NCBI GenBank assembly: GCA_023205875.1
Contig: CP060754.1
Location: 1 to 64,000, forward strand
Length of the DNA: 64,000 nt
Reading direction: 5' to 3'
Source: Chloropicon primus
Lineage: Eukaryota > Chlorophyta > Chloropicophyceae > Chloropicales > Chloropicaceae
Below the pieces are notes generated by a model. That model worked only from the letters and a program-made list of their open reading frames with translations, was not told the origin of the DNA and searched no databases. This document shows positions 1 through 64,000 of this stretch, one piece after another; within the stretch, counting starts at the first letter, position 1; each line of letters starts with the position of its first letter. The position numbers and the translations under genes were made by a program.

Positions 1-1
1 C

Positions 2-148
2 AAAGCTGAGACGAGGGAGCCGTACGGGGGCCCCATGAACTTCAAGCTCAAGTCCAATTACGTTCAAGACTGGCTTTCCACGAGCGATCACAACCTGGAA
101 GACCTCCTGGAGAGGCGCAGCTCGGGGGTCAGTGTCAGCTCTCATTGA
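2..148 (+). CDS. C-terminal end of an unidentified protein (5' end outside window)
   Basis: An open frame enters from the left edge and ends at a TGA at 146-148, giving 48 residues rich in Ser, Asp, Glu and Arg. It meets the histidine kinase gene tail to tail with about 90 bp between the stops, which fits the convergent packing seen elsewhere. No domain can be recognised in so short a piece, and it could be a chance open frame. Confidence 0.45.
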   Translation, partial: KAETREPYGGPMNFKLKSNYVQDWLSTSDHNLEDLLERRSSGVSVSSH

Positions 149-238
149 GATTGCTTGGCTCTTTGAATATACAACACTTTTTTCTACTCTACTACTACTA
201 CTGTTTCTGATAATATACTTTCCTCTTTTCTATCTAAA

Positions 239-3043
239 CTATTCGAAGACAATCGGATTGTTCCTCTTTTTGAGTTGCTCAACAATCACTTTCTTCAGGT
301 TGTCCATCTTGCAGGGCTTGGTGAGAACCGCATCCATTCCAGCTTCCAAGTACTTCTGCTTGTCCGACTCCATCGCATTTGCCGTAAGTGCAATGACAGC
401 TTGATCCCAACCTTGGTCTCTCAATCTCTTTACCGCCTCATCGCCCGACATGACTGGCATGGTGATATCCATCAGTACGACATCGTACTTGGACTCAGCG
501 CATTTGTCAAGGGCCTCTTTTCCGTTGCCCGCAGCGGAGACTACGCAGCCTTGCTCAATCAGCAGCTTGCACCACAAGCGCCTCAGTGTTGCTGAATCTT
601 CTACGATCAGAAGATTGATGCCTCGTGGGAAATCTGAACCGTCCTCCTTCTTCTTACTTTCTTCAACGTCCTTGCGCATGTGCTCCTCCTTCACAATTTG
701 CACCTTGACAGAGAAGGTGAAAGAAGTTCCTTTACCCTTTTCACTCTCCACATTGATTGTGCCTCCGAGGCGTTCGACAAGGGACTTTGAGATACTAAGG
801 CCGAGGCCTGTTCCGCCGAATTCCCTTGTGATAGAGGGCTTCGCCTGCGAAAACGCAGCGAAGATGTCCTCCAAGTTCTCCTTGTCAATTCCGACGCCAG
901 TGTCCTTGACGCAGAATTCCAGGAGCATCGTGTCCGGTCCCGCAGCTCTGCCCGCCGTGAGCAGCACCCTTATACTTCCCTGGTACGTGAATTTCACGGC
1001 ATTTGACACCAAATTCAAAAGGACTTGCCTGATTCTCACTGGATCTGTGTTCACCATTGCAGGGACGTCTTCTCCAATATCGAAACTAAGCTCGATGTTT
1101 GGCCTCGTCTTCTTCGCGCTCAACCTTTGCTCTCTTATGAGGTCGTGAACCATGCCGTGAACATTGAAATTGACTGGATCAAGCACAAGCATTCTTGCTT
1201 CGATCTTTGCGAAATCCAAGACATCATTCACAATTGCGCACATCAGCTCTGACTCCTCTTTCACACTTTGGATGTGCTCCTGGGTGTCCGTATCCATTTC
1301 CATTTGGCTGTTGCTGAGCATCATGTCCACAACCGCTACGATAGCTGAAAGGGGGTTTCGAAGCTCGTGACAGACAAAGGAAAGGAACTCACTCTTGGCA
1401 TGACTCGCCACTTGGCTCTTGTGCAAGGACTTCTCATGCAACTGAGACTCCAGCTCAATCGCTTTTTCCAAACTCTGCAATTCCCTTGAATGAGCGTTTT
1501 GGATATCCATTTTCTCTCCAGCATGCTGTTTCAGGAGATCCATCACTTCGGTCTCGTTCTGCTTCCTGATGATGGATCTCTTCGTCTCAAAATCCTCATT
1601 CATTTTGGTGAGCTCCCTCCCGTGGCCGTCGGCTAAGGCTTTCGAAACCTCAGCGTTCTTGCCCTCGATATCACTCAGCCTAGCCTCTGCTTGGACCAAA
1701 GCAAGTCTGGCCGCCTCTCTCATTCCTTCAACCCTCTTTTGAAACTCTCTCTCATCATCTTCCAAGAGCTTCTTCTCGGCGTCACTGCTCTGGTGCGTGC
1801 CCGAACCAGAACCGTCTGTACCTGCGGATGCCCCCGACTGCTGCCCTTCCGACACCTCCGACTTCCCTGTGGATGACGCTGAGCTCTTGTTCCCCGCACT
1901 CGATGTTGCTCCAGACCGAGTGCCGTACGAGCTCATGTCCGCGTCATCACCCCTATCCATTTGCTCCTTCATCTCTGATTCTATCATAGCAATTTCCTGC
2001 TCGAAACTCTGTTCCATTCTCGCGCTCTCGCGCTGTTGCAATTCTTTCAATTCTTTCGCTCGGTTCTCCTCAATGGCTTTCAGTTGCTTTGCTTTCAACG
2101 CGTTGAGCTCCAAGTTGTTCGCAACCTTAGCTTGCTCCCTCAGCCTTAGAATGACCTTCTTCGCGTTTCTTCTCTCCTTTTTGAGCTCCAGGCTCTTGTT
2201 GTTGGAAGCAAAGAGCTGCTCAGCCTTCTTCATCTCGTATGCTGCCACGAACTCGAGCTCGTTGTCAAACTCAGTGAGCTTGAACTTGGCTTTCATGTGC
2301 TGCACCTCTCGCAATTGCTCGGCTTCTTTCCTTTGAATTTCCCGGAGCTGCTGCGCCATGAGCCTGTTCACCCGGAGCAGGCCCTCCTTCTTCTCCTGAG
2401 CGATGTGCCTCATGTTGAGCTCCTGCCACACCAGGAGGTTCTTGGAAGTCCGCTGATGAGACTCGTAGAGCTCGTCCCTCTCGTCCCTCTCACGCTCTTC
2501 GAGCTCCCTCGCAGCAGACTGAAAAGATTCACGCTTCACCAAGATAATCTTCCTGACGTTGTTTCTCTTGTTGCGGCTCTCCAGGAGGTGGCCGCACTCC
2601 GTTGTCTTGAGCTTCAACTCCTCGAAAAGTTCGAGGATGGAACGCTTAAACCCTTTCCTCTTCTTCTTGTCCGCGTCTTCACTATCCTGGAGGGCGAGGA
2701 GCTTCTTTCTCTGCACATGAAGCCTTTCGTCCAAGTGCTTTGCCTCCATCCCCTCCGAGAGCTTGTTCTGCAGCTGGCTGCGTTGGAACCTGACTCTCTT
2801 TTGTGCGATGAGAACGTTTTCCTCGATACAAAGACTCTCTCTTTGGAGCTCCCTTAGAGTTTTTCCTTGCATCGACTTCATGATTTCGAGCTGCTCCTGG
2901 CCCTCCTCCATGATCTCGTCCTGTGCGCCCGCGGAGTCGCTGTTTGTCTCCTCTCCCTTCTTGCCCAGGAGGCCGGAAGAACCCTCAGAGAGGGCATCCG
3001 ACCCGGGATGTTGGTCTCCTCCTGTTCGTGGTGACGACGACAT
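239..3043 (-). CDS. Hybrid histidine kinase with long coiled-coil N-terminus and C-terminal receiver domain
   Basis: A single-exon protein of 934 residues. The first ~550 residues are charged, Glu/Lys/Arg/Gln-rich coiled coil, broken by a Ser/Gly linker near residues 370-420. An HisKA domain follows with the H box CHELRNPL (phospho-His about residue 559), then a HATPase domain with N box (NLVSNAVKFT), G1 (DTGVGI) and G2 (GGTGLGLS). A receiver domain of about residues 806-925 has the acceptor Asp in VVLMDITMPVMSG (about 859) and the conserved Lys in TKPCK. No transmembrane segment is visible, so it is probably soluble and senses through or dimerises by the coiled coil. In this family the phosphate goes His to receiver Asp, then to an HPt protein; such an HPt gene lies at 19355. 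The ATG has no competing upstream start. Confidence 0.93.
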   Translation of the reverse strand: MSSSPRTGGDQHPGSDALSEGSSGLLGKKGEETNSDSAGAQDEIMEEGQEQLEIMKSMQGKTLRELQRESLCIEENVLIAQKRVRFQRSQLQNKLSEGMEAKHLDERLHVQRKKLLALQDSEDADKKKRKGFKRSILELFEELKLKTTECGHLLESRNKRNNVRKIILVKRESFQSAARELEERERDERDELYESHQRTSKNLLVWQELNMRHIAQEKKEGLLRVNRLMAQQLREIQRKEAEQLREVQHMKAKFKLTEFDNELEFVAAYEMKKAEQLFASNNKSLELKKERRNAKKVILRLREQAKVANNLELNALKAKQLKAIEENRAKELKELQQRESARMEQSFEQEIAMIESEMKEQMDRGDDADMSSYGTRSGATSSAGNKSSASSTGKSEVSEGQQSGASAGTDGSGSGTHQSSDAEKKLLEDDEREFQKRVEGMREAARLALVQAEARLSDIEGKNAEVSKALADGHGRELTKMNEDFETKRSIIRKQNETEVMDLLKQHAGEKMDIQNAHSRELQSLEKAIELESQLHEKSLHKSQVASHAKSEFLSFVCHELRNPLSAIVAVVDMMLSNSQMEMDTDTQEHIQSVKEESELMCAIVNDVLDFAKIEARMLVLDPVNFNVHGMVHDLIREQRLSAKKTRPNIELSFDIGEDVPAMVNTDPVRIRQVLLNLVSNAVKFTYQGSIRVLLTAGRAAGPDTMLLEFCVKDTGVGIDKENLEDIFAAFSQAKPSITREFGGTGLGLSISKSLVERLGGTINVESEKGKGTSFTFSVKVQIVKEEHMRKDVEESKKKEDGSDFPRGINLLIVEDSATLRRLWCKLLIEQGCVVSAAGNGKEALDKCAESKYDVVLMDITMPVMSGDEAVKRLRDQGWDQAVIALTANAMESDKQKYLEAGMDAVLTKPCKMDNLKKVIVEQLKKRNNPIVFE

Positions 3044-3822
3044 ATCGCCCAGTGTCCAGTGTCTTCCTTTCCTTCACCCCGTGTTTTCGTGGTGCCCGAA
3101 CGCAAGTCTTGGTCCTTGGTTGGTGTTGCCGCAAGCGCCTTGGAGCGCTTGACTCCCGTGTCCCTTGTGTTTCTACCAAGGTCGTCAGGTCTTGGGTTCT
3201 CTTCTTCTTCTCCCACCCGGGATGATGATGATGATGACAAGAGGAGGGACGAGAGGAGTGGAGAGGACCCCAAATATCGGTCTTATTTTAGGTTTTTTGG
3301 CTTGAGACCACTCCCTTCTTTCTTTTTCTTTTTCTTTTCTTTTTCTTGGAGGGAATCCCTGGAGGCATTTTGGACTGAAGAGGGGAGGCGTTTTCGCGGG
3401 AAGGGAAGGAAGGGGAGGGGATCCTCCACACAACCCATAACACACAACACACAACACACAACACTCTCCTTCTTTCTTCTTCTTTTCTTCTTCTTTCTTC
3501 TTTCTTCTTTCTTTCTATTCTTCTTCTTCTTTCTTGTGGTTTCTATAGGAATTCAAGAGTAGAGGAAGAAGAGAGAGGGGGGGTTGGTTTGAAGAGGAAT
3601 CCATCCTCCCCGGGCTCTTCTTCTCCAAAGCGCTCCGAACGCAAAAAACGGGGGGAAGAGAACGAAACCAACCAGACGAACCACAACAACAACAACAACA
3701 ACAAGCACGAAACACAGAACACAGAACACACACACGAACATGTAGCAGGGGGCTTCGTGCACAACACACAAGGCACACTGTTCGGAAGGAGCAACGATAA
3801 CACGTACCTGAAAGCAAGAACG
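3044..3822. promoter_or_regulatory. Divergent 5' region with simple repeats
   Basis: This 779-bp gap separates two genes that start in opposite directions. It holds a CAACA-type repeat near 3426-3465 and a long CTT/TTC pyrimidine tract near 3470-3535. Frames that cross it are low complexity and match nothing recognisable. It presumably carries both promoters and 5' UTRs. No specific factor site can be named. Confidence 0.4.
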
Positions 3823-6800
3823 ATGGGAACAACAACACAGCCTCTTCTTGGAGGCCTCGTGCTGCTGCTGCTGCTGACCTTGGCCACCACAGCGTCCAGC
3901 GCCGCTCCCTCGAGCCACAACCAGGTAAATTTGGACGTGTACGACGGCGTGGAGGGGGGATTGGTGGCCACACTCTCCCAACCCGCCTCGCCCCTCAGCA
4001 CAAGCAACGTTTCGGTCGACGTCTACGTCTACAACGCCCTGGACAACATATCGAGAACTTGCGTGACGGAAGACGAGGAGGTGGAAGTCACGGTATCCCA
4101 CATGTAAGTACGCCACTCGAGCCTTTGACCTCTGACCTGCACTTACTGACGGACCACCGCCAAACTACTGCACAACTGCTCTCTCATTCTTTCTCGTTCG
4201 TTCCGCTCCCAGCGAGCAAAGCCAGCACCTTTCGTGCCTCTACCTCCCCAGCGACCTGGTGTCTGAGATCTGGACGGCGACGGAGGAGCTCGCAGTCGCA
4301 GAGGTTGCATACCTGGAATCGAACAGGCTTGCGCAGAGCAAGTTTCGAAAAGACGGGCAAAGTTCGGGTGTCCTCTTTGACAGAAGCCAAGCGCTCCTGC
4401 AGGAGAGGGAGGTGAAGAAACAGCAGAGACAGCTGGCTCTCTCGAAGCTGGTGTCCGAGGCCCTGCACTCCCAGACGCTCCTGGCGACATCGAGCGAGAG
4501 CGCTCCTTCTGGCGAGGATCGCCCAGTGCAGAAACACCAGACACGCGCTACTTGCAGGGTTCCGTTGAACTTGTCCAAGCGCTTTGCGTTGGCGACGCTT
4601 TCCAGCAACACCAAGTTAAAGGATGGCGAAGCCTACTGGAAAGTGCTCGTGGAGGGGGCACACTCGGCGCCCTTTCGACTTCATCTCGCGCTCCCGTCCC
4701 CGGAGCAAATGATCGACAAGATGAGCGTGAAGGGGATTCTCCCCAGAGCAGTCGACAAGAAGGAGGGGGGTGAGGTGCTGGTTTGGGGGCAAGGGTTCCA
4801 GGAGGGTCTTCGGTGCTCAGTTGGAGGGGGTGCCGCGGGGGAGAGTTACGCGCAGGTTTTGAACGAGTCTTGCGCTCTTTGCAGCATTCCAAGGGGCGTC
4901 GAGGAAGACGGGTCTCCTGACCAGTACACCTCGATAGACCTGTACTACAACCCCTTGTGCCGCAACAAGATTGAAGTGTATCGCTACGACAGGCCCAAGG
5001 TTCTGAGTGCGGAGACGCTGGGGGCGTCAAGGTACAGCGAGATCGTGGTTCTGCTCGAGCTTGAGAGGGCAGAAGTGGACAGACTCGTGCGCATGCCAGA
5101 GCTGACTCCTTCGTGCCGGCTGAGGAGCACCAGGGCTGGGGACTTGTTCGAGATGGCCGCGGAAATCGTTCAAGCAAACTCCACCGTGCGCTGCTCGGTG
5201 GGTGACGACAGAATTGTTGAAGGGTCCTACGAGCTCAGCTTCTCTGTGAACGACGTGCAGTACGGTTTCTTTGGCCACACCGTGCGTGTGAGGTCGGCAG
5301 AAATGTGGATCGAGAGCGTCCACTTTGATGGCGCCTCCGATGATGTTGTCGCGAAGGTTCGGATAGAAGGGAGCTTCAGCAGCGAAGAAGTTTTTGCTCA
5401 GATGCAGCTCACCTTGACCACACTCGCCACGGGGCGAGAGCAAAAAGTTCTGTACCCCCTGTCCTGGGATGGACAAGGAAGGGAAAAGGTTGTTCGGATC
5501 AAGCTGCCGGAGTCCATGAGACCAACGCTGTTCAGCACCCTGGACCTTTCCATCTCTCGTTCCGAAGGCGTGAGCATCAGAGTCGAAGGCCCAAAGGTCT
5601 TGTGGAACCCAGCGACCATCATCGAGGGGTTCGCTCTGGAGAGCCAGTGCATCTTAAACTCCCGTGAACAAGAGAGCGCAAGCGTGAAGGTAATGGCGCC
5701 TGGACACGCCCAATTTGAAGCCGCTGGACTTGTCTTGAAGACGAGTGGTGGTAGCGCGATTCCCGCGTATCACTACCGGGTTTCCCAAGTCACGCAGACC
5801 CTTGTGAAGGGAAACGACTCTTGCGTTGCGGGTGATTCTGGGTTGGGGTTGGTCGAACAGGCCTGCGGGGTCGAGCTCGACGTCGAGGTGTTCTGGCACA
5901 ATATCAAGCCAGCTGACTTCCTTACGATCGGCGTGGAACTGAGTTACCAGCAAAACCACGAGGTCTTGAGAGTAGCATTTCCCAACGCGATCCAGTTGTG
6001 GGGGCTGAGCGAGGATTCGGGTTCGTGCCCAAGCGGTTTCAGTGAAGAGGGTCTGGTCGGGCCAGAGGAAGCTTTGGACTACACCGCGTTTGGGTTCGGA
6101 CTCGCCAGAAAGGAGCTGGAGGCGTTAAGCATGTACCCTCCGTACAACCCCACGGTCAGAAAGTACTCGGCTTTGACCTTTGAGGACAAGGTGTGGATTC
6201 ACTCTCCACTCAACTGGAAGAACAGCGGCGGAATGGACCTGAGGCTGACCTTCCAGGCTTACGAGAACGCTGTCACAGTGGACTTCCCGAGACCAAACTG
6301 GTTTATGATACCCCTGAACCTCAAGGAGGGCGAGAACAAAGCTACGCTCTCCATCACATCACCGACAAACCAAGCTGCAACGTTTGACTTGGATGTGTAC
6401 AGATCCGATCCTTCGAACTACATCAAGTCCATGACACTGCAGACGAGACACGAGAACAAGACTTTGTGCGCCCACAACAGCACGAGAGACTACCCGCTCT
6501 GCATCCCGGGCTCGCACCTGTTTCAGCAAGTCACGATGTCCGAGGCCATATACTTGGAAGTGGAATCCAACGCAACGCTGACGTCGCCCTTCATTGTGGG
6601 CCACAATGCCACGGAGAACGGGTTGACGAGGTACGCGCTCTCGCACAAGCTGCTTGAGGAGCACACGTTTTCGATCGGGCACGACATGGTTCTCAACAGC
6701 AAGCAAAGAATATCGATAACGATTGACTGGAAAGCCGAAGGCGGCCACAACTTTTTGGTGAACAAGGTATACGACAGGCCCGAACCGGTGGATCCCAACG

Positions 6801-7741
6801 ACAACGGCTTCCAGCTCCAAGCGGCATTCCCTGCCTGCGAAGTTTGCCCTTCAGGGTATTTTTCGGGGAAAATCAACAGCACGTTCTGCGAGCCTTGCAG
6901 GGCTGGATATTTCTCGGGCAGTCCGGGGAGGGGCATATGCGAGTCTTGCAAGCCGGGTTACTATTCGATGGACTACGCGAACGAAAAGTGTGACCCTTGT
7001 CTGAGGGGTCTTTACATGCCCAAACCTGGGGGGAAGGAGTGCTTTGAATGCCCCAAGAATGCGACTACCAGCGCGAGGGGCTCGATGTCCTGCACCCTCA
7101 TCGAGGAGAAGGAGAAATGGCTGCCCACAATTGTCGTGGAATTCTCTGTGACTGTGAATGCAACGAACTTGTCCGACGTGGGCAAAAAGTTTGGCGTGCA
7201 GGACATAAGCGACGAGCGCGCGATAGAGGTCCTGATGAAGGACGACACTGCTACAGCGTTTTCCTCGACCGCCCACAACGTCAGCGTGTCCGACGTTAAC
7301 GTCTGGGTAACGGAGCTCGAGCATGGTCTGATACAGGCCAAGATCAACGTGACTTTGGTTCCCAACATCACCCTGAAGTCCTCTGAGAAAGAGAGGGCGG
7401 AGGCGATGAAGCAGCTCAGTGACATCTCGGCGGACAAGGGAATAAACTTGCTCGCTGACAACCCTGATCAATTCTTTGGCAGAACTCTGGAAGCCATCAA
7501 CGGGACGTCAACTGTCGAGAACATCTTGCAGCGGCAAACGCCGTATTCGAGAAGGGGGAAGAAAGACCTCCTGGCGGTCCATTGGATCATCTCGGTGTCG
7601 ATCTTCACCGGGTTTAGCTGCGTGCTCTTCACAAAAAGGGTTCGTAAGAGGTGCTACAAGAGGGCATCGAAAGGGAAGGTGGAGAGGGAGCGGCGACACC
7701 GGAAGACGAAATCGATGGGCGCTCTCCGAATGGTAATATAA
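3823..7741 (+). CDS. Large secreted/type I membrane protein with cadherin-like and GCC2/GCC3 cysteine-rich domains
   Basis: Two exons, 3823-4103 and 4213-7741, joined across a 109-bp GT-AG intron (GTAAGT donor, CCCAG acceptor, frame restored as an Ile codon), give 1269 residues. A Leu-rich signal peptide occupies about residues 1-30. Around residue 790 a stretch containing IPLNLKEGENK and ending FDLDVYRSD matches the bacterial/algal cadherin-like beta-sandwich pattern. Residues about 969-1053 form a cysteine-rich ephrin-receptor-like (GCC2/GCC3) module with repeated GYFSG/CxxC motifs. A single membrane helix lies near 1214-1238, followed by a short basic tail. Many NxS/T sites suit an extracellular protein. 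The function is unknown; an adhesion or wall-linked surface role is inferred from the domains only. Confidence 0.85.
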
Positions 7742-7746
7742 TGATT

Positions 7747-7770
7747 TGTAAAGGGTACATCATCTTGTAA
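7747..7770 (+). terminator. Green-algal type poly(A) signals (TGTAA)
   Basis: TGTAAA at 7747-7752 and TGTAA at 7766-7770 lie 5-30 bp after the stop of the preceding gene. TGTAA is the established polyadenylation motif of chlorophyte algae. Confidence 0.5.
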
Positions 7771-7813
7771 CAACAATAAAATAGTTTGGGATATGTTTGG
7801 AAAGTACTTTCTC

Positions 7814-10800
7814 TCAAGGCCCACTGAAGAAGCTTGGCCAAATGTCGTTGCTACCTACGATAGACTTACACGTCGCAACTTTTTGGTCGCTGGGGTGGTC
7901 TTCTAAGCTTGGAACACCGTCACGAACAGAGTATCGGAATAGCATCCGCAGCATGTCATCGTCAAGGAACGCCAGGGCCCTGTGAATGATGCCTGCCCTC
8001 TTCGACTCTGCCCGCGGAGACTTTGACGGGCCGAAGCAAAATTCGGACACGCAGTGGAGCGCAAAGTATCCTGTGATGCAACCGTCCCTGACCGCAGACT
8101 TCATGGACTCGCTGGTCAGCATAGACTCAAAACACGCATCGACCATTTCTGCTCTGTAAGGCAAAGTAAAGAAGAGCAACCTGGCATCCTTGTCATAACA
8201 TGATACGCAGGGAAACAGATGAAAGCATCCGGCTGAACATATGGCTTTCCATGCTTGCACCTGGTCTTTTACGGGCTGAGCGTTGCAGAGCGCAAGGGAA
8301 GCGCACAGCCCAAAGAACTGTTCTCCAAGGGACACTGACAAGAATTGATCCACAATGGCCGGAGAGATTTGCAAGGCAATGGCAGAGCCCCCGCCCCCGC
8401 GACAATGGTCTCCCACTTGACAGAGGTGTGCTTTCAGTATTAGCGGCATTCCTGCCACGAATGCGTCCTCCTTAAACAGTGCATCGCTCTTGCAGTATGC
8501 GTCGTGCAGAATTTTGCTCAATTTCATACTCTGCGTGGAAAGGTCGAGAAGAAAGATTGTGGAGTCAGGGTGGAATGAAACCAGATTCAGAATTTTTTGT
8601 CAGCGACAACTTACCACTGGCAGCCCCAGCAAATACTTTGAGCCGCTGACCTCGATGCAAAGCAGGTAAAGGAGAATCAAAGGGTACAAGTCCATTCTGC
8701 CCTCGCATACAGAAATGTCATACATCCAGTCCGGAATCGGCTGCGACGACCCTGAATCACCTTTTCGCAGGCCATTAACAATGTGTTGCGCGACTTCAGC
8801 TTCATTCGCGACACCGCAACTCGTGAGGTCTGCTTCGAAAGGACCGAGGGCAAGCCATTTCTTTGCCAAGATTTCCTCCCTCTTCTGCAAAACAGCAGAA
8901 AATAATTTTGCGCTGAAGAGGACGTCAGGACAAATCGGTACCTCTGTTCTTTGAGATCTGAAAATGGCTTCTGCTGCGCAATCCCAGAGAAGAACGATGT
9001 CCATCACAGATTGATCGACTCTGTCGGATTCCAGGAACGTGTCGATCGCAAGTCGAAGGAGCGAGTAGTGAGCTGCATCCATGTCCCACAACAAGAGTGA
9101 ATTGCTATCGTCCTCGAGATATTCTTCTTCGTCAACAACGTATGTTTTTTCCCTGTGAATAGAGAGAATCTCGTAGGCCAAATCAGTTGCAGCGGCCTCC
9201 TGCTCCTTGCAGACGGAACTTATGAACTGCAGGAAGAGGAAGAGGAAGAGCGATATCACGTGGTGCCACGAACCATGCAGAAACCTTGTTCCAGCGCCTC
9301 CTACATCCGTGCCTACAACAAGCATCCCGTGGCGAAGGTGTTGGTGCAGGAGACTCTTGTAGATGCTACAGGTGCTGACGGTAATCTCTCCTAGCTTTGA
9401 TACCACCAAACTCTCGAGACTCTTGTAAGGCTCCACGAGAATCCCTTGAGACTTGACGGCCGACGCAGCCAAGTGCCCGAAAAAACTTAGCCCGGACGCA
9501 AGAGCGGGCACATAGTAGAGTGTCTTGTCGTTTGTTTTGTCCAGTCCCTCCGCTGAATGCAGAAGCAGGGACTTTAGGCAATTGATTCCGACGTCGACGT
9601 GATCCAGCCATATTCCGTCTTTCGACCAGCCCGCCGCATTCTCTGACAGCATGCAAAAGAGGTTGTCGATCGCAATCAGATCTCCCGTTGGGACCTCCCC
9701 TGCCAGTCTAGTGCCGCCTTCGAGAAAGAGGGTCGTCGTTTGCGCGAACCAGCCTCTGGAATCGGCGTGGGTATGATCTCTGTAGTAACCTCGGAACAGC
9801 TTCAGCAGGTACGATTTCAAGGCGTTCTCCAGGTGGCCGTCCAACAGCTTGATCTCCTCATAAAGCTCCCCAAGAAGTTTCACAAAAGCCTCGCTGGCCT
9901 CTTTCGATACAAAGGCTGGGTCGCGCTCCGTGGCCAGCAGCAGGAACCACACCAGGTGCACCTTGAGGCTCATGTTCTTGGCCTCCCGCAGCTTTGACAG
10001 CAGGAACGACACCACTTCCGCAGCGCTGTCGGGTCCACGATACGAGGGGATCCCCTGAGTCTCTAAAGCGATCATGACCTTCAAAATGGAGAGGGAGAAC
10101 GACTCTGACAGTGACCTGCTTCGTATGATGGAGTCGAGGTCGCACTCTTCGCTCAATCTGGTGGCCAGTTTGTTGCGGAAGTGCTTCGACGGCAGAGGTC
10201 CGCCTGAACCTTCGGCGCCCCTCGCCGCATCCCCAAACCCCTTCTTCTGAGCAAAGTAATTTGCAAGCAGAGAGGGGAGCAAGATATCACTCAGCAAAGA
10301 CAGGGAGTATTGGCTCCCTCTGTTGCTGCTGCTGCTCGCGTCCCGCAACAAGGCATCGAAGAGCTTGGCGCGCTCCACAAGATACCGGAAGCAGTTGCTG
10401 TAGACGGAGCCGTGGCGCGAGTGAACAGAGTACTCCAGAATAGCCCTGATCATGTCATACGCGAAGCACCGCTGGTTCAAAACCTGTGATCTGACCAGCA
10501 GGGCAATGTCGTGCAAGGTGAAGTTCCTGCAGCTCCTCCAGTCCTCCGAGGTCAGCATATCCCTGCAGAAAATCGTGCTGGAGCTCGCGGAGGAAGAGAG
10601 GATCTCCGGCGACGCGGGAGCATCGGCGCCCACGAGAATCCTTCCCCTCTCGTCGAACCAGACGCCCCTGCTCCACGACGAGGCCTCGTCCTCCTCGCGC
10701 TCCCTCGGATCCACGGCGCCGCCGCCCGCCTGCGACGTTGCGCTTCCACCTCCCCGTCCCCCGTTCGAGTCGGGCTTCTCCCCTTCCTCGGCACCTTCCC

Positions 10801-11050
10801 GAGCCCTCAGCCTGGCTGTGCCGTCCGTCAAGCTCTTGATCCGCCTGGCGAGCTCCGCCCTGTTCCACTTGGGGCGGTTCCCCTCTCCCTCGTCGCTGGG
10901 TCCCTCCGCGGTTTGCGTCTTCTTCCTTCCTAGTTTCAGGGCACTCGGGACGTCCCCGGGTTTCGGGATGGGTTTGGGGGGTTCGAAGGTGACCGCGATT
11001 TGCTTCCCCCGCCCCCTCCCCCCCTTGCGTTCCTTCACCTCGCCGATCAT
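7814..11050 (-). CDS. RPAP1: RPAP1/IYO (MINIYO)-like RNA polymerase II-associated protein
   Basis: Two exons, 11050-8615 and 8530-7814, flank an 84-bp intron (GTAAGT donor, CGCAG acceptor, phase 0), giving about 1050 residues. Residues ~131-210 carry the RPAP1 C-domain signature: a WFDERGRIL-like strand followed by FTLHDIALLVRSQVLNQR, which matches the block shared by animal RPAP1 and plant IYO. The rest is helical and ARM-like. The family helps assemble and import RNA polymerase II and, in plants, promotes elongation and differentiation. At 1050 residues it is shorter than the plant proteins (about 1,400-1,500). The Gly/Ser-rich N-terminus is low complexity. It lies 86 bp downstream of the NAD synthetase gene on the same strand and converges with the gene at 3823. 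Confidence 0.82.
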
Positions 11051-11135
11051 GAAAAAACGATTTGCCTCCCCTGCCTGGCCCCCTCCTCGGGTTTCCTTTG
11101 GTTCCCCTCGGGAAATCCTAAAAATTTTAGAAAAT

Positions 11136-13292
11136 TCACGAAGTCTGCTGCTGGTGCGGGTCCCAAGTCTGCTGCTGTCTTGCCCGGCTGGCTTGATCCG
11201 CCCTCTGGTCGATCTTTGTGAACTGCCAGTCCCAAGACACCCGGTACAGGATCTGCCTCAAGTCGTACCGGTTGTCGTCGGGGGAGTAGTCCTCCGCGTG
11301 GCAGGACGGAGTGATCGTGGTCATCTTGTGCCGGTTTATGGCATAAAAACGGAAGAACCTCTTCACCTTCTCGGCCACTTGGGATGGACTGGATTCGGGC
11401 CACCGCCTCAGCAGAGCCTCGAACATGGAGACGGGCCCGCACTTGGAGAGCTTCCTCAGCCTGCCAAAGATGCCGAGCTCCTCGTACGTCATGCCCATCT
11501 CTGCCTCGTCCAGCTGCTCCCCGCCGACCTCGGTCGGCCGCAACTCCGCGGAAGGCTTTGCCTCTGCAATTCTCTTGAGGTTGGGGTACCCCAGAGCCGC
11601 GCTGCCCCACTCGAGGAATTTCTTGAGATCGGTCTTGCTCACGGCCCCGATGGGGTTCAGATCCCCGCTGCTGCAGTCGTACTTGGTCATGTAGCCTCTC
11701 AGGGCTTCGTCCACGTTGCCCGTGCTCAGGACCAGGAGCCAACCCGGCTTGGTGCCACCGGAGCGAGTCCACGGGAGGAGCTGGGCCATCATGTAAGCGA
11801 TGACCATCCTAACCCTCGCTTGGATGTTCTGCAGGGCGAGGTCCTCGGCCATGGTTCCCCCGCGTGCCACGAACCTCGGAACGGACCCCGTGACCATCCC
11901 GAACAAGGAGACCAAGGCCGAGGTCACAGTAGTGATTGGGAAGCTGTAGTGGAACGAGCCCACGTCCTGGGCCAGGCTCTGGGCGAGATCCTTGGTCACG
12001 TCGGAGTTGCTCTCGGTCGACATGTAGCACGTGTGCAGGAGGCAGCTCGCCAGCTCCCGTGGGGTCTTCGGGGTCCAATCCCCTGCCTTGCGAGCAATTC
12101 TTCTGGCGTCGAGCAAGACCTCCTCCTGGCCTCTGTTGATGTTGTCCACCACCATTTGACACATGCTGCCGCAGATGGCCAGGACAGCCGCACTGTCCGC
12201 TCCCCCGGACAGGGGAATGAGAAAGCCGTTGCCGGAGCTCCTCCTCAGGTAATCCCACAGCCAAAGCGCCGGTCCCCTCGCGATCTCCTCCATCGGGCCG
12301 AGCTCCCGTCCCCCCAGGGGCGGCGTCGGCTGCACCAGGCCAGAGTCGTCCCGGTCCGCGAGCGCAAAATCGGACAGAATGGTCTTCCCGCAGCACGCCT
12401 CGTCGGCCTGGGTGTTCCTGCTCTGGACGCACTGCCTGTATGTCATCACCTCGTCGATGTCCACGGTGGCCGTAACGACCTCCACTTCCCCCAGGTCTTC
12501 AAACTGGCTCCCCTTGGCCAGAATGCCCTTGTCGTTCATCGCGATCATCGACGCGCCGTCGTACACCACCCTAGACCCGTCGCACCCCTTGAGGTTGGAG
12601 TACACGTACACTCCCCCACACCTCGCGACGGAGGAGCACACGAGCTCCTTCCTCCTGCGGAGCTTCTTCAGTTTCCAGTGGCTCCCGCTTCCGTTCGCGA
12701 TGATGTGCGCCCCCGCAAGGGCATAGCGGATGTGAGGAGGGTTCGGGGCCCACAGCTCCTCGCAAGTCTCCGTGGCCACCTTGGTGCCGCAGGCAAACTC
12801 AAGCATCGCGTCCCCGAACGGGCAACGCTCCTGCCTTGGGGACGTGGCTTCTCGCACTCGAGCCGGGAGGAGGAAATCCTCCGTCTCGCCCTGCTTGCTC
12901 CACCTCGTGAAGTGCCGGCTCTCCCTGTAATTCCCATCGTCGCACAGAAACAGCTTGGGCCGAATCAGGAGGATCCTCCTTCCCTGCACGTGCACCCTGC
13001 AGTTGTACACCACCCCGTTGTGCGCGACGGGCATCCCGATGTCGCACGCCATGTTCTCGGTGCATCCACTCTCCATCACCGTTCTCAGGGCCTCCCAGCA
13101 GTGCTCGACGGTGTCCGGCTCGAGGAAGTGGTCCTCGCACCCGTACCCACTGAGCTCGAGCTCGGGTCCAATCCTCAGCTTGCATCCCTTTTCCTTGCAC
13201 AGTTGTATGCTCCTTATCACCCTTCTAACGTTTCCGTCCACGTCCATCGCCCACTGGTTCACCACACACGCTCCCACACTCACAAGCCTCAT
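11136..13292 (-). CDS. NADSYN1: Glutamine-dependent NAD+ synthetase
   Basis: A single exon of 718 residues, close to the ~700 of eukaryotic enzymes. The N-terminal half is a nitrilase-type glutaminase domain with GPELELSGYG (catalytic Glu), RPKLFLCDDGNYRE (catalytic Lys) and TCEELW (catalytic Cys). The C-terminal half is the ATP-pyrophosphatase synthetase with the loop SGGADS near residue 360 and the conserved MGMTYEEL and TKYDCSSGDLNPIG blocks. It makes NAD from deamido-NAD, ATP and glutamine-derived ammonia in the cytosol. The last ~20 residues (Gln/Arg-rich) are not conserved. The first ATG directly precedes the family's opening strand. Confidence 0.97.
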   Translation of the reverse strand: MRLVSVGACVVNQWAMDVDGNVRRVIRSIQLCKEKGCKLRIGPELELSGYGCEDHFLEPDTVEHCWEALRTVMESGCTENMACDIGMPVAHNGVVYNCRVHVQGRRILLIRPKLFLCDDGNYRESRHFTRWSKQGETEDFLLPARVREATSPRQERCPFGDAMLEFACGTKVATETCEELWAPNPPHIRYALAGAHIIANGSGSHWKLKKLRRRKELVCSSVARCGGVYVYSNLKGCDGSRVVYDGASMIAMNDKGILAKGSQFEDLGEVEVVTATVDIDEVMTYRQCVQSRNTQADEACCGKTILSDFALADRDDSGLVQPTPPLGGRELGPMEEIARGPALWLWDYLRRSSGNGFLIPLSGGADSAAVLAICGSMCQMVVDNINRGQEEVLLDARRIARKAGDWTPKTPRELASCLLHTCYMSTESNSDVTKDLAQSLAQDVGSFHYSFPITTVTSALVSLFGMVTGSVPRFVARGGTMAEDLALQNIQARVRMVIAYMMAQLLPWTRSGGTKPGWLLVLSTGNVDEALRGYMTKYDCSSGDLNPIGAVSKTDLKKFLEWGSAALGYPNLKRIAEAKPSAELRPTEVGGEQLDEAEMGMTYEELGIFGRLRKLSKCGPVSMFEALLRRWPESSPSQVAEKVKRFFRFYAINRHKMTTITPSCHAEDYSPDDNRYDLRQILYRVSWDWQFTKIDQRADQASRARQQQTWDPHQQQTS

Positions 13293-13622
13293 CTTTCCTC
13301 CTTCCTCCTTCCTCTCCCGTCCCCTTCCTCGACCGCCTTCCTTCCTCGACCGCGCCCTTTTCCTCTGGTTCCCCTCCTCCTTCCTGGGGGAGGAAATGTT
13401 GTTGTGGAAATATCAGTGTACGAACCAAAATTTGAAAAATTGGTCCAAGACGGGACCTTGGGAAGGGGACAACCTTGGAGGGCCTGGTCCCGAGGACCGA
13501 GGACGAGGACCAAGGAGGAAGGAGGAAGAGGGACACAAGGGAGGGAGCGACTGCAGGGACGTGCGGGAATACGGTCCAAGTTCGCAGTGCCCTTGCCTTG
13601 CGTGGTCTGGGGGTGAAACAAG
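13293..13622. promoter_or_regulatory. Divergent promoter region, NAD synthetase / coiled-coil gene
   Basis: A 330-bp gap between two opposite start codons. It is pyrimidine-rich on its left side and purine-rich on its right side. No gene or specific regulatory motif is visible. Confidence 0.35.
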
Positions 13623-15719
13623 ATGGAAGGGGAAGAGGGGCTGGGACAGGAGGAAAGGAAACCAACGGAGGAGAAAGTGGAGGAGGGGCACGACCACCAC
13701 CAGGAGGAGGAAGAGGGGGGGGGAGGAATGGGAGGGGGGGGGCAAGAGGGCCTGGAGGAGCGCATCGGAGACCTGGAGATCGAACCCACTCTCGAGGAGG
13801 GGCCTCCTTCCGAGGAAGTCGTCCGAGAAGAGGATGGCCCTGAAAACCTGCTCTCCGGCGAGGTTGCAGGCAATGAAGGTGAAGGGCTAGCAGACGTCGT
13901 GGGGACAGAGGATGCCGTGGGCGAGGCGAGCGTCGTAAACGGAGAGGATCCAGAGCCAGAGCGGGCTTCTTCCGCCTTGGAGGCGGAGCCTGGCGCACCC
14001 CAGGCGGCAGCAGGGGGGGAAGACAACGCTGACCAGGTCGCGCACTTGGAGGAAGCCGAGGCCAAAGAGAGTCGCCAAGCGGCGACTGCGGACGACTATG
14101 CGTACAGCTCACAAAGGAACAAGGCGGCGGAGGCTGTTGGCAGCAAGGCAAAGCAAGAGAGGGAGAGAGCGGCTGCGGCGAGCGTGAGCTCCGCTGACCC
14201 GGAGGACGGCCGAGGGGGGAGGCGGCAATCTTACGGTAGCAGAGCGAGTGCCAACCCAACGAGGGTCAAAGTTTTGAATCAGGACGAAAGGCAGCTGTCC
14301 CGGGCAGCCGATGCTTACGGCAAGAACCTCATGGACGCGTACGGGAAGAAGGGAAGGGCCCCCGAACAGAGAGCGGGTGGTGGGGTAATGGACAGGGGAG
14401 GCGCTTACGGCAGCGCCCCGGCGCAGGAGCCGCCCGCGCCGCACAGGCAGCCAAAGTCAAGCATGGACAACTTAGTGGCCGAGCTCGGGTCTAAGTTGGC
14501 CCGCCAAACAGCAAAGCTTGAAGCCGCCGAGAAGGGCAAGGAGGAGTTAGAGGACATGCTTCTTCGAATCGAGAAGCACTTCAAGACGGAACAGATGCTG
14601 AGGAGGAAGGCCGAGGTATCCCTGGACCAGATGAGGCAGTCCCTCAAAAACAGCGAGATGGATGGCTCGAGACTGAAGTCGGAGAGGCAAGCATTGGAGA
14701 GGCAGAAGCTGAAAAACATCCAAGAAAGGACAAAGCTCGAGGAGGAGAGGAGTCAAATGCAAGTCATGATCCAGACTGCTGGCGAGCAGGAGAGGAAGGC
14801 GAAGATCGAGCTGCAGGAGCTGCACCACTCGGTCACCACCAGAGAGGAGATGATTCAGTACAGGCTCCAAGCTTCTTACAGCGCGACAATCGCGAAGTTG
14901 GAAGCCGAGATTTCGAGGCTGAAAGAGGAACTTGAGTACAGGACAGTCAGCATGCACCAGGAGCTGCAAAAGTGGAGGGACCAGGCGCAGTTCGCCACGA
15001 ACGCGCTCCGCGAAGCGAAGAACGAGGTCATAGACAGAAAGAGAGAGCTCGATACGACGAAGGAAAGAATGGATCTCTTGGTCGAAAAGTTGTACACCGG
15101 GCGGGAAAGGGGCATGGAACTCAGGGGCGCCATTGACGTGCAAATACACCAGAGCCAGCTCGCTCACGAGATGAGGGAGAAGTTCCAGGCCCAGCAGCAC
15201 ATGCAACCCCAAATGCCGGTGGATGTGCCCTACGGCGGGCCTGGGCCGAGTGCTGCGGCGGGCGCGTCATACCCACCAAACGAGGTCAGCTTGAGGCTAC
15301 CGGCCGTCGATCCCATGCCTCCCAGGATTCCACAGCAAGCGAAGCAGCCCGAGAGAAATCCTGCATCCGTCAATCACGACTTTGGGCGCCCAATCAAGCC
15401 AGAGATTAAGGTCGATCAGGGCACTACTCCAAGACCTATCGCGGGGCAAAGAGGGAAAAGGGTTGCTGGAGAAGCAGGGCCAAGCTACAGCAGAAAAGCT
15501 CCACAGAGCAAAGTTGAAAGCAGGAGGGGCCCGCCCAGGCAGAAGGGGTACGCACAAATACACATCAGGGAGAGCAAAGAGTCGGTGAAGAGGTCACGCC
15601 CTTCTGGGGGCCACAGAGGCACTCCACCGCCTTCCCAACCCTCGCGTGGTGGGAAAGACAGGTGGACGGAAAGCAACAGAGAAAGTGCCATGGCTGCATA
15701 TGCTGCGCGTTGGGAGTAA
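13623..15719 (+). CDS. Coiled-coil protein of unknown function
   Basis: A single exon of 698 residues. The first ~190 residues are acidic and Gly/Glu/Ala-rich, with a His-rich patch near residue 22. A region of about 190-280 is Ser/Ala/Gly-rich. Residues ~280-520 form a long unbroken coiled coil with many Glu, Lys, Leu, Arg and Met. The last ~170 residues are Pro/Arg/Gly-rich and strongly basic. No catalytic motif, signal peptide or membrane helix is seen. The acidic head, rod and basic tail suggest a structural or cytoskeletal role, but this is only inference. The gene converges with eIF3a, with 88 bp between stops. Confidence 0.75.
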   Translation: MEGEEGLGQEERKPTEEKVEEGHDHHQEEEEGGGGMGGGGQEGLEERIGDLEIEPTLEEGPPSEEVVREEDGPENLLSGEVAGNEGEGLADVVGTEDAVGEASVVNGEDPEPERASSALEAEPGAPQAAAGGEDNADQVAHLEEAEAKESRQAATADDYAYSSQRNKAAEAVGSKAKQERERAAAASVSSADPEDGRGGRRQSYGSRASANPTRVKVLNQDERQLSRAADAYGKNLMDAYGKKGRAPEQRAGGGVMDRGGAYGSAPAQEPPAPHRQPKSSMDNLVAELGSKLARQTAKLEAAEKGKEELEDMLLRIEKHFKTEQMLRRKAEVSLDQMRQSLKNSEMDGSRLKSERQALERQKLKNIQERTKLEEERSQMQVMIQTAGEQERKAKIELQELHHSVTTREEMIQYRLQASYSATIAKLEAEISRLKEELEYRTVSMHQELQKWRDQAQFATNALREAKNEVIDRKRELDTTKERMDLLVEKLYTGRERGMELRGAIDVQIHQSQLAHEMREKFQAQQHMQPQMPVDVPYGGPGPSAAAGASYPPNEVSLRLPAVDPMPPRIPQQAKQPERNPASVNHDFGRPIKPEIKVDQGTTPRPIAGQRGKRVAGEAGPSYSRKAPQSKVESRRGPPRQKGYAQIHIRESKESVKRSRPSGGHRGTPPPSQPSRGGKDRWTESNRESAMAAYAARWE

Positions 15720-15807
15720 AACACGGAGAAAAAAGGTTATTCTATAATAGTATAATAGCTGGTGCTTTAGAAAACATATTTGCAAAGTTGTTTTTAAGCT
15801 ACGGTAG

Positions 15808-18699
15808 TTACCATCGGCTGCGACCACCCTCTGGCCTCTCTGGCCTCTCTGGCCTCCTTGGAGGAGGATCCCTACCATACCTATCATATCCTCCATCTCT
15901 TGGTGGACCCCTTGGTTCTCTCCCCCAGTTGTCCCTTCGAGGTGGGCCGTCATCTCTTCCACCCCTTGGTGGACCATACCTGTCGTCCCTGTAACCTCCT
16001 CTGCGGTCATCCCTTCCTCCACTATATCCATCTCTTCCACCCCTTGGTGGACCATACCTGTCCCCGAAACCACCTCTGCGGTCATCGTAGCCTCCTCCTC
16101 TCCGGTCGCCATAACCTCTATCCATTTCCTCCTCTCTCGCCCTCTGCTTCGCCATTTGCTCGTCCATCCTGCGCATCCTCTCTTCCTCCTCCTTCCTCCT
16201 GGCCTCTTCCTCGACCTTCCTCTTCTCCTCGGCTTCGATCCTGAGCCTCATCTCTTCGGCCTCCCTGCACTGCCTCACGTACGCCTTCTTCCTGGCTAAG
16301 AGGATGCGAGCCTTGGTCTCGACGCGTCTCTGCTCAATCTCCCGCCTCATCTGCTCCTCCTCCTGCTTGTAGAAAGTCTCCCGTTTCTCCAAGAGCTGCT
16401 TCTCGAAAATCTCCTTCTCAGACAAGATCTTGGCGAGACGGTGCTTTTCCTGAAGGTCGGACTCCCACTTCGCCTTGTGCTTTGCCTGGGACTCCTCCTT
16501 ATGCTTTGCCTGGTATTCAAGGTCATCGGCCATTCTCTTCTCGTGGAGGTCCATGAGCAAGCTGGCCTGCTCCTCCCTCTTCGCTCTCTCAAAGTGGTCC
16601 ATGGACTTGGACAGGCGACCAAGCTTGCGAGCTTGCTCCTGCCTTTCCTTGATCTGCTCCTGGATAGCCTGCTGCCTCAACTGCACCTTATCGACCTTCT
16701 CGCCATCCTCGAACTTCTTCCCACTGACCTTGGCAGCCTCCATGAGGGCCCTCGTCTCCTCCCTCTCCGCCTCCTCCTGCTCCCTGCGGATCCTCTCCTG
16801 CTCCCTCCTGGCACTTTCTGTTTGCAGCCTCTTCTTCTCCTCCTCGGCTCTCATCTGCTCAAGTTGGATTCTCCTCGTCTCCTCTTCCTTTTCCTTCTCC
16901 TGGAGCATCTGCTCGTACTCCTCCTTCCTCCTCTCGATGATCACCTTCCTGGCCAGGATGCGCTTGTGCTCGCTGTCGACCTGTGCCCTCATCTCCTCGA
17001 TGGCCTTGGCCTTCCTGTCCTGCTTCATCTGATCCACGGCGTCCTTGTTGATCATGGAGCACGCCTTGTTCATGCGCTTGGCCAAAAGGCTGAGGTGGTT
17101 CTTGATCTTGTCGCTCTCCAGGGTGTGGGCCCCACACAAAACAACCTTGTTCCTGTGGTCAATCCTCACCTGAAGGTGGGCATTTCTCACCGCGTCGACA
17201 AGCAGTCTCTCCACCTCTCCGAACTTGAAGAAGACCACCCTCTCCGAGATGAAGTCCAGCCTCACCGAGGTGTACACCTGGGAAATCTGATGGACCATCT
17301 TCAGGGTGGAAACATGCTGGAGCGGCGACACGAACTGGCTAAAGTTGATCTCGGACACAGGACTCGCTGCGCTCAACGTCATCTCCGCCTTCTTCTCCTC
17401 GAGCTTCGTCAGCACGCTCTGCACCTTCTCGCAGAGGTCAAGGGGGCGGAAGTCGTTCTCCAAGAGGTTGAAGAGCTCCTGGGCCTCGGGCACGGCCATG
17501 GCCAGCACACCCCTCGCCTTGAGCTCCGAGAGGAGAGCCCCCCTGCTGAGGGCCTCCCTGGAGTCCCTCTTCGTGTCCACAGCGAAGCCGAGGAGGTTTG
17601 CCACCCTCGCGGACTTCTCCCTCTCAAGCTCCACCTCGAAGAAGCCGCTGGCATTCTTGGTGTCGTAGGGAAGGATGGAGAGGGTGGAAAGAACCACGGC
17701 GGTAGCCATGAGTTCCATGTCCCTCTCCTGCAGGCTCTTGTTGTAAGTCCTGGATATGTTGAAGAGCTTGTACCACGCGTAGGCGTTGTAGAGGTACTTG
17801 GCAGAGATCCAGAACACCTGGGTCAAGTTGGCGTAGTAGATGGCCATCATCTGTGGCTTGGGGGATCTCTTTCCCAGGAGGGTCAAGGCGTGGATGTCCT
17901 CCACGGTCCTGAAGGCCTCCTGCCAGAGTCCAAGCTTGGCGGCGACCCTGAGCTGCTCGAACCTCGTCTCCATGTACAGTGCCAGCGTCTCAGGCTGCTG
18001 AAGGTCTGGCTTGTCCCTCTGATCGGCGTACTTGTTCAGGTTGGCGAGGTGGTTTCTGATGATCTCGCAAACGCGCTTGAACTCGGTGGACCTCTGGTAG
18101 GTCAAGCAAAAGTTGTAGGCCCTGTTGGCGGTCATGGCGTAAAGAGCCTCGAGCCTGCAGTTGTTGCGCAGGACGTCCAGGGTGTTCCTGTACGACTCCC
18201 ACAAGAACTTGAACCAAGGCATCACGTCCTTCCTCTCCTTCCTGTCCTTGGTGTTGTCGCCGCTCACGTAGCTGAGCATGAGATCCTCCGGCGTGGTGAC
18301 GCTGTCGAGGTCCTCGACTTCGCCAAGCTCGTCCCCCTTGCTGTCCGCGTCCTTCAGGGCCTCGTCGCTCTCCCTCTGAGCCTCCTCGGCCTTGTCGTGC
18401 GCCGCCTTGAGGAGCCTCTTGATGACCTCCTCGAGGCTCTGCACGTTGTCCTGCTGGCACGAGTTCCTGTACTGGATCAGTCCGTCCTTGAGGAGCCTTC
18501 CCTTCTTGAGCTCCACGCACAGCTCGACGTACTTCAACATGATGCTCTCCAAGGCCTTCTGCCACTGCCTGTGCCTCTTGCTGGTAAGGACATCGTGCAA
18601 CGCTTTGAGCGCTGCTTCCCTCTGTCCCACGCGCACGAGTTCCTGCGCGCGCTTGAGGGCATTCTCTGGCTTGGCGAAACCGCCACCTCCACGGTACAT
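15808..18699 (-). CDS. EIF3A: Translation initiation factor eIF3 subunit a
   Basis: A single exon of 963 residues beginning MYRGGGGFAKPENALKRA, the expected eIF3a start. The open frame continues 78 codons upstream, but that part is GT/CA-repeat and Ser/Thr/Asp-rich 5' UTR, so 18699 is chosen. The N-terminal half is the helical repeat and PCI region that docks on the eIF3 core; the segment SQVYTSVRLDFISERVVFFK fits the PCI winged helix. A long charged spectrin-like helix (about 540-850) follows. The last ~100 residues are an Arg/Gly/Asp/Tyr repeat tail (DRRGG, DRYGPPRGGRD). The protein scaffolds eIF3 on the 40S subunit. Confidence 0.95.
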   Translation of the reverse strand: MYRGGGGFAKPENALKRAQELVRVGQREAALKALHDVLTSKRHRQWQKALESIMLKYVELCVELKKGRLLKDGLIQYRNSCQQDNVQSLEEVIKRLLKAAHDKAEEAQRESDEALKDADSKGDELGEVEDLDSVTTPEDLMLSYVSGDNTKDRKERKDVMPWFKFLWESYRNTLDVLRNNCRLEALYAMTANRAYNFCLTYQRSTEFKRVCEIIRNHLANLNKYADQRDKPDLQQPETLALYMETRFEQLRVAAKLGLWQEAFRTVEDIHALTLLGKRSPKPQMMAIYYANLTQVFWISAKYLYNAYAWYKLFNISRTYNKSLQERDMELMATAVVLSTLSILPYDTKNASGFFEVELEREKSARVANLLGFAVDTKRDSREALSRGALLSELKARGVLAMAVPEAQELFNLLENDFRPLDLCEKVQSVLTKLEEKKAEMTLSAASPVSEINFSQFVSPLQHVSTLKMVHQISQVYTSVRLDFISERVVFFKFGEVERLLVDAVRNAHLQVRIDHRNKVVLCGAHTLESDKIKNHLSLLAKRMNKACSMINKDAVDQMKQDRKAKAIEEMRAQVDSEHKRILARKVIIERRKEEYEQMLQEKEKEEETRRIQLEQMRAEEEKKRLQTESARREQERIRREQEEAEREETRALMEAAKVSGKKFEDGEKVDKVQLRQQAIQEQIKERQEQARKLGRLSKSMDHFERAKREEQASLLMDLHEKRMADDLEYQAKHKEESQAKHKAKWESDLQEKHRLAKILSEKEIFEKQLLEKRETFYKQEEEQMRREIEQRRVETKARILLARKKAYVRQCREAEEMRLRIEAEEKRKVEEEARRKEEEERMRRMDEQMAKQRAREEEMDRGYGDRRGGGYDDRRGGFGDRYGPPRGGRDGYSGGRDDRRGGYRDDRYGPPRGGRDDGPPRRDNWGREPRGPPRDGGYDRYGRDPPPRRPERPERPEGGRSRW

Positions 18700-19354
18700 G
18701 TCTCTCGTTCTCTTGCCTTGTGTGTATGTGTGTGTTTCCTTGTGTGTGTTGTTGAAGGTCTTGGTCTTGGTCCCGATTCCTATCTCCGAGTCCAAGGTCA
18801 AGTCCGAGTCCGAGTGAACGTGAGTCGAGGTCGAGTCGAGGTCGAGTACTCCGCTCTCGTCCTTGTCCTCCTCTTCCCTCGAAGTGAAAACCAAAACCCC
18901 CCGCGCCGCCGGAGTGGAACAGGTGTAAACCAATTCACACTCCTTTTTTCCCTCGAAGAAGCATAAGAAGAAAATTAATATGAAAATTCGAATAGACCAA
19001 GACCAAGACCTTGGCCTTGGCCTTGGCCTTGGCCTTGGCCTTGGCCTTGTGTGGGTTTGCTCCTTCTTCTTCTTCTTCTTGGGTCTTCTTTGGTCTTCTT
19101 TGCCGAAGGAGGAGGGAGGGGACCTTGGGACCTAAGGACACAAAGGACAACCAAGGAGGAAACACCATGTTGGTAAGGCAACAAGACAACAACAGAGATA
19201 CGCAAAGGCACACTCACACAACACACAACACACAAAGACTTGAGCGCTCCAGTACTTGAGACGCACACACACACACACATATAACTTTTTTGCTGACTAC
19301 TCTCTGAACATCCTCCTCCTCGTGTGGCTTGCCTCACACCACAACAAGGGAGAG
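18700..19354. promoter_or_regulatory. Divergent 5' region, eIF3a / HPt gene
   Basis: This 655-bp gap holds GT and CA tracts on the eIF3a side, a GTCGAG-type repeat near 18825-18850, a CCTTGG hexamer array at 19009-19049 and a CA tract near 19263-19280. No protein-coding potential is apparent. Confidence 0.4.
19009..19049 (+). repeat. CCTTGG hexanucleotide tandem array
   Basis: About seven near-perfect copies of CCTTGG sit between the divergent eIF3a and HPt genes. The same hexamer in reverse complement (CCAAGG) forms an array of similar size at 59733-59776, also in a divergent promoter gap. Confidence 0.85.
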
Positions 19355-19762
19355 ATGGACGACGAAGAGTTCGTGAAGCAGCTCCTGGAGGAGTTTGACA
19401 AAGAATTCTGGGAAGCCATGGAGAAAATAAGAGTTGGGCTGAAGACCGGAGAACTGGAAGAGACCAAGATAGCTGCTCATAGCATAAAAGGTTCGGCGGC
19501 CGTCTTCGGGGCCACGGACCTGTCCGAGGCCGCGAAAGTCTTGGAGCACGCTTTGAAGGTACGCGGGCACCTCACAAGCAACGTTCAGCACCATCATCAT
19601 CATCATCGCTATCATCTCCCCACTGACAGAGCTCTTTGCTTTCGCTTGTGCGTGCAGAACGGGGAGACAGAGTGTCAGGACGACCTGACAAAGATGGCGG
19701 ACAAAATCGAGTCGTGCTTCAAGTCGGTGGACAGGGAGTCTCTTGCGAGCGTCATGATGTAA
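19355..19762 (+). CDS. HPt histidine phosphotransfer protein
   Basis: Two exons, 19355-19558 and 19658-19762, give 102 residues after removal of a 99-bp intron (GTACGC donor, GTGCAG acceptor). The four-helix HPt fold is marked by AAHSIKGSAAVFG, with the phosphorylated His at residue 42 and the usual Lys and Gly behind it. It shuttles phosphate between receiver domains of hybrid kinases and response regulators. Nearby partners are the hybrid kinase at 239-3043 and the receiver-cyclase at 19868-21505. The intron is a multiple of three and has no in-frame stop, so unspliced RNA would encode a 33-residue His-rich insert. The frame also stays open upstream of the chosen ATG, but that part is CA-repeat 5' UTR. 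Confidence 0.92.
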   Translation: MDDEEFVKQLLEEFDKEFWEAMEKIRVGLKTGELEETKIAAHSIKGSAAVFGATDLSEAAKVLEHALKVRGHLTSNVQHHHHHHRYHLPTDRALCFRLCVQNGETECQDDLTKMADKIESCFKSVDRESLASVMM

Positions 19763-19867
19763 CGCAGAGGTCTCAAGGCTGAGATGCCAACATTGTATGT
19801 ACAACTACTTTACAAAATAATGACCTTTTAACTTTTCAAAACCACTTCGAGACCACACATCCGGAGG

Positions 19868-21505
19868 TCAGGTCAGGTTCTGGGACACCAGAGCGAGAAG
19901 CTCGTTCTTTGGTATTCCCTTGGACAGTTTCGAATCAAAGCCGACCTTGATGAAAGTCTCCATCGATTCGTCCTCCCTGACCGTGCCCGTCAAGGCGTAA
20001 ATCTTCTGGTGATGGCCCGGCCTGTTCTGCCTCTCCCACGACCTGAACTCGGAAACAAACTCCATGCCGGTCATGACCGGCATGTGAATGTCAGACAAGA
20101 CGACGTCGAAGGTTCTCTTCTGCAGCATGTCCAGAGCCTCCTTGCCGTTCCTCGCGGTGACCACGTGGACTCCCGCCTTCTTCAAGATCCTAGAGAGCTG
20201 CAGGATGATGGACAGCATGTCGTCGACGATTAGCACCGATGGCTTCCCGCTCTCGTCCTTCTCCGGCTCGTGCAGAGGCTTGTAGTTCACGCCCTCCGCG
20301 TTGTTTCTCGTCCAGTTGGACTCCAACTTTTTCGTCAGCCAGAAGGTCTCCCTCTCCCCCTTGCCCTTGATCTTGATCAGACCCCTCCTCTCCAGCTGGA
20401 ACGACTGGCTCCTCGTCGTCATGTTCAGCAAGTTGTAGGTCGAGCGGCTCACTTGCACCTTCCCTGGCTCTCCGGTGCTCTCCATCCGGCTGGCGTAATT
20501 CACGGTGTCCCCGAAGAGCTGCCACCTCGGCCGGTCTGCCCTGATGACCCCAGTCACGATTGGACCGGAGTTCACCCCCACCCTCACGTTGAAGTCCTCC
20601 TGCTTGAAGATTCTCCGCATCTCGGGGATAGTGTCTATGATCGCGAGCCCGAAGATTCCCATCTTCTCCGCGTGGTCCTCCTCTCCCGCGTGGCCACAAA
20701 TCGCCTGGTAGCCGTCTCCTATGGTCTCCACCTTGTAAACGCCGATCTGTTCGGCGAGATCGTCGACCACTTGGAAGTAAGCGGAGAGGCACTCGATGAC
20801 TTCCGTGGGCGGAGCGTCCGCGCACCAGGCCGTGAACCCAACGATGTCAGACATGAGCACCGAGACCGAAGGGTGGAGCTCCGCAATATCCGTCAGCTCG
20901 GACTTGAGGGCGTCCACGACTTTGGGCGGAAAGACGCTGTGGAGGGTGTTGGCGAGGTATTTTATGTGCTTCGCCATGTCCACGATCTTGGTGTCCGTCT
21001 CCAGAAGCACCTTCTTCAGAGTCTCGCCCACGTTCCTTTCTATCCCGTCCTCGTCCTTCAGGGAGGTCAGCAGCAAGTCGTCACTCGCGATGTCAAGAAG
21101 CTGCATGTCCTGGAGAAGGGAGTCCGTCCCTTCGAGGACCTTGTCCAGGGTCATGTACGTGTGCTTGTTGCTAGGGGTCGCGGCCGACTTGCTGTGGTCC
21201 TTCGCAGGCAGGGTGAGCGTTGCTCTCTTCGTGGGCGAGGTCCCCGGGCTATCCTTCGGGCTCGTCGTCGACGTGTTTATGGGCGAGACCCTGGAGAAGC
21301 TAAGGCTTCTGAACGAGGGCGAAGCTGGCGTCTTGCGCACGGTGTTCCCATTCAGAGTCGGAAGGTTGTACCTCTCCAGCAGATCCTTCTGAGAGAGTCC
21401 ATAGTCCTCCGCAATGCGTTCCACGATCTTGGCCCCGCAAGTCTCCACGATATGCTGCAAGTACCGTTCCGACTCCAGTACGCAGTCCTTGATGAGGTTC
21501 GCCAT
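19868..21505 (-). CDS. Class III nucleotide cyclase with C-terminal receiver domain
   Basis: A single exon of 545 residues from an ATG in a strong context (ACCATGG); a longer open frame reaches 21568. After ~190 variable Ser/Thr-rich residues comes a short helical linker, then the cyclase domain. Metal-binding Asp residues are in SDIVGFT (220) and TIGDGYQ (264), and FGDTVNYASRMES carries the transition-state Asn and Arg. A receiver domain follows with IVDD and the acceptor Asp in LSDIHMPVMTG (about 472). It presumably makes cAMP or cGMP under phosphorelay control. Substrate-selecting positions are mixed: Glu in KVETIGD is guanylate-cyclase-like, but Gln (RWQLFGD) replaces the usual Cys. No membrane segment is seen. 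It converges with the HPt gene, 105 bp away. Confidence 0.93.
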   Translation of the reverse strand: MANLIKDCVLESERYLQHIVETCGAKIVERIAEDYGLSQKDLLERYNLPTLNGNTVRKTPASPSFRSLSFSRVSPINTSTTSPKDSPGTSPTKRATLTLPAKDHSKSAATPSNKHTYMTLDKVLEGTDSLLQDMQLLDIASDDLLLTSLKDEDGIERNVGETLKKVLLETDTKIVDMAKHIKYLANTLHSVFPPKVVDALKSELTDIAELHPSVSVLMSDIVGFTAWCADAPPTEVIECLSAYFQVVDDLAEQIGVYKVETIGDGYQAICGHAGEEDHAEKMGIFGLAIIDTIPEMRRIFKQEDFNVRVGVNSGPIVTGVIRADRPRWQLFGDTVNYASRMESTGEPGKVQVSRSTYNLLNMTTRSQSFQLERRGLIKIKGKGERETFWLTKKLESNWTRNNAEGVNYKPLHEPEKDESGKPSVLIVDDMLSIILQLSRILKKAGVHVVTARNGKEALDMLQKRTFDVVLSDIHMPVMTGMEFVSEFRSWERQNRPGHHQKIYALTGTVREDESMETFIKVGFDSKLSKGIPKNELLALVSQNLT

Positions 21506-21707
21506 GGTCCCCCCCCAAGGTTGTTGTCTTCCTCCCCTGCTTCTCGGTCGTGTCTTTGTTCCGGACAAGGGAGGGCCGGATGCTTGGTGCAGTTTGTCGC
21601 CCTCTTTGGTAGCGGGGTGTGCGGTGTTCCTGCTGGTTCCTGCTGGTTCGGGCAGTGTGGTGTGGTGTGGTGTTCTTCTTGAGGCCAGGGTGTTTCCGTC
21701 CGTCTTC

Positions 21708-21747
21708 CATTATATCAAAGAAAAAGACATTATATCAAAGAAAAAGA
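21708..21747 (+). repeat. Perfect 2 x 20-bp tandem repeat
   Basis: An A/T-rich 20-bp unit is repeated twice with no mismatch, about 200 bp upstream of the cyclase ATG. It may be a slippage product or a promoter element. Confidence 0.8.
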
Positions 21748-22188
21748 AGAAAGAAAAGAAAAGAAAATCACTCCTTTTTCTTTTTCTTGTCAAAAGGGGA
21801 GGCCCCCCCAAGGAAAAGGAAAACCAAGGGAAGCGAGCAAAAGCGCAAACGATCTCACAAGATGGAAGGGTCCCTCACGGGAGAGGACAGGACATGGCCA
21901 GCAGGAGGAGGGGAGAACGAGCAAGGGAATGCACGACAAGACAAGACAAGACACGAAAAGGGATCCAAAGGTCGGGTCACGTTTCATCCTCTGGCAAGGA
22001 GGGCGAAAAGCACACGAAAGGCTTCTCCCTTTGGTGCGGCGGTGCCAACACTGGTTGAGAACAAGTCTCCTTCTTCTTTTTTATTTGGTGAGCCCAGCCC
22101 ATGCACACGCGTTCTTGGATTCGAGGTGCGAGGAGCGAGCGACGGACGCGCGCCCGTCGCAGCAGGCAAACAAAAGGGGAACTGCAGG

Positions 22189-22193
22189 TTACA
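22189..22193 (-). terminator. TGTAA poly(A) signal of the S16 gene
   Basis: TGTAA on the minus strand lies 46 bp after the S16 stop codon, the distance expected for the green-algal polyadenylation signal. Confidence 0.5.
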
Positions 22194-22238
22194 TTATACA
22201 AATCTCTTTCCGTTTCTAAGGCTAACAATACTCAGTTC

Positions 22239-22810
22239 TCACTTCATGGGCACTGTCGGCAAGGCCTTCTTGATCAAGGAGGCCACGGTGTCCGAGGGCT
22301 CCGCTCCCTGGCTGAGCCACTTTTGGATGGACTCGGCGTTGAGGCTCGTCTCCTTCGTCAAGGGGTTGTAGTACCCCAGCTCCTCCAACGCGATGCCTTC
22401 GCGCTTTCTGCGGGAGTCGATGGCCACCAGCCTGTAGAAAGGACGCTTCTTCCTTCCCATGCGCTTGAATCGCAGCTGAGCAGCACGGGAAGGAGATGGG
22501 GTTGTCGTTCGTTCGGAGAAAACAGCAGAGAGAGAGAGAGAGAGACAACAGGTATTATGATGTGAGCCAACACTCCATTCCGTTCCGTTCCGTTCCGTTC
22601 CGTTCCAACAAGAGTCGTCGTCGTCTTGCTTACCTTGACCCTGGAGGTGGTCTCCACCCTCACCGCTCCCGCCACGTCCGCCGCGCACACCGCCCTCGCC
22701 CCTCCGAGCCCCTCTCCTCTGACGCTCGCTCTGAACGCGAGCCCTCCAGCGTTTCTGCAAGTCGTCGTTCCACACGCCGCCGCGCCTCGGTGTTGCGCCA
22801 ACCCAAACAT
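22239..22810 (-). CDS. RPS16: Organellar ribosomal protein bS16 (nuclear-encoded)
   Basis: Two exons, 22810-22634 and 22475-22239, flank a 158-bp intron that carries a GTTCC pentamer repeat. The 137-residue product has a ~57-residue Ala/Arg/Gly-rich leader without acidic clusters, followed by VKLRFKRMGRKKRPFYRLVA, the exact start of bacterial and plastid S16. The conserved GYYNPLTKET block follows. S16 binds 16S rRNA in the small subunit. The leader suggests import into plastid or mitochondrion; the sequence alone does not decide which. The intron sits precisely at the junction between the leader and the S16 core (VK|LRFK). Confidence 0.93.
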
Positions 22811-23269
22811 CCTCTTCCAGTCGAGTCGAGTCGCCCCGTCTTCTCTGCGTCTTGGTGTGTTATGTGTGTTATGTTATGTTTTGTTGTGTTGTTCCTGTTC
22901 CTCAGGCCTGTGGGTACGCCCTCCCTTCCTCTTCCTTCCTTTGTTGTGTCCTGTGTGCCGCCCTTCCTCTGTCGTCGTCGTCGTCGCTTTTCACCCACAA
23001 AGTGGAGGATAAGACGCCTGTGGATAATGTTCAGACCTAAAAAGTGTAAACAAGACGTACACCAATGAGACGAACGCGTCGCAAGAACAGACAGAAGACG
23101 AGGGGCGACGACGACGAGGGACGACGAGGGATGAGGACAACGCGTGCGTGTTGTGATCTTCAACGCACACAACCACCCACACAATAGAATCCATCCATCC
23201 TTTGATCCATTCCTCGTGACGGAGGAAGCTCCTCGAATCAGCAGCAGCAGCAGCATCGAGAGAGAGAAT
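22811..23269. promoter_or_regulatory. Divergent 5' region, S16 / UIM-PUB gene
   Basis: 459 bp with GTTAT/GTTGT repeats on the left and CGTCGT and GACGACGAGG repeats on the right. Nothing else is recognisable. Confidence 0.35.
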
Positions 23270-24097
23270 ATGAATATGGAGGAGGACGAGGCGTTGGCCA
23301 AGGCGATAGCGGCCTCGCTGGAGGACCAGAAGGGGCCGGGGGAGGCCTCCGCCGCATCCTCAACCCCACCCGCGCTGTCCCTGGAGGAGAAGGAGGCCCT
23401 CGCCAAGCAGAAGCTCGAGGAGATCAAGCGGAACAAGGAGGAGGAGGAGAGGAAGCTCGACAGGGAGAGAGAGAGGGACAGGGTGAGGTTCGGCAAGGAG
23501 ATGGTGGCCCAGAAGCGCGTGCTGGAGGACCAGGAGAGGCAGAGGCTCGCGGACTTCCGCAAGCGCGAGAAGGAGGAGCAGAAACGGGCGAAGCAGGCCG
23601 TGCTCGAGCAGATCGCCAGGGACAAGGCGGAGAGGCAGAGCGGGGCCAAGAAGGCCGAGCCCGCGGAGTCCTCCGAGGCCCAGCGGCAGGCGGAGGCGAA
23701 GAGGAAGCAGAGGGAGAACGACTCCGTGTTCGGGGTGAAGCCCGTGACGATCCAGAACAACATCAGGGACCTCCTCGTCCAGATCAAGAAGTCTTACCCC
23801 GAGGAAAAGTCCGCGATCTGCTTCAAGACCTTGAACGTCTACTGCAAGAACCTCCTCAGGGTGCCGGCGGAGGCCAAGTTCAGGTCCATCAACAGCGCGA
23901 ACAAGGCCTTCGTGCAGAGGGTGGCTTGCTTGGAGGGGGGCGAGGGGCCCCAGATCCTCGGGCTCGTGGGCTTCGAAATGGACCCGGAGACCCGGGTGTA
24001 CGAGATGAGGGACGAGAAGCTGAGCAAACTGGTCGTGGAGGCGGCGCTCAAGGAGCTGAACAACGCCATGACCAACCCATTCTTTGGGTCCCTGTGA
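23270..24097 (+). CDS. UIM and PUB domain protein (p97/ubiquitin adaptor-like)
   Basis: A single exon of 275 residues. The start at 23270 (MNMEEDEAL) is preferred because the upstream open frame is non-conserved 5' UTR; 23276 is an alternative. Residues ~4-20 (EDEALAKAIAASLED) fit a ubiquitin-interacting motif. Residues ~50-160 are a charged, Glu/Lys/Arg-rich helix. The C-terminal ~110 residues are a PUB/PUG domain (KTLNVYCKNLL through FRSINSANKAFVQRV to LGLVGFE), which in PNGase, UBXN6 and HOIP binds the tail of the Cdc48/p97 ATPase. The protein probably links ubiquitylated clients to Cdc48 in the cytosol. Confidence 0.85.
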   Translation: MNMEEDEALAKAIAASLEDQKGPGEASAASSTPPALSLEEKEALAKQKLEEIKRNKEEEERKLDRERERDRVRFGKEMVAQKRVLEDQERQRLADFRKREKEEQKRAKQAVLEQIARDKAERQSGAKKAEPAESSEAQRQAEAKRKQRENDSVFGVKPVTIQNNIRDLLVQIKKSYPEEKSAICFKTLNVYCKNLLRVPAEAKFRSINSANKAFVQRVACLEGGEGPQILGLVGFEMDPETRVYEMRDEKLSKLVVEAALKELNNAMTNPFFGSL

Positions 24098-24174
24098 CAA
24101 CTAGCGAACTAGCGAACCTATCTATCTACCCTTAAGGGTATCTATAACATTTTGTACACAGCAGCAGGAGCCCC

Positions 24175-25758
24175 TTACGCGACTTTTTTTGTCTCCGTCT
24201 CGGATGATGATCCAGCGTCCAGCCGAGCTCTGGTGAGCTCGTACTTGAGCGACAGCATGCCGAAGAAAAACTCGGACACGCGCTTTTCGTACTCGTCCTG
24301 CTGGCCCCTCAGCAACTCGTGGAGCGCGTGGTTCACCTGCTCCAACGACTCCACCTCGGTCTTCCACAACTCGGAGTCCAGCTGAGCGGCAAACCCGCCG
24401 GCCTCCTGGGCCAGGACGCCGATGGGAGCCTCCAGGCCACCCGCATCGTCGTCGAGCACTCCTCCATCCCCCTCGGCGCTCTCCGACTCCTGGGACCGCC
24501 GCCCCTGGGCCTTGAGCCGCTCGTACACGAAGTCGGTCTTGGACTGCAAGTCGGCCAGAAGCTCCTTTTGACCCTCGAATTCCGCGCCGATGTACCTCCG
24601 GCACTCCTCCTCGTGCTGCCTCTGCATCTCGTCGACAACCGCACGCACGCTTTCAGCGCCCCGTCCTTGCACTCCCGCGTCCACCGGGGCCACTGAAGAC
24701 GCTTCGGCCGGCGCACCATTGCGGGAGGCGCTTGGCTGGTCGTCCTCCGCCTCGAAGACCCGAGCCTGGAGGCGGTGGACCTCCTCCTCCCGCTCTTTCA
24801 GCCTCCTCGCCGCCTCCTCCGCCTCCCTCTCGAGCTTCCTCTTCGTGCCCTCGAGGTCTTGGATTTGGAACCTCATTTTGCCTATCTCCTCCCGAGCGTA
24901 AGACAGCTGCTCCTTGTTCTCCAACTGCTGGTTCTCGTGGAGCTCCTTGGCGGCCTCGAGCTTACGGCTCAGACGGTCCACCGCTTCCTCGTCGCGACCG
25001 CGCTCCGCCCCGTTGCCCGCCCCGTTGCTTGCGGCTTCTAGCATGTCGCCGACGTCGATGTTCAAACCCGGGGGCGAGGGCGTGCGGGGCGAGGCTTCCC
25101 CTCCCCCTCGGGCCGCCCCCTCCCTCGCCAGCGGTCTCCGCGGGTTCAACACTCTGGTGCCCACTGCCGCGGTCAGCACGGCCACGACGGCGGCCAGAAA
25201 GAACTGCAGGGCGACCGGAAGCGCGGCGCGCGGCGCAGGGGAGGGGAGGGGCGCGGAAGCTTCCCCCGTGGCGGTGACGGCCAGCGGAGTCTCCCCTCGC
25301 ATCACCCCCGAACCCTCACCGCCAGCGCCCGCGACGAGCTCCACCCCTCCTCCCTTCTCCCTCCCCCCGATGATCTTCGAGCTCGACCTCACCCTCGGTA
25401 TCCTCGGCCTCCCCCTCCTCCTCCTCGCCCCACCCTTTGCCGCGCCGGAGGTCCTCCCTGGTCGAGACCCCCTCGCTGCCTCGAGGGCCTCCACCGCGGC
25501 CGCCCTCTGCTGGTCCTCCGCCGCTCTGTCCCTCCCGAGGACCCCCTCCCTCTCCACCTCCGTCGACTTGCTCCTCACGGACACCGTGGGCACCACGAAG
25601 TCCTCTCCCCCCTCCTCCACCGCTCGTCCTCGTCCTCGTAACCCCCTCCCCCCTCGTCCTTCCCCTCTTCCTTTTCCTCTTGGTGTTCCTCGTGTTTTCC
25701 CCCGCGCCTCGTGCGTCCCCCGTTTCCCCCCCCTCCCTACGGTGTTTGTTCCCCTCAT
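24175..25758 (-). CDS. Single-pass membrane coiled-coil protein, function unknown
   Basis: A single exon of 527 residues from the ATG at 25758; the frame stays open upstream but is repetitive Arg/Glu sequence in the divergent promoter. The first ~180 residues are very basic and Gly/Arg-rich. A hydrophobic helix (LPVALQFFLAAVVAVLTAAV) lies at about 180-204. The remainder is acidic coiled coil, with a long stretch around 260-340 and a helical C-terminal part ending in a Lys-Lys-Val-Ala tail. The basic head could be an organelle-targeting or nucleic-acid-contacting region. No family was recognised. Confidence 0.7.
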   Translation of the reverse strand: MRGTNTVGRGGKRGTHEARGKTRGTPRGKGRGEGRGGRGLRGRGRAVEEGGEDFVVPTVSVRSKSTEVEREGVLGRDRAAEDQQRAAAVEALEAARGSRPGRTSGAAKGGARRRRGRPRIPRVRSSSKIIGGREKGGGVELVAGAGGEGSGVMRGETPLAVTATGEASAPLPSPAPRAALPVALQFFLAAVVAVLTAAVGTRVLNPRRPLAREGAARGGGEASPRTPSPPGLNIDVGDMLEAASNGAGNGAERGRDEEAVDRLSRKLEAAKELHENQQLENKEQLSYAREEIGKMRFQIQDLEGTKRKLEREAEEAARRLKEREEEVHRLQARVFEAEDDQPSASRNGAPAEASSVAPVDAGVQGRGAESVRAVVDEMQRQHEEECRRYIGAEFEGQKELLADLQSKTDFVYERLKAQGRRSQESESAEGDGGVLDDDAGGLEAPIGVLAQEAGGFAAQLDSELWKTEVESLEQVNHALHELLRGQQDEYEKRVSEFFFGMLSLKYELTRARLDAGSSSETETKKVA

Positions 25759-26031
25759 GGCGTCTGTCTCGGTCCTCCACCTCTCCCTCTCCCTCTCCCT
25801 CTCCTCCTCCTTCCCTCCCCTCACCCTCACGCCTCCCCCGGCTGTCTCTCTTGGCGCGCTGCGTTTTGGATCAGGCCACGAACGTGCGCTTTTTGGATCA
25901 GAGAGACGGCGTGGAGGGACAGGACAGGGACAACAACACAACAACACGACAACACGAGGACGAGGAGGACGAGGGGGACGAGCCACAAGAGAACATCAAG
26001 ACACTGAGCAAGGAAAACAAGAACAACACGC

Positions 26032-26063
<32 letters not shown>

Positions 26064-26085
26064 AGAGAGGGACACCAGGAACAGA
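25759..26085. promoter_or_regulatory. Divergent 5' region, coiled-coil gene / MiaB gene
   Basis: 327 bp with CAACA repeats near 25932-25955 and a GACGAG repeat near 26032-26064. No gene is visible. Confidence 0.35.
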
Positions 26086-26133
26086 ATGAGGATGAGGATG
26101 AGGATGAGGATGAGGATGAGGATGAGGATGAGG
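26086..26133 (+). repeat. GATGAG hexanucleotide array over the MiaB start codon
   Basis: Eight near-perfect copies of ATGAGG/GATGAG. Each copy contains an ATG in the same reading frame as the MiaB coding sequence, so the predicted protein begins with eight Met-Arg pairs. Confidence 0.9.
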
Positions 26134-27636
26134 AGGGCTTGGGGAGGGGGGACCAGGGTCGTGAGGAGGAGGGCGGCAACGTCCGAGACGAGAAGCCCGC
26201 TCGGGGACCAGGGCGTGGACGAGTCCATGTTTTGCGGAAAGGAAGGGGTGGTGTACGACAAGGCGTCCTCGGGAGACCAGGAGGGGAGGCCCAGCAAGGG
26301 AAAGTACCACATCCACACCTTCGGGTGCCAGATGAACATGGCAGACTCGGAGCGCATGGCCGGAACCCTCGAGAAGATGGGTTACACAAACTCCACGGAC
26401 CCCGCCGAGGCGAACGTCTTGGTGTACAACACGTGCTCGATTCGCGAGAAGGCCGAGGTAAAAGTCTACAGCGCGCTGGGCGAGCAGGCCAAGAGGAAGC
26501 ACAGGGAGGGGCAGGACCTCAAGGTTGTGGTGGCGGGCTGCGTCGCGACCCAGGAGGGCGAGCAGCTGCTCAGAAGGGTCCCGGAGGTCGACCTTGTCAT
26601 GGGGCCGCACCACGCGAACCGGATCGACGAGCTCCTCGAGCAGGTCGACCTCGGCGGCTCCCAGGTCTGCGCGGTGGACGAGATCCACATCACCGAGGAC
26701 GTCGCCACCCCCAGGAGGGACTCGGACATCACGGCGTGGGTGAACGTGATCTATGGCTGTAACGAGTGCTGCACGTACTGCGTCGTGCCGTCCACCAGAG
26801 GAAAGGAGCAGAGCAGGGACCCCGACGCCATCAGGAACGAGATCTTGTCCTTGGGCGAGGCGGGCTACAAGGAGGTGACCCTCCTCGGGCAGAATATCGA
26901 CGCGTATGGGAGGGATCTGCCTGGCTTCGCTTCGGACGGCTCGGGGAGGAGGCTGTGGACCTTCTCCGACTTGCTGAGGAAGGTGAGCGGGTGCCCGGGA
27001 ATAGAGAGGATCAGGTTCGCGACGTCTCACCCGAGGTACTTCACCCGAAGGCTCGTCGACACTTTGGCCGAGCTGCCCGAGGTCTGCGAGTACTTTCACA
27101 TCCCGTTCCAGAGCGGCAACGACGAGATATTAAAGCAGATGAAGCGGGGATACGACATGAGGAGGTACCTGGGCATCATCGACTACATCAAGGAGCTCAT
27201 GCCGAACGCGAGCCTGAGCGCGGACGTCATCGTGGGGTTCCCGGGCGAGACGGAGGAGCAGTTCCAGGACACGATGGACATCGTGAAGAGGTGTGGGTTC
27301 GACAGAGTTTTCACCGCGGCGTACAGCCCTCGGCCAAACACCCCCGCGGCCACGTGGGACAACCAGGTGGCCGACCTCATCAAGCAGGACAGGCTCAACA
27401 GGCTTAACAGGCTCTGCACGGAGATTGCCGGCGAGGTCTCCCAGAGGTTCGTCGGGACCCAGCAGGAGGTTCTGGTCGAGGGCCTCAACCCCAAAAAGCC
27501 GGACCAGGTGATGGGCAGGACGCAGCACAACAAGATCGCTTTCTTCCCCGGGAGCCTCGAGGAGACGAGGGGGACGCTCGTCAAGGTCAGGGTGAACTCG
27601 GCGACGGCGTCTTGCCTGCACTGCGAGGCCCTCTAA
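26086..27636 (+). CDS. CDK5RAP1: MiaB/CDK5RAP1-type tRNA methylthiotransferase (radical SAM)
   Basis: A single exon of up to 516 residues. The N-terminal UPF0004 domain holds the first cluster cysteines (HTFGCQMN C81, NTCSIRE C117, AGCVAT C152). The radical-SAM CxxxCxxC is GCNECCTYC (C225, C229, C232). A TRAM-like C-terminus follows (QEVLVEGLN to [10 protein letters not shown]). MiaB-type enzymes add the 2-methylthio group to i6A37 of tRNA in bacteria, mitochondria and plastids. The Met-Arg repeat plus a further Arg-rich stretch before residue 40 looks like an organelle-targeting leader, but it is made by a microsatellite with eight in-frame ATGs (26086-26128), so the true start is uncertain. 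Confidence 0.95.
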
Positions 27637-27785
27637 AAGGATTCTGGTTACATTGAAACCGTTAGTTTTGTGCAAAGATCGTTTCACTTTGAGTTTCTCG
27701 AAATGACCATTCCGCCCTTAGCAAGCAAGCAAGCTCGCGAGCAAGGGCAGCTCGTACTAACAAACGCGTGTGCAACCCTGAGGAG

Positions 27786-27990
27786 TTACACATTTTTTGG
27801 TTCATACAAGTGCTTGAGAAGGATGTTGCGTGCCCCGTTCGCATCCCGATCGCACTTGAAGCCACACTCCTGGCACTTGTAAACCTTTGCTCCACCCAGG
27901 TTCTTCTTGATGTGTCCGCACCTGCCACAGGTCTTGGAGGTGTACTCCTCCGTCACGCTACGATTTTTTTCGCGGTAGTTTTGAATTGGG
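27786..27990 (-). mobile_element. TnpB/Fanzor nuclease relic: C-terminal RuvC-III and zinc ribbon only
   Basis: The last ~60 codons before a TAA-type stop at 27786 encode EEYTSKTCGRCGHIKKNLGG and then CQECGFKCDRDANGARNILL. This is the OrfB/TnpB zinc ribbon (two CxxC pairs) followed by the DRDxNGA RuvC-III motif with its catalytic Asp. Eukaryotic homologues are Fanzor proteins, RNA-guided nucleases carried by DNA transposons. The RuvC-I, RuvC-II and guide-binding parts are absent: the frame runs directly into the neighbouring hydrolase gene, where it only shadows that gene. It is therefore a 3' fragment left by deletion or partial insertion. No terminal repeats were recognised. It lies between the MiaB and hydrolase 3' ends. 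Confidence 0.85.
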
Positions 27991-28044
27991 CACAATACGA
28001 CAGAAGGGGGAGCGCCAGAGAGAGAGTGTGTGCGTGTGAGGATT

Positions 28045-28827
28045 TTAGCGCAGCAAGAGGTCCCACTCGCCCACGACCAAGGGCGATCCGTACCACGGCC
28101 GAAGGTTGGAGGGCCCGTGGCCGACGTCGCGCACGACCAAGGACTCGCTGCACCCGGGCAAAATCGCAGACTCCACCGGGCAGACCCCGTCCCCGTCCAC
28201 GCCTTCATACGCTCGGCAAGTCGACTTGTAGGACGCTTGAGTCAGCCAGTCGCCCTCGCTTCCGTCCACCGCGCTTCCCGCCACGCAGACGACCTCGCAC
28301 CCCTGGGCCAGCAGCTTGGGGGCGCCGGCGAACTCGTTCGCGAACTGCAGGCTACTGGACCTCGCCGATTTACTCATCGCCAGGCCCTCCTCCCCCCGCC
28401 TCGACTCCTTCACCCTACCGAACGGATACTCTTCGACACTCAGGTGTGGCGTGCCGAGGGTGAGGAGGGTTTCGACGCTGTTGTTGTTATACCTCTTCCC
28501 GTTGTAGGTCTCTCCGCTCAGCCAGATGCGGCTCAGCCAGCCCCCCGCGCTGTGACCCACCACGCTCAGGACGCTGGAGTCCTCGAGGAGATCCGCGGCG
28601 AGTCCCTCCATCCGGTCGAGGTACCAGCCGAAGGGCTCGCCGAGCAGGAGCGATGGCAGCCAGTCCCAGGACTTGACCGGGAGGACCTCGACCCGGGGGT
28701 GTCCTAATTTCAGGAGCTCGCGCCTCATGTCCTCATACCTCTTGCTTGAGAACAGCAGCCCTGGGCACAGGAGGACGTTCGACCGAGAGGCCGAGGACCG
28801 AGATCGACCCCTCCCAGGCCTTCGCAT
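28045..28827 (-). CDS. Alpha/beta-hydrolase, lipase-like (PGAP1/plant organellar lipase type)
   Basis: A single exon of 260 residues from the ATG at 28827; the frame is open to 28953 through a GA-rich repeat, which is probably 5' UTR. Features are an initial strand NVLLCPGLLF, the nucleophile elbow VVGHSAGGW (catalytic Ser) and the strand VETLLTLGTPH, which together fit lipases of the PGAP1/DUF676 group. A catalytic Asp is likely around DGDGVCP and a His in RDVGHGPSN. The substrate is unknown. The basic Arg/Ser-rich first 20 residues could be a transit peptide. Confidence 0.82.
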   Translation of the reverse strand: MRRPGRGRSRSSASRSNVLLCPGLLFSSKRYEDMRRELLKLGHPRVEVLPVKSWDWLPSLLLGEPFGWYLDRMEGLAADLLEDSSVLSVVGHSAGGWLSRIWLSGETYNGKRYNNNSVETLLTLGTPHLSVEEYPFGRVKESRRGEEGLAMSKSARSSSLQFANEFAGAPKLLAQGCEVVCVAGSAVDGSEGDWLTQASYKSTCRAYEGVDGDGVCPVESAILPGCSESLVVRDVGHGPSNLRPWYGSPLVVGEWDLLLR

Positions 28828-29175
28828 CCGGAGAGAGCGAGAGCGAGAGCGAGAGCGTGTGTGTATGTCGGCAGCGCCTCTGTTGAGTCTGTCTGTTGGT
28901 TTTTTTAGGTGTAAAGTAAGGATAAGAAGCGAAGATCTTGGCGAAGATCTCATTGGCTAGAGAACAGAGGGAGAACAGAGGGAGAACAGACAAGAGCGAG
29001 CTCTCCGGGACCTGGACTGCACTTGAAGCAAAGGAACGAACACAACACAAACACACACATAAAACAACATCAAACACACACAGGTACGATAACACGATAA
29101 CACGCCACGGGAACCACCAACAGGAACAAACACTCCACTCGGGAACAAACACAAAACACACAACATCTCTCTCTG

Positions 29176-29207
<32 letters not shown>

Positions 29208-29344
29208 GGGGGGGGATCACAAGACAGACAACCCCGAGAGGAAGGACGGACGGACTGACGCGGAACATCCCTCTCTCTCTCTCTCTCTTGCTCTCTCTAT
29301 CTGGTCGACAATCCCAACATAACCACCCGAACCCAAATCAGATC
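28828..29344. promoter_or_regulatory. Divergent 5' region, hydrolase / LHC gene
   Basis: 517 bp with a GAGAGC repeat on the hydrolase side, an ACACAA-rich stretch near 29040-29100, and a compound CT then GT then poly-G tract at 29166-29217, followed by another CT tract near 29271-29300. It is presumably the light-regulated LHC promoter and 5' UTR. No named element could be supported. Confidence 0.4.
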
Positions 29345-30031
29345 ATGCAGTCGTTGACGAGAGCGAGCACTTTGACGAGGGGCGTGAGCAAGACGTCGTC
29401 CGTCCGCGGGCAGAGCGTCGTGCGCAGGGCCAAGGCGGGGAACTGGTACCCCGGCGGGGACAGCCCGGCGCACCTCGACGGCAGCCTGCCTGGGGACTAC
29501 GGCTTCGACCCCGCGGGCTTGGGCAAGAGCCCAGGGAACCTCTCCAGGTTCAGGGAGGCGGAGGTCCTCCACGGAAGGTGGGCCATGCTCGGCGCCGTCG
29601 GGTGCATCGTGGTCGAGGCCTCCGGGAACGGGAACTGGCTGCAGGCCCCGCAGTGGGCCATCGACGGAAGCGACCCCTCCTGGCTGGGCCAGTCCTTCCC
29701 CTTCGCCCTTCCCGCCGTCCTCGGGATCCAGTTCGTTCTCATGGCCGGGGCAGAGATCAAGCGTAACGAGGAGTCCGACCCAATCAAGAGGATCTACCCC
29801 GGGGGGAGCTTCGACCCGCTGGGCTACGCCGAGAAGAACGGCGCCTCCGGGTTCGAGGAGCTCAAGCTCAAGGAGATCAAGAACGGGAGACTCGCCATGT
29901 TCGCTATGGCCGGGTTCTACGCCCAGGGGCTCGCGACCGGAAGCGGCCCGCTGGCGGACCTCAGCGCCCACCTGGCCAGCCCATTCGGCACCAACATCGC
30001 TACCAACGGGGTCTCCGTGCCAATCTACTAG
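29345..30031 (+). CDS. Chlorophyll a/b-binding light-harvesting (LHC) protein
   Basis: A single exon of 228 residues. About 33 residues of Ser/Thr/Arg-rich plastid transit peptide precede the motif NWYPGG and then LDGSLPGDYGFDP. The three thylakoid helices are: helix B with EVLHGRWAMLGAVG (Chl-binding Glu, His, Arg); helix C with PAVLGIQFVLMAGAEIKR; helix A with ELKLKEIKNGRLAMFAM (Glu, Asn, Arg). The motif order and GPLADLSAHLASPF end are typical of green-lineage LHCA/LHCB-type antennae; the exact subclass cannot be fixed by eye. It binds chlorophylls and carotenoids in the antenna of photosystem I or II. Confidence 0.95.
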   Translation: MQSLTRASTLTRGVSKTSSVRGQSVVRRAKAGNWYPGGDSPAHLDGSLPGDYGFDPAGLGKSPGNLSRFREAEVLHGRWAMLGAVGCIVVEASGNGNWLQAPQWAIDGSDPSWLGQSFPFALPAVLGIQFVLMAGAEIKRNEESDPIKRIYPGGSFDPLGYAEKNGASGFEELKLKEIKNGRLAMFAMAGFYAQGLATGSGPLADLSAHLASPFGTNIATNGVSVPIY

Positions 30032-30197
30032 AGGAGGCAGGGTATTGGAGCGTCGCGTCCTCTCAGGAGAGGTAGAAAGATAATGGGAGAGAAAGAAAAA
30101 AAATATGGAAATTATTTGAACAAAAAAAGAAACAAGTTTCGTTCTTTGAAAAGTTGGAGGATGTCGGTCGCCCTTTGCCCCACCCTCCTCGCTCTTT

Positions 30198-31454
30198 TCA
30201 CTCCAGGACCCTGGCGAGCTCGTTGTAGTACGTCGCGAAATCCCTGTCGTGGTCCTGCAGAGCCTTCTGGACGACGCCGGCGTGGTCCGCGGGGACGAAG
30301 ATGGTCACGGCCCTGTGGCCGATGTCCGCGTGCTCCTTCTCGCCGAGGGCGTGCACCTCCAAAAACTCCCAGTCGATCTTCCGGCCTTGCTCCTCGAGGC
30401 GCAGGTCCCTGCTCAACCCCTGAAAGCTGTCCAGCAACCAGGTCTTCTCCGGGTTCGCAAGGTACTCCACCGCCAAGTTGTACCCGAGGGCGTAGCTCGC
30501 CTGCTCCAAGGGCTGGCTGAAGGCTCCGCCGCCCGTGGAGACGTCCCGCATCATCTGGGCGAAGAGGAGCTGCCCGGCGCGAGGCTTGAGATCGCCCGTG
30601 CTGCCCGACCTCTTCAAGATCCTCGAGAGGGGGTTCCCCGTGACGGAGGTGTACCAATCGGAGAACAAGGCGCGGTGGGTCTTGCCAAGCCTGTCGCCCT
30701 CGTGCAAGCCGTACTCCCCGGCGAGGGGCTGAATCAAGTTCTGAAGGCAGTCGTCCCTCGCCACGTAACTTTGTGTCGAGAGAGAGAGAGAGAGGGAGGG
30801 AGACGCTTGCGATGTCAGATTCTGAAGGAAGGCGATGCAACCCTTGGGCGTCTCCACTTACTCACTGCTTCCGACGGTGCACTGCACCTTGAGCATGCAC
30901 GCCGTGAAGACAGGGTTGAACGTCTCGAGGTTGTACGCCATCTCGGCCCAAACGGGCTCGAGAGCCCGCTCCCAGTTCGGGTTCGCAGAGAGGCGGTCGA
31001 GCGCGTCGTTGAAGCGACGCAGGGCCTTGACGCCCTCGCCCGAGTCCAGCACGTCAAACTTTTTATTGGTGTGGGGGGGAATCAGAGGAAAGGCGCGCGC
31101 GTCAGTGACACTCCGGCACACACTCCACTTCACTCACTCACTCACCTCCAGTTTGCACAGCGTTTCCTCGCCAATCTTTTCTTGGTCCGCGTGCTCACAT
31201 TCCGTCGACACGGGCTCCATGACGGGCCACTTCCACCCCTCGACCCCGTCGAACTTCTCGGGCCTCTTCGCTATCGCTCGCAGGACCTGCTTCGACCCCC
31301 TCCTCCCGCAGGATGTCGTCCCCGAGGGGTATAGGTGTTGGTGTTGTTGGTGTTGGTGTTGGTGTTGGTGTTTTCCCCCATTTCCCCTTCCTTTGTCGGT
31401 TTTCAGGTTCACCTCCCTCGCCTTGGTCCTCGACCTCGCCACACAGTGCTTCAT
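30198..31454 (-). CDS. Heme-oxygenase-fold / iron-containing redox enzyme-like protein
   Basis: Probable exons are 31454-31146 (perhaps itself split by a 126-bp in-frame intron 31412-31287 that carries a CAACAC repeat), 31058-30862 and 30768-30198. The GTGAGT and GTAAGT donors and AAG acceptors restore frame. The spliced protein is about 317-359 residues. The C-terminal helices contain WEFLEVHALGEKEHADIGHR, the E-x2-H and E-x2-H spacing of the heme-oxygenase/TENA-like multihelical fold (iron-containing redox enzyme family). An earlier helix with ECEHADQE could give further ligands. This assignment rests on pattern only. It converges with the LHC gene. Confidence 0.6.
31332..31375 (+). repeat. 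TGTTGG hexanucleotide repeat
   Basis: Six or seven imperfect TGTTGG copies inside the first exon or first intron of the heme-oxygenase-fold gene. Unspliced, the minus strand would encode a His-Gln repeat. Confidence 0.75.
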
Positions 31455-31724
31455 CCTCCCCTGTCAACAGTCCCTCTCTCCTCTCTCTCTCTCCTCCCCG
31501 CCCTCAGCCTTATCCACAGGGTCACTTTATCGTCGTCGGGAATATCTTGCTGCTCGCGCGGCGACCAAGGGGGGGCGACGAGGAGGGGACCACCAGGGGG
31601 AGGGGTGGTGTATGGAGAATATCTTGCGAACAGGGGCGGGAGAGAGAGGGGAGGTTGGAGGGGAGTACTTGTACTTGAAGAGAGAGGGAGGTGGGGTGTG
31701 GGGTGTTGTGGGTTGTGTGTGAAT

Positions 31725-32447
31725 ATGGAAGGGAGTTTGGAGGGGATTCGGTTGGGGGGTGGGTGGGAGGAGGAGGGAGTGAGGGAGAGGTGCGTGGAGC
31801 TGTTGGAGAGGGAAGGGGCTTGCATTCTGACCGAGGTGGTGGACAGGGGACTGCTGGAGGAGGTGAGGGAGGCGGTCGAGCCAAGCCTGCTGCGGATTGC
31901 GGAGAGGCTAGAGGAGGAGAATCAGGAGCTGAGCGAGCACGTCAAGGAGGAGTTCGGGCTGGTGAGGGCACCGCCCGTCGGGGATGGGAAGACGAACATC
32001 CACTTTGACGAGTACGAGAGCCCGGAGCACGAGGCCATGGAGAAGCTCGCCAGGGACGGGGGCTTCGAGAAGATCGTCTCGAGCTACGTCGGCAGGGAGT
32101 GCTCGCTGTACGAGGCGGGGGCCTCCATAACCACGGGCGGCGGGGAAGGCATGGAGTGGCACCGGGACGGCATCGAGGGCGAGTGCACCGTCCTGCTCTC
32201 GCTGTCCGACGTCTCCGAGGATCAGGGCCAGCTCGGCGTGATTCCGGGGTCCCACTTGGACGCGAAGCTCGACAAGCTTGAGGACGCCGAGCTCACGTAC
32301 GAAACCACGGAGGAGGACGACAAGAAGGCCTTGTGGTACGCGTACAGAGCCGGGTGCCCGATTGTCATCGACGCCAGGACGCAGCACTCTGTGAGGAAGA
32401 ACGTCAGCGAGGACACGCGGTGCATTCTGTGGTACATCTACAATTAA
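31725..32447 (+). CDS. PhyH-type Fe(II)/2-oxoglutarate dioxygenase
   Basis: A single exon of 240 residues. The iron ligands are visible as WHRDG (His146, Asp148) and TQHSVRKN (His221), with a nearby Arg for 2-oxoglutarate. The strand GQLGVIPGSH between them is typical of phytanoyl-CoA dioxygenase family members. The substrate is not predictable. The ATG follows a GT/GGT-rich 5' UTR that remains open upstream. Confidence 0.85.
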   Translation: MEGSLEGIRLGGGWEEEGVRERCVELLEREGACILTEVVDRGLLEEVREAVEPSLLRIAERLEEENQELSEHVKEEFGLVRAPPVGDGKTNIHFDEYESPEHEAMEKLARDGGFEKIVSSYVGRECSLYEAGASITTGGGEGMEWHRDGIEGECTVLLSLSDVSEDQGQLGVIPGSHLDAKLDKLEDAELTYETTEEDDKKALWYAYRAGCPIVIDARTQHSVRKNVSEDTRCILWYIYN

Positions 32448-32514
32448 AGGAAGACTTAAAGAAGCTTGAAAAAAGGCATCACGAGCGATTGAAACGCGCC
32501 CCTCATTCTGCTTT

Positions 32515-34053
32515 CTAGTTCCAAGTCACGGAGATCCTCGACCCGATCTTCTTGAACCTGGGGTGGACTTCCGCGGACGGTTTCCTGCTGCCCTTGGGCG
32601 TGAGCTGCTCCATGTCCTCCTTGAGGGGCGTGCGATTGTTGGCGAACCCGTAGGCGGGGTCGTAGGCCCCCGGAGCCTCGTTCGCGGTCGTCGGATTCTT
32701 ACTCTGGGCGCTGGGATTGTTGGAGTTCTCCCTGGCTTTCCTGAACTTCCAGACGAACACCACGGAGAAGACGCCGAGCCCAATGATGCAGCACAGCGAT
32801 CCTATGAGGATGATCGCCCAAAGAGGCAACCCCGCTCCCTTGGACTTGGGAGGGAAGCTCCGCTCGTACAACGTGTCGATCTCTTGCTGGTCCAGCGGGG
32901 TGTCGAAGAAGGCTACCTGCGAGATGTAGCCGACGTAAGGAGTGGTCGTCTCGCCCGAGACCATCAGGCGATTACCGTTCCCGACCAGCATGTCGTTCTC
33001 CGGGTTGCCGAGCATGATCTTAGGAGGGAGCGGACGGGTTTAGGGTGGGAGGGTCAGCCTCATCGTTTTCACAGTCATTCAAGTAATCCTTTCGTCGCTC
33101 TCGCCACTCACCTGGTTTCCGAGGGAATCGGAACCCTCCAGCTCGCCGTTGACGTACAACCTCGCCGTCCTGTCCCTGGAGCTGTAGGTTCCAACGACTT
33201 GGGCCCACTCGTCGTTGAAGGCCTTTGATTTGGAGTACACCAGGAGCGGGCCCACCGGCGTGCCGACGGCGAACGCCCAGATCGGCTCGTACGAGCCCTC
33301 CTCGTTCGGCCCGACCCAGTGGCGCTCCAGGCCGTACCCTCCGATGATGACGGTGGCCTGAGACGTCTCCGCAAAGTTCTCCACGATGCTCTCCGTGTCG
33401 GGCTCCCTGTCCTGCCCCTCCTTGCCCTGGGGCTTGACGGTCGCAGAAATCGTGAAGTCCGCGGTGTTGAGCAGCGGCGAGTAGGGAACCAAGACATAGC
33501 TGTTGAGGCCGCTGAAAAAGGCCGAGGAGTCCTGGTCGCTCGGACCCGGGTAGCCGAGGTCCACCTCCGCGCTGTACAGTCCGTTCACGTTGTTCATCCT
33601 GTCCGACGCGATGTTGGAGTCGACCTCGTCGTTGAGCGCCCACACCGACACCGGATTGAGCTTGCCCGAACTGCTCGCGCCGAGCTCCTGGCCGCCCGTG
33701 TCCCTCACTTCACCGGTCGCGAGGCCTTGCGTGTGGGTGTGGCACTCCACCGAGCCGTACGTCGCCATGTCGAGGCTGCACCCCGTTCGGAGCACCTCGA
33801 GGGTCGCGTCGTACGAGGTCCCCAGAGCCAGAGCCACGCCCGACTCGCAGAAGCACTTCCTTTCGTTCGCCTCCTGCGCCCCCTCGCAGCAGTTGAGCAG
33901 GTCGAAGGGGCTCGACGACGCGAGCACCCCCTCGCACAACTCCGCCACCCCCCTCACCTCCTCCACGCAATCCTCCCCCTCCACCCTCCCCACCAAACAC
34001 CCCAACACCAACACCAGACACACCCCAACCCCCATCTCCCTCTGCCTCGCCAT
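32515..34053 (-). CDS. Type I membrane protein: 8-cysteine (LTP-like) motif, LamG domain, TM helix
   Basis: Two exons, 34053-33112 and 33018-32515, separated by a 93-bp intron (GTGAGT...TAAG, phase 0), give 481 residues. The ATG sits in a strong context (GCCATGG) and opens a signal peptide (~1-26). Eight cysteines at 29, 40, 55, 56, 67, 69, 92 and 104 follow the C-C-CC-CxC-C-C order of plant lipid-transfer-type domains. A concanavalin-like LamG jelly-roll follows (~130-370), ending with VGYISQVAFFDTPLDQQEI. A membrane helix (LPLWAIILIGSLCCIIGLGV) and a ~75-residue cytosolic tail end the protein. It is probably a cell-surface lectin-like receptor; the ligand is unknown. Confidence 0.85.
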
Positions 34054-34400
34054 GGCCTCCTCCCTTGTCTCCTCCCTCTCCCTCTCCCTCTCCCTCTCCC
34101 TCTCCCTCGTCCTCCCCTGCGTTTTCGCCCGCGTGTCGTGCGTGTTCCTGTTCGTGTTCCTGTTCCTGTTCCCCGGGTTGGTCCTCGTGTTCGTGTCTTC
34201 GCCCTGTCCACTCCACTCCACTCCACTCCACTCCCCACTGGCTCCAAAAGTGCTCCAAAAGTAACGGCCACTTCCCTCTGACTGACAGAGCCAAATTTGA
34301 AATAGCGCAAGGGGGGAACACGACCGAGCGACGCGAGGACGACGACGAGCGACGACGAGGACGAGGGGATGTGAGGTGAGGTGAGGTGAGGTGAGATGAG
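34054..34400. promoter_or_regulatory. Divergent 5' region with pentamer repeats, LamG gene / PIGA
   Basis: 347 bp containing CT-rich TCCCTC repeats near 34070-34110, a CCACT pentamer array near 34207-34235 and a GTGAG pentamer array near 34374-34402 that runs into the PIGA ATG. No other element was recognised. Confidence 0.45.
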
Positions 34401-35726
34401 ATGAGGGTGATGCTTGTGTCGGATTACTTTCACCCGAGCGTGGGGGGGGTGGAGACGCACATGTACAACCTGGCGGAGAACCTGACGGAGAGGGGGAACA
34501 AGGTGGTGGTAATGACGTGCGCGAGGGGGGGGAGGTGCGGGGTGAGGTACCTCAGGGGGGGGGTGAAGGTGTACCACGTGCCGAGGGTGCCGGTCTTCGG
34601 GGGGACCACGATGCCATCCGTCCTGGTGCTCGGAACACTCAGGATATTCCGGGCGATCGCCGTGAGGGAAAGGATCGAGCTGGTGCACAGCCACCAGACG
34701 AGCACCCTGGCGCTGGAGTGCCTGTTCCACGCCAAGACGATGGGTCTGAGGACGGTCTACACCTGCCACTCCCTCCACGGCTTCGCGGACGTCGGGAGCA
34801 TCTTGCTGAACAAGGTCCTCAAGATATCGTGCGTCAACGCGGACGCTGTCGTCTGCGTCTCGAACGTCTCCAAGGAGAACATGGTCCTGAGGGCGAGCAT
34901 CCCCCCTGAGAAGGTTTTCGTCATCCCGAACGCCGTGCACACGTCTGTGTTCAGCCCCAGGCGGAAGCTGGAGGCCATGGCGAGGGACAAGGACCTGGGG
35001 CGTGGCAAGTCCGTCGTGGTGGTGAGTCGTCTCGTGTACCGGAAGGGGATCGACCTCCTGGCCCAGATCCTGGGCGAGGCGTGCAGGGGGGACCCCGACG
35101 TCTCCTTCACCATCGTGGGGGACGGGCCGAAGAGGGAGCTTCTCGAGGGCGTGGTGCGGGCGAACGGGATACAGGACCGAGTGCACCTTGTCGGGAACCT
35201 GCCTCACGAGGAGGTGATCCGAGTCCTGGAGAAGGGCAACGTCTTCCTGAACCTCTCCCTGACGGAGGCCTTCGGAATGGCCATGCTGGAGGCGGCCTCG
35301 GTGGGCCTGCTGGTGGTCTCCACCTCCGTGGGCGGGGTGCCGGAGATCTTCCCCGCGCTCAAGGCGTCGTCGTCCGGGAACGAGGGGGTGGGGATGATTC
35401 TGTGCAAGCCGGAGGCGGGATCCATCCTTCGGGCCCTCGGGCAGGCCCTCCGCTTCCTGCCCAGGACCTCGAGGCAGATCAAGAAGCAGCACGACCTCGT
35501 CAGGGTCGCGTACAATTGGGAGGACGTCGCGGCCAGGACGGAAAAGGTGTACCAGTTCTGCGACGAGGAGGTCCCAAAGGATTTGCTGTACGAGAGAATC
35601 TGCAAGAGCCTGACTTGCGGCGCCTTCATGGGACCGATCTACAGCTGCCTGATCATGTTCCACGTGCTCTACTACCATATTCTGAAGGCTCTCACGCCCA
35701 GGATCGAACTCGCCTGGGACTCGTAA
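34401..35726 (+). CDS. PIGA: PIG-A, catalytic subunit of GPI-GlcNAc transferase
   Basis: A single exon of 441 residues, near the usual ~450-480. The start MRVMLVSDYFHPSVGGVETH is the family's diagnostic N-terminus, followed by VYTCHSLHGF. The GT-B donor site is marked by VVSRLVYRKGIDLL and the E-x7-E motif EAFGMAMLE. A C-terminal hydrophobic segment (SCLIMFHVLYYHIL) would anchor it in the ER with the catalytic part in the cytosol. It transfers GlcNAc to phosphatidylinositol in the first step of GPI-anchor synthesis. Confidence 0.97.
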   Translation: MRVMLVSDYFHPSVGGVETHMYNLAENLTERGNKVVVMTCARGGRCGVRYLRGGVKVYHVPRVPVFGGTTMPSVLVLGTLRIFRAIAVRERIELVHSHQTSTLALECLFHAKTMGLRTVYTCHSLHGFADVGSILLNKVLKISCVNADAVVCVSNVSKENMVLRASIPPEKVFVIPNAVHTSVFSPRRKLEAMARDKDLGRGKSVVVVSRLVYRKGIDLLAQILGEACRGDPDVSFTIVGDGPKRELLEGVVRANGIQDRVHLVGNLPHEEVIRVLEKGNVFLNLSLTEAFGMAMLEAASVGLLVVSTSVGGVPEIFPALKASSSGNEGVGMILCKPEAGSILRALGQALRFLPRTSRQIKKQHDLVRVAYNWEDVAARTEKVYQFCDEEVPKDLLYERICKSLTCGAFMGPIYSCLIMFHVLYYHILKALTPRIELAWDS

Positions 35727-35733
35727 TCTATCT

Positions 35734-35738
35734 TGTAA
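35734..35738 (+). terminator. TGTAA poly(A) signal after PIGA
   Basis: TGTAA eight bases after the PIGA stop codon, matching the green-algal polyadenylation motif. It is rather close to the stop, so it may be coincidental. Confidence 0.35.
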
Positions 35739-35871
35739 TCTCCCTCTCTCTTCTCCTAGAGCCACGAAATCCGATCCTCTTTGCAGCGAGAGCGCCGTGT
35801 GGGTGGGTGGTAATCGCCGCGACACTACCGCCGCTTGCGAACTGAACGAGGAAGGAAGGAAGGAGGGGAGA

Positions 35872-36123
35872 ATGCACCCGCCTCTCGTCCTTCACAGGAA
35901 CCCGCAGTGCCGGGACCAGATCCTGGCCCTGCAAGACTGCCACAGGGAGCACCCCATCAGCAAGTTCTGGGGGTCGTGCAACGACGTCAAGTTCACGCTC
36001 GATGCGTGCTTCAGGAAGCAGAAGGACTTCAAGAGGAAGGTGAACTTCGCGAAAGCCAAGGCGGAGAAGGAGAGGTTCGCGAGGAGGATGGAAAGGCAGA
36101 AGCAAGAGGGCCAAGAAAAGTAA
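35872..36123 (+). CDS. CMC2: CMC2-like twin CX9C mitochondrial protein
   Basis: A single exon of 83 residues beginning MHPPL, as in CMC2 (COX assembly mitochondrial protein 2). The twin CX9C motif is present: CRDQILALQDC and CNDVKFTLDAC. A basic Lys/Arg-rich helix closes the protein. CMC2 is imported into the intermembrane space by the Mia40 disulfide relay and helps cytochrome c oxidase biogenesis. It follows PIGA on the same strand after 145 bp and converges with MSH4. Confidence 0.92.
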   Translation: MHPPLVLHRNPQCRDQILALQDCHREHPISKFWGSCNDVKFTLDACFRKQKDFKRKVNFAKAKAEKERFARRMERQKQEGQEK

Positions 36124-36192
36124 GGCGCTCGTCGAGCGCTTGTTGTTGCTGATCTGATATCACACACACACACAGGCCCAACCTACCGGAGC

Positions 36193-38708
36193 CTAGCCAC
36201 AGGTCGTCATTAGCTTCTTCAAGTCGTCCTGAATCCTGGAGAGCTCGGATCGTAGATCGGCCTCGCTCAAGCGGGACTTGCTGGAGAGCAGGGACAGAAC
36301 CTCGAGCTGGTCGTATGCTTGCATCTTGAGCCTCAGGCTCTGGTCTGCAGAGGAGGCTTGTTGAGAGGAGGCTTGAGACTTGTTTTGCAGCACGAGCTTC
36401 GACAGGAGCCTCGCCCCCTGGATGATCTCCTCCGGGTACCCGATGCTCTGGGCCAAGTCGATGCCGTACTGGCCCGCTGCTTCCGAGTTCCTGCCCGAGG
36501 CGGCGCGGCTGTCCTGAAGCCGGTGGCAGTCGGCCTGCGCGGCACAGACGGGAAAGGCCCTGTGCAGACACCTCGGGTAGCAAGAGGGCATCTGGTGGAA
36601 GATCTCGTAGTGGGTGATGAAGACCGAGAAGGCCTTCGCGGAAAGGAGGTGCTCCGCGACGCTCCAGGCTATCGCCTCGCCATCCGCATCGGAGGTCGAC
36701 CTGCCAATCTCGTCCACGATCACGAGGGAAGACGGCGTCAAGGACTTTGTGATCCTGGCAATGTCCTGCATCTCCATGTAGAAGCTGGAAAGGTTGTCCT
36801 CTATGCTCCCCGAGTCGTTCCTCACCGTGCATCGCGTCAGTATCGAAGAGAACACGGGAATTCTCGCGTACTTTGCTGGAACGAAGGAGCCCATGTGCCC
36901 CAGGATCACAATCAGAGCGACCTGGCGGCTGTAGGACGACTTTCCTGCCATGTTTGGACCGGATATGACCTCCAAGGACCGATTCTCGGACAGAAAGGTG
37001 GAGTTCGACTGAGCCTCGCCCTTGCTCTGGAGGAGGATGTGGTGCCCTTCCACGATCAAGAGGGGGCCGCTGGGCTCGAGGTCCGGGCAAGAGTACCCGT
37101 CAGGCGACCTGCCGGTGAGTACAGCAAATGAAAGAATGAGGTCCAGCGTCGATATGGCCTCCACTAAGACTCGAAGATGTGATATTTTCCCCTTCACTTG
37201 CTCTGTCAAAGCCTCTATTGTGCTTGCCAAGATCTCAAAACAATCGCTCAAGGACGTTTGGAGCCTGGAGTTCAAGACATTGAGCTCGAGAGTAGTGTAG
37301 AAGAGGTTCGCCTGAGAGGCTTGCAGGGGGATGAACGTCTCTGGCATCCCTTCGCTGAGCTCCGACTCCACAAACTTCTTTGACACGCCGAAGTGAAACT
37401 TTTTCCTCGCAGAGAAGTGAAGCTTCAGCTTTTTCAGGCCGAAGGTGGAGCGGTAGTTCTCCGCCAGATCGTGCACCTGCTGGCTGACCTGAGCAAAGTC
37501 CTTTCTCGCGATGTCGAGCACGCTGTTCTCCTGGCACCGGATCATGTAGATCTGGTGAGTGACGTTGCCTGCGACTTGCTCCTCCGTCAGTTCCTCGTCC
37601 ACCAGCATCTCCTTCAGGATACCCAGGATCTTCGAGACGTCTGCTCTGGACGCTGCCACGCAGACAGCTTGCAAGAGCAGCGAGCTTGCTTTCTCCAGCT
37701 CCTGCGCCAAGGACGGGAGCAGCTCCAGAAGAGACTTCAGCCTGAGCAACTTGCCGACTGTTTGGCTGATCCACTTGCTTTTGTCGGCCCTCAGGGAGGG
37801 GAAGTTCGTCGCGAACTGCAAGCAGACCGCCTCGTGGTCCTTGGGAACCTTGGCCATGATGCCACTCAAGCTCTTCAGCAAGTCGGGGTTCTCCAGCAGC
37901 TCCTGCACCGCCTTTTGCCTCGCCCTTATCGTGTCGATGTCTCTCAGGGGCTGCACCAGGGACATCTTCAGCATCTTCTTGCCCCCCGTCGTGCAAGTGT
38001 GGTTGATCGCGCTCAGGACGCTGGTGTACTTCAAGTGAGCGTTCCTCTGGTTGGTGTACTGACAGGCTTGCAGCAGCTCCAGGCTCACGAGAGTGGAGTA
38101 ATCGATCATCAAGTGCGTGCTAGGGCCGGTGAAGTGCATCTTGATGTCGTGGGGCTCCATCTGGTACTGGGTCCTCAGGTAGTTGATCAGCGCAGAGGCC
38201 GAGGCCAAGGCCATGTAGTACTTCTTGTAGCTCTCGCTCTTCAGCGCACCCTCGTCCCCGGTTGCCACCTTGCTCAAAAAGTGGATCGCGCTCGTGTCGT
38301 CGAAGCAGCTCCTCGGCAGCGGAACCTGGTCGTAGACCTGAGAAGTCGCCTCGTTGATCGACGAGGAGAGCACCTTTCTGCGGTTCTCGCTGTCCAGGAC
38401 GATCAGCTTGGAGGGGTTGTGGTGAGCGAGCTGCGTCCTGGAGCTCACGGGCGCAAGAGAAGGGAGAGCGAAGGCCGAGTCAGCGAGGGAAATGGCGCCT
38501 CCACCGGGACAGCGCGTCGATCGTGCGCTTTGGACACTCTGGACACTCACATCGAGATGGAGAACGAGAAGGAGTTCTCCACGTACTGTTGAAGGTAAAG
38601 CACCGCTGTTCCGACCTCAAACACTGCGAGTCCCACCTCCCTTGCCTTGTTCTCGCACACTGCCGCGATCACGACCTCCTCCACCCCTCCCTTCCCCTCC
38701 ATCCCCAT
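36193..38708 (-). CDS. MSH4: MSH4, meiotic MutS homologue
   Basis: Two exons, 38708-38551 and 38437-36193, with a 113-bp intron (GTGAGT donor, CTCCAG acceptor) that restores a Met codon, give 800 residues. Exon 1 supplies the family's first strands (VVIAAVCENKAREVGLAVFE and YLQQYVEN); exon 2 continues TQLAHHNPSKLIVL. There is no mismatch-binding domain I, as expected for MSH4. The ATPase has Walker A GPNMAGKSSYSRQ (about residue 545), Walker B LVIVDEIGRST and the downstream THYEIFHQ. MSH4 works with MSH5 to stabilise crossover intermediates in meiosis. The first ATG is only 104 bp from the divergent FKBP start. Confidence 0.93.
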
Positions 38709-38812
38709 CCTCCCTCCCTCGATCGCGATCGATCGATCGCCACCCGCAATCGCCGTTATCGATCGCACCCGCACCCCACCGTTATCGGCGGAGGAGAGAG
38801 GGAGTCTGTGCG
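38709..38812. promoter_or_regulatory. Very short bidirectional promoter, MSH4 / FKBP
   Basis: Only 104 bp separate two divergent ATGs. The interval has a self-complementary GATC-rich core (38720-38740, CGATCGCGATCGATCG) and a second ATCGAT at 38759-38764. Confidence 0.5.
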
Positions 38813-39613
38813 ATGGCGATGGAGGGGTTGGGGACGAGGGCGTGGGGGGGCGCTGGGAGGAGGGGGAAGACGCAAGCCACGACGACGACGACGACGACGA
38901 GGAGGAGGACGCGAGGGAGGGAGGGGGAGGCGAAGGGGAGGAGACACGGGAAGGCCTGGAGCACGAACGACGGGGAGGAGGGAGAGGGGCAGGGGAGGGG
39001 GGAGCAGAGCGTGAGGACGAGGGGTCGGACGCCGAGCGTGAGGAAGGCGGACTCGACGGACGCGGTGTCGACCTTCCTGACGCGGCGCTTCGGTCTCGCC
39101 GGGGGGCTCGCGTGGGTCGGGGTCCTGGCGTTCGGAGTCATCAGCGAGCAGGTGAAGACCCGGTTGGAGGTCAAGAGGGAGTTCGAGACGACTGTGGACG
39201 TCGGTGCGGACGCTGAGGTCGTGAAGACGGAGTCCGGGATCGCGTACCAGGATGTGAAGCTGGGGGGCGGGCAGACCCCAAGGAGAGGCGACCTCGTTGT
39301 CGTGCAGTACAAGGCGGAGGTCGAGGGGGTGGGGACCTACGAGGACACGAGGAAGAACACCAAGGCCGGGGCGGCCTTTGTGTTCGGGTCCAGGCCTCTC
39401 CCTCCGGGGCTGCCCTTGGGCTTCGAGGAGGTTCTCTCCACCATGAAGGTGGGGGGCAAGAGAATCGCGGAAGTTCCCCCGAGCCTTGGGTTTGGCGACG
39501 AGGTGACCTTCATCCCGAGCAAGCTGAGGAAGGGAGACACGGTGGAGATCCCGCCAAACAGCACGATCAAGTACGAGGTCGAGCTCACGCGGGTTTCCAT
39601 CCCCCCGTCGTGA
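38813..39613 (+). CDS. FKBP-type peptidyl-prolyl isomerase-like protein, probably plastid or membrane-linked
   Basis: A single exon of 266 residues. The first ~100 residues are Arg/Thr/Gly-rich and look like a long transit region. A hydrophobic stretch (FGLAGGLAWVGVLAFGVI) lies near 103-120 and could be a thylakoid signal or an anchor. The FKBP domain (~150-262) shows GDLVVVQYKAEVEG, MKVGGKRIAEVPPSLGFGDE and an ending YEVELTRV. The Trp of the active pocket is replaced by Phe-Glu-Glu context (LGFEEVL), and the Phe-Asp pair is degenerate (YED). It thus resembles plant lumenal FKBPs with weak or no isomerase activity. Start chosen at the first in-frame ATG. Confidence 0.85.
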   Translation: MAMEGLGTRAWGGAGRRGKTQATTTTTTTRRRTRGREGEAKGRRHGKAWSTNDGEEGEGQGRGEQSVRTRGRTPSVRKADSTDAVSTFLTRRFGLAGGLAWVGVLAFGVISEQVKTRLEVKREFETTVDVGADAEVVKTESGIAYQDVKLGGGQTPRRGDLVVVQYKAEVEGVGTYEDTRKNTKAGAAFVFGSRPLPPGLPLGFEEVLSTMKVGGKRIAEVPPSLGFGDEVTFIPSKLRKGDTVEIPPNSTIKYEVELTRVSIPPS

Positions 39614-39672
39614 CAACATCTCTCTACAAGTAAAGCGACGTTGATATATAATGAATGTTTGAGTGGGTCTGG

Positions 39673-41688
39673 TTAACTTTGATGCGAGTTCCTCTGGTTG
39701 GAGCGCTCCTCGAGCTCCTTGAGGGAGATTTGAAAGTACGCGACACGCTTTCTGTTCCACGTGTACGTCATGCTCACCCCCTCCTCCTCCGCCGACGCGG
39801 GCCAAGGGATGATTGCGGGGTAGCTGAACTCCCTGCCCGACCTGACCTCCCCCTTTTCCCTTTCGAGGTCGATGTAGATCGGCCAAGTCTCTCCGTTGTC
39901 CTTGGACACCGCGAGCCTCAAAGGCGTCCTGGTCGTGTGCACCGGGTTGTAGATGAGGACGAGAAAGCCGCTGCGAGGCAGCTTCGCCACGTCGAGGCCG
40001 CTGTTGTTGTTCGGGAGCGAAGTCTTGTAAGGCTTGTTCCACGTCCGCCCGTAATCAGTGGAGTTTGCCCGCCACACCCTCGCCTTTGGGTCCCTCGTGC
40101 TCCTCGTCATCATGAACACGTGACCAGGGTTGGCACTGTCCTCCCACAGCGTGGGCTGGATCATCCCCTCGTGCTTGCTCTCCGGATAAGCCAGCGTGCT
40201 CATCTCCCAGGTCTCGCCGTGGTCGGTGCTGATGTCCGTGAAGGCCCTCCAGGGCTTGGCTCTGCCTTCCCAGTGCGCCGGACCCTCAAGGGAGGCAGGG
40301 GCGAGCCAGTCCCCGTTGCTCAGGAGGATGGGCTTGTTCTTGACGGGTCCCCTGCCGCCCTTCTGCCAGGGCTGGTCCTCGGAGACGAGCTCGGTGGCCT
40401 CGCCCCAAGTCTTCCCGCCGTCGCTAGACTTGGTCACGAAGGTCTCCCACTCGGGTATCTTCCACCCCACCTTGAAGAAGAGAACTATCTCTCCGTCGCA
40501 TACGTCCTCGCTCCCCTGGCTTCCCTCACAGAACAGGACCGGATTCCAGTGGGGCTCCCCGCCCTTCTTCGGAGGCATCCCCCTCTTCTCCTTGCCGTTG
40601 AAGGGGACGTCCCTGTGCACCTTGGCGGCCTTGAGAGGCGTCGTCCACTCCCCAGTGGTCTGGCGCTTGGCCACGTAGATGGCCACATCCTCCGCTGATT
40701 CGTACATTCCGCCGAACCAAGCCGCGAGGACCTCCCCGTCGGGCAAGTTCACAAGAGTAGTCGCGTGACATGCAGGGCTGAGGACCCCGGACTGAGTGAG
40801 CTGCGCCCGGCCCTCCCTGTGCCCCCACTTGCCCCCGAAGGCAAACTCCGGCTCCTTGAGGTTCGCAAAGGGCCCCTGGTGGACCGCTTCGCCGTGGTCA
40901 CGGGCGGGGACATCGTGGTGAGAGTCTTCCGCTTTGCTCCCGTGACCGTGGGCGGTCGCTCCAGACTTCTTTGGCTTCCCCTTTGCGGGGGCCTTCTCCG
41001 CCTTCTTCTGCGGACGTGGAGTTCTCGCGGTCAGTCGGCCGTCACGATGATTGCGCAATCACAGCCACGGAGGAGGAGGAGGCTCCAGGTGAGGCACTTA
41101 CCGGTGTGTGAGGTTTCTCCTTTGCGTCCTTGTGTTTTTCCTTGTGGTGCGGCTCTTCCTTGCGGTGCGGCTCTTCCTTGTGGCGCCCCTTGTCCTTGGG
41201 TCCCTTCAGGGGAATGTGAGTCTCCTGATTCGCCGCGCTCCTCGCGTCCTGCCAGGAACTCATGAGGTGGCTCCCACCCGGGACCGCTCTCCTGCTAGGC
41301 TCCTCCACATCTTGGACCGATATCACCACGATGGCGACCAGGAGCAACCCGGCCACGGCCAAGACGCTCGTCAGCGGCCTGCAAAATCGTTGGGCGAGAG
41401 CAGAAGAGTTCCGTCAGTCCTTCCGCGAGGACACAATTTTCTTTGCGCGGTCTCGAAGAAGAAGAAGAAGAAGAAGAAGAGGAAGTACCTGTCCTCCTCC
41501 TCCTCCTCCTCCTCCTCCTCGATTTGGTTTGATTTGGTTTGGTTTTACCTTCTTCGGATCTGCGTCCTGACGGGCACTAGCCAGTGCGGCAGTGGGAAGT
41601 TCTTGTTCTTCTGATCCTCATCGTGGTCCTCCTCCTCCCCTTGTCCCCCCTCCTCCAAGTCTCTCACCGGGTGGAGTTTCTTCCTCAT
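39673..41688 (-). CDS. Membrane-anchored BNR-repeat sialidase-like protein
   Basis: Three exons, 41688-41549, 41378-41102 and 41007-39673, all with matching phases, give 583 residues. The first intron (170 bp) holds AAG and CTC repeats. Residues ~1-47 are a charged cytosolic tail, a signal-anchor helix (LTSVLAVAGLLLVAIVVI) lies at about 49-66, and a His/Lys/Glu-rich stalk follows. The catalytic-type domain has four Asp boxes (SSDGGKTW, STDHGETW, STDYGRTW, SKDNGETW) and ends with FSYPAIIPWP and MTYTWNRKR, matching the BNR_2 exo-sialidase-like family. It is probably a type II Golgi or surface protein acting on glycans. True sialidase activity is not proven for algal members. Confidence 0.85.
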
Positions 41689-41927
41689 CGTCGTTCCCAA
41701 GCCGGTCGCTCGTCAAGCTCCTATCCTTGGGATCACAGCCCCCCATCAATTTCGATTCGATCGAGCGAGGAGAAGTCAGTCGTAACGGGGAGACGAGCGA
41801 GACAGACGCGAGAGGGCCGTGACGAAGGGGGACGGACGCTCGCTAGGGTCACGCTCGCTAGGGGTGGTGGTGGGGTGTGCGTGCGTGTAGAGGATTTGTG
41901 CGTCGTGTAGAGGAAGAGAGAGGGAGG

Positions 41928-42860
41928 ATGGGAGCGCGGCGGAAGAGGGGGAGGGGATGGAGGGAGATGCTGTTGTGCGGGGGGGCGAGAGTGGAGGATG
42001 AGGCTTGCTGCAGCCCCAAACGGTGCTTGGACGACGAGGCCTCCTCCCGATTGAGGTCGGACTCGCCCGTGTCGCCGCTCGACCCGAGGCTGTCCTCGTC
42101 GTCAACGCTGATGATGTCCAGGGAGGAGGAGGAGGACGTGTCGTGGCTGGTGAGGGAGTCGAGGAAGACCCTCGCTCTGCTGGAGTTCGCGGGGCACGGC
42201 ACGGTGGACCTGGCCGCGGACGCCCCGGAGATCCGCGAGGAGGAGGAGTTCACCTGCCAGCGCTTCCTGAAGGGCTTCCAGAACAACAGGTCCAAGTCCC
42301 TGAAAATGATGCAGTCGTACATCCTGTGGAGGTCGAACACGGACACCGTAAGGAAAGAGGACATCACTGAGAGCTTGAAGGCCGAGAAGGTGCTGTTGCT
42401 GAAGGGCAGGGACCGGCGCGGCGGGCCGACGGTGGTGATCGTGGGGAGGAACCACGACATGTACAAGACGGACGTGGAGGAGACGGTGAAGCTTCTAACG
42501 TATTGCCTCGACAAGGCGATGGCGCTGATGGAAAGGACTAAGGGTATTACGATGGCGACGGTCATCTTGGACCTCGAAGGGATCGGGTGGAGGAACCTTG
42601 ACGCCCAGGCTCTCAAGCACGTGATGCTCTTCTTCCAAAACCTGTACCCGGAGAGGGTCAGGGTTGCGGTGTTCTGGAAGGCTCCAGGAATCTTCGGGGC
42701 GCTGTGGAGCATCGTCAAGCCGTTCCTGTCGGAAGCCACGAGGAGCAAGATTTTGTTCGCCCGGGAAACCGCGGACCTCGCGGGGGAGGTGAAGCTCTGC
42801 CACCTTCCCAAGGCCTACGGCGGCCAGGCCGAGGACGACACCATGGTGCCGATGACGTAA
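41928..42860 (+). CDS. CRAL-TRIO (Sec14-like) lipid-binding protein
   Basis: A single exon of 310 residues from the first ATG. A ~90-residue basic/acidic low-complexity head precedes a CRAL-TRIO N-terminal helix pair (TCQRFLKGFQNNRSKSLKMM). The lipid-binding domain shows ILDLEGIGWRNLD, then HVMLFFQNLYPERVRVAVFW and KPFLSEATRSKI, the standard Sec14 order. It probably binds or exchanges phosphoinositides or other hydrophobic ligands. It converges with TAP46, with 15 bp between stops. Confidence 0.87.
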   Translation: MGARRKRGRGWREMLLCGGARVEDEACCSPKRCLDDEASSRLRSDSPVSPLDPRLSSSSTLMMSREEEEDVSWLVRESRKTLALLEFAGHGTVDLAADAPEIREEEEFTCQRFLKGFQNNRSKSLKMMQSYILWRSNTDTVRKEDITESLKAEKVLLLKGRDRRGGPTVVIVGRNHDMYKTDVEETVKLLTYCLDKAMALMERTKGITMATVILDLEGIGWRNLDAQALKHVMLFFQNLYPERVRVAVFWKAPGIFGALWSIVKPFLSEATRSKILFARETADLAGEVKLCHLPKAYGGQAEDDTMVPMT

Positions 42861-42875
42861 ACTAAATGATGTATA

Positions 42876-43922
42876 TCAGGCACACGGCCTCAGGTTCTTG
42901 TTTCCCCAGCCGAAAGGGTTGTCGTCCTTGAACTCGTCCCACTCCCTCGCCTTCTTGATGCACTCCTCGTCTTCGCTGTGATCATCGTCGCTGCAGCACT
43001 TTTGGCCCGATCCCCTGTCCTGCTGGGCATCCCTGGCCCTCGCTTCCTCCCTCTCCCTCATGCGCTGCAACTCCTGCTCCCCAAACTCCTCGACCGTCAT
43101 GGTGTACGGCAAGTGGCTCTGCTTGAACACGCCTTGGGCGAACCTCTCCCTGGCCGCTTGCTGCGAAAGCTGGCCGGGCTGTATTGTGAACATCCCTTTG
43201 ATCCTCCCGTCGTCGCCGTTGACCCTCGGCCTCTCCCTCCCCCGGTTCACCTCCACCTCCCTTCCGCTTCCGCCGGCGGCCAGCTCCTCCTGCCTCCTCT
43301 TCGTGAACTCGAGGATCTCCACCTCCTTCTGGAGGGACGCGTACTGCTGGTAGGCGCTCATGGCGGAGCTGTTGACCTGGAGCAGGGACAGGGCCCTCGT
43401 TGTGTCCTCGTCCTCCGCTTCCGCAACGAGGGAAAGGGTTTCCATCGCTTGCCTCAGCTCCTTCTGCCGACGGTAGAGGGCGATCTTCTCCTCCCTGCCA
43501 AAGGTGATCGCGGCCGCGCCATCCATGCCCTCCACCAAGGACTTGACCTTGTCCTCCAGGAGCCCCTTGTCCTTGCACTGGCGAGCGAAAGCCAGGAAGG
43601 AGGCCAGGCCCTGCCTCAAGCACACGAGTCTCTCGTCCACAGGCCTGTCGGCCTCGACGTTCGTGTACGCCACGCCCAAGTAATACGGAATCAGCAAGTA
43701 CTTGATCGATCCCGTGGTTATATCGTCCTTGTCCTCGTTGTCCGAGAACAACGCCAGCGCTTGGACCATCGCCTCGCACGCTTTCAGTTCCTTGACGAGT
43801 TCCTTCGTCGTCGTTTTCCCTTGTTTCCCTCCCCCTTCCAACCCCTCGCACGCCTCCACGCACAACCCGAACCTCTCCTTCAGCGTCCCCCCCTCCCCCT
43901 CCCCTCCCCCTTCCCCCACCAT
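42876..43922 (-). CDS. TAP46: TAP46/TAP42/alpha4 PP2A-associated regulatory protein
   Basis: A single exon of 348 residues, typical for the family. Markers are KYLLIPYYLGVAYTNV, the REEKIALYRRQKELRQ helix, MFTIQPGQLS and the diagnostic C-terminus REWDEFKDDNPFGWGNK. TAP42/46 binds the catalytic subunits of PP2A-type phosphatases and acts downstream of TOR. Its promoter and first ~10 bp of coding sequence border the duplicated region to the right, and a copy of its start codon region appears again at 45960-45975. Confidence 0.96.
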   Translation of the reverse strand: MVGEGGGEGEGGTLKERFGLCVEACEGLEGGGKQGKTTTKELVKELKACEAMVQALALFSDNEDKDDITTGSIKYLLIPYYLGVAYTNVEADRPVDERLVCLRQGLASFLAFARQCKDKGLLEDKVKSLVEGMDGAAAITFGREEKIALYRRQKELRQAMETLSLVAEAEDEDTTRALSLLQVNSSAMSAYQQYASLQKEVEILEFTKRRQEELAAGGSGREVEVNRGRERPRVNGDDGRIKGMFTIQPGQLSQQAARERFAQGVFKQSHLPYTMTVEEFGEQELQRMREREEARARDAQQDRGSGQKCCSDDDHSEDEECIKKAREWDEFKDDNPFGWGNKNLRPCA

Positions 43923-44010
43923 CCTCTCCTCTCTCCTCTCTGCGTTGGGCTGGCGCGCGCTGCTGTCGGCTGTGTGCGTTCTCTCTGGCGCCTAGCGCGG
44001 ACGACGATCG

Positions 44011-44249
44011 ATGATGGGCGAGGAGGCATCCAATGGAGAGAGGAGAGGATGGTGGGGGAAGGGGGAGGGGAGGGGAAATACGACAAGATTCGTCGCGAGA
44101 ACTTTTCAGCGGTACCTTGGTTGACCGAATCGACGCTCGGAGTCATCGTGGAGGCTCATTGGAGTGAGGAGGATGGTGGAGGGCAAGGGGTGGGAGTACT
44201 GGGTGAAGGTGGGAGTGGGAGGAGGGGTGGGGGTGGTTGCAGCGGGGTG
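44011..44249 (+). pseudogene. Duplicated 5' fragment of the EXD2-like gene (copy 1)
   Basis: The segment from the ATGATGGGCGAGGAGG start region to the sequence around GTTGCAGCGGGGTG repeats the beginning of the gene at 49862. The copy has a G-rich expansion that shifts the frame, and it breaks off into the 3' side of the sulfotransferase gene. It is not expected to encode a protein but may retain promoter activity antisense to that gene. Confidence 0.8.
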
Positions 44250-44373
44250 AAGGTGTGTAATTGTCCTTGAATCGCCTCTCGAACTCTCCAAATCTAACCT
44301 TTTTGTCTTCATAATCATAATAACCAACTTGGCAACGAGAGCTTTTGGATTGCCATTATTTGTTCGTTTGGTC

Positions 44374-45749
44374 TCATGCGCAGATGATCTTGTCATCTCT
44401 CGGTGTACACGTCTCGAGCAAATCCCTGCTACGCAAGAACTCTTCACCTGGTATACCGAACTGCATGCCAGCGATCTCAACTTCGATGCACCCGCGCGAA
44501 ATCCATCCATTCTCGATCTCAACAGGTTCTGTGGTAGTGCCGAAATCGGCTATCTGTAACTGTGGCTTGCTGCCTGGCGGGCAGCGGGCATTAGCTTCCA
44601 AAGTCCCTCCATCGGGATCACAAGTAGGCGTTGATTCAAGACACGTCAAGTCTGCAAACTCAACGTCGTATGTATAACCGTATCGATGTGCCATTGTCCA
44701 TGCTCTGTAGGCCAGATCTGGGTCCACAGTCAGCAGTTGCTGCCAGGTGAATTGAGCACGATGCTCTCGATTGTTCCAAGTCTTAGCCACTTCTTTTGTG
44801 GACTTGGTCTTGTTATATCTATGGTCCAAGCCAGCCATCACGAAGATGTCATGTATCTCAACAGTTTCTATCTGATACGTAGGGAGGTTCAGCTGTGTGT
44901 GTTTTCGATGATGTGCGATCATTCCTAGTCAGAAAAAGTGTGCAAGCAAGACTCTAATTGACAATGTACTTACCTTGTCCAAGAACTCGTGCCATTCGAC
45001 CCAGAACTCCAACCCGAGCAACGCCTTGTTGTTATCCTTGACGTAAGAAGAGTTCAACGAAATGTGCCTCCTGAGGAATGCTATCTGCTCGTGGCGATCG
45101 AGCTCGGGAGGTGCGCAGATACTCGAGAGAGAAGCCAGGGGTTGCCTAAGTTGGTGCAATACCTATACAGCCAAGTGAGTTAGTAGACAAGATGAGCTTG
45201 AAGGTTAAGACTCGGGGCACATACCTGTCTAAACTTGTAACCATCAGCCTTCTCAGGTCCGAACGACTCTTCATCTTCGACTGCAAATATCCAAGATGAT
45301 GTGCCATCAGCAGACGGTCTTGGAACCCAATCGTTTGCAATCTCAAGTCCATACGCAGACAATTCCTTCGCAATGTATTGGGTCGCACTGCGAGGCGTGC
45401 CAGTGACGAGTAATGGCCACTTGGCTTCTTCAGTTTTGCATCGTTTCGAATACATCCGTGACTGTAAAACGAGGTCGCACGAGGGTAGTTCACAAGTCTC
45501 GATTACCCAAGACGACTCGTAAGACGTCTTAGACGAGAACAAGCGCTCTCCCAAACCCCGAGTCACGAGCGGCTTCGACATCACCGAGCGCGTTGGCAAC
45601 GTGGGCCTGAACACTGCGAAACCCACAACCGCCGCGAGTATAACGCCCGCGACCAGAACCAACTTCGTGTCCAGCTTAGCGTTTCCGGAGAGTATCCCTG
45701 TAGCCCTCGAACAGAAGAGAGTCCCTTGCCTCCGCTTGCTCGCGATCAT
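44374..45749 (-). CDS. Sulfotransferase-like type II membrane protein, copy 1
   Basis: Three exons, 45749-45225, 45162-44974 and 44892-44374, with 62- and 81-bp introns (GTATGT and GTAAGT donors), give 410 residues. A short cytosolic tail and signal-anchor helix (LVLVAGVILAAVVGFAVF) lie near residues 30-47. PLLVTGTPRSATQYIAKEL matches the 5'-PAPS-binding loop of sulfotransferases, and RQPLASLSS in exon 2 resembles the RxP...S 3'-phosphate site. The lumenal remainder has six or more Cys. It is probably a Golgi enzyme sulfating glycans, but the usual Gly/Lys in the loop is altered (PRSATQ), so activity is unproven. A third-codon check of start: the upstream frame has only TTG before this ATG. 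Confidence 0.82.
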
Positions 45750-46075
45750 GCTCCTCTTCAAGTTTGCAGTGCACTCCTGTCCGCCAAATACTCACCACTG
45801 GGTAGTTTCGTTCGAGCGAGGACTCAAGCGAAAGACGAAGAGATAATCCTTCAACCTGGCGTTCTCTCTCCCGCACCAACGCACGCCCTCCACGCCGCCT
45901 CCCCCTACGTGTCTCTCTCGCGCGCCCTTTCAGATGCTTCCACGTCCTCAAACCTCACGTCTCCCCCACCATCCTCTCTCCTCTCTCCCCTTCCTCTCTC
46001 CTCTCTGCGTTGGGCTGGCGCGCGCTGCTGTCGGCTGTGTGCGTTCTCTCTGGCGCCTAGCGCGGACGACGATCG

Positions 46076-46314
46076 ATGATGGGCGAGGAGGCATCCAATG
46101 GAGAGAGGAGAGGATGGTGGGGGAAGGGGGAGGGGAGGGGAAATACGACAAGATTCGTCGCGAGAACTTTTCAGCGGTACCTTGGTTGACCGAATCGACG
46201 CTCGGAGTCATCGTGGAGGCTCATTGGAGTGAGGAGGATGGTGGAGGGCAAGGGGTGGGAGTACTGGGTGAAGGTGGGAGTGGGAGGAGGGGTGGGGGTG
46301 GTTGCAGCGGGGTG
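46076..46314 (+). pseudogene. Duplicated 5' fragment of the EXD2-like gene (copy 2)
   Basis: Same content as the fragment at 44011-44249, including the same frame-shifting G-rich expansion. This shows both came from one duplication event. Confidence 0.8.
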
Positions 46315-46437
46315 AAGGTGTGTAATTGTCCTTGAATCGCCTCTCGAACTCTCCAAATCTAACCTTTTGTCTTCATAATCATAATAACCAACTTGGCAAC
46401 GAGAGCTTTTGGATTGCCATTATTTGTTCGTTTGGTC

Positions 46438-47813
46438 TCATGCGCAGATGATCTTGTCATCTCTCGGTGTACACGTCTCGAGCAAATCCCTGCTACGCAA
46501 GAACTCTTCACCTGGTATACCGAACTGCATGCCAGCGATCTCAACTTCGATGCACCCGCGCGAAATCCATCCATTCTCGATCTCAACAGGTTCTGTGGTA
46601 GTGCCGAAATCGGCTATCTGTAACTGTGGCTTGCTGCCTGGCGGGCAGCGGGCATTAGCTTCCAAAGTCCCTCCATCGGGATCACAAGTAGGCGTTGATT
46701 CAAGACACGTCAAGTCTGCAAACTCAACGTCGTATGTATAACCGTATCGATGTGCCATTGTCCATGCTCTGTAGGCCAGATCTGGGTCCACAGTCAGCAG
46801 TTGCTGCCAGGTGAATTGAGCACGATGCTCTCGATTGTTCCAAGTCTTAGCCACTTCTTTTGTGGACTTGGTCTTGTTATATCTATGGTCCAAGCCAGCC
46901 ATCACGAAGATGTCATGTATCTCAACAGTTTCTATCTGATACGTAGGGAGGTTCAGCTGTGTGTGTTTTCGATGATGTGCGATCATTCCTAGTCAGAAAA
47001 AGTGTGCAAGCAAGACTCTAATTGACAATGTACTTACCTTGTCCAAGAACTCGTGCCATTCGACCCAGAACTCCAACCCGAGCAACGCCTTGTTGTTATC
47101 CTTGACGTAAGAAGAGTTCAACGAAATGTGCCTCCTGAGGAATGCTATCTGCTCGTGGCGATCGAGCTCGGGAGGTGCGCAGATACTCGAGAGAGAAGCC
47201 AGGGGTTGCCTAAGTTGGTGCAATACCTATACAGCCAAGTGAGTTAGTAGACAAGATGAGCTTGAAGGTTAAGACTCGGGGCACATACCTGTCTAAACTT
47301 GTAACCATCAGCCTTCTCAGGTCCGAACGACTCTTCATCTTCGACTGCAAATATCCAAGATGATGTGCCATCAGCAGACGGTCTTGGAACCCAATCGTTT
47401 GCAATCTCAAGTCCATACGCAGACAATTCCTTCGCAATGTATTGGGTCGCACTGCGAGGCGTGCCAGTGACGAGTAATGGCCACTTGGCTTCTTCAGTTT
47501 TGCATCGTTTCGAATACATCCGTGACTGTAAAACGAGGTCGCACGAGGGTAGTTCACAAGTCTCGATTACCCAAGACGACTCGTAAGACGTCTTAGACGA
47601 GAACAAGCGCTCTCCCAAACCCCGAGTCACGAGCGGCTTCGACATCACCGAGCGCGTTGGCAACGTGGGCCTGAACACTGCGAAACCCACAACCGCCGCG
47701 AGTATAACGCCCGCGACCAGAACCAACTTCGTGTCCAGCTTAGCGTTTCCGGAGAGTATCCCTGTAGCCCTCGAACAGAAGAGAGTCCCTTGCCTCCGCT
47801 TGCTCGCGATCAT
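46438..47813 (-). CDS. Sulfotransferase-like type II membrane protein, copy 2
   Basis: Exons 47813-47289, 47226-47038 and 46956-46438. All three exons encode exactly the same 410 residues as copy 1, and the introns are the same too. The identity points to a very recent duplication or ongoing gene conversion. Short reads could not tell the two apart. Confidence 0.82.
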
Positions 47814-48057
47814 GCTCCTCTTCAAGTTTGCAGTGCACTCCTGTCCGCCAAATACTCACCACTGGGTAGTTTCGTTCGAGCGAGGACTCAAGCGAAAGAC
47901 GAAGAGATAATCCTTCAACCTGGCGTTCTCTCTCCCGCACCAACGCACGCCCTCCACGCCGCCTCCCCCTACGTGTCTCTCTCGCGCGCCCTTTCAGATG
48001 CTTCCACGTCCTCAAACCTCACGCGTTCTCTCTGGCGCCTAGCGCGGACGACGATCG

Positions 48058-48206
48058 ATGATGGGCGAGGAGGCATCCAATGGAGAGAGGAGAGGATGGT
48101 AAGATTCGTCGCGAGAACTTTTCAGCGGTACCTTGGTTGACCGAATCGACGCTCGGAGTCATCGTGGAGGCTCATTGGAGTGAGGAGGATGGTGGAGGGC
48201 CTGCAG
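48058..48206 (+). pseudogene. Duplicated 5' fragment of the EXD2-like gene (copy 3, further deleted)
   Basis: It matches the two other fragments but has lost the G-rich segment with part of the following sequence, and most of the stretch before the sulfotransferase 3' end. Confidence 0.75.
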
Positions 48207-48307
48207 CGCCTCTCGAACTCTCCAAATCTAACCTTTTTGTCTTCATAATCACAATAACCAACTTGGCAACGAGAGCTTTTGGATTGCCATTATTTGTTCG
48301 TTTGGTC

Positions 48308-49603
48308 TCATGCGCAGATGATCTTGTCATCTCTCGGTGTACACGTCTCGAGCAAATCCCTGCTACGCAAGAACTCTTCACCTGGTATACCGAACTGCAT
48401 GCCAGCGATCTCAACTTCGATGCACCCGCGCGAAATCCATCCATTCTCGATCTCAACAGGTTCTGTGGTAGTGCCGAAATCGGCTATCTGTAACTGTGGC
48501 TTGCTGCCTGGCGGGCAGCGGGCATTAAGTCCCTCCATCGGGATCACAAGTAGGCGTTGATTCAAGACACGTCAAGTCTGCAAACTCAACGTCGTATGTA
48601 TAACCGTATCGATGTGCCATTGTCCATGCTCTGTAGGCCAGATCTGGGTCCACAGTCAGCAGTTGCTGCCAGGTGAATTGAGCACGATGCTCTCGATTGT
48701 TCCAAGTCTTAGCCACTTCTTTTGTGGACTTGGTCTTGTTATATCTATGGTCCAAGCCAGCCATCACGAAGATGTCATGTATCTCAACAGTTTCTATCTG
48801 ATACGTAGGGAGGTTCAGCTGTGTGTGTTTTCGATGATGTGCGATCATTCCTAGTCAGAAAAAGTGTGCAAGCAAGACTCTAATTGACAATGTACTTACC
48901 TTGTCCAAGAACTCGTGCCATTCGACCCAGAACCAACCCGAGCAACGCCTTGTTGTTATCCTTGACGTAAGAAGAGTTCAACGAAATGTGCCTCCTGAGG
49001 AATGCTATCTGCTCGTGGCGATCGAGCTCGGGAGGTGCGCAGGTTGCCTAAGTTGGTGCAATACCTATACAGCCAAGTGAGGTAGACAAGATGGCTTGAA
49101 GGTTAAGACTCGGGGCACATACCTGTCTAAACTTGTAACCATCAGCCTTCTCAGGTCGGAACGACTCTTCATCTTCGACTGCAAATATCCAAGATGATGT
49201 GCCATCAGCAGACGGTCTTGGAACCCAATCGTTTGCAATCTCAAGTCCATACGCAGACAATTCCTTCGCAGTGTATTGGGTCGCACTGCGAGGCGTGCCA
49301 GTGACGAGTAATGGCCACTTGGCTTCTTCAGTTTTGCATCGTTTCGAATACATCCGTGACTGTAAAACGAGGTCGCACGAGGGTAGTTCACAAGTCTCGA
49401 TTACCCAAGACGACTCGTAAGACGTCTTAGACGAGAACAAGCGCTCTCCCAAACCCCGAGTCACGAGCGGCTTCGACATCACCGAGCGCGTTGGCAAGAA
49501 CACTGCGACCAAGCGAGAAGAAGAACCAAGAAGCGTTTCCGGAGAGTATCCCTGTAGCCCTCGAACAGAAGAGAGTCCCTTGCCTCCGCTTGCTCGCGAT
49601 CAT
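48308..49603 (-). pseudogene. Sulfotransferase-like gene, copy 3, degraded
   Basis: The gene order and both introns are as in copies 1 and 2. Exon 3 has an 8-bp loss near 48527, exon 2 has a 2-bp loss near 48933 and a ~22-25-bp loss near 49042, and exon 1 has lost most of the signal-anchor coding region near 49497-49530. Several of these shift the frame, so no full protein can be made. Only a few base changes are seen in the remaining sequence (for example Gly to Arg near 49157 and Ile to Thr near 49271). The copy is therefore a young pseudogene. Confidence 0.85.
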
Positions 49604-49861
49604 GCTCCTCTTCAAGTTTGCAGTGCACTCCTGTCCGCCAAATACTCACCACTGGGTAGTTTCGTTCGAGCGAGGACTCAAGCGAAAGACGAAGAGATAA
49701 TCCTTCAACCTGGCGTTCTCTCTCCCGCACCAACGCACGCCCTCCACGCCGCCTCCCCCTACGTGTCTCTCTCGCGCGCCCTTTCAGATGCTTCCACGTC
49801 CTCAAACCTCACGCTGTCGGCTGTGTGCGTTCTCTCTGGCGCCTAGCGCGGACGACGATCG

Positions 49862-52258
49862 ATGATGGGCGAGGAGGCATCCAATGGAGAGAGGAGAGGA
49901 TGGTGGAGGAAATACGACAAGATTCGTCGCGAGAACTTTTCAGCGGTACCTTGGTTGACCGAATCGACGCTCGGAGTCATCGTGGAGGCTCAAGGAGGAT
50001 GGGTGGGAGTACGAGTTGCAGCGGGGTGGGCATGGACGAGGTGGATGGAGACCAAGGCGCGCAAGACGCACCAACAGAAAGGGAAGAAAGGAAGGACCAA
50101 GGAGAAGAAGAAGAAAAATCATCCGAAACGGATTGTTGCCCAAAAGGAGGCGACAACAATCAAGATTCCTCCCTCGTTCGACGTGGGTTGCGGGCTCACC
50201 ATAAAGGGATTGATCGAGTCCGCCGATGAGGCCACGGTGACCTCGAGGCTCTTCCCTCAACGGGCTGCAGGAGGGACGGCGAAGAGTGGAGCACATCGAT
50301 ATCGGCATCGATGGGTGGACAGCGTTCCAGGACTCTCAAGCTTGAGAGCGGCGTTAGAGGGGGAGAGGGAGATCTCATTGGACATGGAGCACCACCACTA
50401 CTACAGTTTCCTTGGCGTCACGTGCTTGCTGCAGATCTACGTGCCAGGCAAGCAAATCGCCTACTTGGTTGACGCAATCTCACTCAAGAGCGAGGAGGTG
50501 AAGGAGTACTTAGGGCCCGTCCTGGAGAATGCAGAGGTCCTGAAAGTTATTCACGGCGCCGGAAACGACGTTTTGTGGCTTCAGAGGGACTTCAAGGTGC
50601 ACCTGGTGAACATCTTTGACACCGAACAGGTGGCAAAGATCCTGCAGAAGGAGAAGAGCTCGTTGGGCTCGTTGCTCGTTATCTACTTTGGTGTCACCAA
50701 AGAAACGAAGTACCAGATGGCGGATTGGAGACAAAGGCCCCTGGATCCCGGCATGGTTGAATACGCGCTGATGGACATTTATTTCCTTCCCTCCCTGAAA
50801 CTCATCTTGGCAAGGGAGTTGATAGAGACGAGCCTCCGCGTGGCTTGCAAGCCAAGCAAGTATGTGCTCGCGTACACAAGTTCTCAGAAGGTCGCGCTCA
50901 GAACTTACAAGCACAAGAGGAGAAAGCCCGAGAAGCTGGCCATGTCAATCCTCAGGAAGGGAAAGAAGAGGAATTGGATCGACGAAGGGGTGTCGGTTGA
51001 TCTCAGGCTTTGGAAGCGTTTGGCCAAGTGGAGAAACGACGTTGCCGAGGCCATCGATGTCTCCTTGCACGCGCTGATGCCAGACTACGTCTTATGCCAG
51101 GTTGCTTTGCGGGCGAGCTCGTCCCTGACGGAGAAGAGTCTCTTGGAGTTCCTCTTCCCGTACATGGACAAAATCATCTTCAAAGAAAAGATCCAGCCAC
51201 ATCTCGCGAGCCTTCTCCGAGCTTTGCTGTGCGACAACACCGTTGTGAGCGAACAAGGTAGAGGAGACAAAGCACATGGAAAGAAAACCAGGGAAATGAA
51301 GAGGCAGCAGTACGTCGAGCGCTTTCGGCGAAAGACTCCGGCGTACGACAGCTGCAAAATCTTGAGCAAGACTGGAAAGCCTTTGAGCTACTGCGACAGA
51401 AAGAAATTGCAGTGGTACTTGAAGGAGAAGCTTGCCACCCTGGTGGAAAGCGACGGGGAAGGCTATCCTTCGATTATTCGACTGAACTTTCAGCACAACT
51501 CGACGGATCAGCAAAAGAGATCACCAGGCGTTTATCCCAAGCGCAAAGGAAACTATTGTGTGGGTTGCGGAGAACCGAAGAATTACTTGCGCTGGCACGT
51601 CATACCGACTATCTATCGGCATAACTTTCCGATTGGCCTGAAGTCACATCGTTCGGACGACATTGTTGTCCTTTGTGTTCATTGCCACGAAGTGGCATCG
51701 GCGGCTGCCGATAGATTGAAGAGCGAGATTGCAAAGGAGCTCAGTATCCCTCTGCTCGCCGTTGACAGCAGTAACGGTCCGACCTGGAAAGTCTGGACGA
51801 GAGCGCACAAAGCGGCCATGGTTCTGGGAGTTCAGGGGGATAGAATTCCAACGAAAAGGGAAGCAGAACTGAAGCAAGATGTTGGCAACGCTTTCGAGGG
51901 AATTTCTGCGGCCGAGGTAAACATGGCCCACGTTGTGGCGATTCTGTCTAGCTCAAAGAGTAGCAAGGCAAAGCAAGTGGTAGATCGACTGTTGGAGTCA
52001 GTAAAGAACGGAGGTGGAGAGGCAAATGGGGCAGGTCCAAAGAGCTCTCAAAAGATGAGCGTGCGCCGACCGGATGCGGCAACGCCTGGCAAAAAACGTT
52101 CTGGCCAGTACGTCCACGGCGCGAAGGTGGTGGGCCACTTGGTCGAGCACGGCGGTGAGCAGGCGCTGCTAGATCTCATCGTGAGGTTCAAGAAGCGTTT
52201 CGTGGAGTCTTTGTCCCCAAAACATCTTCCTGAAGGGTGGTCGCTGTCGACCACGTGA
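49862..52258 (+). CDS. EXD2: EXD2-like 3'-5' exonuclease (RNase D fold) with C-terminal HNH-like zinc region
   Basis: A single exon of 798 residues from 49862. The first ~60 residues lie inside the duplicated segment, so the ATG at 50045 is a plausible alternative start. The DEDDy exonuclease domain (~160-330) has LDMEHH (Asp, Glu), VIHGAGNDVLWLQRDF (Asp) and YALMDIYFL (Tyr, Asp). A basic linker follows. The C-terminal part has NYCVGCGEPKNYLRWHVIP and DDIVVLCVHCHEVA, the CxxC...CxxC block of EXD2. EXD2 acts on DNA ends in recombination and on RNA in mitochondria; which applies here is unknown. It lost its neighbouring TAP46 partner to the intervening array. Confidence 0.88.
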   Translation: MMGEEASNGERRGWWRKYDKIRRENFSAVPWLTESTLGVIVEAQGGWVGVRVAAGWAWTRWMETKARKTHQQKGKKGRTKEKKKKNHPKRIVAQKEATTIKIPPSFDVGCGLTIKGLIESADEATVTSRLFPQRAAGGTAKSGAHRYRHRWVDSVPGLSSLRAALEGEREISLDMEHHHYYSFLGVTCLLQIYVPGKQIAYLVDAISLKSEEVKEYLGPVLENAEVLKVIHGAGNDVLWLQRDFKVHLVNIFDTEQVAKILQKEKSSLGSLLVIYFGVTKETKYQMADWRQRPLDPGMVEYALMDIYFLPSLKLILARELIETSLRVACKPSKYVLAYTSSQKVALRTYKHKRRKPEKLAMSILRKGKKRNWIDEGVSVDLRLWKRLAKWRNDVAEAIDVSLHALMPDYVLCQVALRASSSLTEKSLLEFLFPYMDKIIFKEKIQPHLASLLRALLCDNTVVSEQGRGDKAHGKKTREMKRQQYVERFRRKTPAYDSCKILSKTGKPLSYCDRKKLQWYLKEKLATLVESDGEGYPSIIRLNFQHNSTDQQKRSPGVYPKRKGNYCVGCGEPKNYLRWHVIPTIYRHNFPIGLKSHRSDDIVVLCVHCHEVASAAADRLKSEIAKELSIPLLAVDSSNGPTWKVWTRAHKAAMVLGVQGDRIPTKREAELKQDVGNAFEGISAAEVNMAHVVAILSSSKSSKAKQVVDRLLESVKNGGGEANGAGPKSSQKMSVRRPDAATPGKKRSGQYVHGAKVVGHLVEHGGEQALLDLIVRFKKRFVESLSPKHLPEGWSLSTT

Positions 52259-52339
52259 CTTGAGAAGAAGAGCAGGCACGCTGTGCAAGTACGAATTAAG
52301 AATATCGTTCAAGATAAATAAAGAGACGTCGCGCTCGGC

Positions 52340-53236
52340 TTAGACCTTGTAGAAGTTTTTGAGGAACTTGACGGCCTCCTCGTTGGTGTCGCAAACCTTC
52401 AGCCCAGAGAGCTCGGTCTTCTTGAGGGCTCCGACCTTCTCACTGCTGTCCATCCACTTCATGATTCCGTCCCAGTACCCCTTGTCAGACCCCTTGACCT
52501 TGTAATTCATAAGGATGACAGGCACCTCGTAGTTCGTGCCCAGCTTGTTGAGCTGCTGCAGCACGAGAATCTCAATGGTCTCGTCCAGAGTTCCGATGCC
52601 ACCGGGCAAAGCAATGAAAGCAGTCTTGTCGTCCTCCATGACCCTCATGCCGGCATCCGTGAGGCCGATCTTTCTGGACGCCATGAACTGGCAAAAGACC
52701 GTGCAGGCGTGAAGGGGGTTGTCTCCCGGAGGGGCCTTGCCGGGGCAGTCGGAGGCCTCGCGAGAAATTCTGACGGCGCCAACGGGGTAGCCCGCCTCAC
52801 GGCAGCCGTGGGTGACGGCACCCATCATGCCCTTACCTCCTCCGCTCCAAGCGGGCACCTTGAGCAGCTCCGCGACGCTCTTGGCGAGGGCCTTGCCCTT
52901 CTCGTACAGCTCGGAGCCAGGCTCAAACCTCGCGCTGCCGAAGTACACGATGCCCCTTCCGACCTCGTTGATGCCCTCGAAGCAGCCGCGGATCTCCTGG
53001 GCGAGGGCCCTTCCGCTTCCGAGCATGAGGTCGTCCGCGTTCCTCCTGTGGGGCCTCTTTCCCCCCTCGTAGTAGGACTGCAGAGCCATGTCCTGCGCCG
53101 CCCTGTCCATGGCCGTCTCCTCTACATCCACAAAAGTCTTTCGCAGCCTTCGCTCCGCGGCGAGGGTCAGGAACCCGATGCAGGCCGCGCTCGCCGCGGT
53201 CACCACCGCTGTCGTCAAGAACCCAGAGCTGTCCAT
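52340..53236 (-). CDS. LOG-family protein (lysine decarboxylase-like Rossmann fold)
   Basis: A single exon of 298 residues from the ATG at 53236; the longer frame has only a TTG upstream. A hydrophobic N-terminal helix (LTTAVVTAASAACIGFLTLAA) suggests membrane anchoring or organelle targeting. The core has VYFGSARFEPGSELYE, SGGGKGMMGAVTHG and the phosphate-binding PGGIGTLDE. LOG enzymes hydrolyse nucleoside 5'-monophosphates, and plant ones release active cytokinins. The larger bacterial-type subgroup here may have another nucleotide substrate. It converges with EXD2. Confidence 0.87.
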   Translation of the reverse strand: MDSSGFLTTAVVTAASAACIGFLTLAAERRLRKTFVDVEETAMDRAAQDMALQSYYEGGKRPHRRNADDLMLGSGRALAQEIRGCFEGINEVGRGIVYFGSARFEPGSELYEKGKALAKSVAELLKVPAWSGGGKGMMGAVTHGCREAGYPVGAVRISREASDCPGKAPPGDNPLHACTVFCQFMASRKIGLTDAGMRVMEDDKTAFIALPGGIGTLDETIEILVLQQLNKLGTNYEVPVILMNYKVKGSDKGYWDGIMKWMDSSEKVGALKKTELSGLKVCDTNEEAVKFLKNFYKV

Positions 53237-53576
53237 CCTCTCTCTTGCTCGTGCTCCACAACTTGGTTCGTTCGCGCTTCCGCTCGTTTTTTTTGCTGAG
53301 CTGGAGAAACGTGATCGGGAAGCGCTCCCCGATTTTCCCGACTGCGGACTGCGGACTGCGGACAATGGCAAGACAATGGCCAAGGCAGATGACAAGGCGA
53401 AGGCGCGATGGGGCGTGATGGGGCGTGATGGGATGGGGATTCTTCTTCTTCTTTTGTTGCGTTAGTGTTAGTGTGTCTGGATTAATTTACTTTGCAAAGA
53501 ATTGATTCACCTCTCTCCTTATAACTATATACACGAGCAGTGCAACTGCAATGGCTTCAACTTCAACCTTCAACCT
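53237..53576. other. Gap without recognisable gene
   Basis: 340 bp between the LOG start and the stop of the LRR gene, both on the minus strand. It includes a short ACTGCGG triplicate near 53340 and a GGGGCGTGAT duplication near 53410. No coding potential was seen. Confidence 0.35.
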
Positions 53577-56999
<3,423 letters not shown>

Positions 57000-57114
57000 T
57001 TGTCTTCTTCGAAGCCAAGGGGGAATCGAGCCAAGGCAGTCGCCGTCTTCGTTCTAGGAAAAAAGGGCAAAAGTTCAAAAACTCGTCGTTTAACACGCAT
57101 CCTTGTTGTTTTGT

Positions 57115-59250
57115 TTAGAGCCATATGGGTAGACCCACATTCTCGAACACCCGGATTTCTCCGCTGAACCCCGACGTCACAATCGTCTGCCCCACTGCAG
57201 CGGCTGCCCGCATGGCCGTTTCGCCTGCCCTCTGCGCGTCCTCCCTCTCCTGGTCGGCCTTGGTCTTCCCCAAACCCAACCGCTTGAGGCTCGGCTTCAC
57301 CAGGGCCTCGGCAGCTTTTGTGGGGGGAGCAATGCCAAGGTTCCCGGAAATGGTCACGTTGTCGTGGTGAGGCGCGAAAACGGCAGAGGTGACGATGTCG
57401 TCGCTTGCCAAGAAGCTCTCGAAGGAGGCGTTCTTGTCGCTCCTGTAGCCGGTGTAGAACGGGTTCACGCTGGGGATGAAGGTGTTGATCGTGGACCAGA
57501 TGCACACAGAGCCGTCCTCCGAGCCGCAGGCAACGAAACCCCCGCCAGGAGAGAATCCAGAGGCGATCTGGCTGTTCGCGTTCCTGTGGCCCTTGTACTT
57601 GCAGCACAGAGTGAACCCATCGTACATCCTTATCCTGCTGTCGTTCGAGGTCACTAGCAAGAATCGGTCGACCCCTGGCATGTACTGCAGACCCGTGATC
57701 TTCTTTCCTCTCGAGTTCTTCCCCCTCGTGTTCTTCACGTCCATCTGGGTGATGTACTCGAACTGATTTCCCTCGACGGAGTAGAACCGGCACTTTCCCT
57801 TGTAGCTCCCTATAACAGCCTTCTTGCCATCCGGGGAGAAGCACACCGCGGTGACCATCTCGTGGATGTTCACCCAGTCGATCACAGTCTGCTCAGGAAT
57901 GCTCCAAAGCCTGACCTTCTCGTCCAGCGACCCACTGAGGAAATACTTGTCGTCTATCGGGTGGAACTGGATGGAAGTCACGAAGTCCGTGTGGCTGAAG
58001 ACCCGCAGGCACTCGTTCATGCTGATGTGCCACAGCCTCACAGTCTTGTCCATCGAGGAGGAGAGCAAGAACTGAGTTTTCGACCAGCACAGGTCGAGGA
58101 TGTCCGCCTTGTGACCTCCGTAAAGTCTGTAGGGCTTGGAGTGGAAGAAAGAGTTCTTCTTGTCCTCCGACTTGGCGTTCTCAGATTTAGCGCCCTCTTT
58201 CACCTGCCAGATTCTGACGATCTCGTCCTGGCCAGCGGTCGCCAAGTACATTCCATCGACGCTGAATTTCATGCTCCAGACTGCGCCCTTGTGAGCCACG
58301 AGCTCCTGGGTTATCCTAAGGTCGGTGAACTCCTTGTAGATTTTCTTGTGGACGTTCACTTTCACCTGCTTCCCAGTCTTTCCGCCTGGCGTCCAAAATT
58401 CGTCCTCCTGGTTCTGGCTAGCAGACTCCCCCACGCCGGATGCGGACTCCCCCTCCCCCTTGGCGTCCTTTGGCCTGAAGGTCTCGGCAAGGGCATCCCC
58501 GGCGTTCAGTGCCTTGGACTTGAGGGTGTTCAAGCTCTTTTGGAACCACTTCTTCTTCGGCAAGCCGCCCCTATTCTTTCGGATGGCCTCCCCTTCGTCG
58601 TCCGAGGAATAAATTAGCTTTGGCGGGCCACCGTCGCCGCTATCCTTGTCCCTCCGCGTCATCTCTCTCATCAATGGACTCCGCAAACCAATGTTCTTCT
58701 CGAACTGGGCCATGCTGAGCTCTTCGCCAGTGTCCACCTGCACCATAGCTTGAGCGTCCTTGTCACTCGTTTGTTCCGCGTCCACGATGAACTCGGTCCC
58801 GGTGTCCAGGTCCTTGATCCTGTACACCTTCTCAAGGACATACTCCTTCCCCGTGCCCGCGTCACGGACTTTCATGGACTCCTTGCCGTCCTGGAGCGTG
58901 GTCTGGGGCGACTTGCTCACCCTCCCCTCCTCCTCTTCGGCAACCACATTCTTCTTCGCCTCGGAGACGGCGACGTCCAGCTCTGCGAGCTTCTTCGCCC
59001 CCGCAACGCTGCTGGATTCCTCGCTGACCTCCCTGGTCTCGGACGCAAGGCTTGCGGGGGCTTCCTTCTCCGCTGAGGGTGCCGAAGTAGCACCGCCAGC
59101 TGCGTCTCCTTCCTCGTCCTCCAAATTCAAACTATCCACCCTGAAGTTCTCTGGCAACGGCACTTCCCGATAAGATGACGTGGCGCGGCTCCCGTCGTCC
59201 GAGAAGTCCTCGTCCGCAGAGAGGAAGTCCTGTCGCGAGGCCACCGCCAT
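57115..59250 (-). CDS. WDR44-like WD40 protein
   Basis: A single exon of 711 residues from ATG 59250 (the longer frame upstream lacks conservation). About 300 residues of acidic, Ser-rich disordered sequence include a basic patch (PKKKWFQKSLNTLKSK). The WD40 propeller begins HKKIYKEFTDLRITQELVAH and HKGAVWSMKFSVDGMYLATA and has the WDR44 order, with repeats ending IVRIW, TVRLW, KVRLW and VCIW. The animal protein WDR44 binds Rab11 on recycling endosomes, and green plants have many homologues of unknown role. It probably scaffolds membrane trafficking. Confidence 0.9.
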   Translation of the reverse strand: MAVASRQDFLSADEDFSDDGSRATSSYREVPLPENFRVDSLNLEDEEGDAAGGATSAPSAEKEAPASLASETREVSEESSSVAGAKKLAELDVAVSEAKKNVVAEEEEGRVSKSPQTTLQDGKESMKVRDAGTGKEYVLEKVYRIKDLDTGTEFIVDAEQTSDKDAQAMVQVDTGEELSMAQFEKNIGLRSPLMREMTRRDKDSGDGGPPKLIYSSDDEGEAIRKNRGGLPKKKWFQKSLNTLKSKALNAGDALAETFRPKDAKGEGESASGVGESASQNQEDEFWTPGGKTGKQVKVNVHKKIYKEFTDLRITQELVAHKGAVWSMKFSVDGMYLATAGQDEIVRIWQVKEGAKSENAKSEDKKNSFFHSKPYRLYGGHKADILDLCWSKTQFLLSSSMDKTVRLWHISMNECLRVFSHTDFVTSIQFHPIDDKYFLSGSLDEKVRLWSIPEQTVIDWVNIHEMVTAVCFSPDGKKAVIGSYKGKCRFYSVEGNQFEYITQMDVKNTRGKNSRGKKITGLQYMPGVDRFLLVTSNDSRIRMYDGFTLCCKYKGHRNANSQIASGFSPGGGFVACGSEDGSVCIWSTINTFIPSVNPFYTGYRSDKNASFESFLASDDIVTSAVFAPHHDNVTISGNLGIAPPTKAAEALVKPSLKRLGLGKTKADQEREDAQRAGETAMRAAAAVGQTIVTSGFSGEIRVFENVGLPIWL

Positions 59251-59938
59251 GACAACGCAGGTTGAAGGGTGGTGAGAGAATGAGAACGCCTCAGTTAGCC
59301 CGAGTTCGAGTTCGAGTCTGATTTCCAGGGGGGGTGGGGGAGCAGAAGCTTCGATCCACGCGAGGAGGAGCGATTGCCTCCGAGGCGCCCACTCCCTCTC
59401 CCCTCGTCGAAGCCGCGTTTGAATGACACGCAAGCCATAGCTCCCTCTCCCGCCGTGCGCGTCCGTTCACTCACCTCCCCATCCGACTCTGTGTCAGTTT
59501 CCCGTTGTTCGTGTTCGGTTCGCTCCACTGTATTTGTTGGTGTTTCCGCTCCCGTCGTTTCCTCCCCTCTTCCTTCCTCCTTCCCCTTTTCATTCGTGGT
59601 TGATGTTGAGGTCCCTCCCTCCCTCTCCTCCCTCCCCGTTTTGTCTTCCTCCCTCTCCTCCATCCCCCTCCTTCCTCTTCCTCTCTCTCGCCTCCTCGCC
59701 GCTCCTCGCCCTCCGCTGCTCGTGCTCTGCAAGCCAAGGCCAAGGCCAAGGCCAAGGCCAAGGCCAAGGCCAAGGAAAGGACGAGGGAGGCTGGAGGACT
59801 CCACAAACAACAACAAGAACAACAACAACAACAAGAACAACAACAACAACAAGAAGAAGAACACCGACAAGAACAAGAGCGAGAGAAGTGGACAAGCCAA
59901 GGATTCCAGGATTCTTTGACAGGGGGAGGGAGTGGGGG
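59251..59938. promoter_or_regulatory. Divergent 5' region with hexamer and CAA repeats
   Basis: 688 bp between divergent starts. It contains CTCC-rich tracts, a CCAAGG array (59733-59776) and an AAC/AAG 18-bp-period repeat (59805-59860) that leads to the small three-exon gene. Confidence 0.45.
59733..59776 (+). repeat. CCAAGG hexanucleotide tandem array
   Basis: Seven near-perfect copies of CCAAGG, the reverse complement of the array at 19009-19049. Confidence 0.85.
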
Positions 59939-60698
59939 ATGGGGACCAGGGGGATGGGGGCGTCGCTGAGGGAGTTGATGGGAGAGGAGGGGGGGGAGGA
60001 AAGGGGGAGGAAAGGGGGAGAGAGGGGGGAGGAGGAACGCAAGAATGACCTGAGGTATTTCATCAAGACGAAGAAAGGGGAGGCCGTAGACATCATCAAG
60101 GCCGCGATACTGAGCCGACCTTCGGCCAGGCGCAGCAGTCCATTGAAGGCGTCGGGGGAACAAAGATATCAGATTGAGAGTTACGGGGGTCAAGATCGAA
60201 GATACGAGAGTCCCCTCGCGGGACGGCTGAGTGAGCTGCTGGGGACGGACCTCCCGGGGGAAGATGGGACGTCCCGGGATGTGGTGGTAAGTTCTTAGGA
60301 CACGCGCACGCACGCACGGACGCACGCACGCACAGAGACGAAGAGAGGAGTTTCTATGTCTTCGGGACTGACCTTTTGCTGGCTCGTGATGCGCGCCGTG
60401 GCTGCAGATTGCGAGTAACTCCACTCAGGTCCAGGAGTGGAGCCCCGCCAGTGCGATGAGGATAGCGAGGCTGAAGGCTGTAAGTGTTTCCCTGAGGTTT
60501 TTCTTTTTGCCGAGTCCGAAGAAGACTCCTTTTCTCTGCCGTGCACTCTCGACCGAACCGTCTGCTGGATCAGTGGCCTGACTTCGATCTCCCTCGTTCC
60601 AACTCGTGCAGAGAGACTGCGATATTGTCCCTAGAACCGCGATCACAAAGTCCAGGAAGAAGAAGGGAGCGAAACGGTCTCTGGCGCTGGACCACTGA
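59939..60698 (+). CDS. Small three-exon gene, unknown product
   Basis: Exons 59939-60286, 60408-60479 and 60612-60698 have GTAAGT donors and GCAG acceptors, all phase 0, and total 168 residues. The N-terminus is Gly/Glu/Arg-rich. The middle has NDLRYFIKTKKGEAVDII and a SPLAGRLSELLGTDL helix. The short second exon encodes VQEWSPASAMRIARLKA, and the last exon is basic (SRKKKGAKR) and ends LALDH. The strong splice sites argue it is real. The family is not recognised. The Lys/Arg tail could be a nuclear signal or bind nucleic acid. Confidence 0.65.
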
Positions 60699-61181
60699 CC
60701 TGGCACCACGACGAAAGGATGAATGCCTTCTTGTAACATCATCATAGGATCTATAAGAAAGCCAAGTAAGCAGTACTCTCTTATTCAGCGCTTGGCGTTC
60801 GGCTCTCCCCTTCGCCATTGCGTTCACGGGAGGTGGTTTAGGATGATGCCCCCCCCTGATCCTGATCTGTCTCCTTCCAAATCCAAATCCTTTGGGTTCG
60901 GGGGACCAGACGTTCTCTGGCCTTCTGGCGTCAAGGGCGGACGACGCACTTGTTCTTACCCGTGCCTGCCGTGTGTGCGGTTGGAAGGGAAGGGAGGCGC
61001 CGCGGCGGTCACCTAGGGGGCCGCAGGGCCGCAAAGATTCCACCTTTGTCCGAGTTGAAACGCTCTTTCGTGGAGCCAAGCCCAAGCGAAGCGAAGGGAA
61101 GGGAAGGGAAGGGAAGGGACAGAAAACAACAGCTGACAGCTTGTCCGGTGGTTGGGGCGCAGAACTCGCTGTTTGCGAAAG
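60699..61181. other. Gap without recognisable gene
   Basis: 483 bp between two plus-strand genes. It has TGTAA at 60732-60736 (poly(A) signal of the three-exon gene), a poly-C tract near 60850 and a GAAGG repeat near 61092-61120. No coding potential was seen. Confidence 0.4.
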
Positions 61182-62420
61182 ATGAGACGGACGGGCCTGC
61201 TCTTCGTGGCGCTCGTCTTCCCACTCTTCCACTCGGCGGCCTCGTTGCCGTTCCGAGGGGATGAGGAAGCCAGGAACTCGACCGGGGAGAGCTTTCGTGA
61301 GGACCCTCGGCTGGAGCTGGAGTGCGAGCGACAGAACGGGTTCCCAAACTCGCTGTCTTGCTCCGAGTCGGAGTGGTTCGTGCAAGGTTACAGCGACTTC
61401 CGGGAGGATCTTGCGGACTCGGGTCTTCTCCCGTTGGGCCAGGTGCACTGCTGCACTCCGAAGGACGATAAAGTGGATGCCGTCCACGTCAAGTGCTCCG
61501 CACGTCGCGGTGTTGAAAACTGTGCTTTCTTGAGGCACAAGCCCGAGAACCTGTCGTCCTTCTTGGTCGGATTCTCGGGCTCCCTCCGCATCGACGATAT
61601 CGAGTATGCCCCACGGGGCGCGGCGGTGTGCTGCGATGCAATAGCCGAAATGAGGGACGGTAGCAGGCGATACATCTCTCCGTGCGACTGTTTGGTGACG
61701 GAGGAGGTCCTTTGCCCGCGTACGAACAACGGCCTGTACAGAGATAGGGTGATGACTGGCTTTCTTGTGGACACGAACATCGGAGTCCCGCTCACGCCGG
61801 CCGAGTGCTGCTCCATGTGCCTTGGCGAGGTTGTTCCCCCGGACAGCGATTGTCCGCGCTACGACCACTGCAGCAGTCGGGGCGTATGCCACGGCGGTTT
61901 TTGCGAATGCGTCGATGGATACTCGGGAATGGACTGCTCCTTGAGGCGGAACTTGACCCTGGAAGAGCTCTTTCGAAATTACTCGTGGGACGTGCTGGTG
62001 TGCAGTGCCTCGGGAACGATCGTCTTCTTGTGGGTGTTCTTTTTCGTGAGGAGGGGCCGCGAAAGGAGTCATCCTGAAGAAGGTGTAAGGAGAGGAAGCA
62101 GCAGGGACAGGCTCTTGGACTACATCGAGCTTATCGATGAGGACAGTGACAACGACACCGAAAGCAGTGCTGGAGAGGGGGAGGGGGAGCAATCCGAGGA
62201 CGAGGAGAAAGGGGAAGTCCTGAGAAACGTCGCAGGTGACGAAAGTGCGAAAGATGCATCTGACGGGTGCGTCATTTGCATGAGCTCCAAGAAGCTTGTG
62301 GTTTTAGTGCCCTGTGGCCACTCTTCCATTTGCAGAAAATGTTCGAGGAGACTTGACACTTGTCCGTTCTGCAGGCAACCCATCATAAAGAGGCAAAAGA
62401 TATATTTTGCAGGGAACTGA
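61182..62420 (+). CDS. EGF-like / transmembrane / RING-finger protein (putative membrane E3 ligase)
   Basis: A single exon of 412 residues. The start at 61182 opens a signal peptide (LLFVALVFPLFHSAASL). The lumenal part (~25-270) is Cys-rich and ends with an EGF-like module (CSSRGVCHGGFCECVDGYSGMDC split over ~235-260). A membrane helix (VLVCSASGTIVFLWVFFFV) follows. The cytosolic part is acidic, then a C3HC4 RING (CVICMSSKKLVVLVPCGHSS to CPFCRQPI) forms the C-terminus, as in NEURL/MUL1-type E3 ligases. It probably ubiquitylates targets at a membrane in response to lumenal or outside ligands. Confidence 0.88.
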   Translation: MRRTGLLFVALVFPLFHSAASLPFRGDEEARNSTGESFREDPRLELECERQNGFPNSLSCSESEWFVQGYSDFREDLADSGLLPLGQVHCCTPKDDKVDAVHVKCSARRGVENCAFLRHKPENLSSFLVGFSGSLRIDDIEYAPRGAAVCCDAIAEMRDGSRRYISPCDCLVTEEVLCPRTNNGLYRDRVMTGFLVDTNIGVPLTPAECCSMCLGEVVPPDSDCPRYDHCSSRGVCHGGFCECVDGYSGMDCSLRRNLTLEELFRNYSWDVLVCSASGTIVFLWVFFFVRRGRERSHPEEGVRRGSSRDRLLDYIELIDEDSDNDTESSAGEGEGEQSEDEEKGEVLRNVAGDESAKDASDGCVICMSSKKLVVLVPCGHSSICRKCSRRLDTCPFCRQPIIKRQKIYFAGN

Positions 62421-62483
62421 AGGAGCTTCTCTGGAAACCCTTGATGATCCCCCTTTTCTGTACCTTTTTGTTTATTAACTGGA

Positions 62484-62488
62484 TGTAA
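62484..62488 (+). terminator. TGTAA poly(A) signal after the RING gene
   Basis: TGTAA 64 bp after the stop codon of the RING gene, in a T-rich context. Confidence 0.45.
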
Positions 62489-62534
62489 CAGTATTCTTCA
62501 GATCAAGACGAGCCAACAAAAAGAAAGTGTTGCA

Positions 62535-63992
62535 TTACAAAAGACTCGCAATGTCGTCTTCGCGCAAGACATTGTCGTAGAGGAACAGATCCTTCACGAC
62601 TCCCGCAAAGGAGTTTGTGGATCCAACTCTCGCCTTCCCAAAGGTCGGAGGGATCGCTTGGCTCAGTCTTGCGGTGCTGACAAACCCATCGCCGCTGTCC
62701 CCGCGTCCCATGTACAGAGTCAGCTTCTTGCCTTCAAAGACTAGCACGATGGACAAGGGCTTCCTGATCTGAACCTTGTCGATCTCGATCGGCGAGACTT
62801 CGCCATTGATCACGATGCTCAGGATATCATTCCCTTCACCCGTGATCTCTGAATTCAACTTGAGCTGAATGTAGAGGTCCAGGGGCAGCTCTTGGCACTG
62901 CGATATCAGCTGGAACATGGTTTGATGGATCCGGCTGTACGTGTCGAGAGAGAAGGTGAACCCCATGCTGAAGTTGTTTCCAGTCAGGCCGACGTCTGAG
63001 ATAAGCAGGTACTGGTCCTTTCCGTCAAAATGAACCCCATTTGGCGTGAAAGAGTCAGAATCCAGGCCCCCGTTCCCAACCGCGTAGCTGCTCGGGCCGT
63101 AAGCGCCCGAGTTTGTCCCGTTGAGCGTCAACGGGTAGTAGTACTGAGGTATCACAGGTAAGCTGGCTTTTCTCACCCTCACGCCAGCGTGAACTTCTTC
63201 GGTAAGGTTGGACATGGCTTTCAGATGCTCGCTCAGATTGGTGCATACCGCTCCGCCGGCTCCAAGGTCAAAGCTGCCGCTGGGTCCATCGGCAACGATC
63301 GCGTCGGTGTCCGCCCTTGGAGTTACTTCCACTTCCTCCCCGTCTTCTACTTCTGCTTCAGATCCTTTGCAGAATCTCGCAATGTCTTCTGGGGAAAGTA
63401 CCTCTTCAAATATCTTTACGTTCTTGATCGATCCTTCCAAATTCTCACCCCTCAATTCCGACGAAGAAGCGGTGTCTCCCCCGATCCACATTTCACCTTG
63501 GAAGTTTGGCAGCTGTGGCATCCCCCCCTTCCTGTCAACCAACCAGCCATTCTCGTAGAAGTACCACAAGCCCTCCTTGTCGTCAACAGCAATGGCAATG
63601 TTGTTATCGATGTTGTCTTGCAGAACAAGGGTAGAAGTGTAACCAACTGGACCGGTCTCGAACCTCAACTTGCTCACGTCGTTTTCTGCTTTGGCACTGA
63701 TTGTGAAGTTCCACTTATTGGACAAGCCTCTGAGTAAGGTGCTGTCGAGTCTTGCGGTGGGTGATGTGACTGAGAAGCAGATCGTCGTGCCTTCGCCCTC
63801 GTTGAGCTTCACCTCAGGGATCTGAAGAAAGCTCTTGCGACCCAGGGTAACTCCAGAGTCGAGGAACTCTGATCTGCTGACTGTGCCCACGAGCTTGTAT
63901 GATGAGTTGCCCACCCTTTTGCTGGTACCGTACGGGGGAGCGTCCGTGAGAGGCCAATTGTACGCCGGAACCTTCTCCCTTGTGCTTCCCAT
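62535..63992 (-). CDS. Protein with two LamG/concanavalin-like domains (5' end may lie outside window)
   Basis: 485 residues from an ATG only 9 bp from the window edge; the frame is open to the edge, so the real start may be further out. Two jelly-roll domains are seen. The first (~60-210) ends with LEGSIKNVKIFEEVLSPEDI, and the second (~330-485) with FAGVVKDLFLYDNVLREDDI. The linker is acidic. No signal peptide or membrane helix is visible in this part. It may be a secreted carbohydrate-binding protein. It converges with the RING gene. Confidence 0.8.
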   Translation of the reverse strand: MGSTREKVPAYNWPLTDAPPYGTSKRVGNSSYKLVGTVSRSEFLDSGVTLGRKSFLQIPEVKLNEGEGTTICFSVTSPTARLDSTLLRGLSNKWNFTISAKAENDVSKLRFETGPVGYTSTLVLQDNIDNNIAIAVDDKEGLWYFYENGWLVDRKGGMPQLPNFQGEMWIGGDTASSSELRGENLEGSIKNVKIFEEVLSPEDIARFCKGSEAEVEDGEEVEVTPRADTDAIVADGPSGSFDLGAGGAVCTNLSEHLKAMSNLTEEVHAGVRVRKASLPVIPQYYYPLTLNGTNSGAYGPSSYAVGNGGLDSDSFTPNGVHFDGKDQYLLISDVGLTGNNFSMGFTFSLDTYSRIHQTMFQLISQCQELPLDLYIQLKLNSEITGEGNDILSIVINGEVSPIEIDKVQIRKPLSIVLVFEGKKLTLYMGRGDSGDGFVSTARLSQAIPPTFGKARVGSTNSFAGVVKDLFLYDNVLREDDIASLL

Positions 63993-64000
63993 GTGAGTCG

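What the first reader, a model, noticed from the sequence alone, without database searches (positions are those of the whole stretch)
43912..50040. Three tandem sulfotransferase units, each beginning with a copy of the TAP46/EXD2 divergent promoter and EXD2 start
Seen directly: the TAP46 start region, the promoter and ~240 bp of the EXD2 5' end recur at the head of every unit, and the intact EXD2 lies after unit 3. The array therefore separates two genes that were once divergent neighbours. Each sulfotransferase gene is flanked on both sides by the same host segment, like a very long target-site duplication. The three right junctions all have the same left end (CCTCACG) but different right ends. 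Capture of a gene into the promoter followed by tandem amplification is inferred. The arrangement also gives three extra promoters pointing antisense into sulfotransferase genes.
Basis: partly seen in the sequence, partly recalled or inferred. Interest (0 to 1): 0.75.

Follow-up and report, generated by a model that had tools for sequence, protein, structure and literature searches.

The report
Sulfotransferase array with copied promoters
In a tiny marine green alga a probable sulfotransferase gene has multiplied in tandem together with the promoter of its two neighbours; the array looks like ordinary local duplication, but the copied promoter carries a directional DNA element that recurs across the genome, often in pairs about 182 bases apart.

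Summary
The array is real in the assembly: three sulfotransferase units alternate with four copies of the TAP46/exonuclease intergenic segment, P-S-P-S-P-S-P. Units 1 and 2 are practically identical; unit 3 and the last P differ mainly by gaps. The genome is Chloropicon primus RCC138, judged by size. Both intact copies encode a spliced 410-aa protein that an MMETSP transcript matches but for one residue. Two corrections: the duplicated segment is probably promoter/5' UTR, not an "EXD2 start", and the TAP46 start codon recurs only in P2. Best reading: one event left S between two P copies, then recombination between P copies amplified it. The gaps in unit 3, P3 and P4 may be uncorrected Nanopore error. 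The surprise lies in the copied promoter: an oriented element whose 16-base core has 529 near-matches genome-wide against 14 for the reversed control. Tandem core pairs number 61 at 165-195 bp, none at 196-226 and 12 at 134-164. The sulfotransferase promoter carries a variant of it. The listings of four paper searches showed no description of the element.

The parts
42876..43922 (-). TAP42/TAP46-family gene, intact left neighbour
   Evidence: PF04177 E 1.8e-61
43896..44249 (.). P1: intergenic (presumed bidirectional promoter) segment, copy 1; overlaps the TAP46 start
44085..44154 (+). element A in P1, pointing antisense into sulfotransferase copy 1
   Evidence: profile match 54.3 bits; genome-wide family
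44250..45959 (-). S1: sulfotransferase cassette 1; exons 45749-45225, 45162-44974, 44892-44374
   Evidence: splice model; 410 aa, one residue different from MMETSP protein P0005
45777..45860 (-). element B in the promoter of S1; its ACCCAGTGGTG motif starts 54 bp before the S1 start codon
   Evidence: 69.7 bits; distance
45960..46314 (.). P2: copy 2 of the intergenic segment, includes the TAP46 start codon; identical to P1 over 331 bp
46150..46219 (+). element A in P2
46315..48023 (-). S2: sulfotransferase cassette 2, same as S1 except one T in a run outside the exons; exons 47813-47289, 47226-47038, 46956-46438
47841..47924 (-). element B of S2
48024..48206 (.). P3: shortened copy 3 of the intergenic segment (3 gaps, 1 substitution against P1)
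48101..48170 (+). element A in P3
48207..49813 (-). S3: sulfotransferase cassette 3, reading frame broken as assembled (5 substitutions, 9 gap events against S1)
49631..49714 (-). element B of S3
49814..50028 (.). P4: shortened copy 4 of the intergenic segment, presumed promoter of the exonuclease gene
49919..49988 (+). element A in P4; its TACC motif starts 98 bp before ATG 50045
50045..52258 (+).
   Evidence: PF01612, PF00570; similarity from residue 98 of the long frame

Best explanation
A sulfotransferase gene S with its own promoter (element B) came to lie between two copies of the TAP46/exonuclease intergenic promoter P. This first step is inferred. The direct P copies (183-355 bp as they now stand) then served as homology for unequal recombination, which multiplied the unit to P-S-P-S-P-S-P and keeps units 1 and 2 the same; this too is inferred. 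S1 and S2 are probably working genes for a membrane-anchored, perhaps Golgi, sulfotransferase. TAP46 should be driven from P1 and the exonuclease from P4. P1-P3 leave three copies of element A pointing antisense into the 3' ends of the S genes; whether they fire is unknown. S3, P3 and P4 have lost short stretches, by decay or by assembly error.
For: Array anatomy; P1=P2 over 331 bp and S1=S2 apart from one T in a run. S1 and S2 each encode 410 aa; an MMETSP transcript protein covers all of it with one difference, R69L (the entry does not name its organism). The gene model P0006 (HOP50_01g00260, Chloropicon primus) occurs on 2 contigs, the longest of 1,876,603 bp, the length of the largest CCMP1205 chromosome, so the gene probably predates the split of the two strains. 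In the whole genome the only protein match outside the array is a weak one on C9 (E 0.003, 35% over 65 residues), so amplification is local. P4 seems really to lack bases: the related elements on C10 and C5 carry TTGGAGTG, as P1-P3 do and P4 does not. The elements are oriented: 34 of 43 fetched loci outside the array have an ORF of 200 aa or more starting within 450 bp in the element's direction, 15 of 43 the other way, 10 of them both (some loci are one promoter counted twice; 30 of 44 A sites and 20 of 20 B sites were fetched, the 7 array sites left out). The genome holds other local tandem copies, e.g. 1.94 kb at 98.6%, offset 2.07 kb, on C13.
Against: No outgroup genome or raw reads could be examined, so ancestral TAP46-exonuclease adjacency and copy number are untested. 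A purely tandem process predicts one S|P junction, but three different ones are seen. The divergence of unit 3 is mostly gaps, which plain decay would not lead one to expect. No expression data on the antisense elements. Nine of 43 element loci have no qualifying ORF downstream.
Confidence: 0.62

Rival explanations
1. Assembly artefact in part: the array exists, but the gaps of S3, P3 and P4 (and perhaps the exact copy number and two of the three junctions) are uncorrected Nanopore consensus errors. Short reads from a true repeat copy map better to the correct copies, so a faulty copy is never polished.
For: RCC138 was assembled with Canu from Nanopore reads, polished with Nanopolish and Pilon, and edited by hand (PMC12301720 section 21). 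Gap-heavy, substitution-poor difference: 9 gap events and 5 substitutions in S3, 9 gaps and 3 substitutions in P3 plus P4. By my reading 6 of the 9 P3 and P4 gaps lie in G-rich tracts, and the junction losses in a CT tract.
Against: A stretch of about 400 bases between two gaps of S3 has no difference from S1. P4 borders unique sequence that short reads could anchor. Several S3 gaps are not in simple sequence.
Confidence: 0.35
2. A larger block (S-TAP46-P or similar) was duplicated in tandem and the extra TAP46 was then deleted; no capture into a promoter took place.
For: P2 starts with a remnant of TAP46 around its start codon.
Against: Needs more steps; I noticed no other TAP46 remnant in the array when reading it, but did not search for one.
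Confidence: 0.2
3. One replication accident with repeated template switching built the whole array at once: copying left S at a fixed point (CCTCACG) and re-entered P at different points, also leaving the small gaps.
For: Fixed S end, varying P starts, one shared base (G) at two of the junctions as I read them, and a complex change at 45600-45675.
Against: Units 1 and 2 are practically identical while unit 3 is not; a single event predicts similar damage in all.
Confidence: 0.12
4. S is a mobile cassette with a fixed end that inserted several times.
For: The same CCTCACG end at all three right junctions.
Against: The left junction is one and the same in units 1 and 2; no further copy of S was found in this genome, only short matches to its promoter and 3' flank and one weak protein match on C9; I recognised no mobile-element gene in the unit.
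Confidence: 0.04

Closest known systems
Tandem gene arrays of Chloropicon primus (PMC6731263, passages seen)
   Same: [quoted passage not shown] C13 gives an in-genome parallel.
   Different: Here the unit includes the shared promoter region of two other genes, which it separates.
PAPS-dependent sulfotransferases
Long direct repeats flanking an insertion (target-site duplication)
   Same: The same host segment on both sides of S.

Membership tests
Tandem gene duplication array | Head-to-tail near-identical units at one locus | tested here: met
   Three units, spacing 2064 and about 1790-1870
Tandem gene duplication array | Same junction in every unit (expected of a fresh array, not defining) | tested here: not met
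   Left junction identical in units 1 and 2; right junctions differ; loss of a CT tract could explain it
Tandem gene duplication array | Copy number supported by reads | not testable with these tools
   No reads held
Transposon insertion with target-site duplication | Dispersed copies with the same ends | tested here: not met
   No full copy of S outside the array in this genome; only short flank and promoter matches and one weak protein match
Transposon insertion with target-site duplication | Empty site in a relative | not testable with these tools
   No Chloropicon relative held as DNA
PAPS sulfotransferase | Sulfotransferase fold | tested here: inconclusive
   [not shown]
PAPS sulfotransferase | Match to a curated family profile (helpful, not defining) | tested here: not met
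   No Pfam family up to E 1
PAPS sulfotransferase | 5'-phosphosulfate loop-like motif (recalled) | tested here: met
   T118 P119 R120 S121 T123 the same in 20 of 21 aligned sequences, gap in one
PAPS sulfotransferase | Enzyme activity | not testable with these tools
   -

The most novel reading that the evidence does not exclude
Chloropicon has an undescribed directional promoter element of roughly 35-85 bp (shared core CGTCTCGNGNTCTTTC, followed by variant A, B or others) whose tandem copies sit one nucleosome repeat apart (median 182 bp). Promoter fragments bearing it are copied to other genes, so the P-S array is one outcome of promoter copying in this genome, along with a 242-bp pair on C10 and a 405-bp pair on C14.
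Probability: 0.5. Interest if true: 0.72.

Novelty: new variant of a known kind. Interest (0 to 1): 0.5.

Why it matters
The array shows how a shared promoter can be split and multiplied when a gene is amplified between divergent neighbours, and it predicts antisense transcription into each copy. The element in the copied promoter may matter more: a directional promoter element with strict spacing near one nucleosome repeat would make chromatin-guided promoter design in a compact algal genome directly testable (nucleosome and transcription-start maps), and it points to promoter fragments moving between genes.

Tried and rejected
Rfam on 12 loci (36,172 bases): one match, to SNORD29, 26.3 bits against a gathering score of 48, so no known RNA family. 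Satellite explanation for the element: around A, pairwise identity outside about -75 to +30 is 0.24-0.33, near random; around B it tapers more slowly (0.3-0.5 out to about 120 bp), as about 11 of the 17 B loci belong to one gene family by eye. In 28 of the 33 neighbour pairs tested, the downstream non-core stretch is 0.41-0.66 alike against 0.45-0.62 for shuffles; 7 of the 28 upstream stretches are 0.69-0.97 alike (no shuffles made for these), so some pairs do come from local duplication. Coding-repeat explanation: only 21 of 61 spacings are multiples of three. Transposon between the C10 promoter copies: the stretch holds three ORFs of 220 aa or more, not put to a family search; one looks like a rhodanese-type protein by eye, and I recognised no mobile-element gene. 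Donor of S: only a 69-bp, 80% match of its 3' flank on C12, near an ORF that looks exostosin-like by eye, not tested. A search with a 143-aa piece of unit 3 gave one relative, P0026 on a 758-bp ENA contig, and no counterpart of unit 3 in another strain. Papers: four searches listed nothing on Chloropicon promoters by title and start of abstract; apart from the two genome papers none of the listed papers was opened. In PMC12301720 'promoter' and 'motif' have 0 occurrences, in PMC6731263 'promoter' 0 ('motif' not asked). Of PMC12301720 I saw the abstract, passages and sections 20 and 21; of PMC6731263 passages.
Full report
What the sequence shows. From left to right: a TAP42-family gene on the minus strand, P1, S1, P2, S2, P3, S3, P4, and a 3'-5' exonuclease gene on the plus strand. 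P is the intergenic segment (354, 355, 183 and 215 bp as I delimit it); S is a cassette of 1.6-1.7 kb with a gene on the minus strand. Alignment by events: P1 and P2 have no difference in the 331 bp aligned; left of that, in the CT-rich tract, they do differ. S1 and S2 differ by one T in a run; the one mismatch listed is the base next to the S2|P3 junction. S3 differs from S1 by 5 substitutions and 9 gap events; P3 from P1 by 3 gaps and 1 substitution; P4 from P1 by 6 gaps and 2 substitutions. All three S|P junctions end S at CCTCACG and enter P at different places.

Where it is. The genome has 17,584,162 bases in 20 contigs and its first contig is 1,855,637 bases, the values of Chloropicon primus RCC138 in Table 1 of PMC12301720 (passages seen). 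The window is the first 64 kb of contig 1; CCTAAA does not occur in its first 1000 bases, in keeping with the paper's remark that one end of chromosome 1 lacks telomere repeats.

The host segment. I think it is promoter and 5' UTR. The frame is not kept among copies (gaps of 17, 8, 13, 22, 12, 2 bp). Similarity to two other exonucleases begins at residues 98 and 102 of the long frame, and the identical database protein begins at residue 175. The segment holds a sequence, element A, that occurs upstream of unrelated ORFs. The exact 13-mer TACCTTGGTTGAC is found 44 times in the genome, 4 of them in the array, and 0 times when read backwards. The promoter of S holds element B, whose 17-base pattern occurs 20 times, 3 of them in the array, control 0. 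In the whole 64-kb window only the array gives profile matches to A (4) or B (3) at E 1 or better.

Elements A and B share a core, CGTCTCGNGNTCTTTC: 529 matches with at most one mismatch against 14 for the reversed control. They are oriented: of 43 fetched loci outside the array, 34 have an ORF of at least 200 aa starting within 450 bp in the element's direction, 15 have one the other way, and 10 of these have both (not all loci are independent; 14 of the 44 A sites were not fetched). The ORFs next to A look like diverse genes, several of housekeeping type, and about 11 of the 17 next to B look like one F-box/ankyrin family; both by eye, not searched.

Spacing. Among fetched loci, 31 of 33 same-strand neighbours closer than 800 bp are 168-193 bp apart; the other two, 142 and 223, are at one C15 locus. 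With the core alone, 14 of 16 same-strand neighbours closer than 1200 bp are 171-191 apart, the others 223 and 933. Genome-wide, with a looser core, 61 tandem pairs lie at 165-195 bp (median 182, s.d. 6.0), 0 at 196-226 and 12 at 134-164, 6 of the 12 in one C18 array; reversed controls are 0 in all three. Not all 61 are independent: some belong to triple arrays or to duplicated regions such as C13 and C19. The number is close to a nucleosome repeat (recalled). That these are promoter elements placed by nucleosomes is inference.

Promoter fragments also occur in duplicate before different ORFs: 240 of 242 bp identical on C10, 5.76 kb apart, and a 405-bp pair at 99% on C14, 218 kb apart, with unrelated flanks.

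How the array most likely arose. One event placed S between two P copies. After that the direct P copies are natural partners for unequal exchange, which gives P-S units and keeps units 1 and 2 the same. Left junctions are identical in units 1 and 2, so repeated insertion of S is unlikely. The different right junctions are best explained by loss of the CT-rich tract that follows CCTCACG in P2. Two independent losses with the same left edge are less odd if the tract itself is the weak point, either in the cell or in Nanopore base calling. RCC138 was assembled from Nanopore reads with short-read polishing (section 21 of PMC12301720), a setting in which one faulty copy of a repeat can escape correction. 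I therefore do not claim that unit 3 is a true pseudogene. P4 does lack 8 bases (TTGGAGTG) that P1-P3 and the related C10 and C5 elements have, if the assembly is right there.

Function. P1 should serve TAP46 and P4 the exonuclease; S1 and S2 have an element B whose motif starts 54 bp before the start codon. Element A in P1-P3 points antisense into the S genes. Whether these extra elements are active was not testable.

Verdict. The array is a new case of a known kind, tandem duplication, with an unusual feature: it duplicates and divides the shared promoter region of two other genes. The element found in that promoter is the part that deserves follow-up.

Noticed in passing
genome-wide in C. 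primus RCC138; window 44085-44154, 45777-45860 and copies: Oriented promoter-proximal element with core CGTCTCGNGNTCTTTC: 529 near-matches against 14 control; tandem pairs 61 at 165-195 bp, 0 at 196-226, 12 at 134-164.
   Followed up: partly
C10:314007-314248 and C10:319767-320008 (L085): A 242-bp segment with two A elements, 240 of 242 bases identical, precedes two different ORFs 5.76 kb apart.
   Followed up: partly
L059 1432-1836 and L061 1178-1582 (C14, 218 kb apart): A 405-bp segment with element A at 99% identity before two different ORFs, flanks unrelated.
   Followed up: partly
window 43896-43936 and 44035-44075: Perfect 41-nt inverted repeat, 98 nt apart; one arm covers the TAP46 start codon. 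The right arm is shortened in P3 and P4.
   Followed up: partly
L029 and L030 (C19:300578-303679 and 313571-316672): At least 3.1 kb duplicated at 99.97% identity, 13 kb apart.
   Followed up: no
C18:415474-416438: Array of core elements at 149-162 bp spacing, shorter than elsewhere.
   Followed up: no
window 44284-44352 and C12:8755-8819: The 3' flank of the sulfotransferase has an 80% match on C12 near the contig start, after an ORF that looks exostosin-like by eye; a possible hint of where the cassette came from.
   Followed up: partly
window 45600-45675 versus 49498-49531: The membrane-segment region of unit 3 is scrambled (several gaps and an 11-bp insertion) while neighbouring stretches are nearly perfect; unexplained.
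   Followed up: no
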